From a virus, in the IMG/VR virus record IMGVR_UViG_3300050006_000850, positions 1 through 39,756 of that record: a stretch of 39,756 bases of DNA; one strand, given 5' to 3'. Numbering within the stretch: position 1 is the first letter of the stretch; every line of letters starts with the position of its first letter. The translations under genes were made by a program, and so were the position numbers. Positions 1 through 39,756 of this stretch are shown here, in pieces. The notes beneath the pieces are model-generated. The model worked only from the letters and a program-made list of their open reading frames with translations. It was not told the DNA's origin and did no database searches.

Positions 1-2910
1 AAGTACCAGTCGGTCATGGCGGGCAAGGAGGAGCTGGATGGCAAGTCCGGTCCCGAGGCCATCCGCGAGAAGCTGGAGGACATCAACGTCGACCAGCGGC
101 TGCGCCAGCTGCGCCGGAAGATGGACAAGACCGAGGCGCCAGCATCCCTGGCCAAGATGAGGAAGGAGACCCGCTACCTCGAGGCGCTCCAGGCCAACGA
201 GATGACGCCGAGCGACGCCTACCTCATGTCCGTGGTGCCCGTGCTCCCACCGTCGATGCGGCCGGTCTCCGTGATGGACGGGGGCGACCTCAACACCCGC
301 GACATCAACGGCCTGTACAAGTACCTCGCCATCTCCAACCGCCAGCTCCGGGAGTTCGACCCGGGCCTGCCCGAGACCGAGCGGAAGAAGCTGCAGGCCG
401 AGGTCTACGACGACCTCCGTGCCCTGACGTTGACGGGCAAGAACATCAACAAGCAGCAGTACCGTGGCGTGATGGAGACGATGAAGGGGGTGCCCCAGCC
501 CAAGGACTCCTTCTTCCAGAAGAACCTCATCAGCCGCAAGCAGGACCTCTCGATGCGGTCCATCATCATCCCCGAGCCGGCGATGGGGCTGGACGAGGTG
601 GGGATCCCCTACTCCCTGGCGAAGGAGACCTACAAGCCCTTCGTCGTGAGGAAGCTGCGGCTCGAGCAGGGGATGACCCCGCTCGAGGGGCAGAAGGAAG
701 TGGAGAAGGGCACGGAGCTGGCGCGGCGCACCCTGGAGCGCGTGCTGGAGGAGCGGCCCGTCCTGCTGAAGCGCGACCCAGTGCTCCACAAGTTTGGCAT
801 CATGGCCTTCCAGCCCAAGGTCGTGGGGGGCAAGGCCATCCGGATCCACCCGCTGGTAACCGGCGGGTACAACGCCGACTTCGACGGCGATGCCATGTCT
901 GCCTACGTCCCCCTCACCCACGAGGCGGTCAACGAGGCGCACAAGATGTTCCCCTCGCGCAACCTGTTCAGCCCCACCTCGGGGCGGCTGATGTACCAGC
1001 CCGGACACGAAGCGCAGCTCGGTCTGTACCGGCTGACGAAGTGGGGGGACCGCACGGGGCACGAGTTCAAGTCCGAGAAGGAAGCTGCGAAGGACGCGGC
1101 CGAGCTCGGCCTGGGGATGACCGATGTCATCACCGTCGCGGGCAAGGAGACGACGCTCGGCCGGCTGCTCATCAACAGGGCGCTGCCGAAGGGGCGCCGT
1201 GGGGACAAGAAGCTCCTCCACCAGCCCAGCTTCCTGTTGGACAAGGGTGAGGCACGGAAGCTGCTGACCGACCTGGCGGAGAAGCACCCCAACGACTTCG
1301 GGGAGTCGGTCAACCAACTGAAGGACCTGGGCAACAACTACGCCTACCAGTCCGGCTTCTCCGTCAGCCTCCGGGACTTCTCCCCCCAGCGTGCCATCCG
1401 CGACCGCATCCTCGGTGCTGCCCACCGGGAGGTGGCCGCCATCCACAAGCGCCGGGACATCTCTGAGGAGAAGCGGGAGGAGCTGGCGGCCGCGGCGTAC
1501 CAGAAGGCGACCAATGAGATGACCCGGGTCATCAAGCCGAAGCTGTCCCGGGAGAAGAACAACGCCCTGGAGCTGGTGTCCTCCGGTGCACGCGGAGACT
1601 GGGACCAGCTCCGCCAGATCGTCGTGGCCCCCATGCTCATCAAGGACGCGGCCGACCGTCCCATCCCCATCCCCATCACGAAGAGCTACGCCGAGGGCCT
1701 GGACACCGCGAGCTACTTCACCACGATGCAGGGCGCGCGCAAGACGATGATCCAGAAGACCAAGGAGACGGCCAAGCCCGGCGCCTTGACCAAGGACATC
1801 GTCAACTCGGCCATGAACATGCTCATCATCCCCGGGGACGCCCCCGACGACTCCGAGGATGGAATCTTCCTGGACACCGAGAGCCGGGAGATCATCGGCC
1901 GCTTCCTGTCGAAGCCGGCCAAGCTCCGGACGGGGGAGACCCTCCCACGCAACACGGAGCTGACCCCCGAGGTCATCACGCGCATCCGCAACGCGGGAGC
2001 GAAGCGGGTCTCGGTGCGCAGTCCTCTACGCAGTGCTGCAGCCCAGGGGCTCTACGCTCGGGACTACGGGACCCTCCCCGGCGGTGAGCTGCCGGAGCCA
2101 GGGACCAACATCGGCATCATCGCAGCCCAGGCGTTGGGTGAGCCGGCGACTCAGCTGTCCATGAAGGCGTTCCACCATGGCGGGGTGGCCAGCACCAAGG
2201 GGAAGGTCACGGACTCGTTCACCCGGGTGGAGAACCTGCTGCAGATGCCCGCGACGCTGCCGGACTCTGCCACCCTGGCGGAACGTGGTGGGCGTATCTC
2301 CAGGATCGAGAAGGACAAGGACGCCGGCGGGCTCAACGTGTGGGTGGAGGACCAGCGGCACTACGTCCCCGAGCACCTGGTCAACCAGGGGTTGCACCTG
2401 CGCAAGGGTGTGGCCGTGAAGCGCGGCGACAGACTGTCGGCAGGCCCCATCAACCCGCACGAGCTTCTTCCTTTGACCAACGTCAACACCGTGAGAAACT
2501 ACCTCACGGACGAGGTGCACACTGCGTACAAGGACTCGGGGGTCCAGCGGAGGAACGCTGAGGCAGTTATCCGTGCTATCACCAACCTCGGTGTGGTACG
2601 AGACCCGGCGGGGGATCCCACGTTGTTGAAGGGTGACCTCGTCTCGGTGTCGCAGATGGAAGCGCGCAACCGGAAGTCGAAGCGTCCGGTGACCTTCAAG
2701 CCGGTGCTGCGCGGTGTGAATCAGACGCCACTGGACATGCAGACGGACTGGATGGCCCGTATGCAATACCAGAGGCTGCAAGATACAGTGGTGGACGCAG
2801 CCCTGAAGAATTGGGGCAGTGACCTTCACGGGATGCACCCGGTGCCTGGTATGGCCTACGGTGCCGAGTTCGGGAAACCAGCGCTGGGAGTGACGAGCTT
2901 CAAGTACTGA
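1..2910 (+). CDS. rpoC: RNA polymerase beta' subunit (5' end outside window)
   Basis: This is the catalytic largest subunit of a multisubunit RNA polymerase. The frame is open from base 1, and the first ATG at 16 is not the true start because homology to the beta' clamp region is already under way there. In order I see the segment ending VLPPSMRPVSVMDGG (canonical 'IPPDLRPMVQLDGG'), the double-psi barrel with the metal-binding triad NADFDGD at visible codons 291-297, a bridge-helix region starting SGARG near codon 525, and the trigger-loop region IIAAQALGEPATQLS near codon 705. A jaw/C-terminal part ends at residue 969 of the visible frame. The layout is that of a cellular beta' in one chain, not split as in phiKZ-type phages. 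It is followed after 9 bases by virion-type genes. One copy of the CGACAGWCTGTCG palindrome lies near its 3' end. The missing N-terminus should lie upstream. Confidence 0.93.
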   Translation, partial: KYQSVMAGKEELDGKSGPEAIREKLEDINVDQRLRQLRRKMDKTEAPASLAKMRKETRYLEALQANEMTPSDAYLMSVVPVLPPSMRPVSVMDGGDLNTRDINGLYKYLAISNRQLREFDPGLPETERKKLQAEVYDDLRALTLTGKNINKQQYRGVMETMKGVPQPKDSFFQKNLISRKQDLSMRSIIIPEPAMGLDEVGIPYSLAKETYKPFVVRKLRLEQGMTPLEGQKEVEKGTELARRTLERVLEERPVLLKRDPVLHKFGIMAFQPKVVGGKAIRIHPLVTGGYNADFDGDAMSAYVPLTHEAVNEAHKMFPSRNLFSPTSGRLMYQPGHEAQLGLYRLTKWGDRTGHEFKSEKEAAKDAAELGLGMTDVITVAGKETTLGRLLINRALPKGRRGDKKLLHQPSFLLDKGEARKLLTDLAEKHPNDFGESVNQLKDLGNNYAYQSGFSVSLRDFSPQRAIRDRILGAAHREVAAIHKRRDISEEKREELAAAAYQKATNEMTRVIKPKLSREKNNALELVSSGARGDWDQLRQIVVAPMLIKDAADRPIPIPITKSYAEGLDTASYFTTMQGARKTMIQKTKETAKPGALTKDIVNSAMNMLIIPGDAPDDSEDGIFLDTESREIIGRFLSKPAKLRTGETLPRNTELTPEVITRIRNAGAKRVSVRSPLRSAAAQGLYARDYGTLPGGELPEPGTNIGIIAAQALGEPATQLSMKAFHHGGVASTKGKVTDSFTRVENLLQMPATLPDSATLAERGGRISRIEKDKDAGGLNVWVEDQRHYVPEHLVNQGLHLRKGVAVKRGDRLSAGPINPHELLPLTNVNTVRNYLTDEVHTAYKDSGVQRRNAEAVIRAITNLGVVRDPAGDPTLLKGDLVSVSQMEARNRKSKRPVTFKPVLRGVNQTPLDMQTDWMARMQYQRLQDTVVDAALKNWGSDLHGMHPVPGMAYGAEFGKPALGVTSFKY
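2427..2439. promoter_or_regulatory. 13-bp palindrome site 1, CGACAGACTGTCG
   Basis: Perfect dyad with a central A, inside the beta' gene (codons for D-R-L-S). It is one of six identical-core copies in the window. Function is inferred only; see findings. Confidence 0.7.
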
Positions 2911-2919
2911 GGAGAGACC

Positions 2920-3345
2920 ATGCAGGACCTCGAAAAGACCGCCGTGTTCCACCAGTTCAGGGCCGCTGCCCTCGACGAGGTGGAGAAGCTCGCCTCCGAG
3001 CAGGGGCTCACTGACCTGGAGAAGGTGGCTATCCTCGGGGCCGTCGGCAAGTTCCTGGGGGGCATCGCCACCAAGGGCGGGCGGGCCTTCGGGCGCCGTG
3101 GGTCCAAGGTGATGGCCCGGCAGGCTACGGCCGGTGGTGGCAAGGCGGTCAGCCCGTCCTGGCACATCGGTGCAGGCAACCGGCTCGGCGAAGCAGGCAA
3201 GTGGATGGCAGCCAACCCGCGTGCCGCGGGGGGCATGGGCCTCGCGGCCGGCGCCGCCCCGGTCGGCATGGGTGGCGCGTTCGCCGCCGGTGGTGCAGCC
3301 GGTGAGGCGCATCAGGGTGCCCGCCGGGCCGTCGCCGCGAGGTAA
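2920..3345 (+). CDS. small Gly/Ala-rich virion-type protein with K-x-A motifs
   Basis: A 141-residue protein that I do not recognise. It starts at ATG 2920 behind a GGAGAG ribosome site. The N-terminal 45 residues are helical and carry three short motifs, EKTA, EKLA and EKVA, that recur in many other proteins of this window. The C-terminal half is rich in glycine and alanine, with a membrane-like stretch around residues 106-130. It lies between the RNA polymerase beta' gene and the baseplate spike gene, in the same direction and with gaps of 7-9 bases, so it is probably co-expressed late with the virion genes. A small structural or ejected protein is plausible but unproven. Confidence 0.75.
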   Translation: MQDLEKTAVFHQFRAAALDEVEKLASEQGLTDLEKVAILGAVGKFLGGIATKGGRAFGRRGSKVMARQATAGGGKAVSPSWHIGAGNRLGEAGKWMAANPRAAGGMGLAAGAAPVGMGGAFAAGGAAGEAHQGARRAVAAR

Positions 3346-3352
3346 TGCGTAG

Positions 3353-4474
3353 GTGACCCCCAACCCCACGATTCATGGGCTGCGCAAGCCGGCCTTCATC
3401 GAGTCCGCACGGGTGGTGAACGTGGATGCGGCGAACTACTCGGTGGACATCCTCACGGACCCGCCTGACCAGCGGTACTGGGGAGATATGCCGTTCGCGT
3501 CGCCGTACATGCACCACCAGGGTGGGGAGGGAGTCTACGCCATGCCCGAGGTGGGGGCACGCTGCTGGATCTGCTGGCCGAGCGACGCGCTCGACCCGTT
3601 CGTCCTGGCCTACGGCCCCTACGCATCTGCGGAGGACGCCGCGGCGCACCGCTGGCGCGGAGGTCGGGAGGAGCTGCGCCCCGGGGACATCTACATGGGC
3701 ACGCGCGACCGCAACGGCATCGTCATCCGCCGCGGTGGGGTGCTGCAGGTGATGTCTACCCCACTGGCCCAGCGGATGTACATCCCCATCAACAACCTCA
3801 TCCGGGACTTCTGCCAGAACTACGGCATGCACACGTTCGGTGGCGACCTGACCTGGGAGGTGGGGTCCCCCGCGGCCAATGCCTACGGTGACAAGGAGAC
3901 CGTGTGGAAGCTCCGAGCCAAGGAGAAGGCCGACGATCCCGGCATCGTCTGCGAGCTCTCCCTCGGGCACCACGACGACGACAGCGCCCTGGAGCTGCTC
4001 ATCTACAGCGACGGCACGGACGAGCACACGCAGGTGGCCCACCTCACCATCGACAAGGCCGGGGTCGTCACCTGGACGCTGGAGCACAGCTTCGGCATCA
4101 CCACCGAGAAGTCTTTCACGGTTGCTGCCAAAGAGACCGTGGAGATGGTGGCCAAGGAGACGATGACCCTCGATGGTGAGCAGGGGGTCACCCTGCAGAG
4201 CACCAGTGCCGGCATCAGGTTGTTGGCCAAGGACGACATCGAACTGGGGGACTCGGGCCTCGTGGTGAAGCCCGATGGTCGGATCGAGGTGGGCAAGGGG
4301 GCTACGGAGCCCATCCCCATGGGGAACAAGCTGGCCTCCTGGCTGTCCGGGCACGGCCACGTCCTCACCGGGACCGTGACCGGGACGGCAGTCAGTGGGC
4401 AGACCACTGGGTTGCTCCCGGGAACCCCAGATCCGACGACCGTGATCCTCTCGCAGAAGCATACGGTGAACTAG
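3353..4474 (+). CDS. baseplate spike / gpV-like tail protein
   Basis: A 373-residue protein starting at GTG 3353, behind a GAGGT site nine bases upstream. The N-terminal 95 residues look like the OB-fold of gpV/gp5-type baseplate proteins: alternating beta strands, then the stretch YAMPEVGARCWICWPS, typical of the 'P.vGd.V.v.f' core. The middle contains a run of short beta repeats around residues 235-310 (VEMVAKETMTLDG, VTLQSTSAGIRLLA, and so on), typical of a triple-stranded beta-helix needle. The C-terminal part has a His-Gly-His segment (SGHGH). Known relatives sit at the tip of contractile tails and help pierce the envelope. The exact subfamily cannot be fixed without a structure search. 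Confidence 0.7.
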   Translation: MTPNPTIHGLRKPAFIESARVVNVDAANYSVDILTDPPDQRYWGDMPFASPYMHHQGGEGVYAMPEVGARCWICWPSDALDPFVLAYGPYASAEDAAAHRWRGGREELRPGDIYMGTRDRNGIVIRRGGVLQVMSTPLAQRMYIPINNLIRDFCQNYGMHTFGGDLTWEVGSPAANAYGDKETVWKLRAKEKADDPGIVCELSLGHHDDDSALELLIYSDGTDEHTQVAHLTIDKAGVVTWTLEHSFGITTEKSFTVAAKETVEMVAKETMTLDGEQGVTLQSTSAGIRLLAKDDIELGDSGLVVKPDGRIEVGKGATEPIPMGNKLASWLSGHGHVLTGTVTGTAVSGQTTGLLPGTPDPTTVILSQKHTVN

Positions 4475-4483
4475 GAGACTGCC

Positions 4484-6466
4484 ATGAATCTCTTCCTCGA
4501 CGAACAGCTTTCCACGGAGAAGACGGCTGCATCCATCGCCAGGATGGACAGCAATCCCGCGACGTGGTCCAAGCAGATTCTGCAGGAGGCGCACCGTCAG
4601 CTGCCCTTCCTGCAGGAGTACGACATCTCGATCAACCTCACGGACTCCGCCCCCGAGCAGGGCTACGCCATCGGGTACATCGAGGTGAAGAACCCCACGA
4701 TGATGACGCCGGGGGACGAGATGATCACCCAGCCGGTGAAGCACGGGCGCATCCCCATCATCATCCGGGAGTTCGAGCTGCACCCCCTCGACCTCTTCAT
4801 GAAGGGGGACAAGTCCTTCCCCCTGACGGAGGCGCGGTTCCGGCAGGCCATGTTCCGCCCGGACGAGTTCGACTCCCCACAGAACCTCCCGCCGGAGGTG
4901 AGCATCGGGGACAACCTCGAGCCCCCCTTCGTCGGGAACCGCGGTGGGTTCCTCTCGGGTGGGAGGGAAGTGACCAGCTCGGTGGAGCTCCCGCCGCTGC
5001 TGTACACGCTGGCTCCCCTGATGGACAACCAGACCATCGAGAAGGTGGCTGCCATCGTGGCTGGTGACCCCACCATGCAGGCGAGGTTCCGCGCCAGCCC
5101 CGAGGCGGCGGCGAGCCTGGGGTTCCTGGCGGGCTCCAGCGAGATGGAGAAGGCCTCGTCCGACCAGGTGTGGTCGGCGGTGGTCGAGCGCATCAAGCCC
5201 AACGTCATCCAGGTGGAGAAGCTGGCCAGCGGGAAGTTCCGGGTGAAGTGGGCCAACTCCGAGGCGTTCGCGCCCCAGGAGGAGGAGATGGCACAGCCCC
5301 AGGTCGAGGAGATGGCTGGCCCGGAAGCTGGCGGCCTCGACGAGGGGGAGAATCTCACCGTGTCCCCCGACGCGGCCGCCCCGATGCCCACTGAGCCGGA
5401 GATGGACAGCAAGGCCATCGCCGAGTTCGGGCAGTGGAAGGTCATGTCCCTGGACGGCCGCGAGCTGGTCGGCTGGGTGTTCCCCCAGCTGCTGAGCTTC
5501 GACGGGGAGCCCCTCCCCATGTCCCTGTTCACCAACGGCTCGGAGTACGCCATCCAGGGTGCCGTCGCCGGCAGCCGGGTGGGGCAGGGGGTCAACCTCC
5601 CGCACAGTGAGCCCAACGGCTACGGCTGCTTCTACTCCATCTCCGAGGGCGCAGCCCGGGCGACCATCCCTTTCCAGATCGAGGCCGTCCAGGGTGGCGA
5701 GGAAGGCACCATCTACTCGGTCAGCACCGACATGGGCGAGGAGTTCCAGGTGCAGGTGGTCCCGCAGCTGCAGGTCATCACGTCCATGGGCGAGGGGATG
5801 TACGGAGTGCCCGAGCACTACGGCTTCCTCCCACTGACGGGGCAGCTCACCAAGCTGGTGGAGAACCCGGAAGAGCTTTCCAAGGAGTCCGAGGCCCGGG
5901 AGATCGCCGACTGGGGCGAGGTCATCACTGATGGCTCCGTCTACAGCCTGCATGGTCGCCCGTTCGAGAAGTTGGCGGACTCCGTCAAGAGCTTCATCGA
6001 CAGGCCGGCGGCCGAGTTCCTCCTGGTCTCGGCCGGGGCCAACCCCGACGAGGTCAAGTCCAAGTTCGCGTCGGTGGGTGAGCACTTCAACGGGGGCACC
6101 TTCACCTTCATGAACCTGCGGCAGATCACCCCGTTCACCGAGGTGTACGAGGACGCCGTGAAGACGGCCAGTGCGGTGCGCGGGGAGCTTCCCCAGCCGG
6201 TGCTGCTGGTCAAGGAGGCTGCCGACGTGGCCGTCGGCGACGGGACCGCGGTGGATGCCGTGCTGTCCCTGGGCTTCCTCACCCCCGAGACGGTCTCGGT
6301 GTTCCTCTCCTACATCCCGTACCTCGAGGACACCGTCAACCGCCTGGCCGACCTGCTGATGGCCACGCGGATGGGCCTCCGCATCCTGAATGAGAGCTCG
6401 GTACGCACGGCGCTGTTCTCCTTGGAGGAGACGCTCAACGGACTGAAGCTGCTGGCGCAGGCATGA
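4484..6466 (+). CDS. large virion-type protein, unknown fold
   Basis: A 660-residue protein with a clear start: GGAG followed by ATG 4484. I do not recognise a named family. The first 150 residues contain a beta-rich section with 'MMTPGDEMITQPVKHGRIPI'. Residues 265-305 are an acidic, proline-rich linker, and a second folded beta-rich block follows up to residue 480. Short motifs EKTA, EKVA, EKAS, EKLA, VKTA and VKEA are spread through it. It is translationally coupled to the next gene by an ATGA overlap (6463-6466). Its position directly after the baseplate spike gene suggests a tail or baseplate-associated structural protein. It lacks clear portal or tape-measure features. Confidence 0.75.
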   Translation: MNLFLDEQLSTEKTAASIARMDSNPATWSKQILQEAHRQLPFLQEYDISINLTDSAPEQGYAIGYIEVKNPTMMTPGDEMITQPVKHGRIPIIIREFELHPLDLFMKGDKSFPLTEARFRQAMFRPDEFDSPQNLPPEVSIGDNLEPPFVGNRGGFLSGGREVTSSVELPPLLYTLAPLMDNQTIEKVAAIVAGDPTMQARFRASPEAAASLGFLAGSSEMEKASSDQVWSAVVERIKPNVIQVEKLASGKFRVKWANSEAFAPQEEEMAQPQVEEMAGPEAGGLDEGENLTVSPDAAAPMPTEPEMDSKAIAEFGQWKVMSLDGRELVGWVFPQLLSFDGEPLPMSLFTNGSEYAIQGAVAGSRVGQGVNLPHSEPNGYGCFYSISEGAARATIPFQIEAVQGGEEGTIYSVSTDMGEEFQVQVVPQLQVITSMGEGMYGVPEHYGFLPLTGQLTKLVENPEELSKESEAREIADWGEVITDGSVYSLHGRPFEKLADSVKSFIDRPAAEFLLVSAGANPDEVKSKFASVGEHFNGGTFTFMNLRQITPFTEVYEDAVKTASAVRGELPQPVLLVKEAADVAVGDGTAVDAVLSLGFLTPETVSVFLSYIPYLEDTVNRLADLLMATRMGLRILNESSVRTALFSLEETLNGLKLLAQA

Positions 6467-7368
6467 CCGCAGTGCTGTCGGCCCGCCCTCGCCACCCGAG
6501 CGAGCGCTTTATCCTCTTCCTCCTGACCCAGGAGGATCCGGATGAGTGCCACTCCGACGTCGTCCTGGCCCAGCTGGATGCGTGCAAGCTGCCCCCGGTG
6601 GAGGAGGCACACGTGGACGCGCTGCGCTTCGAGCTGCTGCGCGTCGTCCCCACACCATTCATGCCGAGGAACCGGCGGCACCAGAAGTCGATGGACTTCC
6701 TCCGCCAGTTTGGGGTGTACGACCTGCACCACCCCAACCCAGGGGTGGAGGAGGCCGCGAGCATCCTGGCGGACTACTCCGTTCGACGACGCGTGGAGAT
6801 CGGGCTGCTCGGGCGCGTGTCCCACAGCCTCATCGCCAAGGAGATCGGGGAGCAGCAAGGCGTCGACCTCACCGAGGAGGGTGTCGGTGCCTACGAGCAC
6901 TTCTTCTGGGACGTCAGCACGATGAGCCTCGAGGAGTGGGCGGCCATCATCGACCAGCAGCCCATCGCAGCCCTCATCCGGGACAGCCAGCTGTCTGCCC
7001 TGCAGTGCGGGGGGAAGGTTGCCCTGTCCAAGATGGGGTTGGCCCCCAGCGTCGACCCCCAGGAGATGATCCAGGACATGCTCCGACGCGTGTACCTGAA
7101 CTTCGTCGAGGTCGACAAGGTGGTGCCCCTCCACAAGGACAAGGTCACCATGCTGACGGGGCTGGCGAGCATGGGGATTGCTCTGTACAAGCAGGCGACC
7201 ACCAGCGAGCACGCCCTGCGCCGGTTGCTGCGTGACTTCGAGCGGATGAAGATGGAAACTAACGACGAGAACACCCCGGCGCTGTCAGACCTCGTCGACA
7301 AGGACGGGTCGTGCACCGACACGGCGGACATCATCCCGCTGCACGGGGAGAGGAAGAAGGGAAGCTGA
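6463..7368 (+). CDS. conserved-type phage protein of unknown function
   Basis: A 301-residue soluble protein starting in the ATGA overlap with the previous stop. It has no signal peptide or membrane segment. The sequence is mostly alpha-helical, with aromatic-rich stretches such as EHFFWDVSTMSLEEW near residue 145. The C-terminal 40 residues are charged and probably disordered. A helix pair near residues 118-140 (HSLIAKEIGEQQG) faintly resembles a helix-turn-helix, but I would not name it as one. It lies in the tail/baseplate gene string. The spacer variant of the 13-bp palindrome lies within it at 6982-6995. Confidence 0.7.
   Translation: MTAVLSARPRHPSERFILFLLTQEDPDECHSDVVLAQLDACKLPPVEEAHVDALRFELLRVVPTPFMPRNRRHQKSMDFLRQFGVYDLHHPNPGVEEAASILADYSVRRRVEIGLLGRVSHSLIAKEIGEQQGVDLTEEGVGAYEHFFWDVSTMSLEEWAAIIDQQPIAALIRDSQLSALQCGGKVALSKMGLAPSVDPQEMIQDMLRRVYLNFVEVDKVVPLHKDKVTMLTGLASMGIALYKQATTSEHALRRLLRDFERMKMETNDENTPALSDLVDKDGSCTDTADIIPLHGERKKGS
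6982..6995. promoter_or_regulatory. spacer variant of the palindrome, GACAG-CCAG-CTGTC
   Basis: Same half-sites as the 13-bp palindrome, but separated by four bases instead of one. It is included because it falls in the otherwise empty 11.7-kb gap between sites 1 and 2 and makes the spacing even. This may be coincidence. Confidence 0.35.
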
Positions 7369-7712
7369 TGGACAAGGCAAGCCTCCAGGTCAAGCCGGTC
7401 ACCACGCTCCCACTCGTGGACTTTGGCCCCGTGAAGGTCGACTGGGTCTTCAAGGACGGCAACATCATCTACCACCTCTACCGGGGTGACGCGCTGCGTC
7501 GGTGGCCCGGCGAGCTAGCGATGCGGCAGGCCATCGGCGACGTCTTCGAGGCACTGGGTGTCTCCTCCGACACCGTTGTCGGCTCCTACACCGAGGAGGT
7601 GGACAGCTGGGCCGTCAAGGCACCCGGGGTGGGCGGTGACACCGAGCGCCTGGTGGCGATGACCGCAACCTTCGGGGAGCTCCTGGCGGAGAAGATGCGC
7701 GATGCCGCCTGA
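7368..7712 (+). CDS. small unknown protein
   Basis: A 114-residue protein. I chose ATG 7368 because it overlaps the previous stop as ATGA and gives the normal packing of this gene string. It has no recognised domain. It looks like a compact alpha/beta protein (WVFKDGNIIYHLYRGDAL near residue 25) with a helical C-terminus. The next gene starts inside its last four codons. It is probably co-translated with its neighbours as part of the tail-side virion operon. Confidence 0.7.
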   Translation: MDKASLQVKPVTTLPLVDFGPVKVDWVFKDGNIIYHLYRGDALRRWPGELAMRQAIGDVFEALGVSSDTVVGSYTEEVDSWAVKAPGVGGDTERLVAMTATFGELLAEKMRDAA

Positions 7713-9117
7713 CCTGCTCAAGCTGGCCGCTGAGGTGGGCCCACTGCCGTCCCCGGCGATGCCGGAGCCCAAGCCGATGGTGCCCTACTCCATGGGTGCA
7801 CCCAGTTCTGACTGGGGTCAGCGCCTGAAGCGCAAGGAGGAGCTGAAGGAGTACACCCAGTACAGCCGCGACGGGAAGTCGTTCTTGCTGGACAAGGACA
7901 TCCCGATGCTGCAGGACCTGGGCGAGGGCGAGGCAGGTCTCGAGGCCATCCGAAAGGCCATCCGTTCCGGTACGGATACAGACTGGACCCACCCACAGGT
8001 AGCCATCCCTGGGGATGTCGACCTGCTCAAGCGGTTCCCCTCCTTCCAGAAGAGCGTGCTCCCAGCCATCCGGCTTCCCGGAGAGCCAAGGGGTGGGGAC
8101 ACCTGGCGGTCGGGTAGGCTGCACGCCCACAGGTACGGGCCCACGTGGTTGATGCACGAAGACGAGCACGCCCCCCAGTCGCCCCGGATTGGCAACCTCC
8201 GCCCGATGATGAAGCTGCGGGAGACCCTGACCCTCGAGGCCGCCAGGCACATCCCCGAGGCGGGGAAGGCACAGGTCCGTCGCTACCGGGCACTGCGCCC
8301 CGTCGTTGTGGACTCCCCGAGGGGGAAGTGGGAGCGGGAGAAGACCTCGTCCGCGGCGGCGATGCACTCCCAGGCAGTCATCGAGGCAGCCCACGCTCAT
8401 GCCCTCCGAAGCCAAGCACCGCGGTGGTTTGCGAAGGTGCGTGGCGCACCCGCACGTCATCAAGCGGAGGCTCTGCGTCTGCGCCTTCAGGAGACCACCG
8501 GGAGATTCGAGGAGGCCTTGAACGAGGCGAAGCGTTTGGGGCAGAAGGAGGTGGCAGCCCCCAATGCCCCCTACTACTACGCTGGTCGGCTCGAGGCAAT
8601 AAACAGTAGGGCAGATGCGTCGGCTGAGAAGCTGCAGCAGTTTGCTGAGTCGCTGCAGCCAGAGCAGATGGAGGGGGCGATCCGTACTGCGCGCCTGCAG
8701 GCACTGTTGGGCGGAGCCGGATTCCTCTCGGCAGCTACGGCACCGGCAGTGTCAATCCCTCTTGGGGTATCGGCGAGCAACAGAAAGCAGGACCAGGAGA
8801 AGGTGGCACAGAACCCGCCGCCACCGCAGCCAGAGGTCGACCCGACGGGCAACATGTGGGGGCTCGCCGGCGGCGCCGGTACCCTGCTCGCAGGTGGACT
8901 CGCAGGCCGTGCCTTCCTACCACAGGCAGCCACCAGCCGGGCGGCACAGCACCTGCTGACCGACGCACAGCTGGCGACGGCCCGGGACTGGGCAGCCCGC
9001 AAGGGCATGCTTGGCGGCGCTATCCTGGCTGCCATCCCGGCGTGGCAGGTGGCGAAGATGGTAGCCAACTCCCCCCGCCGCAACACGGCGTGGCAGCATC
9101 AGGTGTTTGGGTTCTGA
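7702..9117 (+). CDS. helical virion-type protein with C-terminal membrane-like segments
   Basis: A 471-residue protein starting at ATG 7702, overlapping the previous gene by 11 bases. The N-terminus is proline-rich with a LLKLAAEV motif. Residues 200-315 are strongly helical and charged (coiled-coil like). The C-terminal third has three Gly/Ala-rich hydrophobic stretches, around residues 336-352, 390-410 and 432-450. The middle contains a histidine-rich patch near residues 140-155. I cannot assign a function. Long helices plus glycine-zipper hydrophobic segments resemble internal virion or ejection proteins of large phages, which is inference. Confidence 0.7.
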   Translation: MPPDLLKLAAEVGPLPSPAMPEPKPMVPYSMGAPSSDWGQRLKRKEELKEYTQYSRDGKSFLLDKDIPMLQDLGEGEAGLEAIRKAIRSGTDTDWTHPQVAIPGDVDLLKRFPSFQKSVLPAIRLPGEPRGGDTWRSGRLHAHRYGPTWLMHEDEHAPQSPRIGNLRPMMKLRETLTLEAARHIPEAGKAQVRRYRALRPVVVDSPRGKWEREKTSSAAAMHSQAVIEAAHAHALRSQAPRWFAKVRGAPARHQAEALRLRLQETTGRFEEALNEAKRLGQKEVAAPNAPYYYAGRLEAINSRADASAEKLQQFAESLQPEQMEGAIRTARLQALLGGAGFLSAATAPAVSIPLGVSASNRKQDQEKVAQNPPPPQPEVDPTGNMWGLAGGAGTLLAGGLAGRAFLPQAATSRAAQHLLTDAQLATARDWAARKGMLGGAILAAIPAWQVAKMVANSPRRNTAWQHQVFGF

Positions 9118-9118
9118 C

Positions 9119-9148
9119 ATGCCCTTCAAGTCCGAGGACCAGCGCCTG
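9119..9148 (+). pseudogene. 5' remnant of the polyvalent gene (MPFKSEDQR...)
   Basis: ATG 9119 begins the peptide MPFKSEDQR. This matches MPFSSERQR at the start of the large gene at 9683, and MPFKSE-type starts are common in phage proteins. The match ends where the minus-strand HNH gene begins. Beyond that point the frame is only antisense to the HNH gene. It is best read as the original 5' end left behind by the HNH insertion. Confidence 0.55.
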
Positions 9149-9646
9149 TCACTTGTGCGGCGGGTGTCTCCAACCGCAGATTGGACAGATGGGCACGGCG
9201 TGGATACCCTTACCATCCCTCACGAGCTTCAGTCCTGTCTCTCGAGAATGGGCGCTGTGTGTAAGCACGGTAAGGTTCTCCAGGCGGTTGTCCAACGTGT
9301 CACTGTTCTTGTGGTGGACATGCTCGCCTTGTGCCAACTTCCGCCCGAGATGCTGCTCCATCAAGAGTCGGTGCTCGTAGGCCCACCGCTTCTGCCCAGG
9401 AATCTTGACTTGTGCATACTTGAGGTACCCGGAGATGGTGACGACCCTGCGGCTACCGACAGGCTTGGTGCGGGTCTTCTGCGCCCTCCGGAGGCCGGCC
9501 TGCTGCCCTGGCGTCTGTGGGCGTCGGTGCCCTGGGAGGCATTTGTTGTAGCCCTTGTGGCGCCCCTGCTTGTCGTAGCGGGGAGGCACGTGTGCCCCAC
9601 ACCCGCAGGCGCAGAGTTTTGTTACTGTCCGTGTGCCTTTTCGCAT
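9149..9646 (-). CDS. free-standing HNH homing endonuclease
   Basis: A 165-residue protein starting at ATG 9646. The N-terminus has a cysteine cluster (CACGCG...C) typical of a small zinc-binding lead. Residues 90-135 carry the HNH core with HVHHKNSDTLDNRLENL, where the HH and N residues form the beta-beta-alpha metal site. The C-terminus has CPICGW. Such endonucleases cut DNA at their own insertion site and spread by repair. The gene is opposite to all neighbours, is visibly less GC-rich, and lies exactly between two versions of the same N-terminus (9119 and 9683), so it looks recently inserted. No Shine-Dalgarno site is visible; a -10-like TATGCT lies six bases before the ATG. Confidence 0.9.
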   Translation of the reverse strand: MRKGTRTVTKLCACGCGAHVPPRYDKQGRHKGYNKCLPGHRRPQTPGQQAGLRRAQKTRTKPVGSRRVVTISGYLKYAQVKIPGQKRWAYEHRLLMEQHLGRKLAQGEHVHHKNSDTLDNRLENLTVLTHSAHSRETGLKLVRDGKGIHAVPICPICGWRHPPHK

Positions 9647-9652
9647 GGCGGT

Positions 9653-9661
9653 AGCATACCA
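9653..9661 (-). promoter_or_regulatory. extended -10 promoter, leaderless start of the HNH gene
   Basis: On the minus strand TGG-TATGCT is an extended -10 element. It ends six bases before ATG 9646, so transcription would begin at or next to the start codon. There is no good -35. Confidence 0.35.
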
Positions 9662-9682
9662 CAGATTGCCATGGAGTAACCG

Positions 9683-12600
9683 TTGCCTTTTTCCAGCGAG
9701 CGGCAGAGACGGAAGTTCTTCGCGATGGCGGCGCGCGGGGAGATCTCCAAGGAGACCCTGGAGGAGTGGCAGGATTCCACAGGGGACAAGGAGCTGCCCG
9801 AGAAGGTCGGGTCTGGCCTCCGGTCGGCCCTGCGCATAGTGTCCTCAGAGCCCGGCGCGGGCCTGCGCAACTTTGAGTTCCACCTTGGGGACAAACTCAT
9901 CGGTGTCATCACCACCAAGGGTGGGCGCGTCTACAAGTCCTGGTTGGACTCGTCCTTCCGTGGGATGGGGCTGGGGAAGAAGATGTACGGTGAGACCATG
10001 CGCCGGCTGCCTGGCCAGCAGATGCGCAGTGACACCCTCGTCACGGAGCCTGCCGCCAGGGTGTGGCAGGGCATGGCGGCGCGCCCCGGGTATACACTGA
10101 AGGCTAGCCCGGACATCACCCGCGGTGCAGTTGAACCTGTCGAGTACTACCTCCCCCTCAAGCCGGAGCTGAGCCCCCTTGAGAACATCAAGAGAGACAT
10201 GTGGTCGGCGCGTCTGCCCGAGGCCGCTGCCATCAAGACGGCCAAGGCGGTCAAGGTTGGGCCCCCACCCAAGCGCAACAGGAAGAAGTGGCCCTACCAG
10301 GGCTCCATCAACTTCCGCGGCCTCGACATCCTGGTGGAGAACAAGCGCGGCACCGACCGTGTATGGACCGACGAGAACAACAAGGAGACCGGCCGCACCA
10401 GGATGCACCACCACTACGGTGAGGTGCGCCGGACCCTCGGCCCGGACGGTGACCCGGTCGACGTGTTCGTTGGCCCCGACCTCGACGCCGACGTGGTGTA
10501 CATCGTCCACCAGATGAAGCGGCCGAAGTACGAGGAGTACGACGAGGACAAGTGCATGCTGGGCTTCCGCACCGCCAAGGAGGCGAAGGCGGCCTACCTC
10601 ATCCACTACGACAGCCCCAAGTTCTTCGGGTCGATGACGACCATGTCCTTCGAGGACTTCAAGAAGCTGCTGAAGCGTCGAGATGTGAGGGGCAAGAGGA
10701 TCACCGAAGCTCTCATCAAGGTGGGGGCGCAGCTGTTCTTCCCCAGCGCCAGAGGTGAAACCGTTTTGGGGGGTACCCCAGAAAACGCCCCTACTACGGG
10801 GTCCATTTTGGAAAGCCAACTGCACAAGTTGGGCGCGATGGAGAAGGAGGCCCTCAACGAGCGTCTGCTCGCTCGCGTCTTCGGGAGGGAGTTGGAGAAG
10901 CACGGGCTCAAAGCCCATGACGTGCTCCAGGAGATGATCCACGGGTACGGGAAGGTGCATGTCCCGAAGGCGCTGAGGGACCAGATCCTTATCTGGGAGA
11001 TGATAACAACCCCCATGACATCTGGTGGGGCCATCCACCCGTACGGACTCCCTATTGAGCGGGTTGCACAGCGACTGGGCCCGAAGCATCAGCGGACGCA
11101 CGCTTACGTTGCCCAGCGGGTGGCCAAAGATGAGGCACGGAGGACGGATGCAGCACGGAGGGTAGCCCTACTCGGAAGGCACAACCCCGGGGAGGCTGTC
11201 GTCGGGGGTGTCCCCAAGACTGTGACAGACCGGGGTGTCCCCATCCCCGGCCCCGGGTACGCTCCGGACGCGGTGGCCTTTAGGGGGAGGCCGGGGCCGG
11301 GCGAAATGTACCACAAGCCGGGCCCACGGTGGGTGTCTGCTCACCCTGACATCTCTGCCGGGTATGAAGCTAGCACCCGCCATGGACACTTGGCGCGCAG
11401 GCTCAGACGCCTGACTGCGTATGACACCCACAAGATGGAGATGGCAGGACCCTGGACTCCGCACACCGCTGATGTCCCCGGACTTCTAACAGGCCTACGG
11501 GCACGGTTGGGGGGTCTGCGCCAGAAAGCTGGGCGGTCGGGTTGGGGGGAGTCCCCAACCTACGAGCGCGTGGTCCCATCCGCCGAGTTGGAGGCGAGCC
11601 TCCTATCAGAGTACAAGCCGTTGGTTGGTGGAGGGTACCAACGCGTGCGGGGGCCTGCGGTTCTAGGCGAGTCCGGGGGGGCTAGGGCCTCGGCCCCGCC
11701 CAGCACAGGACCAAGATCTGGGGCATCTCTGGAGAGAAAGCTCCTTCTGGGGGGTGCGGCTACGTTAGGGGCGGGGGCGGTAGTGGCCCCATCTGTTGCC
11801 ATCCCTGTAGCCCTTGCCTCCAGGTCGTCGGAGAAGCGGGGGTCCATTTTGGGAAACCAACTGGACAAGTTGGGTGCCAAGGGCATCCCGAGCAAGAAGA
11901 AGCGAACTGACCCACCGAAGCTGACCAGCCCGCAGACGATGGAGTTCGTCACCCAGCTGCACCACGCGCACAGAGCGGGGTGCTTCCCGGATGGGGCTCC
12001 CATTACCATGCCCGATGGGCGGGTGCTGCCTATTGAGCAAGTACCTATTGGTGCCTCGGTCTGCACACGAGGGGGGGTTGCACGCGTAAATCGATTGTGG
12101 GATAATGGACCTGCCTCCCAGTGGGTGCTGATGACCGCGAGAGACCTGGAGGTGTGCTGCACACCCACTCACCCAGTGTGGGTGGTTGCCTGCGGATGGG
12201 CCCCCGCCCTGGCACTCAGTGACCTGCGTTGCTGGGCGGACGAAGTCGGAGAAGTCCATGTCCACGACGAAGATCTGTGCCGTGTGCGGGGGCGAATTCA
12301 CGACCTCCGACAAGAGGACAGTCACCTGTGGGCGGAGCTGTGGGACGCGCTTGGGGCACCGGCGGAGTGGCCAAAGGGTTATCCCCATCTCCCGGCAGGA
12401 GCGCACGAAGAGGGTCGAGCGCGCGGCGCAACAGCACAAGAAGCAGAGGCAGGCCAAGTGGCCACAGCTCGACGACGCCCACTGGCTGGAGGCGCAGTAC
12501 CGGGAGGGGCCCCTCTCGCTGGAGGAGATCGGGCAACTCGTAGGGTGCAGTCGCACAGCTGTGACTGCCGCGCTGCAGCGTCTGAAGATCCCAATGCGGA

Positions 12601-14872
12601 CGGCTGCGGAGAGCCGGGTGCTGGCCGGCCGGAAGATGCGTGGGGAGAGCCACTACAACTGGAAGGGAGGCATGTACAACGGGCGGCCGATGGGAGAGGG
12701 GGGCCTCTACAGCCGAGCGAAACTGAGGAAGGCTGTGGTCAAGAAGCGGGGGCACAAGTGCGAGTGGTGCAGGAAGACGCACAGGGTCGAGCTGCACCAT
12801 GTGGTCCCGTACAGGTTCTCAGCAGACAACAACGACGACAATCTCCTGCTTCTCTGCCCGAGCTGCCACGGGAAGGCGGACAAGCTGTTCCTCACGATGG
12901 CTGGGGAGTTCTTCGCATCCGCAGGCTCCCCCGGGCTGCCCGACGCCGTCTCGACCTTGAGGTCGAAGGTACGCACTGCTACTACGCAGGCGGCTTCTTA
13001 GTCCACAACAGCCACATCGACCTGCGGCTGGGAGACACCAAGTCGGGCATCGCCCACTCCTGGGCGCTGCCGAAGGTCATCGTGCCGCAGCCCGGGGAGA
13101 AGGTCCTGGCCGTGCAGCAGCCAGACCACACCATCCACTACATGGACTTCCGCGGGCTCATCGGCCGTGGGTACGGCGCGGGCACCGTGAAGGCCGTGGA
13201 CCGCCTGCAGACCGAGGTCCACCACTCCGAGCCCGGGAAGGTGAAGTTCCGGTTGGACCGCGGCCGGGGGGGCGAGGAGTTCATCCTGCGGCGCACGGGC
13301 AAGCACGACCAGAGCACGAAGTGGCTCCTGCAGAACGTCACCAAGGAGAAGACGGCGTTCTTCTCCGCTGTGAACAACCTGCCGCAGTCGTCGTGGAAGC
13401 ACCGCTGGATGGAGAAGCGGATGCGCGCGGGCAAGGACCTCGGGCTCCACACGAACGCAGAGGTCGGCAAGGCCTTCCACAGCAACCCGCACTGGTTCAG
13501 CGCGTTCCCCACCTACGTCCAGACCTACAAGGTGGCCTCTGCACACGAGAAGACGGCCGCCGGTGGTGCGCTGGGGGAGGCCCTGCTCAACACCCTCCGG
13601 ATGCCTCAGACCGCGAACACGTACCGCCGGGGTGCCCGCTCCTTCTCCAACTGGGTGCACCGTGGCCTGACCAAGGAGGTCCCCGGGACCCGGGGGATCC
13701 AGCTCCTGCCCAAGGAGACCGCAGACGCCTTCGCCGCCATCGGGGCCGACAGCCCCCTGGCCATCCCTGCGGCGGCGTCGGCAGGGGCCTCGTTCCCGGT
13801 CCCAGGCTCGGGGGAGCTGGCGACCTACCTGACCCTCCTGGCCGACAGGTACGCGACACGTGCCCTCGGGGGGACTCCGCCGGCGCGCACTACTGAGGCC
13901 ACGAAGCACCTGGAGGGGCTGGTGCGGAAGGCCGGGAAGAAGTGGATCGGTCAGAGCCCGGAGACTGCGGCGCCGGCTATGCGCACCGGGCTGGAGGGTG
14001 CGCCCCCCATCATCAGCAAGGTCGCGAGCGCCCTGGAGGAGCACGTCGCCTCCTCCAGCGAGCAGGTCCTGGAGGCGGTACGGGCACGGGTGAAGCTGGC
14101 GGCAGCGGGTCCCATCATCCCGACCCCCAGGCACCTCGAGATGGCCGAGGAGATTGTCGCAAACGACAGTCTGTCGCAGGACAACTGGCTGACCTTCCAA
14201 CAACGACTGCAACGGAGCCCTGGCTATCGTCAGGCCGTTCTGCTACACCCCCAAGCCGACGCCAAGCTGAAGAGGCATGTGCGGGCCATGGGCGCTCTGC
14301 ACGAAGGAACCCACCTAAAAAAGGTGCAGTCGCTGAGCGGCCCATCGACATACCAGCTGAAGCTGATGTCTTCTGGGCGCCTGGGCTGTACCTGCCCAGA
14401 CTGGCGGTACCGCAAGTCGCACGGTGGGGGCGACTGCAAGCACGTTCGGGCGTTCCGGTCGGCCTACGACGCCGGTGAGATGCCGCGTGGCTACAAGGGC
14501 TTGCAGAACGCCCTGAAGAAGGTCTCCTCCGTGGTCGCCGCGAAGGTCATCAAGCAGTCCCTCGACGATCTGCCGAGGATCTTACGCAGTGCCGTGAGGA
14601 ACTACCCCAACCAGACCGTGAGGTCGGCCGAGGTAGTCGCTCAGGCACCGCCGTGGGTCAAGGCGTTGCTCCCCAAGGGCTTCAAGCAGCAGCTCGGGAG
14701 TGCTGGGTGGACCGCAGACGTGATGACCAAGGGTGTGACCACCCCCAGCGAGCTGGTCGGCAAGAACATCCAGAAGGCGTTCGACAAGCGGTACGCAGAC
14801 TCCTGGCGCCAGGCACGCTCCGCGGGCCTCGACCTTCCGGCCAGCATCAAGCGGATGGGCTTCGGCAGCTAG
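9683..14872 (+). CDS. giant polyvalent protein, intein-containing precursor
   Basis: A 1,729-residue precursor, 1,386 after splicing. It starts at TTG 9683 with GGAG six bases upstream. Regions in order: MPFSSERQR start; GNAT-like fold at residues 53-155 (FRGMGLGKKMYGE); predicted inorganic-pyrophosphatase-like domain of phage polyvalent proteins at residues 195-335 (GDPVDVFVGPD, then DEDKCMLGF); a cassette at residues 374-720 containing YHKPGPRWVSAHPDISAGYE, weakly like ADP-ribosyltransferases; LigD 3'-phosphoesterase-like domain around the intein (LHHAHRAG joined to SHIDLRL...SWALPK, matching the family's H...HxDxR metal site); and a SWIM zinc finger near residue 1569 (CTCPDW...CKH). Polyvalent proteins are thought to be injected with phage DNA to counter host defence. 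The domain names are from motif recognition; the GNAT and ADP-ribosyl calls are weakest. Its stop overlaps the convergent RNase HII stop. Confidence 0.85.
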   Translation: MPFSSERQRRKFFAMAARGEISKETLEEWQDSTGDKELPEKVGSGLRSALRIVSSEPGAGLRNFEFHLGDKLIGVITTKGGRVYKSWLDSSFRGMGLGKKMYGETMRRLPGQQMRSDTLVTEPAARVWQGMAARPGYTLKASPDITRGAVEPVEYYLPLKPELSPLENIKRDMWSARLPEAAAIKTAKAVKVGPPPKRNRKKWPYQGSINFRGLDILVENKRGTDRVWTDENNKETGRTRMHHHYGEVRRTLGPDGDPVDVFVGPDLDADVVYIVHQMKRPKYEEYDEDKCMLGFRTAKEAKAAYLIHYDSPKFFGSMTTMSFEDFKKLLKRRDVRGKRITEALIKVGAQLFFPSARGETVLGGTPENAPTTGSILESQLHKLGAMEKEALNERLLARVFGRELEKHGLKAHDVLQEMIHGYGKVHVPKALRDQILIWEMITTPMTSGGAIHPYGLPIERVAQRLGPKHQRTHAYVAQRVAKDEARRTDAARRVALLGRHNPGEAVVGGVPKTVTDRGVPIPGPGYAPDAVAFRGRPGPGEMYHKPGPRWVSAHPDISAGYEASTRHGHLARRLRRLTAYDTHKMEMAGPWTPHTADVPGLLTGLRARLGGLRQKAGRSGWGESPTYERVVPSAELEASLLSEYKPLVGGGYQRVRGPAVLGESGGARASAPPSTGPRSGASLERKLLLGGAATLGAGAVVAPSVAIPVALASRSSEKRGSILGNQLDKLGAKGIPSKKKRTDPPKLTSPQTMEFVTQLHHAHRAGCFPDGAPITMPDGRVLPIEQVPIGASVCTRGGVARVNRLWDNGPASQWVLMTARDLEVCCTPTHPVWVVACGWAPALALSDLRCWADEVGEVHVHDEDLCRVRGRIHDLRQEDSHLWAELWDALGAPAEWPKGYPHLPAGAHEEGRARGATAQEAEAGQVATARRRPLAGGAVPGGAPLAGGDRATRRVQSHSCDCRAAASEDPNADGCGEPGAGRPEDAWGEPLQLEGRHVQRAADGRGGPLQPSETEEGCGQEAGAQVRVVQEDAQGRAAPCGPVQVLSRQQRRQSPASLPELPREGGQAVPHDGWGVLRIRRLPRAARRRLDLEVEGTHCYYAGGFLVHNSHIDLRLGDTKSGIAHSWALPKVIVPQPGEKVLAVQQPDHTIHYMDFRGLIGRGYGAGTVKAVDRLQTEVHHSEPGKVKFRLDRGRGGEEFILRRTGKHDQSTKWLLQNVTKEKTAFFSAVNNLPQSSWKHRWMEKRMRAGKDLGLHTNAEVGKAFHSNPHWFSAFPTYVQTYKVASAHEKTAAGGALGEALLNTLRMPQTANTYRRGARSFSNWVHRGLTKEVPGTRGIQLLPKETADAFAAIGADSPLAIPAAASAGASFPVPGSGELATYLTLLADRYATRALGGTPPARTTEATKHLEGLVRKAGKKWIGQSPETAAPAMRTGLEGAPPIISKVASALEEHVASSSEQVLEAVRARVKLAAAGPIIPTPRHLEMAEEIVANDSLSQDNWLTFQQRLQRSPGYRQAVLLHPQADAKLKRHVRAMGALHEGTHLKKVQSLSGPSTYQLKLMSSGRLGCTCPDWRYRKSHGGGDCKHVRAFRSAYDAGEMPRGYKGLQNALKKVSSVVAAKVIKQSLDDLPRILRSAVRNYPNQTVRSAEVVAQAPPWVKALLPKGFKQQLGSAGWTADVMTKGVTTPSELVGKNIQKAFDKRYADSWRQARSAGLDLPASIKRMGFGS
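10802..10836 (+). repeat. direct repeat copy A (35 bp) at a cassette boundary
   Basis: 35 bases starting TCCATTTTGG, encoding part of GSILESQLHKLGA. It matches copy B at 31 of 35 positions. A hairpin-like CGTTTT...AAAACG element (10762-10787) lies just before it. Confidence 0.8.
11843..11877 (+). repeat. direct repeat copy B (35 bp) at a cassette boundary
   Basis: Second copy, encoding part of GSILGNQLDKLGA. It lies exactly 1,041 bases (347 codons) after copy A, so the intervening segment is in frame. Confidence 0.8.
11981..13009 (+). mobile_element. intein in the LigD-like phosphoesterase domain
   Basis: A 343-residue intein at precursor residues 767-1109. Block A begins with Cys (CFPDGAPITMPDG). 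Block B is CCTPTHPVW with the TxxH motif. The C-terminal block is YYAGGFLVHN followed by the nucleophile Ser of the extein. It interrupts the phosphoesterase active-site motif between LHHAHRAG and SHIDLRL, a typical conserved-site insertion. In the intein frame the middle (about residues 90-320) is compositionally odd and matches no endonuclease, because the endonuclease is encoded there in the +1 frame (12258-13001). All splicing residues look intact. Confidence 0.9.
12258..13001 (+). CDS. HNH endonuclease encoded out of frame inside the intein
   Basis: A 247-residue protein in the +1 frame relative to the surrounding precursor. ATG 12258 has its own Shine-Dalgarno site (GGAG, six bases upstream). 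Features in order: an N-terminal zinc-binding cluster (CAVC...C...SC); a helix-turn-helix near residues 90-115 (EEIGQLVGCSRTAVTAALQR); a HYNWKGG motif typical of HNH homing enzymes; and the HNH core CEWC...VELHHVVP...DNLLLLCPSCHGK near residues 170-215. Its stop at 12999-13001 overlaps the intein C-terminal block. It lies where in-frame homing domains usually sit in inteins, and would spread the intein by cutting intein-less alleles. It is expressed either as a separate internal gene or not at all. Confidence 0.88.
   Translation: MSTTKICAVCGGEFTTSDKRTVTCGRSCGTRLGHRRSGQRVIPISRQERTKRVERAAQQHKKQRQAKWPQLDDAHWLEAQYREGPLSLEEIGQLVGCSRTAVTAALQRLKIPMRTAAESRVLAGRKMRGESHYNWKGGMYNGRPMGEGGLYSRAKLRKAVVKKRGHKCEWCRKTHRVELHHVVPYRFSADNNDDNLLLLCPSCHGKADKLFLTMAGEFFASAGSPGLPDAVSTLRSKVRTATTQAAS
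14164..14176. promoter_or_regulatory. 13-bp palindrome site 2, CGACAGTCTGTCG
   Basis: Perfect dyad with central T within the polyvalent gene (codons for N-D-S-L-S). Confidence 0.7.
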
Positions 14873-15504
14873 AAGCTGGAGCGGCTCGACTTGTAGGGCG
14901 CCTTCTCATCCAGGAACTTCCCTGTGTAGCGCATCCGGTGGATGGGGGTGGCCCCGTGGTCCTTGAGCCCCTGGATGTGATGCACCGTTGGGTACCCGAC
15001 GTTGGTGTCGAAGCGGTAGCCGGGGTACTGCCGGGCGTACTCGAGCATCAGGCGGTCACGCCACACCTTGGCGATGATGGAGGCCGCGGACACCTGCCAC
15101 CACTGCAGGTCAGCTGTGTTCAAGGCCAGCTGGGGGAGCCCCAACGACCGCAGCTTGTACCGCTCACCGTCGACGATGACGATGTCCGGGGTGACCTCCA
15201 GGTCCTGTACGGCGCGCCGTAGGGCCTGCTTGTGTGCGACGTGGATCTCCAGCTTGTCGATCTCCTCGGGGGTGGCCCACCCGATGCCGACGTCGATGGC
15301 TGCGTCGATGAGGGGCTCGAACAGACGCTCACGGGCTGCCCTGCTCAGCTGCTTGCTGTCGCGGTAGCGGTGGTCCTTGACCCGCACGACGCGGGCAAAG
15401 AGCTCGGGGAATGGACAGATGAGTTCGTCGTACACAGCGGCGACGGCGACGACGGGGCCCGCCAGGGGGCCTACGCCCACCTCGTCCAGCCCCGCCACCC
15501 TCAT
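14869..15504 (-). CDS. rnhB: ribonuclease HII
   Basis: A 211-residue RNase HII, which nicks RNA in RNA-DNA hybrids and at embedded ribonucleotides. I chose ATG 15504 (MRVAGLDEVG), not the longer frame from 15582. It has a strong GGAGGAG site six bases upstream, overlaps the previous stop as ATGA, and matches the usual family start. Catalytic acids are visible: DE at residues 7-8, DSK, VIVDGERY, and the AASIIAKVWRD block with its Asp. GYPTVHHI and GATPIHRMRY are the usual C-terminal motifs. The normally conserved GRG of DEAGRGPLAGP is GVG here (DEVGVGPLAGP), an unusual change in the loop that reads the RNA-DNA junction. The stop codon shares CTAG with the stop of the opposite large gene. Confidence 0.95.
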   Translation of the reverse strand: MRVAGLDEVGVGPLAGPVVAVAAVYDELICPFPELFARVVRVKDHRYRDSKQLSRAARERLFEPLIDAAIDVGIGWATPEEIDKLEIHVAHKQALRRAVQDLEVTPDIVIVDGERYKLRSLGLPQLALNTADLQWWQVSAASIIAKVWRDRLMLEYARQYPGYRFDTNVGYPTVHHIQGLKDHGATPIHRMRYTGKFLDEKAPYKSSRSSF

Positions 15505-15941
15505 CTGCCCCTCCTCCGCTTGGATGTTGAACTTCTTCCGAAGCCACCGCCGCGTCGTGATGGCACTGGCCGTTTGTCCCATGGGGTGTAGTTGGTTCCT
15601 CCGCCACCGCGGTACTTGATATGCAGCGTGGCAGTGATGGTCAGGGGGGTAACTTCCACTGACCGGGGTTCGATGTCATTCAGCCTGGCCCACTGGGTGA
15701 CCAGGTCCTTCACGTAGCGGGCGCTTCCGTCCTCGAGGGGGTGCTGTAGGTGGAAGACGACCGTGGCGAGGTCCCTGCGGGTTGGGTCCTCGTGGGTGGT
15801 GGAGCCACGCATTGTACCACAGGCCCGCTGCAGCGAGCCGTAGAGCAACTCGACCCACTCCAGCCTCTGGGCTAAGAGACGGTCGACGGGCGGCCCCGGG
15901 GAAACCCCGGGACCACCCCTCTTCGTCGGCCTGTCAGCCAT
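15501..15941 (-). CDS. unknown small protein with basic tail
   Basis: A 146-residue protein that I do not recognise. It starts at ATG 15941 (GTG 15944 is an alternative), inside the end of the upstream gene, and ends in an ATGA overlap with RNase HII. The body, residues 20-110, is a mixed alpha/beta domain (VELLYGSLQRACG; VEVTPLTITATLHIKY). The last 35 residues are rich in Gly, Arg, Ser and Lys and probably bind nucleic acid or are disordered. The tight coupling to RNase HII and the ParB-like gene suggests a common minus-strand operon. Confidence 0.65.
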   Translation of the reverse strand: MADRPTKRGGPGVSPGPPVDRLLAQRLEWVELLYGSLQRACGTMRGSTTHEDPTRRDLATVVFHLQHPLEDGSARYVKDLVTQWARLNDIEPRSVEVTPLTITATLHIKYRGGGGTNYTPWDKRPVPSRRGGGFGRSSTSKRRRGR

Positions 15942-16311
15942 CACCCCGGCTCAGCCGGAGGAACGGGCGACCCCCACCCCTGGGCTTGACCTCCTCGACC
16001 AGTGCCTTGCGGCCGAGCAAGCTCACGCCCTCGAGCCCGGCCTCCTTCCGCGCGTCGCGGACGAGGGCCTGCAGCTCTGTGACACTGGGGCAGGGGGACT
16101 CCTGCGCCAGGCGCTGGTCGATGACGCGGATGCGCCCCTGATCGACGCGCCCGTCCTCCATCCGGCGGATGTAGGTCAGGTCGACCTCGATGCGGGGCAG
16201 ATAGGTGATGACGACGCCACCCTTGTCCTGGTTCTTCTGGGGACGGAAGTAGGGCTGGATGGACGTCAGTTCGACCTCGAACGCGGTGGGTTCCTTGTCA
16301 ACGTGCGGCAT
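15934..16311 (-). CDS. unknown small protein
   Basis: A 125-residue protein. I chose ATG 16311 because GGAGG lies eight bases before it, rather than the longer frame opening at 16347. The N-terminal 60 residues are beta-rich (FEVELTSIQPYF, VVITYLPRIEVDLTYI), the middle is helical, and the end is basic and Gly/Arg-rich. No family is recognised. It lies between the ParB-like gene, 47 bases upstream, and the 146-residue gene, which it overlaps by eight bases. Confidence 0.65.
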   Translation of the reverse strand: MPHVDKEPTAFEVELTSIQPYFRPQKNQDKGGVVITYLPRIEVDLTYIRRMEDGRVDQGRIRVIDQRLAQESPCPSVTELQALVRDARKEAGLEGVSLLGRKALVEEVKPRGGGRPFLRLSRGDG

Positions 16312-16358
16312 GTTGTGCACCTCCTCTAGGCATAGCTGTTGGGTCACTTATGCCCATT

Positions 16359-17243
16359 TCAGTACAGTTCTTCCCTCTCGCCCAGGGCCCACTCCAGCGC
16401 GTCGATGCGCCCCTGGAGCAGGCTCACGTCGCCAGTGTAGGTGACCACGCGGCCGGCGTTGGCCCCATCGTTGACGATGTCCTGGATGTCGGTGGGCTTG
16501 TCGCGGTTCAGGGCGAGCATCTCCTCCTGCCGCTCGGTGGTCTCCTGCAGCGCGGCCTTCAGCTGCTTGACCGTCTTCTTGCCCGACTTGCGGCCGGTGT
16601 CGAGGCGCGCCTGCTGGCGCTTCTTGGTGACGTCGCCCTTCTCGCGGCCCTTCTTCTTCTCCTGGGCGTGGGCGTCGGCGGCCTGCTTCTGCTCCTCGGG
16701 GGGCTTCTTCGAGTAGTCGTAGGCTGCATCGATGGAGACGTCGCCCTTGTGCACGCTGTCCATCAGCTCCTCGGTGGCATCCGTCTTCAGCTTCAGCAGG
16801 CGTTGCACGTGCCTGGTGGACACGCCCAGGGTGTTGGAGACCTCCACGGGGGACATCCCGAAGCCCTTGAGCGTGGTACAGGCGTCGCACATCTCTGCAC
16901 CGGTGTAGGGCTTGCGGTCGATGTCGAGGACGATGCCAGCGATGTTAGCATCGCGACGGGATCCCGCGAGCCGGTAGTAGGGGACCCCACGGGGGAAGAG
17001 CCGGGCGTAGTCGTCGGGGTGCGCTCCCTCGAGGACCTCCAGTGCGAGGAAGCGGCGCATACCGTCGACGAGGTAGGCGGTGCCGTCCCCATCGAACCAG
17101 ATGCCGAGTGGGTCAGAGAGGCCCTGGGCCTTGATGCGGAAGGAGAGACCGTCGATGTCACCGAAGTCCTTCCTGGGGTTGGCGATGACTGCGTCTGCTA
17201 CGCAGATGGTGTCCAACAGGATGGTGGGCTGTTCCGCGTTCAT
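16359..17243 (-). CDS. ParB/KorB-like DNA-binding protein
   Basis: A 294-residue protein starting at ATG 17243 behind AGAGGAG. The N-terminal half has the ParB nuclease-fold hallmarks: NPRKDF at residues 22-27 (box I) and LVDGMRRFLALE at 58-69, the counterpart of the GERRxxA phosphate/CTP-binding box II. A helix-turn-helix follows at residues 130-152 (SPVEVSNTLGVSTRHVQRLL). Residues 170-245 are lysine- and glutamate-rich and probably coiled. ParB-family proteins bind palindromic centromere sites and spread on DNA; the plasmid relative KorB binds many dispersed 13-bp palindromes. No ParA-type ATPase is visible in the window. It heads the minus-strand operon that ends in RNase HII and is divergent from the terminase gene. 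It is a candidate reader of the CGACAGWCTGTCG sites, which is inference. Confidence 0.8.
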   Translation of the reverse strand: MNAEQPTILLDTICVADAVIANPRKDFGDIDGLSFRIKAQGLSDPLGIWFDGDGTAYLVDGMRRFLALEVLEGAHPDDYARLFPRGVPYYRLAGSRRDANIAGIVLDIDRKPYTGAEMCDACTTLKGFGMSPVEVSNTLGVSTRHVQRLLKLKTDATEELMDSVHKGDVSIDAAYDYSKKPPEEQKQAADAHAQEKKKGREKGDVTKKRQQARLDTGRKSGKKTVKQLKAALQETTERQEEMLALNRDKPTDIQDIVNDGANAGRVVTYTGDVSLLQGRIDALEWALGEREELY

Positions 17244-17304
17244 GATACTCCTCTGTGTGTGTGGTATGGTGGCTTGTATCCAGATCTGTTGACAAGGAGG
17301 CTGT
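17244..17304. promoter_or_regulatory. 61-bp divergent control region between ParB-like and terminase genes
   Basis: It contains the Shine-Dalgarno sites of both genes (AGGAG for the minus gene, AAGGAGG for TTG 17305) and a GTGTGTGTGG tract. No convincing -35/-10 pair is visible for either direction. Confidence 0.4.
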
Positions 17305-20295
17305 TTGCGTCAGTCACTGCTGCAATCCTCGGGGCTGGCTCGAGTTCGGGTGAATCGGGACGAGCAGCTCGCCCGGCGAGAAGAGGTACATGACCCGGAG
17401 TCCCTGGTCTATGCTCGCCCCTCGGACTTCACCGAGTACGCGATTCGGGTAGTAGACCAGAAGGCCAACAAGGTCGTTCCATTCTCGTATGCGGAGCGCC
17501 GCTACCTCCGGAGAATCTACGACACCGGGGCCAAGCGCGTCTTGCTGAAGTGTGGCCGGCAGGTCGAGAAATGCCTGAACGCGCGTTCAGTAGTCTCTCT
17601 CGCGTCGGGTGCCCCAAAGGGGCTGAAGGACGTTCAGGTCGGTGACACGGTTGTGGGGTTGGGCGACAACACGGCCCACACCGCGGCAGGAGTGGTCACC
17701 TGGAAGTCGGAGGAGCTACGGAAGCCCTGCGTTCGCCTCCGAACACGTCAGGGCCACGAGACCATCATCGCACTGACGCACCCGATGCGAACGTGGGGGG
17801 CGTGGACCGAGGGGGGTGCGCTGAGAGTCAAGTCCCGCCTTGCTGTGGCCCGGCAGGTCGGTGATTTCACGGGTGATGGTGGCCCACACGACCACGAGAT
17901 CGTGCTGCTGGCCTACATGATCGCCGAGGGGTACACACCCGACGCACCTCACTGCTCGTTCACTCAGAACGAGGAAGGGCCGGTGCTCGGGGAGTTCCTT
18001 GACATCGTGCACGACAGGTTGGGGGACCAGTACGACCCACACGAACGGAAACGGGCACTGTGGCAGCTACGGTTCGGCAAGGATTCTCAGCTGCAGGGCC
18101 TTGTCGAGAAGTGGGGGCTCCGTGGGCTCCTCTCCCCCACCAAGTTCGTCCCAGACTTCGTCTACAGCCTCGACCAGTACCAGACGGCCCTCTTCCTCAA
18201 CCGCCTCTGGGCCGGGGATGGGCACTGCAGCTTGCAGGGCTCCTCGTACCACCTCGAGTACGACACTGTCTCCAAGCGCCTCGCGCGAGATGTGCAGCGG
18301 CTACTCTGGAAGTTCGGCATCCCTACCAGCTTCCGTTCTTGGAAGCCCAAACTCTACGAGGGTACCGACAAGTGGGCCCACAAGCTACGCGTCGAGACCC
18401 AGGAGGGCGCACGCAGGTTCATCGAGGAGATCGGAGCGCTGGGCAAGACCGAGCACCTCCCACTGTTGGGGGTGGATGCGAACAGCAACCGAGACACGTA
18501 CCCGATGGAGATCGCCGAGGACATCAAGGCAATCCACAGGTCGCGCGCTGGGTATCACCGACGGGGGCGGTACGTGCCCCAGCCATCGCTCCGCTCGGTG
18601 GGTCTCCGAGAGAAGCCCAAGTACCCCCTGACCCGGGAGAAGTTGAAGGAGTACGTCGACTTCTTCAACTCGGACGTCGGGTTCGACCGGCCGCTAGTCA
18701 ACCAGCTGCGTGCCCACCTGGACACTGACCTCTTCTGGGACGAGATCGTCGAGATTGAGGACGTCGGGGAGCAGCCCTGCTACGACATCACCGTCGAGGG
18801 CACCGACAGCTTCATCGCCGACGGATTCGTGACGCACAACAGCACCATGCTCGGCAACCGGATGCTGTCGATGTGCTGCCTCAATACGGGCTTCAAGTGC
18901 CTGTATGTGTCCCCCACCCACTCCCAGACGAATACGTTCAGCCGCGACAGACTGTCGGACCCCATCACGCTGTCCCCGATTCTCTCGTCCTGGACGACGA
19001 CCAAGCTCACCGACAACATCCACCTCAAAAAGTTTATCAACCACAGCAACATCACCCTGCGCTACGCGTACCACAACGCTGACCGTACCCGCGGTATCCC
19101 CTCGGACATGGTCACCATCGACGAGCTGCAGGACATCCTGATGACCAACATCCCGGTCATCGAGGAGACGGCATCGCACTCCCCTTGGGGCCTCTTCGTC
19201 TACTCGGGTACGCCGAAGTCGACCGACAACCCCATGGAGCACTACTGGGTCTACTACTCGCGGCAGAACGAGTGGATGGTCCCCTGCGAGCACCACGGTA
19301 CCCCCAAGCGGCCAGCCAGCTGGCACTGGAACATCCTGGGCGAACGCAACATTGGCCTGCACGGGCCCATCTGCGACAAGTGCGGAGAGACCATCGCCCC
19401 GATGCACCCGGCCGCGCACTGGCGGTCGCTCAACCCCAAGCCCGACATCCCCGAGCCCTTCGAGGGGTTCCGCATCCCGCAGCTGATGGTCCCCTGGATT
19501 GGCTGGACCGACATCCTGCAGAAGCAGAAGTTCTACGGGCGCGCCCAGTTCTACAACGAGGTCCTGGGCCTGAGCTACGACTCGGGGACACGGCCCATCA
19601 CACGCAGGCACCTCCGGGCGATCTGCAACCCCGAGCTGTCGATGGCGCGGGACGGCCTGGAGAAGATCCAGAACAGCCTGGGTGGCGCCCGGGTCTTCAT
19701 GGGCATCGACTGGACGGGCGGCAGCAACAAGAGTTTCACGGTGGCTACCCTGGGTGCCTACCTCCCGGGCAAGCGGGTGTTCTCCTTCTTCTACGTGCAC
19801 CGCTTCGAGGGCCAGGAGTCCGAGCCCGAGACCCAGCTGGAGCTCCTCAAGCAGCTCATCCGGAGCTGGCACGTGGACGTCGTGGGGGTGGACTTCGGCG
19901 GTGGCTACTGGCCCAACAACGAGCTCATCAAGGCCTTTGGCCCGCACCGGGTCATCAAGTGGCAGTACAGCCAGCCCAGCGAGAAGTGGCGGTGGGACGC
20001 CGGCCAGCAGCGGTACATGGTGAACCGCACGGCCGTGATGACGGACTTCTTCAACGCCCTGAAGCACTCCGACCGCCAGATCTTCGAGTTCCCACAGTGG
20101 GAACAGTTCCGGGAGCCCTACGCCACGGACTTCACCAACATCTTCAGCGAGTACAACGAGTCCCTCCGCCTGGACGAGTACAAGCTGGCCCCGGAGATGA
20201 CGGACGATACCTGCCACTCCGCCCTCCTGTGCCTGCTGGCCTCCACCCTCCGCATCCCCCGACTCGACATCTTCGCAGTGCAGCAGGAAACATAG
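17305..20295 (+). CDS. terL: terminase large subunit, intein-containing precursor
   Basis: A 996-residue precursor, 573 after splicing. It starts at TTG 17305 with AAGGAGG four bases upstream. The product is the DNA-packaging motor: an ATPase that drives DNA into proheads and a nuclease that cuts the concatemer. Walker A is CGRQVEK joined to ST (residues 83-89 plus the extein after the intein), with Glu where most P-loops have Gly. Walker B is MVTIDELQD near residue 602, and a coupling motif SGTP follows. A zinc-ribbon-like pair C..H/CDKC lies near residues 660-700. The RuvC-like nuclease has its acidic residues in GIDWTGG (about 800), VGVDFGGG (about 861) and DDTCH (about 967). The stop is followed by a strong hairpin. 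Palindrome site 3 lies just after the intein. Confidence 0.95.
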   Translation: MRQSLLQSSGLARVRVNRDEQLARREEVHDPESLVYARPSDFTEYAIRVVDQKANKVVPFSYAERRYLRRIYDTGAKRVLLKCGRQVEKCLNARSVVSLASGAPKGLKDVQVGDTVVGLGDNTAHTAAGVVTWKSEELRKPCVRLRTRQGHETIIALTHPMRTWGAWTEGGALRVKSRLAVARQVGDFTGDGGPHDHEIVLLAYMIAEGYTPDAPHCSFTQNEEGPVLGEFLDIVHDRLGDQYDPHERKRALWQLRFGKDSQLQGLVEKWGLRGLLSPTKFVPDFVYSLDQYQTALFLNRLWAGDGHCSLQGSSYHLEYDTVSKRLARDVQRLLWKFGIPTSFRSWKPKLYEGTDKWAHKLRVETQEGARRFIEEIGALGKTEHLPLLGVDANSNRDTYPMEIAEDIKAIHRSRAGYHRRGRYVPQPSLRSVGLREKPKYPLTREKLKEYVDFFNSDVGFDRPLVNQLRAHLDTDLFWDEIVEIEDVGEQPCYDITVEGTDSFIADGFVTHNSTMLGNRMLSMCCLNTGFKCLYVSPTHSQTNTFSRDRLSDPITLSPILSSWTTTKLTDNIHLKKFINHSNITLRYAYHNADRTRGIPSDMVTIDELQDILMTNIPVIEETASHSPWGLFVYSGTPKSTDNPMEHYWVYYSRQNEWMVPCEHHGTPKRPASWHWNILGERNIGLHGPICDKCGETIAPMHPAAHWRSLNPKPDIPEPFEGFRIPQLMVPWIGWTDILQKQKFYGRAQFYNEVLGLSYDSGTRPITRRHLRAICNPELSMARDGLEKIQNSLGGARVFMGIDWTGGSNKSFTVATLGAYLPGKRVFSFFYVHRFEGQESEPETQLELLKQLIRSWHVDVVGVDFGGGYWPNNELIKAFGPHRVIKWQYSQPSEKWRWDAGQQRYMVNRTAVMTDFFNALKHSDRQIFEFPQWEQFREPYATDFTNIFSEYNESLRLDEYKLAPEMTDDTCHSALLCLLASTLRIPRLDIFAVQQET
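17572..18840 (+). mobile_element. LAGLIDADG intein in terminase Walker A
   Basis: A 423-residue intein. It begins with Cys 90 of the precursor (CLNARSVVSLASG), block B is IALTHPMRT, and it ends FIADGFVTHN before Ser. Two LAGLIDADG (DOD) blocks are visible: LLAYMIAEGY near intein residue 112 and FLNRLWAGDGHC near 208, giving a monomeric homing endonuclease. The intein splits the ATP-binding motif GRQVEK/ST, so the terminase is inactive until splicing. All splice residues look intact. Confidence 0.95.
18945..18957. promoter_or_regulatory. 13-bp palindrome site 3, CGACAGACTGTCG
   Basis: Perfect dyad with central A in the terminase extein (codons for R-D-R-L-S). Confidence 0.7.
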
Positions 20296-20302
20296 GGCTA
20301 GA

Positions 20303-20332
20303 CGTGGGGGCCCGCAGATGCGGACCCCCACG
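20303..20332. terminator. bidirectional hairpin between convergent genes
   Basis: An inverted repeat CGTGGGGG-C-CCGC, loop AGAT, GCGG-A-CCCCCACG lies eight bases after the terminase stop and 23 bases before the stop of the convergent minus gene. It has twelve base pairs with one mismatch and no T-run. It could stop transcription from both sides. Confidence 0.7.
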
Positions 20333-20354
20333 CACCCTCGCGGGACGCGGGGTA

Positions 20355-21071
20355 TCAGACCGTGCGACCCACCACCGGTGCCGCGTTGGTCTCGCGGTAC
20401 GTCTCGATGGTGTGGAACAGCACGGTTCCACCGATGATGAGGGACTCACCGACCACCACGCCGGTGGCGCCTGCCAGGAGGACCGCCACCCAGCCCGTCG
20501 GCAGGGCGAAGCGGGTCTCCAGGAGCCGCGCGACGAGCAGCCAGATCCCGGCACCCAACGCGAACTCGAGCCCGTGCCGGAGGCGGGGCTGCATGTTCAC
20601 GAAGCGGACCGGAGCCATGACGGCCGTCCGGGTCAGGGTCTCGTCCTCGGGCTTGACCCCGAGAGCGCCCTGCAGGTAGTCCGCGCGGTGCATCGCGGCC
20701 TGGGCGGTGGCCTGAGCGATGTCCGTCTGGCTGACGGCGCGGGACACCAGGTCCTCGACCTGCGCGATCTTGAGGTCGATGACCTCCTTGAACGCGCCGA
20801 CGGCGGAGGGGTCGGTCGCCTCGGCGGCCTGCTCCACCGTCTCGGCCAGGCTGTCCATCCTGGCCTTGAGCTCCGCCGCGAGCTCACCCTGACCGGACAG
20901 CTCACCGACGATCTCGTCGAGGCGCGTGTCCCGCTCCTCGAACTTCTTGTTCATCGACGCCACGGTCGGGCGGTCCTTGAACCGACCGAGCTTGCTGTCG
21001 ACGAGCTCCACCACCTCGGCCTGCGTGACAGGCTTGGTGGTCGCTTCCTTCCTCGCTGCTGCTTCGGACAT
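20355..21071 (-). CDS. coiled-coil protein with C-terminal membrane segments
   Basis: A 238-residue protein. I chose ATG 21071 (MSEAAARKE) because GAGGAG lies six bases upstream; the earlier in-frame ATG 21077 touches the GAGGAG. Residues 15-140 are a long charged coiled coil (KKFEERDTRLDEIVGEL..., AVEQAAEATD...). Two or three hydrophobic helices follow around residues 165-215 (ALGAGIWLLVARLL; VAVLLAGATGVVVGESLII; GGTVLFH). It is likely an inner-membrane protein with a cytoplasmic coiled coil. No family is recognised. It is the last gene of a two-gene minus-strand unit that interrupts the plus-strand packaging/head genes. Confidence 0.75.
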   Translation of the reverse strand: MSEAAARKEATTKPVTQAEVVELVDSKLGRFKDRPTVASMNKKFEERDTRLDEIVGELSGQGELAAELKARMDSLAETVEQAAEATDPSAVGAFKEVIDLKIAQVEDLVSRAVSQTDIAQATAQAAMHRADYLQGALGVKPEDETLTRTAVMAPVRFVNMQPRLRHGLEFALGAGIWLLVARLLETRFALPTGWVAVLLAGATGVVVGESLIIGGTVLFHTIETYRETNAAPVVGRTV

Positions 21072-21095
21072 GTACATCTCCTCGTTCTATGGGGT

Positions 21096-21142
21096 TTGCG
21101 GCCGCAAGGACAGACCAACTACGGGATGTAGCCTGCCTGTCC
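21096..21142. promoter_or_regulatory. palindrome-rich gap before the coiled-coil membrane gene
   Basis: The 92-base gap between the two minus-strand genes holds a perfect 12-bp palindrome, TTGCGGCCGCAA (21096-21107). It also holds an inverted pair GGACAG (21108-21113) and CTGTCC (21137-21142). The latter share the GACAG/CTGTC half-sites of the dispersed 13-bp palindrome. This is a possible operator; function is unknown. Confidence 0.35.
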
Positions 21143-21163
21143 AACCGTGTCTCTTATGTCTGA

Positions 21164-21859
21164 TCAGGTACGGTTTTTGCGCAAAATGGACAGCAGGTCG
21201 CCCTTGGGGTCCAGTCCGGGGCCATCGAGCCCCAGGAAGTGGTCCCGGACAGCCTCGTCGCGGTAGGTCTCGACGTAGATGATGACGGCACCGCGCAGGT
21301 GCTTGCGGCAGAACTCCAGGCGGCTGTGGAGCTTCTGCACCTCGAGGTTGGTGTCGTACCCATCCCTCTCGCGCACCAAGGCCTGCAGGCCCATGCAGAG
21401 CTTGAGGAAGACCAGCTCGGGGGTCTCGAACTTCGTGGCCAGGTGGATGGTGTGGAACACCGTCTCGTCCATGCGGGGGAAGAGGTCGACCCAGTTCTGG
21501 GCATCGCCGATGGTGAGGTTGCTCAGGGCGTGCTGGGCCATCTCCAGCATGGCCTTGCACTCGCTCGGCTCCAGTTGGAGTGGGGGTAGGGAGATCTCGT
21601 GGATCTCGGTCAGTAGCCGGAGGTTGGCCTCCAGCCTCAGGACACGTCTCTGCAGGTCGAGGATGGTCTTGCGGTTGAGCAGTGACCCCGTCTGGGCCTC
21701 ACGGTCGGCGGCCAGCTCTACCACCTGAGCTCGCATGAGCATCGTCTTGCGCCCCTGGGTGAAGCGCGTGAGCATGGAGCGCCCGATGTAGGTTTCCACC
21801 GTACGCGTGGAGACTCCGAGGAGCTCGGCGGCCTCCTTCTTGGTCAGCATTTCGGACAT
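21164..21859 (-). CDS. MerR/excisionase-type helix-turn-helix protein
   Basis: A 231-residue protein starting at ATG 21859 behind GGAGG. A longer frame opens to 22057, but it crosses the divergent promoter. Residues 4-50 form a winged helix-turn-helix of the excisionase/MerR type (LTKKEAAELLGVSTRTVETYI, then the wing GRKTMLMRAQVVEL). Residues 65-95 are a coiled coil, and the rest is a helical domain with conserved-looking aromatic residues. It probably binds DNA as a regulator, perhaps of its own divergent promoter region (21860-21972). It is the first gene of the minus-strand pair with the coiled-coil membrane protein. Confidence 0.75.
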   Translation of the reverse strand: MSEMLTKKEAAELLGVSTRTVETYIGRSMLTRFTQGRKTMLMRAQVVELAADREAQTGSLLNRKTILDLQRRVLRLEANLRLLTEIHEISLPPLQLEPSECKAMLEMAQHALSNLTIGDAQNWVDLFPRMDETVFHTIHLATKFETPELVFLKLCMGLQALVRERDGYDTNLEVQKLHSRLEFCRKHLRGAVIIYVETYRDEAVRDHFLGLDGPGLDPKGDLLSILRKNRT

Positions 21860-21913
21860 GAATCGGCACCTCCAGTTGCTCTTCTTGTAGCAGGAAGCTG
21901 GCCGGCTTTGCCG

Positions 21914-21943
21914 TTGACACTGTCTCAGCGCACTGCCTATAAC
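21914..21943 (+). promoter_or_regulatory. strong sigma-70 type promoter for the head gene cluster
   Basis: TTGACA (21914-21919), an 18-base spacer, then TATAAC (21938-21943). Predicted transcription starts near 21950, just before the gene at 21973. The 9-bp palindrome GACACTGTC overlaps the -35 box and could be an operator. It is the best promoter in the window. Confidence 0.75.
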
Positions 21944-21972
21944 GAGAGTAGGCTTACTTGCTCGAGGTGCCC

Positions 21973-22863
21973 ATGCCCAACTTCGACGACATGCTCTCCA
22001 CGACCAAGGGTACCAAGGTCCCTGCCAGCACCCTGCTGTTGATGTCCAAGGAGGCAAGCAGGGCCTACCTGGACCACCAGACCCCGCTCAACGACTCCAT
22101 CGTGAAGATGGCCCAGCAGCACCCCGAGTGGTCCGGTGAGCACATCCGCCGGATCATCGAGGCGGCCAACCAGGAGACCTACGCGGAGCTGTTCAACAAG
22201 GAGGCCAGCTCGGTCAAGAACATCGTCTACGACCTGGCCGACCCGGACATCGTGCTGCCTCAGCTGGAGAAGGAGGCGCGTGCCCACGTGACCCTCCCTG
22301 CGGACGCGGCCTACGACCGCCCGATCATGGACTTCCATGATGGCCTGCTGGATGACGCCGAGGGCGACGCCATCCTGGCCAACGCCTTCGGGATCCCCGC
22401 GGCCCAGGAGAAGGTGGCCGCAGCCGTGGGCCCCACCATCCACGACTGGGACCAAGCACTCGGTGCCCTGGACCACGTGCGCGCCGAGGCGGGCGGGGTC
22501 GAGCGCATGCACGAGGACGTGGTCATCGACTTCAACCACCAGGTCAAGCAGGCCATGCTCGAGGGGTACGACCTCGGCGAGGTCGGTGTGGTGATGGAGG
22601 GCATGCTCGGTGAGAAGACTGCGATGCTCCGGCCCTACCTCGTGGATGCGGTCCGCCGGACGCTGGAGGCGGCTCCGGATGTCCAGGTGGAGGCGGATCC
22701 TGAGAAGACGGCTGCGGCTCAAACTCGAGTCGTGGATCCTGCAAGTCCACTGGCAGTCGTCACCCAGCAGCTGCATGCTGTCGCTTCGCGACGCACCCTC
22801 CTCAAGCACGCTGAGGGGATCCTCACCGACAAGGTGAAGGAGCTCCGCGCGGCGCTGACGTGA
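21973..22863 (+). CDS. virion-type helical protein, first gene of head cluster
   Basis: A 296-residue protein. I chose ATG 21973 with GAGG five bases upstream; an in-frame TTG lies at 21958. It is mostly helical and acidic, with K-x-A motifs (SKEASRAY, NKEASS, LEKEARA, QEKVAAAV, PEKTAAAQ). It follows the strong promoter and overlaps the next gene as GTGA. Its position between terminase and protease is where a portal protein often lies, but it is too short and shows no portal features. I cannot name it. Confidence 0.75.
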   Translation: MPNFDDMLSTTKGTKVPASTLLLMSKEASRAYLDHQTPLNDSIVKMAQQHPEWSGEHIRRIIEAANQETYAELFNKEASSVKNIVYDLADPDIVLPQLEKEARAHVTLPADAAYDRPIMDFHDGLLDDAEGDAILANAFGIPAAQEKVAAAVGPTIHDWDQALGALDHVRAEAGGVERMHEDVVIDFNHQVKQAMLEGYDLGEVGVVMEGMLGEKTAMLRPYLVDAVRRTLEAAPDVQVEADPEKTAAAQTRVVDPASPLAVVTQQLHAVASRRTLLKHAEGILTDKVKELRAALT

Positions 22864-23123
22864 GAGACGACTGGGTCAGGCGCACGCGGGTCGCGGCGGT
22901 GGCCCGTGCGATGGCCGGGCAGAAGAAGCTCGGTGGTATCCTGAACGCTGCGGCTGCAGCCCCCAAACTCCTGATGAAACACCCGGTCATCGGCTCGATG
23001 ACAGTGGCCGGGGGAGCCCTGGGAGCGCATGGCCTGAAACAGACATCGGACACGGCCAAGGCGCTGAGGTTCCAGCAAGAGGCCAAGTTCCGTAGCATCA
23101 AGGGCCCCCTCGGGGCCGGGTGA
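22860..23123 (+). CDS. small basic protein with hydrophobic segment
   Basis: An 87-residue protein starting at GTG 22860, overlapping the previous stop as GTGA. The N-terminal 25 residues are basic (RDDWVRRTRVAAVARAMAGQKK). Residues 40-60 form a hydrophobic Gly/Ala-rich segment (HPVIGSMTVAGGALGAHG). No family is recognised. It could be a minor virion protein with a membrane-like helix. Confidence 0.6.
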   Translation: MRDDWVRRTRVAAVARAMAGQKKLGGILNAAAAAPKLLMKHPVIGSMTVAGGALGAHGLKQTSDTAKALRFQQEAKFRSIKGPLGAG

Positions 23124-23131
23124 GGTAGCAA

Positions 23132-23755
23132 ATGGGCGCTCGTGACGTGATCGCGAAGATGGTGAAGGAGGGCTCCCTCTCCCTGGACCAGGTCCACTGC
23201 ATCGAGCAGCGGGTCGAGAAGGTGGCCAACGTGCAGCTGGCCCCCGAGATGCTGGCCGCCGTCGAGCACGCTGCTCGGTCGGTGGGGACGGCGTCCAAGG
23301 GCGGCGGCGGGATGCAACTGGCGAAGGCCCTGACGGGGCCGGATGCCTTCAAGACGATAGCTGCCCTGGTGCTCGGTGGTGGGGCTCTCACCGCCGGCGG
23401 TATCGGCGCTGCGATGGCGGGATCTGCCGGTGTCCACGGTGTCGATGCCATGGTCCAGGCCGTGCGGAAGGGTGGGCAGTACAAGCGGATGATGGACGCC
23501 AACCCGGAACTGGCGCACTACGACCCCAACGAGCTGCAGTCTGCCTTCGCCACCCTGCACAAGTTCAACCCGGAGCTGGCGGGTGACCCACTGGTGGCCG
23601 GTACCTTCGTCCGGCGTGTAGCCGACGCCGACGCCATCGACCACCGCACCGTGGGGGAGCTGGCCAACACCCGCAAGGTCATGGGGCTCCCGTACGGCCA
23701 GCAGGCCGCCTCGGGGCAGGCGTTCAGCACGGCCATGGGGATGGTCGGCAAGTAG
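23132..23755 (+). CDS. virion-type protein with Gly-rich hydrophobic segment
   Basis: A 207-residue protein starting at ATG 23132, with GAGG six bases upstream. The N-terminal 60 residues are helical with VEKVANV. A Gly/Ala hydrophobic stretch follows at about residues 70-100 (IAALVLGGGALTAGGIGAAM). The C-terminal part contains LHKFNPELAGDPLVAGTFV, which looks like a conserved motif but matches no family I can name. It immediately precedes the prohead protease gene, so a head-assembly or internal capsid role is plausible. Confidence 0.65.
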   Translation: MGARDVIAKMVKEGSLSLDQVHCIEQRVEKVANVQLAPEMLAAVEHAARSVGTASKGGGGMQLAKALTGPDAFKTIAALVLGGGALTAGGIGAAMAGSAGVHGVDAMVQAVRKGGQYKRMMDANPELAHYDPNELQSAFATLHKFNPELAGDPLVAGTFVRRVADADAIDHRTVGELANTRKVMGLPYGQQAASGQAFSTAMGMVGK

Positions 23756-23759
23756 GTTC

Positions 23760-25481
23760 ATGCTCAAGCTGCTGCACTACGCGGGGGAGGATGAGAACGG
23801 CCCCCGTTCACACATCATCACCCCGGGAGAGCCGGAGCTGGTCAAGACCGCTGCCCCTCTCCACCACGAGGTGCAGCAGTTCATCGCCCACCTGAAGCCG
23901 CAGAGTGGCAAGACCTACGCCCTGGTGAACGCCCTTGGGGCCACCGAGCTGTACGGCCCCAACATCAACGCCGACGGCTTCGCCATCGACATGTTGCGGT
24001 ACAAGCCCGACGGGTGGGATGACATCCCCCCGTGGGAGGTGGAGAAGCGGCGCGCCCTCGCGGCGAAGGCGGCCTACGGGTTCGCCACCTTCTACGGCGC
24101 CGGCGCTTTCCGGCACCACAAGAACAAGCCCTACGCGCCCCACAACCACCCGCAGTACGGCGTCGTCGACCTGGCGGTGTGGAACGATGCGATGCGGCGC
24201 GTGGAGCTGGTTGTTGCCCTGGACCACGACTTGTGCCGCAAGGCCGGGGGCTGGGGCATCGTTGAGAAGCTCGAGGCGGGGGAGTACCTCCCGGTCTCCA
24301 TGGGGTGCCGGGTCAAGTACGACACGTGCACCATCTGCAGCCAGAAGTCGAAGACCCGGAACGACTACTGCCACCACATGAACAAGCAGGACCCGAGGTT
24401 CCGGCCGAACCTCATCCTGCCGGACGGGCGCCAGATCTTCGTCTGGAACCCATTTCCCCGCTTCTTCGACATCTCCTTCGTGCTCATCGGGGCGGACAAG
24501 ACCGCCAAGGTGATGGGGCTGCTGGCCTCCGGGAAGCGCTCCTTCCTCTCGGTGCCGTCACAGTCGTTGTCCGACCGCTCCGCAGACCGGGCTGCAGACC
24601 TTGGCTACTCCGATGGGGCCGTCGAGAAGGTCGCCTCCCCCGAGGAGGAGCTCCTGGCTCTGCTCCAGGAGGAGAAGATGGAGAAGGCCGCGCACCAGAA
24701 GGTGGCCGTCGAGCAGAAGCTCGCCGACATCATCAAGGAGCTGCCGCCTGACCGCGCTGCTGGGAAGGCCATGCCTCTCCTGGAGCGCATCGAACCTGAC
24801 ATCCCCAGCGGCATCCTCAGCCAGCTGTCCTCACCCCGAGGTTCCGTCTCCGATGACCTTGGCAGCATCGCTGCTACTGCCGGGAAGCTGGGCATCGTGC
24901 TCAAGCCGCAGGAGTTCCAACACCTCGTGTTGTCTCGCTGCGGGAATGGCCCCCTGGCAGACGACTTGGCATCCAAGAAGCAGGTGTTCGGTCCGTGCAT
25001 GGGGACAAGCCCCTTCCAGATGGGCTCGCCCCTCCCAGACTTGCACAGACTGCTCCACCCGTTCCTCGCGACGAGGTCGATGATGGGTGCTCCCCTGAAA
25101 AAGAGGATCACCATTGTCATCTCTGTCAACCCGCCGGCGCCCAGAGATGTGATGCACCACTCGATGCCCCTGTTGGACGAGATTTCCCGCTCCTACAACG
25201 GGTACCGGCACTCCCTACTGCGCTACCTTGCAGGTGGGGGCTGCGACAGTCTGTCGCGGCTACACCAGGAAGCTAGTGACCCACTCGCGGAGCTGTTCGC
25301 GAGAAACCCTGTTGCCATTACCGATGATTCGCTGGCAGGATTGTTCTCGTTGGGGCCACTGATGTATTTGCTTCGCGCGTACTGGGACGCCACGAAGCAC
25401 CTGGGTCCCGAAGTCAGCCAGCGAATTGCTGCAGAAAACCCAGGGCTGGTTGCCAAATTGGCATATGCCAACCCAGCGTGA
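23760..25481 (+). CDS. prohead maturation protease with C-terminal extension
   Basis: A 573-residue protein. Residues 45-270 match the prohead protease type of large phages: ELYGPNINADGF, histidines in the HHKNKP/HNHP segment near residues 120-130, VVDLAVWNDAMRRVELVVALD, then VSMGCRVKYDTCTIC with a Cys/His cluster ending YCHHM. Such proteases cleave scaffold and capsid N-termini during head maturation. A catalytic His and Ser are expected in the HHKNK and VSMG regions, by analogy only. Residues 290-330 carry repeated EK-x-A motifs (VEKVASPEEE, MEKAAHQKVAVEQKLA). The last 230 residues form a separate helical domain that I do not recognise. Its final stretch uses noticeably less GC-rich codons. 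Palindrome site 4 lies in that extension. Confidence 0.75.
   Translation: MLKLLHYAGEDENGPRSHIITPGEPELVKTAAPLHHEVQQFIAHLKPQSGKTYALVNALGATELYGPNINADGFAIDMLRYKPDGWDDIPPWEVEKRRALAAKAAYGFATFYGAGAFRHHKNKPYAPHNHPQYGVVDLAVWNDAMRRVELVVALDHDLCRKAGGWGIVEKLEAGEYLPVSMGCRVKYDTCTICSQKSKTRNDYCHHMNKQDPRFRPNLILPDGRQIFVWNPFPRFFDISFVLIGADKTAKVMGLLASGKRSFLSVPSQSLSDRSADRAADLGYSDGAVEKVASPEEELLALLQEEKMEKAAHQKVAVEQKLADIIKELPPDRAAGKAMPLLERIEPDIPSGILSQLSSPRGSVSDDLGSIAATAGKLGIVLKPQEFQHLVLSRCGNGPLADDLASKKQVFGPCMGTSPFQMGSPLPDLHRLLHPFLATRSMMGAPLKKRITIVISVNPPAPRDVMHHSMPLLDEISRSYNGYRHSLLRYLAGGGCDSLSRLHQEASDPLAELFARNPVAITDDSLAGLFSLGPLMYLLRAYWDATKHLGPEVSQRIAAENPGLVAKLAYANPA
25244..25256. promoter_or_regulatory. 13-bp palindrome site 4, CGACAGTCTGTCG
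   Basis: Perfect dyad with central T in the extension of the protease gene (codons for C-D-S-L-S). Confidence 0.7.
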
Positions 25482-25492
25482 GGAGAGATCAC

Positions 25493-26197
25493 ATGCCCGG
25501 AATGAACACGTTCCTCGCAGAGGCCTACGGCACGGCCGCACCGACGCAGGAGCCCAGCGAGCAGGAGAAGGTCGCCGCGGCCTACGAGTTCCTGGACAAG
25601 CTGGCAACCGCCGACGGTGTCGACATCAGCAAGCTCAACGACGCGGATGTCGAGAAGGTCGCCAACTTCTACTTCACCAAGCTCGCCGAGGAGGAGGCTG
25701 CGCCCCCCGCCGAGAAGAAGGAGGAGGAGAAGAAGGAGGACAAGAAGGAGGACAAGGCTCCTCCCGCCGAGGAGAAGAAGGACGGCCTCCCGCCCCAGTT
25801 CTCCGACAACGAGAAGCAGGCCATGGCCGAGATGGGGGAGGCCGACTTCCTCGGACGGCAGATGGCCCACGCCTTCGTCAACGAGCTGGACACCATCCAG
25901 AAGACCGCCATGGCGGCACAGGCCGAGGCGGCTGCCGAGCAGCAGATCCCCGAGCCCCTGCTGAAGCTCGCCGAGGCCCGCGCCCTCGAGTTCCTGCAGG
26001 AGAAGGTCGCCGAGGGCGCGCTGTGCAAGTGCGGTGACCCCGCCTGCAAGGGCGAGTGCGAGGAGAAGGAAGAGCCCGCTGCCGCCGAGACCAAGGAGGC
26101 CTCCGCGGACGCAAGCCAGATCGACGCCATCGCGGCGCAGATGCTGGCCCAGTCGGGCTACGGCCACCTGCTCCAACAAGTAGGTAGGCACACGTAG
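25493..26197 (+). CDS. acidic, lysine-rich scaffold-like protein
   Basis: A 234-residue protein. I chose ATG 25493 with AGGAGAG five bases upstream; GTG 25478 overlaps the previous stop and is possible. Residues 1-60 are helical with EKVAAAY, DKLATAD, EKVANFYFTKLAEE. Residues 65-100 are a highly charged Lys/Glu linker ending DGLPPQF, and a helical block with QKTAMAA and LKLAEAR follows. A small cysteine cluster CKCGDPACKGEC at about residues 180-191 may bind zinc. Its position after the protease and its charge suggest a scaffold or internal core protein. It shares its charged linker style with the protein at 26456. Confidence 0.7.
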   Translation: MPGMNTFLAEAYGTAAPTQEPSEQEKVAAAYEFLDKLATADGVDISKLNDADVEKVANFYFTKLAEEEAAPPAEKKEEEKKEDKKEDKAPPAEEKKDGLPPQFSDNEKQAMAEMGEADFLGRQMAHAFVNELDTIQKTAMAAQAEAAAEQQIPEPLLKLAEARALEFLQEKVAEGALCKCGDPACKGECEEKEEPAAAETKEASADASQIDAIAAQMLAQSGYGHLLQQVGRHT

Positions 26198-26206
26198 GAG
26201 TATGGA

Positions 26207-26452
26207 GTGACGCACGACAGACTAGGACAGGCAGTGGAAGCAGGGGTGCTCAGCCCTGTGACACTCATCGCCATGCAGGACGAGTTCCGCAAGATTGGCG
26301 CTGCCCTCTCTGTCAAGCTCCCCAAGGCTCCCAAGAGCACCGTTCCTGTCCCCAAGGCGCCATCGGCACCCAAGGGGCAGAAGGCGGAGTACATCGAGAG
26401 CATCAGTCGAACCGCGGCGCCTCCACAGGCGACGGGGACACTCGCGAGGTAA
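26207..26452 (+). CDS. small unknown protein
   Basis: An 81-residue protein starting at GTG 26207 behind AGGAG six bases upstream. The first 38 residues are helical (HDRLGQAVEAGVLSPVTLIA). The rest is a Lys/Pro/Ala-rich tail, probably disordered. No family is recognised. It lies between two scaffold-like genes with gaps of 9 and 3 bases. Confidence 0.55.
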   Translation: MTHDRLGQAVEAGVLSPVTLIAMQDEFRKIGAALSVKLPKAPKSTVPVPKAPSAPKGQKAEYIESISRTAAPPQATGTLAR

Positions 26453-26455
26453 CAC

Positions 26456-28291
26456 ATGGGTGACCAGCACGGCTTCGCTCTCCAGAGCATGCTCAGCGGC
26501 GTCTTCGCAGAAGCGCAGCAGAGGATGACGAAGACGGCGTCCGAGGAGGCACCTCCCGCCTCCGACGAGAAGAAGAAGGACAAGGACCTTCCGCCGTTCC
26601 TGGAGAAGAAGGACGACGACAAGGAAGAGGCGAAGGAAGCCTCCTTCAACTACGACTACTGCAACAAGCTGGCGAGTGCGGTCGAGCACATCGCGACGCA
26701 TCTCCCGGAGGTGACCGACGGTCGCTCCAACGCGGAGAAGGTCGCGGAGGCGCTCCTGATCGCCGAGGCCATGGGCTACGAGAAGGTGGCCGTCGAGGGG
26801 CAGGAGAAGAAGGACGCGGGCAACGCCCCGGCCTCTCTCACGCCCCCGAAGGATCCGCCGATGGGCCAGGGGCTCCAGGAGTCCCCGGCGCCCAGCAACG
26901 CCCTGCAGAACACGCAGGAGCAGCGCCCGGGCGGTGAGGGCGAGCAGCCCTACAAGCACGACAAGTCCCGGACCATGACCCTGCCGACCGACCCCAAGCT
27001 GACCAGCCCCGAGCTGGCGGCCGGGGACTCGACCACGGCCCTGGAGACCGATGAGAACCAGGCGCCCGGCAACAACAGCGGTCCGGTCCCGACCGAGGGC
27101 TACCCCGACAAGGGCGTGTTCAAGGAGGCCGGCGTGCCGGAGTCCTTCGCCGACGCCCTCATCAAGGAGGCCATCGCCGACCCGTTCAGCGGGTTCGCCG
27201 AGGGTCAGGAAGCGGCACGGGGGACCGGACGTGGCCTGCGCGGCGGCATGCGAGCAGCCGGGGGCACGGCCCTCGGCGGCGCGGCTGGCGGTCTCGGTGG
27301 CGGAGCCGCGGGTGGTGTGGCCGGCGGCCTCGGCGGCGCGGGCCTCGGTGCCCTGATCGGCCTGATCACCAAGAACCCCGGCCTGGCCGCGAAGTATGGG
27401 CTCACCGGGGCCGAGGTCGGTGGGCTCGGGGGCGCTGCCGCGGGTGGGCTCTACGGGAGCCAGCGTGGGCGCGACATGTCCATGCGCAAGATCGAGGAGC
27501 ACCGGGGCCGCTACGGCGAGCCGACCGAGCGCGCCGTCAACCGCTGGAGCAGGCGTGGGGACAAGGGCAAGCCCCCGGCCACCTCGCTCCTGCGTGTCCC
27601 GACCTACGCGCTCATGGACCCGGACAACCTCCCCGAGGGAGCCGACCTGCCCAAGACCGGGTCGGCCCTGCCGGGCACCAGCCCCCTGGTCGACTACGTG
27701 CTCCACAAGCTGTCCGAGGAGAACTCGGGCGCGAGCATCTCCGCCGGACCGTCGTCGACCACGACGGTGGACGGCGGCGACTTCCCCGGCACCGAGGCCG
27801 GCGAGGGCGTACCCCCCATGAAGACCCGCGGTCAGGACAGCATGATCGCGGACAACAACGCCGCCATCGACTACACCAAGCGTGAGGCGAAGGCGGAACC
27901 CAAGAAGGACCTCAAGAAGGTCCTGGACGAGCCCGCTCAGTCGAAGGCGACCGACTCCAAGCTCAAGGAGAACCTCACGGCGACGGACCAGGCAGGGGCC
28001 AAGATCGCGACCGCAGCGGCGCGCGAGCTCCTCCGTCGAGTCCTGTCCGGTGAGGAAGGCCAAGAGAAGGAGGCCACGCTGAAGATGGCGCTGCGGAAGC
28101 TCGGAGAGCCCGAGATCTCGGAGGAGCCGGCAGGTCCGGATTCCGAAGAGGACGCTCGGGACGAGGAAGACCAACAGGAACGCGCAGAGCAGGCCTTCGC
28201 CGAACTCCTCGAGGAGGCGGCCAGGGCCGAGGGCGAGGAGGGTACCCCACCCGCCCCCGCAGCTGCGCCCGACATCCCGGCGACGGTGTAG
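26456..28291 (+). CDS. large acidic virion-type protein with Gly-zipper segment
   Basis: A 611-residue protein starting at ATG 26456 behind GAGG. Residues 25-65 are a charged linker (TKTASEEAPP...EKKKDKDLPPF) resembling that in the gene at 25493. Residues 65-115 are helical with NKLASAV, AEKVAEA and YEKVAVE. Residues 130-225 are proline-rich and disordered. Residues 255-345 form a long glycine-zipper hydrophobic region (GGAAGGLGGGAAGGVAGGLGG), and the C-terminus is strongly acidic. A KTGSALP motif near residue 400 recurs in the protein at 34203. It is probably an internal or scaffold-type virion protein; no family is recognised. Confidence 0.7.
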   Translation: MGDQHGFALQSMLSGVFAEAQQRMTKTASEEAPPASDEKKKDKDLPPFLEKKDDDKEEAKEASFNYDYCNKLASAVEHIATHLPEVTDGRSNAEKVAEALLIAEAMGYEKVAVEGQEKKDAGNAPASLTPPKDPPMGQGLQESPAPSNALQNTQEQRPGGEGEQPYKHDKSRTMTLPTDPKLTSPELAAGDSTTALETDENQAPGNNSGPVPTEGYPDKGVFKEAGVPESFADALIKEAIADPFSGFAEGQEAARGTGRGLRGGMRAAGGTALGGAAGGLGGGAAGGVAGGLGGAGLGALIGLITKNPGLAAKYGLTGAEVGGLGGAAAGGLYGSQRGRDMSMRKIEEHRGRYGEPTERAVNRWSRRGDKGKPPATSLLRVPTYALMDPDNLPEGADLPKTGSALPGTSPLVDYVLHKLSEENSGASISAGPSSTTTVDGGDFPGTEAGEGVPPMKTRGQDSMIADNNAAIDYTKREAKAEPKKDLKKVLDEPAQSKATDSKLKENLTATDQAGAKIATAAARELLRRVLSGEEGQEKEATLKMALRKLGEPEISEEPAGPDSEEDARDEEDQQERAEQAFAELLEEAARAEGEEGTPPAPAAAPDIPATV

Positions 28292-28305
28292 AGGAGGTGA
28301 CTACG

Positions 28306-28674
28306 ATGCTGAAGACGGCAGACGCCTACTCCGTGATGCGCCAGGTCCCCGCGACCATGCGGGCCCTGACCAAGCGAGCCTCTTCCCTCGAGGAAGAGAA
28401 CACCGCGCTCCGCGAGAAGGTTGCGCACTTCGAGCTGCGTGACCGCGCGATCAAGGTCGCTCAGGAGATGGAGTCCAAGGGACTCAACGACCATCTCTCC
28501 ATCGAGGAGAAGGTGGCCTCGCTCCTGGAAGACCCGGATCAGCTCACCACCCGCGAGGCCGCTGTGCAGATGGCGGTCGAGCAGGTCAAGCTCGGCTCTC
28601 CCGCTGAGGGCAAGCCGGACGCCGGGGCAAACGGCAGCCAGCTCGAAGCGTACCTGATGGACGACGACGAGTGA
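28306..28674 (+). CDS. small coiled-coil protein
   Basis: A 122-residue protein. I chose ATG 28306 with GGAGG eight bases upstream; an in-frame GTG lies at 28297. It starts MLKTADAYSV and carries TKRASSLEEENTALREKVAHFE, a leucine-zipper-like coiled coil at about residues 22-45, then EEKVASLLED. The end is acidic (MDDDE). Small size, charge and position between scaffold-like proteins and capsid genes suggest a scaffold or capsid-assembly factor; this is inference. Confidence 0.65.
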   Translation: MLKTADAYSVMRQVPATMRALTKRASSLEEENTALREKVAHFELRDRAIKVAQEMESKGLNDHLSIEEKVASLLEDPDQLTTREAAVQMAVEQVKLGSPAEGKPDAGANGSQLEAYLMDDDE

Positions 28675-28724
28675 CCGACAACAACCAGCACATCGGTGGC
28701 TAGAGCCACGGAGGAACAGCTCAG

Positions 28725-29288
28725 ATGTTCACACTGATCAGCGACTACGAGGAGTCCTACCGCAGGGATCTCCCGGTCATCGCCGGAACCGGCGACGCAG
28801 CGGGGCACCAGCCCCTCAATCCCAACGATGCCCGCGCACTCATCATCGGTGAGTGGCTGGAGCTGGACGACACCAACGGCGTGTGGTCCTTCGTCCGCGG
28901 CGGCACCAACGTCGTGGGTGGGCTGCCGGCCGCCCCACAGCCCAGCGCGTCCCACGCGTTCCCGTTCTTCATGGAGCGGGGCCGCTACGACATGCAGGGC
29001 ATCGCCGGCGGCGGCAAGGGCACCGTCCTGTACGGTGGCTTCTACGAGTTCGAGACCGATCTCACGCTCGACTTCGCCGTGGGCGTCCCCGCCATCGGTG
29101 ACCCCCTGGCGGTCATCGACATCGACTACGAGGGTGCGGGCGTCGTCCGCCGCGGCCTCTGCTCCATCGGCGAGGCCAACTTCGTCGCTCTCGGGCTGAC
29201 CTACCCCCTCGACTACCAGGTCGTGGGTCGTGTCACGTTCGTGGACGCCACCCTCGAGCGGATCCGCGCGGTCCGTGTCTACAGCTAG
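28725..29288 (+). CDS. putative head decoration protein
   Basis: A 187-residue protein starting at ATG 28725 behind GGAGG ten bases upstream. It is almost entirely beta strands and turns, rich in Gly, Asp and aromatic residues (LIIGEWLELDDTNGVWSFV; FFMERGRYDMQGIAGGG). It has no K-x-A motifs and no hydrophobic segment. Its position immediately before the major capsid gene and its all-beta nature are typical of capsid decoration or stabilisation proteins. The family cannot be confirmed from sequence alone. Confidence 0.55.
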   Translation: MFTLISDYEESYRRDLPVIAGTGDAAGHQPLNPNDARALIIGEWLELDDTNGVWSFVRGGTNVVGGLPAAPQPSASHAFPFFMERGRYDMQGIAGGGKGTVLYGGFYEFETDLTLDFAVGVPAIGDPLAVIDIDYEGAGVVRRGLCSIGEANFVALGLTYPLDYQVVGRVTFVDATLERIRAVRVYS

Positions 29289-29315
29289 ACCCTGAGAAGG
29301 GCAAAGGAGAACACC

Positions 29316-30440
29316 ATGTCGCGTCCCGCAGACATCCTGAACCGCCTCTTCTCGCAGAAGGTCGAAACCGCGGAAGGCAAGGAGAAGATCGCCGAGTACG
29401 GCGGCACCTACATCCGCGACCACCTCCGCGAGGTGAGTTTCGCCCGCAAGGTCGTCCCGCCGCAGCAGGTCACCAAGGCCGACTGCCAGCGGAGCGTCTC
29501 GCACGACACCCTCGTCAAGATCGTGGACATCGAGCCCCAGAGCCGGGCCATGGCCATCACCTTCCGCGGACACCCGACCGCGCGGTACATCTCCGCGCCT
29601 CGGTTCGAGATCCCCTTCTACACGATCTCCTCGGAGAAGTTCGAGAAGACCGAGCAGGAGCTCCTGGCCTACGAGATGCCCATCACCAAGGTCATCGAGG
29701 ACAACACGGCCAAGGACATCCAGGAGATCGAGGACCGTGAGTTCCTGCTGCACATCGAGGCCTGCATCGAGGCCGTGCAGACGGAGAACAACGGCGGCAT
29801 CGCCGTCGCGTTCAACCGCACCAACGTCAACGCCGGCGCCGTGGTGGGTGCCTCCAAGGTCAAGGGCCTCAACTCCCTGACCCTGGGCGGCGCGGACGAC
29901 TTCGAGGTGCGGCCCATCCTGCGGCCCGACATCGTCAACCTGCGCAAGCTGCTCAGCCGCAACCGGCTGCGCCCCGAGCGCATGCTGATGACCGAGCCGG
30001 ACTTCGAGGACGTGCTGCAGTGGACCATCGAGGACTTCGGAGACAAGATCCAGTCCGAGACGGTGGTCGACGGCTACAAGTACAACATGCTCCTCGGCAC
30101 CAACTTCATCCGCACGATCAAGACCGACATCCTGCGGGACGGCAACGTGTACATCTTCACGAAGCCGGAGTTCTTCGGACGGTTCTACATCCTGAACCAG
30201 ACGAAGTTCTACATCGACAAGAAGGCCAACGTCCTCTTCTGGCAGGCCTGGGAGGACATCGGCATGGGGTTCGGAAACATCGCCTCCGTGCGCAAGCTCG
30301 AGCTGTACCGCGGCTCGGTCATCACGGGTGCGACCGACGTGGGCTTCGCCGGCCGTCAGCCGGTGGCGGAGACCGCCCTGGGCGCGATGCAGAACCGCGC
30401 CGCCGACGGCCTGACGTTCCCGCAGGTCAATCAGTTTTGA
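29316..30440 (+). CDS. probable major capsid protein
   Basis: A 374-residue protein starting at ATG 29316 behind AAGGAG. It looks like an HK97-fold major capsid protein of large phages. It has a helical N-arm (residues 1-60), then beta segments (RAMAITFRGHPTARYIS; RFEIPFYTISSEKFEK). A spine-helix-like stretch follows, TKVIEDNTAKDIQEIEDREFL (residues 127-147), and then a P-domain (RERMLMTEPDFEDVLQWT-like segment at about residues 225-245). The C-terminal part is GRFYILNQTKFYIDKK...WQAWEDIGMGF. Context supports this: protease and scaffold-like genes upstream, neck and sheath genes downstream. The call is inferred from length, order and fold pattern. Confidence 0.75.
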   Translation: MSRPADILNRLFSQKVETAEGKEKIAEYGGTYIRDHLREVSFARKVVPPQQVTKADCQRSVSHDTLVKIVDIEPQSRAMAITFRGHPTARYISAPRFEIPFYTISSEKFEKTEQELLAYEMPITKVIEDNTAKDIQEIEDREFLLHIEACIEAVQTENNGGIAVAFNRTNVNAGAVVGASKVKGLNSLTLGGADDFEVRPILRPDIVNLRKLLSRNRLRPERMLMTEPDFEDVLQWTIEDFGDKIQSETVVDGYKYNMLLGTNFIRTIKTDILRDGNVYIFTKPEFFGRFYILNQTKFYIDKKANVLFWQAWEDIGMGFGNIASVRKLELYRGSVITGATDVGFAGRQPVAETALGAMQNRAADGLTFPQVNQF

Positions 30441-30444
30441 ACCC

Positions 30445-30493
30445 CCGTAGGTGAAGCGGCTTGACCTTTCGGGGTCGGCCGCGTAGCCTACGG
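30445..30493. other. nested inverted repeats between capsid gene and HNH gene
   Basis: An outer repeat CCGTAGG (30445-30451) / CCTACGG (30487-30493) encloses an inner hairpin CGGC-T-TGACC, loop TTTCGG, GGTCG-GCCG (30457-30482). It could be a terminator for the capsid gene or a structured leader. It overlaps the promoter below. Confidence 0.45.
30461..30489 (+). promoter_or_regulatory. promoter of the HNH gene, leaderless
   Basis: TTGACC (30461-30466), a 17-base spacer, TAGCCT (30484-30489), then ATG 30496 six bases later, with no Shine-Dalgarno site. Transcription would start at the ATG. Confidence 0.45.
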
Positions 30494-30495
30494 AC

Positions 30496-31431
30496 ATGAG
30501 TTCAAAACACACCACAGACTACCGCCGCCGTGAGGCCCGAAAGCGGGCCTCCGGCGAGCTCCCCCCCGACAACTGCACTACACCGGGCTGCTACAACAAG
30601 CGGGAGCACCCCTACAAGAAGTGCCGTAAGTGCCTCGACTACCACCGAGAGTACAAACGCAGGTACCGCAAGAAGCAGGAAAAGCGCCCAGGTACGTGCT
30701 CCAAGGCCGACTGCAACCACCCCACAGATGGGGAGCACAAGTTGTGCACACGCTGCAGGAGGCAGATTCGGGAGCGTCAGCGCAACAACCCAGGGTATGC
30801 CCGCAAGCACAAGGCCATGCGCGCCCGGGTCAAGGCGGAGGCCCTTGATTACTACGGACGGGTCTGCCAGTGCTGTGGCGAGGAGCATGAGGAGTTCCTG
30901 ACCCTTGACCACATCGATGGGGGAGGCGCCCGCCACACCACTCCCTCCGGTAAGACCCGATACCGGGGACCGCAGCTCTATGCCTGGCTCAAGCGGAACG
31001 GGTGGCCCGATGGGTTCCGGACGCTGTGCCATACCTGCAACTTCACGTTAGGCCACTTCGGGTACTGCCCGCACAGCGACCTAACCCAGCGTACAAACAC
31101 GGGCAGGCCGCCTAAGGGCTACCGTCCCTCGAAGGAAGACCGGGAGAAGCGTGCAGCTCGACACCGTCGCCTCAAGCTGGAGGTGATGAACGCCTACGGC
31201 GGACCCAAGTGCTCCTGCCCTGGGTGCACCGAGGACAACCTGGGGTGCTTGTCCATCGACCACCTTGGGTCCGGCGCGGACCACCGAGAAGAGGTCAACG
31301 GGGACCGCAGGGATGGGAGAAACCTGTACTCCTGGCTCAAGCGGCACGACTTCCCACCCGGCTACCGCGTGCTCTGCCACAACTGCAATTTTGCCCACGG
31401 GCACTTGGGGTACTGTCCGCATCAGGACTGA
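30496..31431 (+). CDS. tandem HNH-type endonuclease
   Basis: A 311-residue protein. Two zinc-binding cysteine pairs come first (CTTPGCYNK...CRKC; CSKADCNHP...CTRC). Two copies of the same endonuclease-like unit follow. Residues 120-195: CQCCGEEHEEFLTLDHIDGGG ... LYAWLKRNGWPDGF ... LCHTCNFTLGHFGYCPH. Residues 230-310: CSCPGCTEDNLGCLSIDHLG ... LYSWLKRHDFPPGY ... LCHNCNFAHGHLGYCPH. Both keep the DH pair and the CxxCN motif. Free-standing homing endonucleases of this type usually have one such unit. It sits between the capsid gene and its downstream partner in an otherwise tight gene string, which marks it as an insertion. Confidence 0.85.
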   Translation: MSSKHTTDYRRREARKRASGELPPDNCTTPGCYNKREHPYKKCRKCLDYHREYKRRYRKKQEKRPGTCSKADCNHPTDGEHKLCTRCRRQIRERQRNNPGYARKHKAMRARVKAEALDYYGRVCQCCGEEHEEFLTLDHIDGGGARHTTPSGKTRYRGPQLYAWLKRNGWPDGFRTLCHTCNFTLGHFGYCPHSDLTQRTNTGRPPKGYRPSKEDREKRAARHRRLKLEVMNAYGGPKCSCPGCTEDNLGCLSIDHLGSGADHREEVNGDRRDGRNLYSWLKRHDFPPGYRVLCHNCNFAHGHLGYCPHQD

Positions 31432-31512
31432 GGGTACGCTCCTTCTTGCCACTACAGGTGAGCCTCTACTAGTATCGGGGGGTCGCCACTCAAGTTGAAA
31501 GGGGCCCTGGAC

Positions 31513-32046
31513 ATGTCCACCTTCCACGTCCTCAAGACCCGCAACGCTCCCCCGAGCCTCTTCGCCGCTGGCAAGGGTGTGGGCCGCAGGTTCCCCCTCG
31601 TCCTGACCGCCGTCGAGCACAAGCAGCACAGGGCAGAGCTGCTGCGGCTCAAGGGCCAGGGCTACATCACCATCGAAGAGGTCCCCGAGCTCACTCTCGA
31701 GACCTCCGACGGACGCACCGTCGAGGACATCCTCGTCGAGGCCACCCCGGAGCCCGAGCCGGTGACGGAGGAGCTCGCCGAGGAGATCGACGAGGCACGG
31801 GCCGAGCCGGAGGCCGAGGCCCTCGACGAGAAGCCCGAAGAGGTCGTCGAGGTTCCCCCGGAGCCCGATCCGGAGGTGTACGACCTCTCCCTCCTGGACC
31901 AGTCCGTCAAGGCCCTCATCCAGGACCTGGACGTGATCGACGACCCCGGATGGCTCCGTGCGCTGCGCGCGGCGGAGAACCTGGGCAAGACCCGCAAGAG
32001 CGCCGTAGCCGCCATCAAGGAGCGCCTCGAAGCGCTGGAGGGCTGA
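31513..32046 (+). CDS. acidic virion-type protein
   Basis: A 177-residue protein. I chose ATG 31513, with AAGGGG about eight bases upstream; TTG 31495 is a longer alternative. The N-terminal 60 residues are folded (FHVLKTRNAPPSLFAAGKG; LLRLKGQGYITIEEV). Residues 75-125 are a very acidic Pro/Glu linker. The C-terminal 50 residues are helical (WLRALRAAENLGKTRKSAVAA), resembling a small DNA- or protein-binding helix bundle. No family is recognised. It is the first gene of the neck-side string after the HNH insertion. Confidence 0.6.
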   Translation: MSTFHVLKTRNAPPSLFAAGKGVGRRFPLVLTAVEHKQHRAELLRLKGQGYITIEEVPELTLETSDGRTVEDILVEATPEPEPVTEELAEEIDEARAEPEAEALDEKPEEVVEVPPEPDPEVYDLSLLDQSVKALIQDLDVIDDPGWLRALRAAENLGKTRKSAVAAIKERLEALEG

Positions 32047-32049
32047 CCC

Positions 32050-32547
32050 ATGGCCAAGTCGAAGAGGATCAGCATCTACAACCTGACGGACGTCCAGGCG
32101 CGGCCCACGCCGCTGAAGATGTTCCGCCAGTTCATCGCCCCCGGTGGGAAGATGATCGTCCCGGTCTCCAAGCTGAAGACGCGCTCGGAGCAGAAGCGCC
32201 TGGCGCGGCTGCAGGAGAGTCGGAGCATCTTCGTCGGAGACGCGCCCCCGGCGTGGTACGTCAACGCCAAGAAGATGGCCAAGCTCGAGCGCCGCCAGGC
32301 ACAGGCCTACGCTCCCCTGGAGGCCCCCGCTCCGGAGCCCGAAGCCCCTGCGACAGTCTGTCGCGACGACGTCATGAAGGTCTTGCGCAAGCGGACCAAG
32401 GGCGACCTCGCGGCGCTGGCGGAGCTGCTCGGGCGGCCGGACGTCACCGAGGAGATGACCAAGGCGAAGATGCTCACCACCCTCGAGGCCGGCATGGACG
32501 AGGTCATGCCCCTGACAGCACCACTGGAGAAGTACCTGGAGGGCTGA
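32050..32547 (+). CDS. unknown virion-type protein
   Basis: A 165-residue protein starting at ATG 32050, three bases after the previous stop. The N-terminal 85 residues are basic and beta-rich (ISIYNLTDVQARPTPLKMFRQFI). A Pro/Glu/Ala linker follows at residues 90-102, then a helical domain (DVMKVLRKRTKGDLAALAELL). The linker carries palindrome site 5 in a reading frame different from the other sites. No family is recognised; a neck or connector role would fit its position. Confidence 0.6.
   Translation: MAKSKRISIYNLTDVQARPTPLKMFRQFIAPGGKMIVPVSKLKTRSEQKRLARLQESRSIFVGDAPPAWYVNAKKMAKLERRQAQAYAPLEAPAPEPEAPATVCRDDVMKVLRKRTKGDLAALAELLGRPDVTEEMTKAKMLTTLEAGMDEVMPLTAPLEKYLEG
32351..32363. promoter_or_regulatory. 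13-bp palindrome site 5, CGACAGTCTGTCG
   Basis: Perfect dyad with central T. Here it is read in another frame (A-T-V-C-R) within a variable linker, which argues for a DNA-level function. Confidence 0.7.
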
Positions 32548-32548
32548 C

Positions 32549-33037
32549 GTGGTCGAACCCACACTCACGATGGCTCGTGCGGTCCAGCTGGTGCGGCTGG
32601 TCATGCGGGACTACCCCGAGCTCAACCGCCTCATCCGCGGTGAGGAGCACAGCGACCGCCTGGTCGCTTGGGCCATCATGGACGTGCTGGACGACTGGAA
32701 CACGACGCCTCCGCTCATCGGGAACGTGACCATCACGACCTTCCCCTCGGTGCGTCTCCTGGTGAAGGGTGCCATCGCGCAGCTGCTGACCTCGGTCGGG
32801 CTGCTGTCCACTCGCAACGCCGTGGCCTTCTCGGATGGAGGCTTCTCGTACAACACGGACAAGACCCGGGCCCTCACAACCTGGATCCAGCTGTTCCAGA
32901 ACGAGTACGAGAAGAAGAAGCTGCGCCTCAAGACCGCGCAGAACATCCAGGGTGGCTTCGGCGGCGGAGTCCACAGCGAGTACAACTGGATCCACTCAGG
33001 GTGGTATGGAGACTGGGATGCGCTGCGCAACCGATAG
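32549..33037 (+). CDS. neck/connector-type protein, unknown
   Basis: A 162-residue protein starting at GTG 32549 behind GGAGG. The N-terminal half is helical (MARAVQLVRLVMRDYPELNRLI; RLVAWAIMDVLDDWNTTPPL), followed by FPSVRLLVKGAIAQLLTSVGL. The C-terminal third is glycine- and aromatic-rich (GGFGGGVHSEYNWIHSGWYGDW). Helical head-tail connector proteins of phages have this size and position, but I cannot identify the family. It overlaps the next gene by 20 bases. Confidence 0.6.
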   Translation: MVEPTLTMARAVQLVRLVMRDYPELNRLIRGEEHSDRLVAWAIMDVLDDWNTTPPLIGNVTITTFPSVRLLVKGAIAQLLTSVGLLSTRNAVAFSDGGFSYNTDKTRALTTWIQLFQNEYEKKKLRLKTAQNIQGGFGGGVHSEYNWIHSGWYGDWDALRNR

Positions 33038-34199
33038 TTCGCTGGGCCAGGCACTGCTCAAGTTGGCAGTGGTGCGGGCCGGTGCCCCCATCCCCACCTC
33101 GTCTGGGATGCCCGAGACCATCCCGGTGACGACGATGTGGGGGCGGGTCCACGGGAAGAAGTTCAAGACCCAGGCCGAGTTGCTGACGCACCTGAACAAG
33201 AAGCTCGGCCCGGGGGGCATCCAGACCGTCAATGGCGCTCCGGCGTACGTCCCCAGTGACCCGGATGGCACGTCGGTTCCCCTCATGTCGCGCAAAGGGA
33301 AGTTCACGTACATGAAGCCCCACCTGATGCGCCAGGTAAACCGCAAGGCTCGTCGTCGTGGGCTGTTGCCCCCCAAGGAGAAGAAGGCCGGGGGGTTTGG
33401 GGTGGGCCGCATCAGCCGACTTGCCCGCGAGATTGGTCCAGTCGGCGACGTCCTCGCCCGCCGTGGCGCTGCTCAGGCCCGTGCTCTCACGCCCCTGGAG
33501 GCCGCGAAGGCGATGCTGAAGCAGCCAGCTGTATCAGCTACGCCGGACGCGGAGGCACTGGCGCTGGCCAAGGGTATCGACCCGGACCTGTTCAAGCTCT
33601 TCGGGCAGCTCAAGACGGGCGCGGCCAGGCACACGATGGCGGATCTGTCTCCCGCAGGGGCCTCCCTGATGCGCAAGTACATGGCAGACCCCACCGTTGG
33701 GTCCCTGAAGAACTTCACGGACCTGGACATCACGGAGGCGGCCATGCACTTCGGCAACAAGGCCCCCCTGAAGTCCTTCCTGAAGGAGGCCCAGGCTCCT
33801 GCTGCCATGGAGGCAGTGATGAGCGCATGGGCTCGGCTCCCCACCGCCGCGAAGGGCGCGATCATCGGTGCCCCCATCGGTGCGCTGACTACGGGTGGCG
33901 GGGAGCTGATGCTCAACCGCAAGATGGACGACGGTAGCTCGGCGGCCCAGCACATGTATGGGTCGATGGCTGACCGCGCGCGTCGGATGCGTGACTCCTC
34001 GGAGGACCCCGGCTTCGCCCGCAAGCTCCTGGCCGAGACGGGCGGACACGCCGAGAACCTGGCCGACATCACGACGGAGCATCCCGTCAAGTCGGCCCTC
34101 ATCGCGGCCTTGCTGGGCAGCGCACTTGGCGCTGGAGCAGGGGCCGCCACCGGAGCTACACTCAGGATGCTGCCCCAGGCGGCGTCAGCTGTGAGGTGA
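33018..34199 (+). CDS. virion-type protein with Gly-rich membrane-like segments
   Basis: A 393-residue protein. I chose ATG 33018 with GGAG six bases upstream. Residues 1-90 are basic and folded (LLKLAVVRAGAPIPTSSG; ALLTHLNKK-type segment). The middle is helical (residues 150-280, with FLKEAQAP). Two Gly/Ala hydrophobic stretches follow, near residues 275-300 (AAKGAIIGAPIGALTTGGG) and 355-385 (SALIAALLGSALGAGAGAAT). No family is recognised. Helical with glycine zippers, like several other proteins of the window, it may be an internal or ejected virion protein. Confidence 0.65.
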   Translation: MRCATDSSLGQALLKLAVVRAGAPIPTSSGMPETIPVTTMWGRVHGKKFKTQAELLTHLNKKLGPGGIQTVNGAPAYVPSDPDGTSVPLMSRKGKFTYMKPHLMRQVNRKARRRGLLPPKEKKAGGFGVGRISRLAREIGPVGDVLARRGAAQARALTPLEAAKAMLKQPAVSATPDAEALALAKGIDPDLFKLFGQLKTGAARHTMADLSPAGASLMRKYMADPTVGSLKNFTDLDITEAAMHFGNKAPLKSFLKEAQAPAAMEAVMSAWARLPTAAKGAIIGAPIGALTTGGGELMLNRKMDDGSSAAQHMYGSMADRARRMRDSSEDPGFARKLLAETGGHAENLADITTEHPVKSALIAALLGSALGAGAGAATGATLRMLPQAASAVR

Positions 34200-34202
34200 A
34201 TC

Positions 34203-36968
34203 ATGTTGGACCGTTGGCTCGAAGAACTGGCCCGGGACGAGGAGGAGAGCGAGAAGCTCGCCTCCATGGAGGACACGTTCTCCAACCTGAGCACCCCAGA
34301 GCTGATGAAGCTGGCTGGCGTGGAGAAGGAGGCGCTCGCGCCCTCCACGATCCAGCTGCCCACACCGCCTCCGGCGACGCAGCCGGGGTCGCCCCCGATC
34401 CCGGAGGAGCCCCCCATGCCGATGGGTGAGGAGACGCCCCCGGAGGAGATGATGCCGGAGGAAGAGGCGGGCCCCGAGACCGCGGGCGCCGCCGTGGCCG
34501 AGGAAGCCGCCACGCCACTGGCAGGTGGAGCCCCGGTCACGCCCGGCCAGGTCGGTGCCGCCGTCGGTTCCGGTGTCGCCACCGTCATGGAGATGATGGG
34601 TGCCCTCTCGGCTGGTGCCGAGCAGATGGCTGCCGAGGAGATGCCGCCCGAGCCCTCCCCCGAGGAGCAGGCGATGATGGAGCAGCAGATGGCGGAGGAC
34701 GAGGCTGCCCAGATGCAGCCGGCCGCCGAGCAGGCCGCGCCGCCTCCGCCGCCTCCCGCTCCCGGGCCGATGCCCGCGTCCAACCCCGCCGTCGGTGGCG
34801 CGGGTGGCATGAGCATGCCGCCGGGTGCCGGTCCATCCGGCGCGCAGATGCCAGGGATGGGTGGCATGGGTGGCATGGGCATGCCGGGGATGACCCCCAA
34901 GATGAGCTCGGTGCAGCCGGGCTCCCTGCGGGCGAAGCTGGCCGAGGTGCTGGCGGACAAGGAGGAGACCCCTCCCGTGGACCCTACCGTAGGGGCTGAT
35001 CCGGTCAAGACCGGCTCGGCCCTGCCCCTGGAGGTGTACGAGTCGGCCATCACCAAGACCGCGCAGGCGGAGGGGATGGAGAAGGACGCCTGGTTCGTCG
35101 TACCCATCGGCCAGGGGCGCCCCAAGCGGAAGAGCGACCCCGGCGGCTTCGGGCGCGGCGGCAAGCCGGTCAAGGCGGCCTTCGGCGCCTTCGGGAAGGC
35201 CAAGTCCAAGGGCCTGGGAGCGGTCAAGGACCTCCTGCAGGAGGCCAGCGACTCCATCTTCAGCGACAGGAAGCTCCTCGTCCGCACCCCGGACAAGGAC
35301 TACAAGCTGAAGAAGCGGCGCCACAAGGAGATCTACTTCAACGAGCTCCAGCAGCTGGCCCAGAAGCACTACACCTTCCAGCTGAGCAAGAAGGGCTCCG
35401 CAGAGGAGGGCACCGAGAAGGACGCCTTCGTGGCGGAGACGGCTCTCACGGCAGGCGGGGTGCTCCTCGGGTGGGGCGTTGCCGGGAAGAAGGGCACCCA
35501 GAAGGCGAAGGACGGGAAGCCCCGACCCTCGTCTCTCGGCGGCCTGAAGGTGCTCATCCCCCTGGTGGGCCCGACCCTGGCCGGCGCGCACTACAAGAAC
35601 ATGGACACGTGGCAGGAGGAGCACCTCAAGCAGATCGACCTCGACAAGGAGTCCATCAAGGAGCGGGTGCGCCGCGGTGAGGACAAGGGCGTCCTGAAGG
35701 CGCGCCGCCGCGAGGCCGAGCGAGCACTGATCCGTGCATCGAGGGACTACAAGCGGGCCAAGAGGAAGGGCGGCGACACCTTCACCTTCGACTTCTCCCC
35801 CTCCGTGGAGAAGAACGCGTGGGTGTGGCCGGCCGCTCTCGGCGGCGCGGCGGGTCTCGCTGGCGGCATCGGCGGCACCCTCGGTGTCCAGAAGATCATG
35901 AAGGAGCGCAAGGAGGGCAAGATCGAGTCGGCCCTGCAGCAGCTTCCTGGACCGCTCGGTGAGTTCTACGCGGCCAACCCGGAGCGCCGGGACGAGGTCG
36001 CCGACTTCATGAGCCGGATGCCGGCCGCGGCCAAGAAGCCGATGGGCACCTTCGCCAACGTGCAGTTCGCCCCCATCTCCGACGAGATGCTGGGGCACAT
36101 GGAGGAGCTCCAGAAGTCCGGCCATGTCCCCCCTACCTACGCCGGTGTGCTGGAGAAGCAGGCCGGCGCCGGTAGTGCCCTGCGCGGTATGGCAGAGGCG
36201 GCCAACCCCTTCGCTCGGTTCGCCAGACGTCGGGAGGGCCTCGAGGCCGCCGAGATGCTTCGTGCCTTCGCAGGAGGACCGGCCCCGAAGGCTACCCAGG
36301 TCAGTGGCACGGGCAGCGTCATCGAGGCGGCCTTGCCCGGCGGCGGGACCCGCTCGTTCACGCGCCCAGAGTGGCTGAAGCACATGGAGGAGCACACGGC
36401 GCTCGTCGACGACGCCCTCAAGCGGGCCCCAGGCCTTGAGGCCGGAGCCCGGCGTGAGGGGATGATCGGTGCTGGCCTGCTGGCAGCTCCGCCCCTGGCC
36501 ATCGGTGGGTTGGCCGCAGGCGGTGGCCTGGCCATGAGTGGCATGGATGCCAACCCCAGCCGCAAGTACGACCGAGCCATCGCCAGGTCGGAGCGCCGGG
36601 CAGAGCGAGCCGAGCGCATGGCGGCGCGGTCCCAGGAGAAGGGAGCGAGCGCACAGCTCCGCCCCTTTGGCATTGAGAAGGTCGCCTTATGGGGCGGGCT
36701 CAAGGGACTCTTCACCCGTGGGGCGGATGACGTGGTGAGCGCTGCCACGAAGGCGAAGCCGCTCCCCGGGCAGCCGGGGTTCAAGGCGACGAAGTCGGGC
36801 CACCAAGCTGCGTCTGAGTTGGCTGCGGCCAACCGAGCCCCGATGGGCCTCAACGACTACTTGAAGTGGCAACAGAGCCAGGTCGTGAAGGCACCCGCGC
36901 GGGTACGAGAACCTGGCCGGCTCCGTGGGGGCGAGTGGATTGAGGGCGGCTTCCGCGCCGCTACGTGA
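34203..36968 (+). CDS. large virion-type protein with disordered N-terminus and membrane-like segments
   Basis: A 921-residue protein starting at ATG 34203 behind GAGGTG. It begins with helical motifs SEKLASMEDTF and LMKLAGVEKEALAPS. Residues 45-245 are low-complexity Pro/Ala/Glu/Met/Gly. Residues 275-300 contain KTGSALP and ITKTAQAEGMEKDAW. Two folded, basic blocks follow. Hydrophobic Gly/Ala segments lie near residues 405-425, 540-565 and 755-785. EKVALWGG recurs near residue 825. A tape-measure or ejection protein is conceivable from its length and composition, but the repeats typical of tape measures are missing. Function is unknown. Confidence 0.7.
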   Translation: MLDRWLEELARDEEESEKLASMEDTFSNLSTPELMKLAGVEKEALAPSTIQLPTPPPATQPGSPPIPEEPPMPMGEETPPEEMMPEEEAGPETAGAAVAEEAATPLAGGAPVTPGQVGAAVGSGVATVMEMMGALSAGAEQMAAEEMPPEPSPEEQAMMEQQMAEDEAAQMQPAAEQAAPPPPPPAPGPMPASNPAVGGAGGMSMPPGAGPSGAQMPGMGGMGGMGMPGMTPKMSSVQPGSLRAKLAEVLADKEETPPVDPTVGADPVKTGSALPLEVYESAITKTAQAEGMEKDAWFVVPIGQGRPKRKSDPGGFGRGGKPVKAAFGAFGKAKSKGLGAVKDLLQEASDSIFSDRKLLVRTPDKDYKLKKRRHKEIYFNELQQLAQKHYTFQLSKKGSAEEGTEKDAFVAETALTAGGVLLGWGVAGKKGTQKAKDGKPRPSSLGGLKVLIPLVGPTLAGAHYKNMDTWQEEHLKQIDLDKESIKERVRRGEDKGVLKARRREAERALIRASRDYKRAKRKGGDTFTFDFSPSVEKNAWVWPAALGGAAGLAGGIGGTLGVQKIMKERKEGKIESALQQLPGPLGEFYAANPERRDEVADFMSRMPAAAKKPMGTFANVQFAPISDEMLGHMEELQKSGHVPPTYAGVLEKQAGAGSALRGMAEAANPFARFARRREGLEAAEMLRAFAGGPAPKATQVSGTGSVIEAALPGGGTRSFTRPEWLKHMEEHTALVDDALKRAPGLEAGARREGMIGAGLLAAPPLAIGGLAAGGGLAMSGMDANPSRKYDRAIARSERRAERAERMAARSQEKGASAQLRPFGIEKVALWGGLKGLFTRGADDVVSAATKAKPLPGQPGFKATKSGHQAASELAAANRAPMGLNDYLKWQQSQVVKAPARVREPGRLRGGEWIEGGFRAAT

Positions 36969-37879
36969 TAGGAGACCGCTTGATCGAGGTCACCAACATC
37001 AGGGTCCGGTCCTTCGACCTGGATCGACTCGACCTCTGGTGGGAGATCTCGACCACCTCGGAGGACCCGCAGGACTACGACCTGTTCGTGCTGCGGTCCA
37101 CCTCCCCGCTGGGCCCCTACGAAGCGCTGCACGACCGGCCGCTGAGCGACATCTACCACTTCCGTGACACGCGCATGGGGCTGATGCACAACTGGCGTCA
37201 GCTCTACTACCGCATCCGGATGATCCACCGGGCCACCCAGGAGACCAAGGAGTTCCCAGAGGACCGTGGGGCCTCGGTGGATCCCCCGTTGGCTTTGGAT
37301 GCCCTGGAGGCAGCTCGGTACGAGGAGATCCTCCTCAAGGAGAAGATGGGGCGGCCGTGCTGGCTGTTCAAGAAGCGCACCTTCGGGCCGCGCTGCCCCC
37401 ACTGCTTCGACGCGCGCCTGCAGCGCAAGACGACCAAGCGCTGCGTGGCCTGCTACGGCGCGGGGTACATGCACGGGTTCATGGCGCCGATCCGGTTCTA
37501 CTGCCAGGTCGACCCGTCGCCCCAGGCCAACCAGCAGTCGACCAACAGTGAGCAGCGGGAAGAGCACACGCTGGCACGGTGCATCTTCTTCCCGCCGGTC
37601 ACCCCCGAGGATGTCCTCGTTGAGCTGGAGAACGTCCGCTGGCGCGTGGCCAAGGTGACACCCACCAAGCGGCTGGGCTCGGTCATCCACCAGGAGCTCA
37701 GGCTGCGCCGCATCCCGGAGGGAAGCATCGAGTACACCCTCCCCCTGGACGTGGACCTGGAGAACTTCGTGGGTAGCCCAGACAGGGAGTTCACCAACCC
37801 GCAGAACCTCGAGAACGCCAGCAGGCCGCACATGGACATGCGTGACCTGGAGGCGGTGTACAGGTGGGTGACACGATGA
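36965..37879 (+). CDS. neck/tail protein with a four-cysteine zinc motif
   Basis: A 304-residue protein. GTG 36965 overlaps the previous stop as GTGA; TTG 36980, with AGGAG five bases upstream, is an equally good start. The N-terminal 90 residues look like a fibronectin-III-like beta domain (IRVRSFDLDRLDLWWEIST). Residues 140-175 hold CPHC ... CVAC, a zinc knuckle of the type CxxC-x17-CxxC. The C-terminal half is beta-rich with an acidic end. I recall similar proteins in other large phages near neck genes, but no established function. Its stop overlaps the next start as ATGA. Confidence 0.65.
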   Translation: MIGDRLIEVTNIRVRSFDLDRLDLWWEISTTSEDPQDYDLFVLRSTSPLGPYEALHDRPLSDIYHFRDTRMGLMHNWRQLYYRIRMIHRATQETKEFPEDRGASVDPPLALDALEAARYEEILLKEKMGRPCWLFKKRTFGPRCPHCFDARLQRKTTKRCVACYGAGYMHGFMAPIRFYCQVDPSPQANQQSTNSEQREEHTLARCIFFPPVTPEDVLVELENVRWRVAKVTPTKRLGSVIHQELRLRRIPEGSIEYTLPLDVDLENFVGSPDREFTNPQNLENASRPHMDMRDLEAVYRWVTR

Positions 37880-38310
37880 AGCCATCGATGGCCGCCTTCT
37901 GTGATGAGCTGAGCCACATCCTCCCGCTGGAGAAGCGGGCGGAGGGTGACGACAGTCTGTCGCCGGATGAGCCGCTGCCCCGCCAGGCCCCCTCGGGTGC
38001 CTACGAGTTCGCCCGCTACGGCCTCGCGGAGCCCCTGGCACGCGTGGGCATCCCTGCCGCCCTCGGCACGGGCGCCGGCTACCTCGCGGGAGGGGGCCTG
38101 TACCACGCGCTGCGCAGCACGCCGCACGTGGGGCCGTGGTTCCAGTCGCTGCCCCACCAGAACGTCGTCTCAGGCGGGCTGAAGGCCGCTGTGGGGCTGG
38201 GTGGGATGCTGACCGGGCTGGGGCTGGCGTGGAAGCGGCACCAGCTCTACAACGAGATCGAGCGCGCCCAGATGGAGCAGCGCGAGCAGGAGCAGCCGAG
38301 TGAGGGGTAG
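37876..38310 (+). CDS. small virion-type membrane-like protein
   Basis: A 144-residue protein. I chose ATG 37876, which overlaps the previous stop as ATGA; an upstream GTG 37864 is possible. The N-terminal 40 residues are acidic and include LEKRAEGDD. Two hydrophobic Gly/Ala segments follow, near residues 60-78 and 105-122 (AAVGLGGMLTGLGLAW), and the end is a charged, helical tail. Palindrome site 6 lies near its 5' end. No family is recognised. Confidence 0.65.
   Translation: MKPSMAAFCDELSHILPLEKRAEGDDSLSPDEPLPRQAPSGAYEFARYGLAEPLARVGIPAALGTGAGYLAGGGLYHALRSTPHVGPWFQSLPHQNVVSGGLKAAVGLGGMLTGLGLAWKRHQLYNEIERAQMEQREQEQPSEG
37950..37962. promoter_or_regulatory. 13-bp palindrome site 6, CGACAGTCTGTCG
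   Basis: Perfect dyad with central T (codons for D-D-S-L-S). Confidence 0.7.
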
Positions 38311-39049
38311 TGTCAAGCATGTAGATCCGCCCAACCTGGCACTGGACGAGGGTCCGGCGCAGTGGGCTGTCTACCTGTACACCTGCTTCCTCCAGGGCCT
38401 GTTCAACCACCTCCCCCATGGCTTCTTCCGGTGGGAGCCGGACGCCAAGGACACGGAGGTCGTCATCACGGGTGAGCAGCCGGACGAGGATGCCATCCAG
38501 AAGCACCCGCACATCGTCGTGCTCCGTGGCCCGTACAAGTGGGCCAACCTGAGCCTCGACAAGATGCGCGACACCGAATCGCTCACAGGGAACCGCACCC
38601 ACACCGACCTCGTCTCGGGGACGATGGGTGTGTACTGCATCGCCGAGGAAGGCATGGAGGCTGGCCGTCTGGCGGACATCGTGTTTCGCGCCACGGTCTA
38701 CCACCGTCGCCTGCTACAGAAAACGGGTGGATTCCACAAGATCGGACATGACCTCGCCGCCGGACCCGAAAGCCCACCGGGTGCCCTCATCAGGGACTCC
38801 AGTGAGGTGGAGGCCGTGATGGTGGAGGTTTCGGTGCCCTGGTTCCTCCAGTGGACCTGGACGTCTGAGCTGACGGTTCCGCCACAGAAGACCACGCTCG
38901 GCCTCATCTTTGACGAGCCCAGAGCCAGTGATGTCGTGAAGCCGCCGTTCGACGTGCTCAACGATGCGAAGCTGCTGGCACATTACGGGGTAGCCAATAA
39001 CGAGGAAGCCGAGTCAGAATTTGGGCTGCGGGCGTTGTTGACGCCCTAG
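38300..39049 (+). CDS. neck or tail-completion-type protein, unknown
   Basis: A 249-residue protein starting at GTG 38300 with AGGAG seven bases upstream, overlapping the previous gene by 11 bases. It is a mixed alpha/beta protein without membrane segments or K-x-A motifs (FLQGLFNHLPHGFFRWEPDA; HIVVLRGPYKWANLS). Its position directly before the sheath gene fits a tail-terminator or neck protein, but the sequence gives no direct proof. The codons near its end are less GC-rich than the rest. Confidence 0.6.
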   Translation: MRGSVKHVDPPNLALDEGPAQWAVYLYTCFLQGLFNHLPHGFFRWEPDAKDTEVVITGEQPDEDAIQKHPHIVVLRGPYKWANLSLDKMRDTESLTGNRTHTDLVSGTMGVYCIAEEGMEAGRLADIVFRATVYHRRLLQKTGGFHKIGHDLAAGPESPPGALIRDSSEVEAVMVEVSVPWFLQWTWTSELTVPPQKTTLGLIFDEPRASDVVKPPFDVLNDAKLLAHYGVANNEEAESEFGLRALLTP

Positions 39050-39065
39050 CTCATAGGAGATTGCC

Positions 39066-39756
39066 ATGGCAGCTCTCGCAAAGCCCAACGTATCTGTCAT
39101 CCAGGAGTTCGCGACGACGAGCCCGACGATCCTGGTCCCGACCCTGCGCCCGTGCGTGGTGGGACCGGCTCTCGAGGTCGTGGAGGTGCTGGACGATGCC
39201 GGCGCCATCAACGAGGACGCCAAGGATGGGGCCTACGACCAGTTCCAGCAGGTGGTCACGCAGACCTCCTTCCCCGACCCGCGGGGGAACCTCGACGAGC
39301 TCGACATCCAGGAGAGCACCATCCGGTCCTTCCTGACCTTCGGTGGCGCGCTGTACGAGCTGGACAACGGTGACTCCCTCTACGGGGACTACGGCTCGTC
39401 CTTCCTGGCCTTCGCCAACTGGGCGTCCCGGGCAACCATCATCGCGTCCGTGGTCGAGAACTACGCCTTCGGCGGGGGGATGCTGCTGTCCTTCTGCGTG
39501 GACAACCCCCTGCGGACCGACACCGCCAGCGACATCACGGTGGAGCTGACCGGGACGCTGACGGCCGAGGACGTGGCGGACGAGATCAACGACGCGGCGG
39601 GTGAGACCATCGCCTACGCGTGGGAGGACCCCCTCGCTCCGGGCAGCATCTTCCTGCTGCTGATGTCCAACACCTACGGCGCCGGCTCCTCCCTGACCAT
39701 CCGCACGGGTAGCCAGGCTGCCGGGGTGCTGTACTCCGGTCTGCCGGCCGGCGGCA
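39066..39756 (+). CDS. probable tail sheath protein (3' end outside window)
   Basis: The frame is open from ATG 39066 to the window end (230 codons), behind AGGAG. The N-terminus reads AKPNVSVIQEFATTSPTILV followed by PTLRPCVVGPA. This is the usual opening of large-phage contractile tail sheath proteins ('P.V.v.Qef...sPt.v.PtL.P.vVGp'). The next 200 residues are beta-rich, with a stretch ITVELTGTLTAEDVADEIN. Sheath subunits form the contractile outer tube around the tail. The contractile-tail assignment of this phage rests largely on this gene and the spike protein. Confidence 0.7.
   Translation, partial: MAALAKPNVSVIQEFATTSPTILVPTLRPCVVGPALEVVEVLDDAGAINEDAKDGAYDQFQQVVTQTSFPDPRGNLDELDIQESTIRSFLTFGGALYELDNGDSLYGDYGSSFLAFANWASRATIIASVVENYAFGGGMLLSFCVDNPLRTDTASDITVELTGTLTAEDVADEINDAAGETIAYAWEDPLAPGSIFLLLMSNTYGAGSSLTIRTGSQAAGVLYSGLPAGG

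Follow-up and report, generated by a model that had tools for sequence, protein, structure and literature searches.

Conventional homing-endonuclease inteins, such as those of the PI-SceI type, carry an in-frame LAGLIDADG or HNH endonuclease. An intein in a phage polyprotein gene, in which an HNH gene occupies a different reading frame from the splicing domain, raises the question of whether an intein can harbour a complete endonuclease gene out of frame, and how both products would then be made. This intein was identified in a virus record of 39,756 bases, the whole of which is referred to here as the window; the record is a metagenomic fragment, an origin that counts against a nested-gene reading.

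The intein and its host gene

The host gene is one long ORF (Table 1) encoding an InPase-like domain, a LigD 3'-phosphoesterase domain (PF13298) interrupted by the intein, and a SWIM-like zinc motif. The junctions read HHAHRAG/CFPDG...GGFLVHN/SHIDLRL, and the intein cuts the LigD-type 3'-phosphoesterase motif. The homologous site has no insert in two related viral contigs, L003 and L004 (90% and 87% identity across the phosphoesterase domain), where it reads HHAHKAG/PHIDLRI. The +1 residue is Pro at these empty sites and Ser in the window. Since Pro at +1 would not support splicing, the intein-bearing allele brings its own Ser, as has already been noted for other inserts (PMC11855218).

Elsewhere in the host ORF, positions 10901-11860 have a low GC3 (0.70) and differ in L003 and L004, marking a module that has been exchanged in the stretch separating the InPase domain from the phosphoesterase domain. 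The polyprotein (also L004, 1456-7260) repeats a linker motif, ENAPTTGxILExQLxKLGA...ALNERLL, between modules. Module order between these linkers varies among relatives, and the linkers are possibly processing or packaging tags. Directly upstream, on the minus strand and opposite to the intein-bearing gene, is a free-standing HNH_3 gene (9149-9646; PF13392, 47.7 bits).

Table 1. Features of the intein locus (window coordinates).
Feature	Position	Strand	Description
Host ORF, frame 0	9683..14872	+	1729 codons, phage polyprotein
InPase-like domain of host polyprotein	10298-10675	+	PF18823
N-extein end	11927..11980	+	...SPQTMEFVTQLHHAHRAG, first half of phosphoesterase active-site motif
Intein	11981..13009	+	343 aa, frame 0, C1...HN/S; starts CFPDGAPI
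Hint N-half	11981..12256	+	C1; AF2 pLDDT 86-97 over residues 1-80
Block B, TPTH	12161-12172	+	Intein residues 61-64
Shine-Dalgarno-like GGAG	12248..12251	+	6 nt 5' of HNH ATG
HNH endonuclease gene	12258..13001	+	+1 frame, 247 aa, ATG 12258
Frame-0 reading of HNH gene	12259..12904	+	Stop-free, predicted disordered linker of ~215 residues in precursor
Zinc cluster C7/C10/C24/C28	12276-12341	+	N-terminal, HNH ORF
HTH	12504-12587	+	HNH ORF
GESHYNWKGG motif (GExxxNWKGG)	12642-12671	+	HNH ORF
HNH	12759-12875	+	HNH ORF
Hint C-half, blocks F and G	12905..13009	+	DLEVEGTHCYYAGGFLVHN; TIGR01443 above its cut-off
DLEVEG	12953-12970	+	Intein frame 0
GGFLVHN/S (block G)	12989-13012	+	Intein frame 0
HNH stop TAG	12999-13001	+	Inside block G, arises from TTA GTC (Leu-Val)
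C-extein start	13010..13340	+	SHIDLRL... of phosphoesterase domain

The original prediction of intact splicing blocks in frame 0 was borne out. The residues of a class-1 intein are all present (C1, TxxH as TPTH, the H-N end and +1 Ser), as is DLEVEG, and C1, H64 and N343 are invariant when the window intein is aligned with 71 other nested-nuclease inteins. Among intein profiles, the C-terminal model TIGR01443 scores 18.3-22.3 bits against a cut-off of 15.6, whereas the N-terminal TIGR01445 (12.9 against 24.5 bits) and PF14890 both fall below theirs. An AF2 model of frame 0, built with an alignment of 71 related inteins, has confident Hint halves (residues 1-80 and 310-343, pLDDT 78-97), and the middle ~215-220 residues are predicted to be disordered. 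The PDB matches of this model in Foldseek are intein structures, with 3ifj at the top (E 9e-5).

An HNH gene in the +1 frame

HNH homology in this region is confined to the +1 frame, where the ORF matches PF01844 (28.2 bits, cut-off 21.4) and PHROG_8446 (E 2e-25, residues 43-212). The HNH motif and zinc CxxC residues are intact (H180, H181, N195 and H204; C168/C171 and C200/C203). Codon usage follows the +1 frame from about 12260 to 12900 and frame 0 on either side. These results confirm the predicted +1-frame gene with its own GGAG and ATG; of 45-bp stretches drawn at random from the window, 1.6% contain a suitably spaced Shine-Dalgarno (SD) sequence and ATG in the right frame. The AF2 model of the HNH protein is of low confidence (mean pLDDT 59) and gave no PDB match under E 0.001.

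The gene begins 92 codons downstream of Cys1 and lies between the Hint halves. Its HNH core ends at ~12893 and the Hint C-half begins at ~12905, the final 35 residues of the HNH ORF being the Hint C-half read out of frame. As predicted, the HNH stop overlaps the C-terminal intein block. It depends on a TTA codon; among the 833 Leu codons of the examined window genes, 4 are TTA. Frame 0 is indeed open through the whole HNH gene, although the by-product, put at about 230 residues in the original prediction, comes to about 215-220.

Free-standing homologues of the window HNH are HCTV-5 gp111 (247 aa), which shares its HTH-HNH part, and a Halorubrum protein (L025), which shares its zinc cluster. 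Searches for relatives of the window HNH alone confirmed none in genome contigs and gave only weak matches in phages and plasmids. The window HNH lineage consists of one sequence. A two-sequence profile run against genome contigs found the free-standing zinc-cluster HNH of L025 and another HNH-domain ORF (L024). Its remaining matches (L023, L026-L031) are helicases with an in-frame HNH.

GC3 is 0.86 in the HNH gene, against 0.63 and 0.69 for the two halves of the intein, and the host region downstream has 0.885; the contrast between the HNH gene and the intein halves suits separate origins. Together with the SD and ATG, the zinc cluster, the architecture of free-standing type and the position of the gene, this supports the proposal that a mini-intein was colonised by a free-standing HNH gene.

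It is very unlikely that the element is decaying, such that the intein or the nuclease is defunct and the overlap is a relic. The single copy of the window HNH lineage and the weak N-terminal intein HMM would fit decay, but the splicing and HNH residues are all intact, neither frame has a stop, and the downstream host domain is ~90% identical to its relatives.

Out-of-frame nucleases in other phages

A first scan of viral contigs with a DNA pattern for block G (YAGGxLVHN) gave 15 loci, 8 of which have an out-of-frame endonuclease ORF inside the intein. Two unrelated families were prominent: DUF559/Vsr-like nucleases, in the +1 frame of helicase inteins, and HNH_3 nucleases with zinc fingers, in the +2 frame of terminase inteins. 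In a second scan, each family was used as a protein query against viral contigs, ignoring context, and the best 80 of 298 DUF559 relatives and the best 80 of at least 562 HNH_3 relatives were fetched. Among these best 80 per family, the nuclease lies out of frame in an open host ORF at 133 of the 160 loci (78 DUF559 and 55 HNH_3). All 45 non-redundant DUF559 cases have a +1 offset, and 34 of the 35 for HNH_3 an offset of +2; intein C-blocks, called in this class by pattern and profile rather than structure, are present in 43 of the 45 and 33 of the 35. In a set of 72 frame-0 inteins (window included), the NCBIfam intein C-terminal model matches 46 and the N-terminal model 41 (E<=0.01), and the +1/+2 ORFs match DUF559 in 41 and HNH_3 in 30. 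The DUF559 query had no match in plasmids.

The architecture is also found in annotated phage records: in each of the 10 checked, an unbroken annotated CDS harbours the nuclease out of frame, with a downstream intein C-block (N-block motif recognised in 9). These are Vibrio phages CP-T1, 1.194.O, 1.088.O, 159E43-1b and 103E44.1, Corynebacterium phage phi673, Pseudomonas phage MR14, Tetrasphaera phage TJE1, Acinetobacter phage Highwayman and Rhodobacteraceae phage LS06-2018-MD07. The names given to the CDSs are helicase, terminase, or uninformative. Thus, the arrangement does occur in other phages, and the premise that known inteins carry their endonuclease in frame fails in the databases searched: for the two families sampled, out-of-frame nesting is usual.

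The recurrence bears on an alternative raised in the original prediction, that a pair of compensating indels, whether true mutations or artefacts of assembly, moved the HNH domain of an ordinary intein out of frame. In its favour, the length of the element is divisible by three and the N- and C-terminal Hint halves are read in the same frame. However, both indels must hit two short linkers of ~45 bp, and the HNH gene has an SD, an ATG and a zinc-cluster N-terminus like its free-standing relatives. The frame offset is constant across whole families, no in-frame member was found among the loci examined, and isolated phages with complete, annotated genomes have the same architecture, which speaks against assembly error. 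One exception favours the indel explanation: L211 has a +1 nuclease among +2 relatives, and the nuclease frame can therefore differ within one intein clade. On balance, compensating indels are highly improbable as the origin of the window arrangement, and a nested gene is preferred. In L211 (2354-3061) it is an HNH_3 nuclease that lies in +1, in an intein that groups with the +2 inteins of L194 and L199; the nuclease frame can change, or the nuclease can re-enter.

A search of viral contigs with the N-half of the window intein found no intein relatives. Thirteen matches to a DNA pattern of the N-junction were all judged by eye to be due to chance. In a Hint tree, where DUF559 and HNH_3 inteins form separate groups, the window is on a long branch near the DUF559 side; the support is only 0.756, and no claim of descent is therefore made for the window intein.

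HNH_3 nuclease matches mostly begin 86-96 codons after Cys1, which, like the start in the window, is consistent with the canonical endonuclease insertion site. In helicase inteins the nuclease begins earlier and thus overlaps the Hint N-half. How endonucleases enter inteins, and why always at one site, is a question discussed elsewhere (PMC6801210).

Within the window, a stop-free frame 0 across the HNH core has a probability of 0.009 by chance (synonymous shuffling), a value weakened by the general depletion of stops in the same relative frame of other genes in this GC-rich genome (79 observed, 107 expected). Taken alone, the openness of frame 0 in the window is suggestive; once the comparative set is added, it is decisive. 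Across the nucleases of 80 non-redundant cases, drawn from loci with an open host frame (the 78 of 80 and 55 of 80 found by nuclease similarity alone), there are 0 frame-0 stops, against ~447 expected from synonymous shuffling of the nuclease codons. By family the figures are 0 against 363 (45 DUF559 cases) and 0 against 83.5 (35 HNH_3 cases). The third frame matches expectation, with 614 stops against 594 for DUF559 and 638 against 673 for HNH_3.

Beyond the absence of stops, constraint on frame 0 differs between the families. In five HNH_3 pairs, identity is 0.472 in frame 0, 0.474 in the third frame and 0.732 in the nuclease; as frame-0 residues drift as fast as those of the third frame, the linker looks like a stop-free by-product. 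In DUF559 pairs, which are not independent, frame 0 (0.658) shows some constraint relative to the third frame (0.584), as is to be expected of a nuclease gene that overlaps the Hint N-half. Block G contains the nuclease stop in 27 of 42 +1 inteins, in addition to the window. In many +1 inteins (L060-L139), the Leu-Val of block G is spelled TTA/CTA GTN, which supplies the TAG of the overlapping nuclease.

An SD is strongly enriched at the first in-frame nuclease ATG (22/41 against a background of 78/535, p 3.5e-8; 19/30 against 79/423, p 3.5e-7). This weighs against the alternative that ribosomes shift out of frame 0 and produce the nuclease fused to the Hint N-half, with no internal initiation. 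Such frameshifting would fit the ~40% of loci that have no recognisable SD at the first ATG. However, in most loci the open stretch of the nuclease frame begins just ahead of the nuclease domain, and in the window GGAG is suitably placed before the ATG; frameshifting is thus unlikely, and internal initiation is favoured.

Relation to known elements and proposed mechanism

The window element shares with conventional inteins the Hint domain, insertion in a catalytic motif and a nuclease between the Hint halves. It differs in that the nuclease is a separate +1-frame gene rather than a domain of the intein polypeptide. In the same phage, the terminase gene (17305-20292) has a conventional in-frame intein from about 17560 with LAGLIDADG-like motifs (LAYMIAEG, FLNRLWAGDG). 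One phage thus holds both intein architectures; the LAGLIDADG-type terminase intein is also present in L003. Group I introns with internal homing endonuclease ORFs likewise have an independent nuclease gene inside a self-removing element, but the window element would be removed at the protein level, so the carrier frame must stay open through the nuclease gene.

Fractured genes, reportedly described by Dassa et al. in NAR in 2009, are said to be phage genes, with DNA-metabolism hosts, that combine split inteins with a free-standing Vsr-like or other endonuclease. The endonuclease gene reportedly has its own start between the intein halves, and Vsr-related nucleases are said to be common. Phage setting, type of host gene, the own-start endonuclease gene between intein halves and the frequency of Vsr-related nucleases are all features of the present elements. 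By contrast, host gene and intein are broken into two ORFs joined by trans splicing in fractured genes, while here both are unbroken because the other frame stays open. Together with the non-splicing ShiLan element, fractured split-intein genes (Dassa et al. 2009) are the nearest known systems.

The host frame is not open at 25 HNH_3 loci; at 18 of these the nuclease is surrounded by intein N- and/or C-blocks that lie in different frames, making them split inteins. For example, in the annotated TerL of Vibrio phage 1.238.A (L220, 1-3374), the N-half ends in a stop and is followed by a zinc-finger HNH-like ORF and a separate C-half ORF. HNH_3 nucleases thus occur in both unbroken and split inteins, and the overlapping and fractured forms share a nuclease family. 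This could suggest that the window too is a fractured gene, its intein halves being separate proteins that splice in trans with the endonuclease between them, but neither the window nor any of the 133 overlap loci has a break in the host ORF, which makes a fractured gene extremely unlikely here.

The ShiLan domain and the Pacc40 insertion are out-of-frame HNH inserts in phage DNA methylases (Arsenault, Gosselin, Gogarten 2025, PMC11855218). The authors proposed that the insert remains in the protein, and that there is no SD (PMC11855218). Like the window element, ShiLan has its HNH in another frame, an open host frame, precise empty sites and Pro at the uninvaded site, with the same Pro to Ser/Thr change at +1 (PMC11855218). 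This likeness would suit a non-splicing insertion of ShiLan type; a self-splicing RNA intron is a related alternative. ShiLan, however, has no intein splicing motifs, whereas the window element has complete blocks, a predicted Hint fold and an SD, and a search of 11700-13300 for an intron ribozyme gave no Rfam match at E<=1. The probability of either alternative is very small.

No description of an intein with an out-of-frame endonuclease was found in full-text literature searches; a 2025 preprint on Actinobacteriophage inteins with non-canonical architecture (bioRxiv 2025.01.02.630785) could anticipate part of this work.

The window very probably contains a class-1 intein in a phage LigD-type phosphoesterase, with a complete out-of-frame endonuclease gene, spliced in cis and with the nuclease made by internal initiation. 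Computational support for this comes from the anatomy, the empty site, nuclease homology, the predicted Hint fold, recurrence, and class-wide selection against frame-0 stops and enrichment of SD sequences; from these we infer splicing, internal initiation, DNA cleavage and homing. The nested HNH gene would occupy the position where in-frame endonuclease domains normally sit. Ribosomes starting at the host gene would read frame 0 across the whole element, and the two Hint halves would fold around the disordered by-product linker, excise the intein in cis and restore the host protein. Other ribosomes would initiate internally, at the +1-frame GGAG/ATG, to produce a free HNH endonuclease, ending at the TAG hidden in block G. 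The enzyme would cleave host-gene copies lacking the intein, into which repair would copy the complete element. The nuclease sequence would be under selection and so, in frame 0, would the Hint blocks and the absence of stops between them.

Nested-gene inteins probably represent a widespread, ancient and largely unrecognised class in phages, in which at least three nuclease types have entered Hint domains (DUF559/Vsr-like in +1, HNH_3 in +2 and HTH-HNH in +1). They might be an intermediate among free endonuclease genes, in-frame endonuclease inteins and fractured split inteins. In the nested arrangement, nuclease and splicing domain would be separate proteins although their DNA is linked. They would also be long overlapping genes with a clear selective reason, as all that is asked of one frame is to remain open. 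The nuclease escapes annotation pipelines because the gene around it is called helicase or terminase; the endonuclease content of phages is thus undercounted, and some inteins regarded as endonuclease-free may not be so.

Follow-up and report, generated by a model that had tools for sequence, protein, structure and literature searches.

Inteins are usually described with their homing endonuclease as an in-frame domain, while split inteins, which are encoded by fractured genes, have a free endonuclease gene between Hint-N and Hint-C. A nested layout has been published as a single case, the insertion in the terminase large-subunit gene of a brucellaphage (PMC4422536). In the ShiLan domain, an HNH gene likewise lies out of frame within a stop-free insertion in a phage gene, and the +1 residue is Pro in uninvaded alleles and Ser or Thr in invaded ones; in this insertion, neither self-splicing domains nor a ribosome-binding site could be detected (PMC11855218). 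The same paper cites a 2025 preprint on the "non-canonical architecture" of actinobacteriophage inteins (Gosselin et al., 10.1101/2025.01.02.630785), which, judged from its title, may describe the layout considered here.

The locus that we studied is a phage gene in which a mini-intein, situated in the active-site loop of a phosphoesterase (PE) domain, has very probably taken up a whole HNH endonuclease gene in a different reading frame. Its host gene differs from that of the brucellaphage case, and the accessible part of that report treats neither two-frame selection nor prevalence, our comparison being with its description rather than its sequence. With ShiLan, the PE intein shares the hidden out-of-frame HNH and the +1 Pro/Ser pattern, but it has Hint halves, a Shine-Dalgarno motif, and an ATG; the presence of Hint domains places it outside the ShiLan type, which is marked by the lack of self-splicing domains. 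It also differs from a canonical LAGLIDADG intein, such as the one in the terminase gene of the same phage, where the endonuclease domain is in the frame of Hint; here, the Hint halves are in the host frame and the HNH is in the +1 frame. As in split inteins, the endonuclease lies between the Hint halves, but here the host frame continues unbroken across the endonuclease gene.

The window, i.e., the whole stretch of viral DNA that was analyzed, comprises 39,756 nucleotides (IMG/VR record IMGVR_UViG_3300050006_000850). The host gene and its domains are as follows.

9683-14872, plus strand: host gene for a polyvalent-type phage protein (ORF call, homologue L003)
9887-10027, plus strand: weak GNAT-like stretch (Pfam Acetyltransf_1, E 0.085, under the cutoff)
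10298-10675, plus strand: InPase domain PF18823, residues 206-331 (Pfam E 1e-33)
11942-11980, plus strand: first part of the PE domain, EFVTQLHHAHRAG, in the N-extein (spliced domain against PDB 3p4h, PF13298)
13010-13297, plus strand: second part of the PE domain, SHIDLRLG..., in the C-extein, with Ser at +1 (Pfam, PDB sequence search)
14387-14452, plus strand: weak SWIM-like CxC...CxH (Pfam E 0.012-0.056, under the cutoff)

From a TTG start, the ORF encodes a precursor of 1,729 aa, which becomes 1,386 aa after splicing. A sequence-only reading made earlier had proposed this giant ORF and a mature protein of 1,386 residues; the former is upheld by a homologue on contig 3300013112_000677 (L003), which starts at the equivalent codon (MPFKSEAQRRKF...), and the latter equals the precursor minus the 343-aa intein. 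The profile search that the earlier reading had called for bears out its pyrophosphatase-like domain (the InPase match above). Its LigD-type phosphoesterase likewise stood: the match to LigD_N PF13298 went from E 2.4e-11 for the unspliced to 1.3e-14 for the spliced protein, and the joined domain matched solved LigD phosphoesterases in a PDB sequence search (3p4h, E 1.4e-15; 3n9b, 6.6e-11). The remaining parts of its multidomain call fared less well, since both GNAT and SWIM fall under the Pfam gathering scores and have weak support, the CxC...CxH motif of SWIM being discernible. The description as a polyvalent protein, one very long phage protein with several enzymatic domains, fits the InPase and PE domains, the weak GNAT and SWIM matches, and the modular homologue. 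The intein was implied in that reading solely by the words "mature protein," and the HNH frame at 12258-13001 went unmentioned.

The homologue L003 (3462-9263 of its contig; 1,934 aa) is free of the intein and has repeated NERLLAR/ELERHG modules and a RecX_HTH2-like repeat region. InPase, PE, and SWIM are common to both proteins and the modules in between differ; from this comparison, the polyvalent protein is modularly reshuffled. The earlier reading saw the main interest of the locus in an injected polyvalent protein whose phosphoesterase would repair or edit DNA ends, with removal of a host defence mark as a further proposed role. The confirmed InPase and PE domains speak for this view, which we regard as possible but rather doubtful, and which is compatible with the intein reading rather than contrary to it.

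The intein and its splicing halves occupy the following positions.

11981-13009, plus strand: intein, 343 aa in the host frame (empty sites in L002 and L003, splicing blocks, AF2 Hint fold, gp41-1 profile match)
11981-12265, plus strand: Hint N-terminal half, residues 1-95, blocks A and B (pLDDT about 84-98 per 10-residue block)
12905-13009, plus strand: Hint C-terminal half, residues 309-343, blocks F and G (pLDDT about 87-96 per 10-residue block from residue 311)

When residues 767-1109 of the precursor are read as an insert, ...FVTQLHHAHRAG joins SHIDLRLGDTKSGIAHSWALPK..., and the intein is seen to lie inside the PE active site, at HHAHRAG/SHIDLRL (the slash marks the insertion point). In the alignment with 3p4h, the insert falls between the two conserved His of HHAxR...HxDxRL, which we take to be part of the LigD metal site, and the HxAxxxHxDxRL metal-site motif of the LigD 3'-phosphoesterase is complete after splicing. 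The PE active site at this locus cannot exist before the intein leaves. A search of viral contigs with the joined PE domain recovered L002 and L003, which are 93 and 90% identical over the domain. Both align up to 11980 and resume at 13013, with flanks 85-91% identical, and their PE reads HHAHKAG-PHIDLRIG without interruption, the intein being absent at the exact point. At +1, both empty alleles encode Pro (CCG) and the intein-bearing gene encodes Ser (AGC); Ser can serve as a splicing nucleophile, while Pro cannot.

The hallmarks of an intein are present, namely Cys1, a block B TPTH (H64), the end GGFLVHN/S, and Ser at +1, and C1, H64, H342, and N343 are invariant in A3. AF2, given 42 sequences (the intein and 41 others from the fetched loci), modeled residues 1-95 and 309-343 with confidence, and the middle between the Hint halves (residues 123-305, ~180 residues) had a pLDDT of about 30. 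In a Foldseek search with the Hint model, all 50 of the 50 matches listed were inteins or Hint relatives (BIL, hedgehog), including Mtu RecA, Prp8, PI-SceI, and gp41-1, and a profile of the intein set matched the gp41-1 intein in the PDB (6qaz, 1.2e-19). Taken alone, the intein reached E 0.006 at best against the Pfam Hint families, and the full ORF gave a weak Vint (Hint) match. The host-frame middle of the intein is no protein domain, and both splicing halves share the reading frame of the host gene. By these comparisons, 11981-13009 is an intein with exact boundaries and is predicted to splice; this particular intein is known from a single metagenomic contig.

The second gene within the intein comprises the following features.

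12258-13001, plus strand: nested HNH endonuclease gene, 247 aa and a TAG stop, in the +1 frame with respect to the host gene (PF01844, G+C by position, codon usage)
12248-12251, plus strand: GGAG, a Shine-Dalgarno-like motif 6 nt upstream of the nested ATG (sequence)
12276-12341, plus strand: CxxC...CxxxC zinc-finger motif at the N-terminus of the nested protein (sequence)
12759-12875, plus strand: HNH catalytic motif CEWC..ELHHVVP..DDN..CPSCH, residues 168-206 (PF01844)
12999-13001, plus strand: TAG stop of the nested gene, formed from the Leu-TTA and Val-GTC of block G (sequence, codon usage)

The nested protein (MSTTKICAVCGG...CEWCRKTHRVELHHVVPYRFSADNNDDNLLLLCPSCHGK...) scored 28.2 bits against HNH PF01844 (cutoff 21.4; E 2.1e-6) and has both the H-N-H residues and a zinc ribbon, and the four Cys of its zinc-finger motif correspond to near-invariant columns of the survey alignment. 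Between about 12230 and 12980 (12233-12982), G+C by codon position followed the HNH frame; on either side, it followed the host frame. Using a codon score trained on the codon usage of the window's other genes, we obtained +0.55 bits/codon for the nested ORF, compared with -0.58 for the host frame over the same DNA. The DNA of the last 32 HNH codons is shared with Hint-C, so that the C-terminal half of Hint overlaps the 3' end of the nested gene and is dual-coding. When the codons of the HNH gene were shuffled synonymously, the host frame was stop-free in 0.3-0.6% of shuffles (P 0.003-0.006). No clear close relatives of the nested HNH were found in phages, viral contigs, or plasmids, and its single-sequence AF2 model was poor. 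The boundaries, the in-frame Hint halves, the +1-frame endonuclease with its Shine-Dalgarno motif, ATG, and stop, and the stop-free host frame can all be read directly from the DNA.

We then looked at other phage and viral inteins. Searched with the Hint-N half, phage records yielded similar inteins, and three of the five examined share the nested layout, the nested gene being unannotated in all three records.

Pseudomonas phage MR14: helicase, nested DUF559 nuclease (1.2e-11)
Acinetobacter phage Highwayman: TerL, nested HNH_3 (2.2e-14)
Rhodobacteraceae phage LS06-2018-MD07: TerL, nested HNH_3 (2.3e-13)

For a wider survey, we took the 80 IMG/VR loci listed for an exact DNA pattern of the block-G motif, an endonuclease not being a criterion, and counted a locus as nested when an ORF of 90 aa or more, read in a frame other than that of the host gene, stopped 4-73 nt short of the block-G end. 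The layout was present in 51 of the 80 viral loci listed (64%, about two thirds of this one-motif sample). Of the 52 nested ORFs (these 51 and 12258-13001), Pfam assigned 34 to HNH_3, 15 to DUF559, and 1 to HNH, and 70 of 81 host-frame segments matched the Intein_splicing family. In this viral sample, HNH/DUF559 endonucleases were out of frame at 51 loci, compared with one in frame. With the same pattern, bacterial and archaeal genome contigs gave about 13 nested loci of 80 (Fisher p about 1e-9 versus viral). Three archaeal inteins (L168, L180, and L208), the counterpart of the phage layout, have a DUF559-type nuclease in frame. L007, L008, and L009 have inteins at one helicase site, and of these the intein of L007 alone contains a nested endonuclease. 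L005 and L006 were rejected as nested cases: they match the C-terminal block only, in a RecA mini-intein without a nested gene.

End points recurred, with frame +2 ending at -58 nt in 21 loci and frame +1 at -11 nt in 10; all 10 of the latter form their TAG from a YTA leucine codon, and 12258-13001 belongs to the same class. Over 49 distinct nested genes, the host frame contained 0 stops against 243.6 expected from synonymous shuffling, while the third frame contained 855 against 852.6 expected. We rejected the explanation that the host frames are stop-free through the choosing of open ones, as a closed host frame had caused the removal of no nested ORF. Among 13 related pairs, which are not independent of one another, nested-frame identity was at least as high as host-frame identity, the two being equal only in L029/L067 (99% identical), and substitutions at nested codon positions 1/2/3 numbered 403/334/630, position 3 varying most.

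These data bear on whether the nested frame is a decayed relic, i.e., a dead endonuclease in an element that persists by splicing alone. Endonuclease loss is frequent among inteins, and this HNH is without relatives for a selection test. We nevertheless consider a relic unlikely, since the HNH and zinc residues are intact, the codon usage is like that of the phage's genes, the stop is provided by TTA, which makes up just 3 of the 608 leucine codons (0.5%) in the window's genes, and, when other nested inteins are compared in related pairs, it is the nested protein that is better conserved.

Another way to make the HNH protein, instead of internal initiation, would be programmed ribosomal frameshifting out of the Hint N half, and the +1 frame is indeed open for ~70 nt upstream of the ATG (from 12186), so that a fusion is possible. 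Frameshifting would, however, truncate the host protein with loss of Hint-C, the ATG that opens the zinc-finger module is preceded by the GGAG at 6 nt, and 49 of the 52 nested ORFs have an ATG at most 25 codons from the ORF start; we give this explanation little credence. Shine-Dalgarno enrichment across the survey is modest, at 22 of 49 first ATGs versus 20% of controls.

Least credible of all is that an ordinary intein with its HNH domain in frame took on this appearance through two compensating frameshifts, either errors or recent mutations: this is a metagenomic assembly with one copy, in which indels flanking 12258-12950 would give such a pattern, but the layout recurs in the viral loci and three annotated phage records with recurring offsets and end points (assembly error as its source being rejected for the class by this recurrence), the host frame is kept stop-free, the nested gene has a Shine-Dalgarno motif, an ATG, and a stop at a block-G position common to ten others, and an HNH_3-type domain is in frame in only one of the 80 viral loci listed.

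We therefore return to the gain of a complete endonuclease gene by a mini-intein. A gene with its own start and stop would have entered the mini-intein loop. Arrival in frame would have put a stop into the host gene; arrival out of frame would be tolerated if the host frame stays open. Since the own stop of a free-standing endonuclease is harmless to splicing only out of frame, this is probably why the layout is common in phage inteins. Translation of the host frame would yield a precursor of Hint-N, an unstructured linker, and Hint-C, whose Hint halves would fold and splice, restoring the phosphoesterase, while internal initiation at 12258 would yield the HNH protein. The empty alleles L002 and L003 exist as candidate targets for this predicted homing endonuclease, which would cut intein-free alleles of their type at the highly conserved PE site, and repair of the cut allele would copy the whole element in. 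The HNH enzyme probably spreads the intein.

More broadly, we lean, on balance, toward the view that nested endonucleases are the dominant phage intein architecture and are overlapping genes selected in two frames, the sole duty of the host frame there being to stay open. They may also be a source of split inteins: L138 and L163, whose HNH gene overlaps Hint-C and whose host frame is closed 41-58 codons ahead of block G, resemble the split version, and we regard both, from their sequences, as candidate split inteins derived from the nested form. The nested form would then be a possible path to split inteins, as well as a simple route for free-standing endonuclease genes into mini-inteins. Nested endonucleases are invisible to host-gene annotation, and they amount to a large natural collection of genes that overlap on the same strand, with strong statistical support. 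New here are the host site, the phosphoesterase of a polyvalent protein, and the HNH family, PF01844 compared with HNH_3 or DUF559 in the survey loci; the statistics for the nested class may be new as well, and we claim no priority for the class itself.

Several neighboring genes deserve mention. The terminase large-subunit-like ORF of this phage (17305-20295, GpA_ATPase) carries its in-frame LAGLIDADG intein at about 17560-18840 (PF14528, 1e-12); because L002 and L003 align over most of 17305-20295, the terminase intein seems to be shared and the PE intein not. An RNase HII gene (14869-15582, minus strand; 4.9e-33) overlaps the 3' end of the giant ORF, and a free-standing HNH_3 gene (9149-9646, minus strand; 1.2e-12) lies shortly before the ORF begins; both are on the strand opposite to it. 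The plus-strand ORF beneath the HNH_3 gene begins MGSDMPFKSEDQR, and since this resembles the start of the giant protein, it is suggested that this HNH_3 gene invaded a related gene. Lastly, an ORF at 16-2907 (plus strand) matches phage RNA polymerase beta-subunit families (phrog_2987, 4.6e-17), and a multisubunit RNA polymerase may therefore be among the phage's own gene products.

Follow-up and report, generated by a model that had tools for sequence, protein, structure and literature searches.

What does an HNH-type nuclease gain from carrying two nuclease units in one chain, and why does its gene lie directly behind a capsid gene? These questions are raised by an open reading frame (ORF) in the 39,756-nucleotide stretch of viral DNA analyzed here (the window; IMG/VR virus record IMGVR_UViG_3300050006_000850, positions 1-39,756). 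An earlier note had described the ORF as a tandem-duplicated HNH-type endonuclease and had suggested that a fused dimer could recognize a longer or asymmetric site. In this study, the protein, its predicted fold and its genomic site were compared with loci fetched for this purpose, which carry L numbers. We consider it probable that the ORF, which lies 3' of the major capsid protein (MCP) gene, encodes a free-standing homing endonuclease, the two units of which form a single-chain pair, plausibly nicking both strands. The features of the locus are listed in Table 1.

Table 1. Features of the capsid junction in the window.
Feature	Coordinates	Strand	Basis or remark
Major capsid (head) protein gene, MCP, immediately upstream of the nuclease gene	29316..30440	+	PHROG 2522, 2e-08
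GC-rich RNA hairpin, MCP stop to nuclease start codon	30445..30493	+	-34.7 kcal/mol, z -5.44; 0/200 shuffles as stable
Two-unit HNH-type endonuclease ORF	30496..31431	+	311 aa, ATG start; family profile matches twice
Zinc lead 1 (C27, C32, C43, C46)	30574..30633	+	C27, C32, C43 invariant; C46 is His in L290
Zinc lead 2 (C68, C73, C84, C87)	30697..30756	+	4/4 Cys invariant in window, L290, L294, L168
HNH-type unit 1, aa 103-193	30802..31074	+	Profile match, predicted model
Unit 1 catalytic-type pair D138-H139	30907..30912	+	Sequence; His kept in 34/35 two-unit ORFs
Unit 1 CHTCN, zinc Cys and catalytic-type N182	31027..31041	+	Sequence
Inter-unit linker	31075..31131	+	xxLTQ start as in L290, L294, L168; next GRP as in L290, L294
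HNH-type unit 2, aa 213-311	31132..31428	+	Profile match, predicted models
Unit 2 catalytic-type pair D255-H256	31258..31263	+	Sequence; His kept in 35/35 two-unit ORFs
Unit 2 CHNCN, zinc Cys and catalytic-type N298	31375..31389	+	Sequence; Asn kept in 33/35 two-unit ORFs
Downstream gene	31495..32046	+	Homologue in L010/L011, 67% aa identity

Elsewhere in the window, three further ORFs on the + strand were noted. An RNA polymerase beta-prime-like protein with Rpb1 domains (best 3.2e-30) is encoded at 16-2910, and a 1729-aa ORF at 9683-14872 combines an inorganic pyrophosphatase domain (1e-33) with a LigD 3'-phosphoesterase domain (2.4e-11). The large terminase gene at 17305-20295 contains an in-frame intein (LAGLIDADG_3, 1e-12; Intein_splicing, 3.3e-09; GpA_ATPase, 1.1e-4), through which the L011 and L294 records match; in L415/L290, L286, L001 and L416, the match is split in two and lacks the intein part. 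Scans of the window for tRNAs and Rfam families found none, and a megablast search of positions 16000-39756 against named phages gave no match.

The nuclease ORF begins with two short zinc leads, followed by two units of about 95 amino acids, each laid out as a Cys cluster, D-H, G-[FY]-R-x-L-C-x-x-C-N and a C-P-H tail. Pairwise alignment of the two units gave 45% identity (43/95) at an E value of 6e-26, which rules out a chance resemblance. The family profile, with E values of 2.1e-41 and 2.1e-39 for the two units, was built with both of them included; the independent test of homology is the unit-against-unit alignment. Both units keep the DH pair and the CxxCN motif, as had been claimed, the latter spanning C178-N182 in unit 1 and C294-N298 in unit 2. 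The two zinc-binding leads seen in the earlier note also proved to be real, with seven of the eight cysteines invariant in an alignment of the window protein with L290, L294 and L168. No match was found for the window protein in Pfam or NCBIfam at E values up to 1, and its matches to PHROG were weak (HNH, 0.0013; endonuclease VII, 0.07).

A model of the whole protein (pLDDT 86.5, pTM 0.71), predicted from an input alignment of 30 two-unit proteins, contains the beta-beta-alpha (strand-strand-helix) core twice: strands 135-139 and 174-178 with helix 179-188 in unit 1, and strands 252-256 and 290-294 with helix 295-304 in unit 2. DH ends the first strand and the Asn of CxxCN lies near the helix start, which is the layout of beta-beta-alpha-metal nucleases. 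Unit 2 modelled alone has the same core (pLDDT 90.9). By sequence and predicted fold, the window protein is therefore an HNH-type (beta-beta-alpha-metal) nuclease with two intact units, the class to which it had been assigned before structure prediction, proposed at that time as a check, was run.

Matches to the models were sought among solved and predicted structures. With the whole model, the first row returned by the structural aligner was Legionella DotN (Z 4.1), which is not named as a nuclease, and several HNH nucleases appeared at Z 3.3 and below; with unit 2 the first row was Gmet_0936 (PDB 4h9d; Z 3.9, rmsd 3.8, 66 aligned), tied with others. EndoVII, Hpy99I and PacI were absent among the structural matches listed. 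Foldseek searches of the PDB with the whole model and with unit 2 found nothing at E 0.001 or better, and sequence searches for solved relatives with the protein or the unit profile found nothing credible. The best match in BFVD was a 230-aa protein of an uncultured phage (E 1.3e-12), followed by nine giant-virus proteins of 277-545 aa (E below 1e-4, 294-353 columns aligned), which cover most of the two-unit model in alignments with low TM scores of 0.36-0.43 and rmsd values of 9-28. The giant-virus matches, mostly named HNH endonuclease, belong to Medusavirus, Clandestinovirus, Pithovirus, Barrevirus and Marseillevirus. The two-unit architecture, as modelled, may reach eukaryotic viruses.

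The fetched loci contain at least 304 unit-bearing ORFs, or 249 after removal of 90% copies, and these comprise, among the matches listed, 35 two-unit, 214 one-unit and no three-unit ORFs. The two-unit share (35/249) and the counts of intact residues describe an enriched sample: some loci were fetched by DNA patterns fixing the CN of unit 1 and the DH and CxxCN of unit 2 or by the GYCPHxxLTQ pattern, and another scan ranked its matches by a two-unit query and kept the best 80. Where two units were not asked for, two-unit ORFs were found in two of the 80 best loci kept in one scan (L137, L168) and in four of 34 loci in another (L106, L115, L122, L125). Among named phages, 32 records match the protein, none over 80% of the query, and the 12 that were fetched have one unit each; one plasmid record matches in one place, with 65% of the query covered.

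The relatives L290 (47% identical to the window protein over 304 aa), L294 (38% over 318 aa), L387/L416 and L168 (36% over 323 aa) share its architecture. The earlier note had proposed that loss of an active site from one unit in close relatives would indicate decay and not function; in these relatives, both units are complete. Across the 30 aligned two-unit proteins, H139, N182, H256 and N298 are invariant and D138 and D255 nearly so, columns that flatter the conservation, since the alignment omits L363, one of the two L437 ORFs, both L304 ORFs and L385, and the L304 pair and L385 carry changed residues. The count over all 35 ORFs includes them; there the Asn of unit 1 is kept in 35, and the other values are those of Table 1. 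The key residues are complete in 206 of the 214 one-unit ORFs.

It might be supposed that the protein is a homing endonuclease in which one unit alone cuts, and that the other is, by later change or from the outset, an extension that binds DNA and makes the recognition site longer, as zinc-bound folds can bind DNA without cutting. Several details of sequence agree with this. The loops after DH in unit 1 are atypical in L290, L294 and L168, where HR is missing, and unit 1 of the window has Thr for the near-invariant Asn of CxNCN, a replacement found in two of 284 units, the other being unit 1 of L290. Furthermore, one unit is changed at a key position in eight of the 35 two-unit ORFs: L385 lacks D-H in unit 1, the Asn of unit 2 is Gln in both L304 ORFs, a zinc Cys is replaced by His in L466 and L438 and by Tyr in L435, and Asp is replaced by His in L125 and L421. 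By sequence, decay or specialization of one unit does occur beyond the close relatives. However, the H of HR is not fixed in single units either (143/214), and L290, L294, L387 and L168 retain D, H, N and the zinc cysteines in each of their two units; all seven key residues are present in both units of 27 of the 35 ORFs. A pure binding role is not expected to preserve D, H and N, and we regard a single cutting unit as unlikely.

The ORFs of L385 (3793-4560, - strand) and L493 (5764-6531, + strand), in which the DH part of unit 1 is missing, may be either decayed or specialized. They could be cited, together with the sporadic presence of the gene, for the view that the second unit is a functionless duplication, a decaying passenger soon to be lost. 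In the window, however, the frame is open and no key residue is lost, and phages the MCPs of which are just 26-64% identical to that of the window (L290, L294, L387) share the architecture, with two complete units. A passenger of this kind is very improbable.

The word 'duplicated' in the earlier note implies an origin that the comparison of units does not bear out, although the homology of the two units stands. In a tree of 45 rows, unit 1 of L290, L168, L294 and L387 forms a group (bootstrap 96, SH-aLRT 80) and unit 2 of the window pairs with that of L290 (98/71, below the star threshold of the tool), in a tree in which the bootstrap had not settled and unit 1 of the window is not firmly placed. 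These two groupings, with the Thr of CxTCN shared with L290, speak against a duplication peculiar to the window phage. Together with the xxLTQ linker common to the relatives, where the LTQ of L294 is not independent evidence because that locus was first fetched by the GYCPHxxLTQ tail pattern, they indicate that the two-unit form is most likely inherited and older than the window phage. Duplication and fusion are both compatible with the tree. Approximately unbiased (AU) tests rejected none of the groupings imposed (window units 1 and 2, p 0.538; all units 1, 0.532; all units 2, 0.672; all ten units, 0.639), and each constrained tree scored above the free tree, so the 45-row tree is poorly resolved. 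A wider tree (146 units, 99 columns) leaves 88 of its 142 inner branches open and weakly places unit 2 of the window with single units from the MCP site and both units of L168, with unit 1 of the window outside; the two-unit label needs 11 changes on it, of which well-supported branches force only one. Two-unit ORFs elsewhere in the family have different spacing and different leads, which makes separate origins of two-unit forms plausible. In L165/L166 (1832-3276) and L202 (2881-3772), two one-unit frames lie side by side, overlapping in L202; these are possible forerunners of a fusion.

The site of the gene was characterized by comparison with the closest relatives of the capsid gene. The window MCP shares 28% identity with the Salmonella phage Arash capsid protein (5e-30) and is 98% identical to the MCPs of L010 and L011, which are identical to each other. 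DNA homology between the window and L010/L011 ends at the MCP stop, position 30440, and resumes at about 31488-31513; between these ends, only scattered short matches are shared. The downstream gene probably starts at ATG 31513, judging from the aligned ATG in L010/L011. No relative of the nuclease was found elsewhere in the L010 and L011 records (63,275 and 4,462 b). Since homology breaks at the MCP stop and resumes beyond the gene, with no copy in these records, the nuclease gene is a clean insert between the MCP gene and the next gene, and the junction to which the earlier note had pointed for mapping the cut is empty in these two close relatives. The MCP gene is the probable neighbourhood of the homing site.

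Within the junction, the stem of the RNA hairpin is separated by 2 nt from the nuclease ATG, and the hairpin could serve to end capsid transcription or to hide the ribosome site of the nuclease gene. The 80 nt past the MCP gene fold with -23 to -46 kcal/mol in 17 loci, empty ones included, values that stand without a shuffle control. The flanks were also considered for co-conversion. The MCP gene matches L010 at 93-100% in ten of eleven 100-nt blocks and at 84% in one block, and its codon identity to L011 is 90%, against 88, 75 and 74% for three neighbours. A similar MCP excess is found in pairs without the gene (89 versus 71% in L036/L067, for example), and the high identity is thus no signature of co-conversion around the nuclease.

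The same junction is occupied in other phages. Directly behind the MCP gene, at least four two-unit ORFs (window, L290, L294 and L387/L416) and at least nine non-redundant one-unit ORFs (L286, L428, L040, L083, L159, L455, L457, L001 and L082, among which L083, L159, L455 and L457 are close kin) were found. Measured from the end of the MCP gene, their open frames begin at -33 to 122 nt, and the neighbouring MCPs are 26-67% identical to that of the window; L211, the tenth of the one-unit ORFs, is more distant, at 749 nt. A family ORF starts within 260 nt of the MCP gene in 15 of 74 loci with differing MCP sequences and at least 600 nt downstream, a set enriched because many were fetched via the nuclease, and in which L387 and L417 carry the same protein. 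When relatives were instead fetched by MCP, the best 80 of 270 being kept, four contained a family member (L040, L074, L082 and L083, with L074 and L083 near copies). The two-unit architecture is not tied to the MCP site, since L168 lies on a 257-kb contig with a sole, weak MCP match (E 3.4e-6) about 60 kb away. Two one-unit ORFs at the junction have additions of their own: L040 (7110-7985, + strand) has, by eye, four zinc leads and one nuclease unit, its leads and not its units being duplicated, and L286 (4716-5645, + strand) is extended at its C terminus by about 110 aa, which contain another Cys-rich motif.

Retention across divergent phages would also fit a nuclease recruited for the benefit of the phage, in packaging, DNA processing or interference with co-infecting phages, rather than a selfish gene. 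Such roles are on record, at least in the parts of these sources drawn on here: the HNH nuclease of HK97 acts with terminase (PMC10448857), and a phage intron endonuclease aids competition (PMC11620839). Nevertheless, the gene is missing from L010 and L011, its phage's closest relatives, 76 of the 80 loci fetched by MCP, some of them ending shortly past the MCP gene, showed no family member, and the gene adjoins the MCP gene and not that of the terminase. Recruitment is accordingly a poor candidate, a little less so than the passenger view.

A homing mechanism with two cutting units can be proposed as follows. The two N-terminal zinc leads, together with basic helices, would probably hold a DNA target near the 3' end of the MCP gene, and the single chain would supply two active sites, where one-unit relatives would pair or make do with a single nick. 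In a co-infecting phage with an empty capsid/downstream junction, the nuclease would cut there, most likely by one nick on each strand, one per unit, and repair of the break would then copy the nuclease gene into the empty junction. From the intact units, the predicted fold and the distribution of the gene, we infer that the leads bind DNA, that the protein cleaves and where it does so, how the nicks are divided, and that the gene homes. Two nicks from one chain are favoured over the longer site suggested in the earlier note, because one-unit members occupy the same junction: a second unit is not needed there, which favours an added strand cut over a new or longer site.

Among known systems, T4 endonuclease VII (PF02945, Endonuclease_7) has the same order of a zinc Cys pair, D-H and CxxC-N. 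PF02945 matches six of 30 two-unit proteins (best 4.2e-06) and 16 of 36 units (best 1.4e-04) at E values up to 0.1, and PHROG 2255, an HNH endonuclease, matches 18 of the 30 proteins (best 9.2e-25). In contrast to endonuclease VII, the window protein has no PF02945 match, lacks the second His of DHDH and has two units per chain. Most, but not all, DHHRN homing endonucleases, such as F-CphI with its EndoVII motif, are described as keeping H43 of EndoVII (PMC6083498); in the window, DH is followed by I140-D141 and L257-G258, and the second-His column holds His in 13 of 284 units. The central Asn of classic HNH enzymes, defined here as nine residues before the last catalytic position, as N68 is to N77 in Gmet_0936, corresponds to Gly in each of the window units (of 284 units, 189 have G and 23 have N). 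The Gme HNH nicking endonuclease Gmet_0936 is described as having zinc Cys pairs, D53-H54 and, immediately following the last Cys, N77 (PMC3765158). Both window units share with it two zinc Cys pairs, D-H and an Asn directly past the last Cys; it differs in having one unit only, in its low Z and in its N68, which corresponds to Gly.

The free-standing HNH homing endonucleases of phages, such as those of the T4 mob genes and mycobacteriophage Cluster J, are described as small HNH-type genes alone between genes (PMC2988022, PMC3706429). The window gene encodes a predicted nuclease fold with intact catalytic-type residues, is a solitary insert between two genes whose junction is empty in L010 and L011, and recurs at the same site in divergent phages. 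As far as the T4 review describes them, the mob proteins have one nuclease domain, unlike the two units here; MobA and MobE, both free-standing HNH enzymes, nick one strand, whereas I-TevIII acts as a dimer and makes a double-strand break (PMC2988022). By inference from these enzymes, a single chain with two units would meet the need for a dimer.

Capsid neighbourhoods also have precedents. Gene 23 of T4 is its capsid gene. A T4 gene of the GIY-YIG family, segD, is flanked by genes 23 and 24 (PMC2988022), and nuclease genes are reported to cluster near essential phage genes, the GIY-YIG-type (T5orf172) family at capsid genes and the HNH family at DNA polymerase, reductase and terminase genes in the part of that account used here (PMC10448857). 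An HNH homing enzyme with two units per chain was not recognized among the papers listed from the open-licence literature, which was covered mostly by title and start of abstract; its matches for 'two HNH domains' were CBASS Cap5.

In single-chain LAGLIDADG homing endonucleases, two homologous halves in one chain replace a homodimer; their fold is unrelated and the comparison is one of analogy. The window protein may, as a bolder and still tentative suggestion, be a natural single-chain HNH heterodimer, in which two diverged, fused nickase units each cut one strand to give a double-strand break at the capsid junction. It would then be the HNH counterpart of the single-chain LAGLIDADG enzymes and a way round the problem of how a single nick starts homing; how an HNH single-strand nick promotes recombination is named as an outstanding question in the T4 review (PMC2988022). 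One natural site with one-unit, two-unit and empty alleles makes a nick and a double-strand break comparable at the same locus, and two-unit HNH-type proteins, an architecture that recurs and is conserved, could be a source of compact single-chain nucleases.
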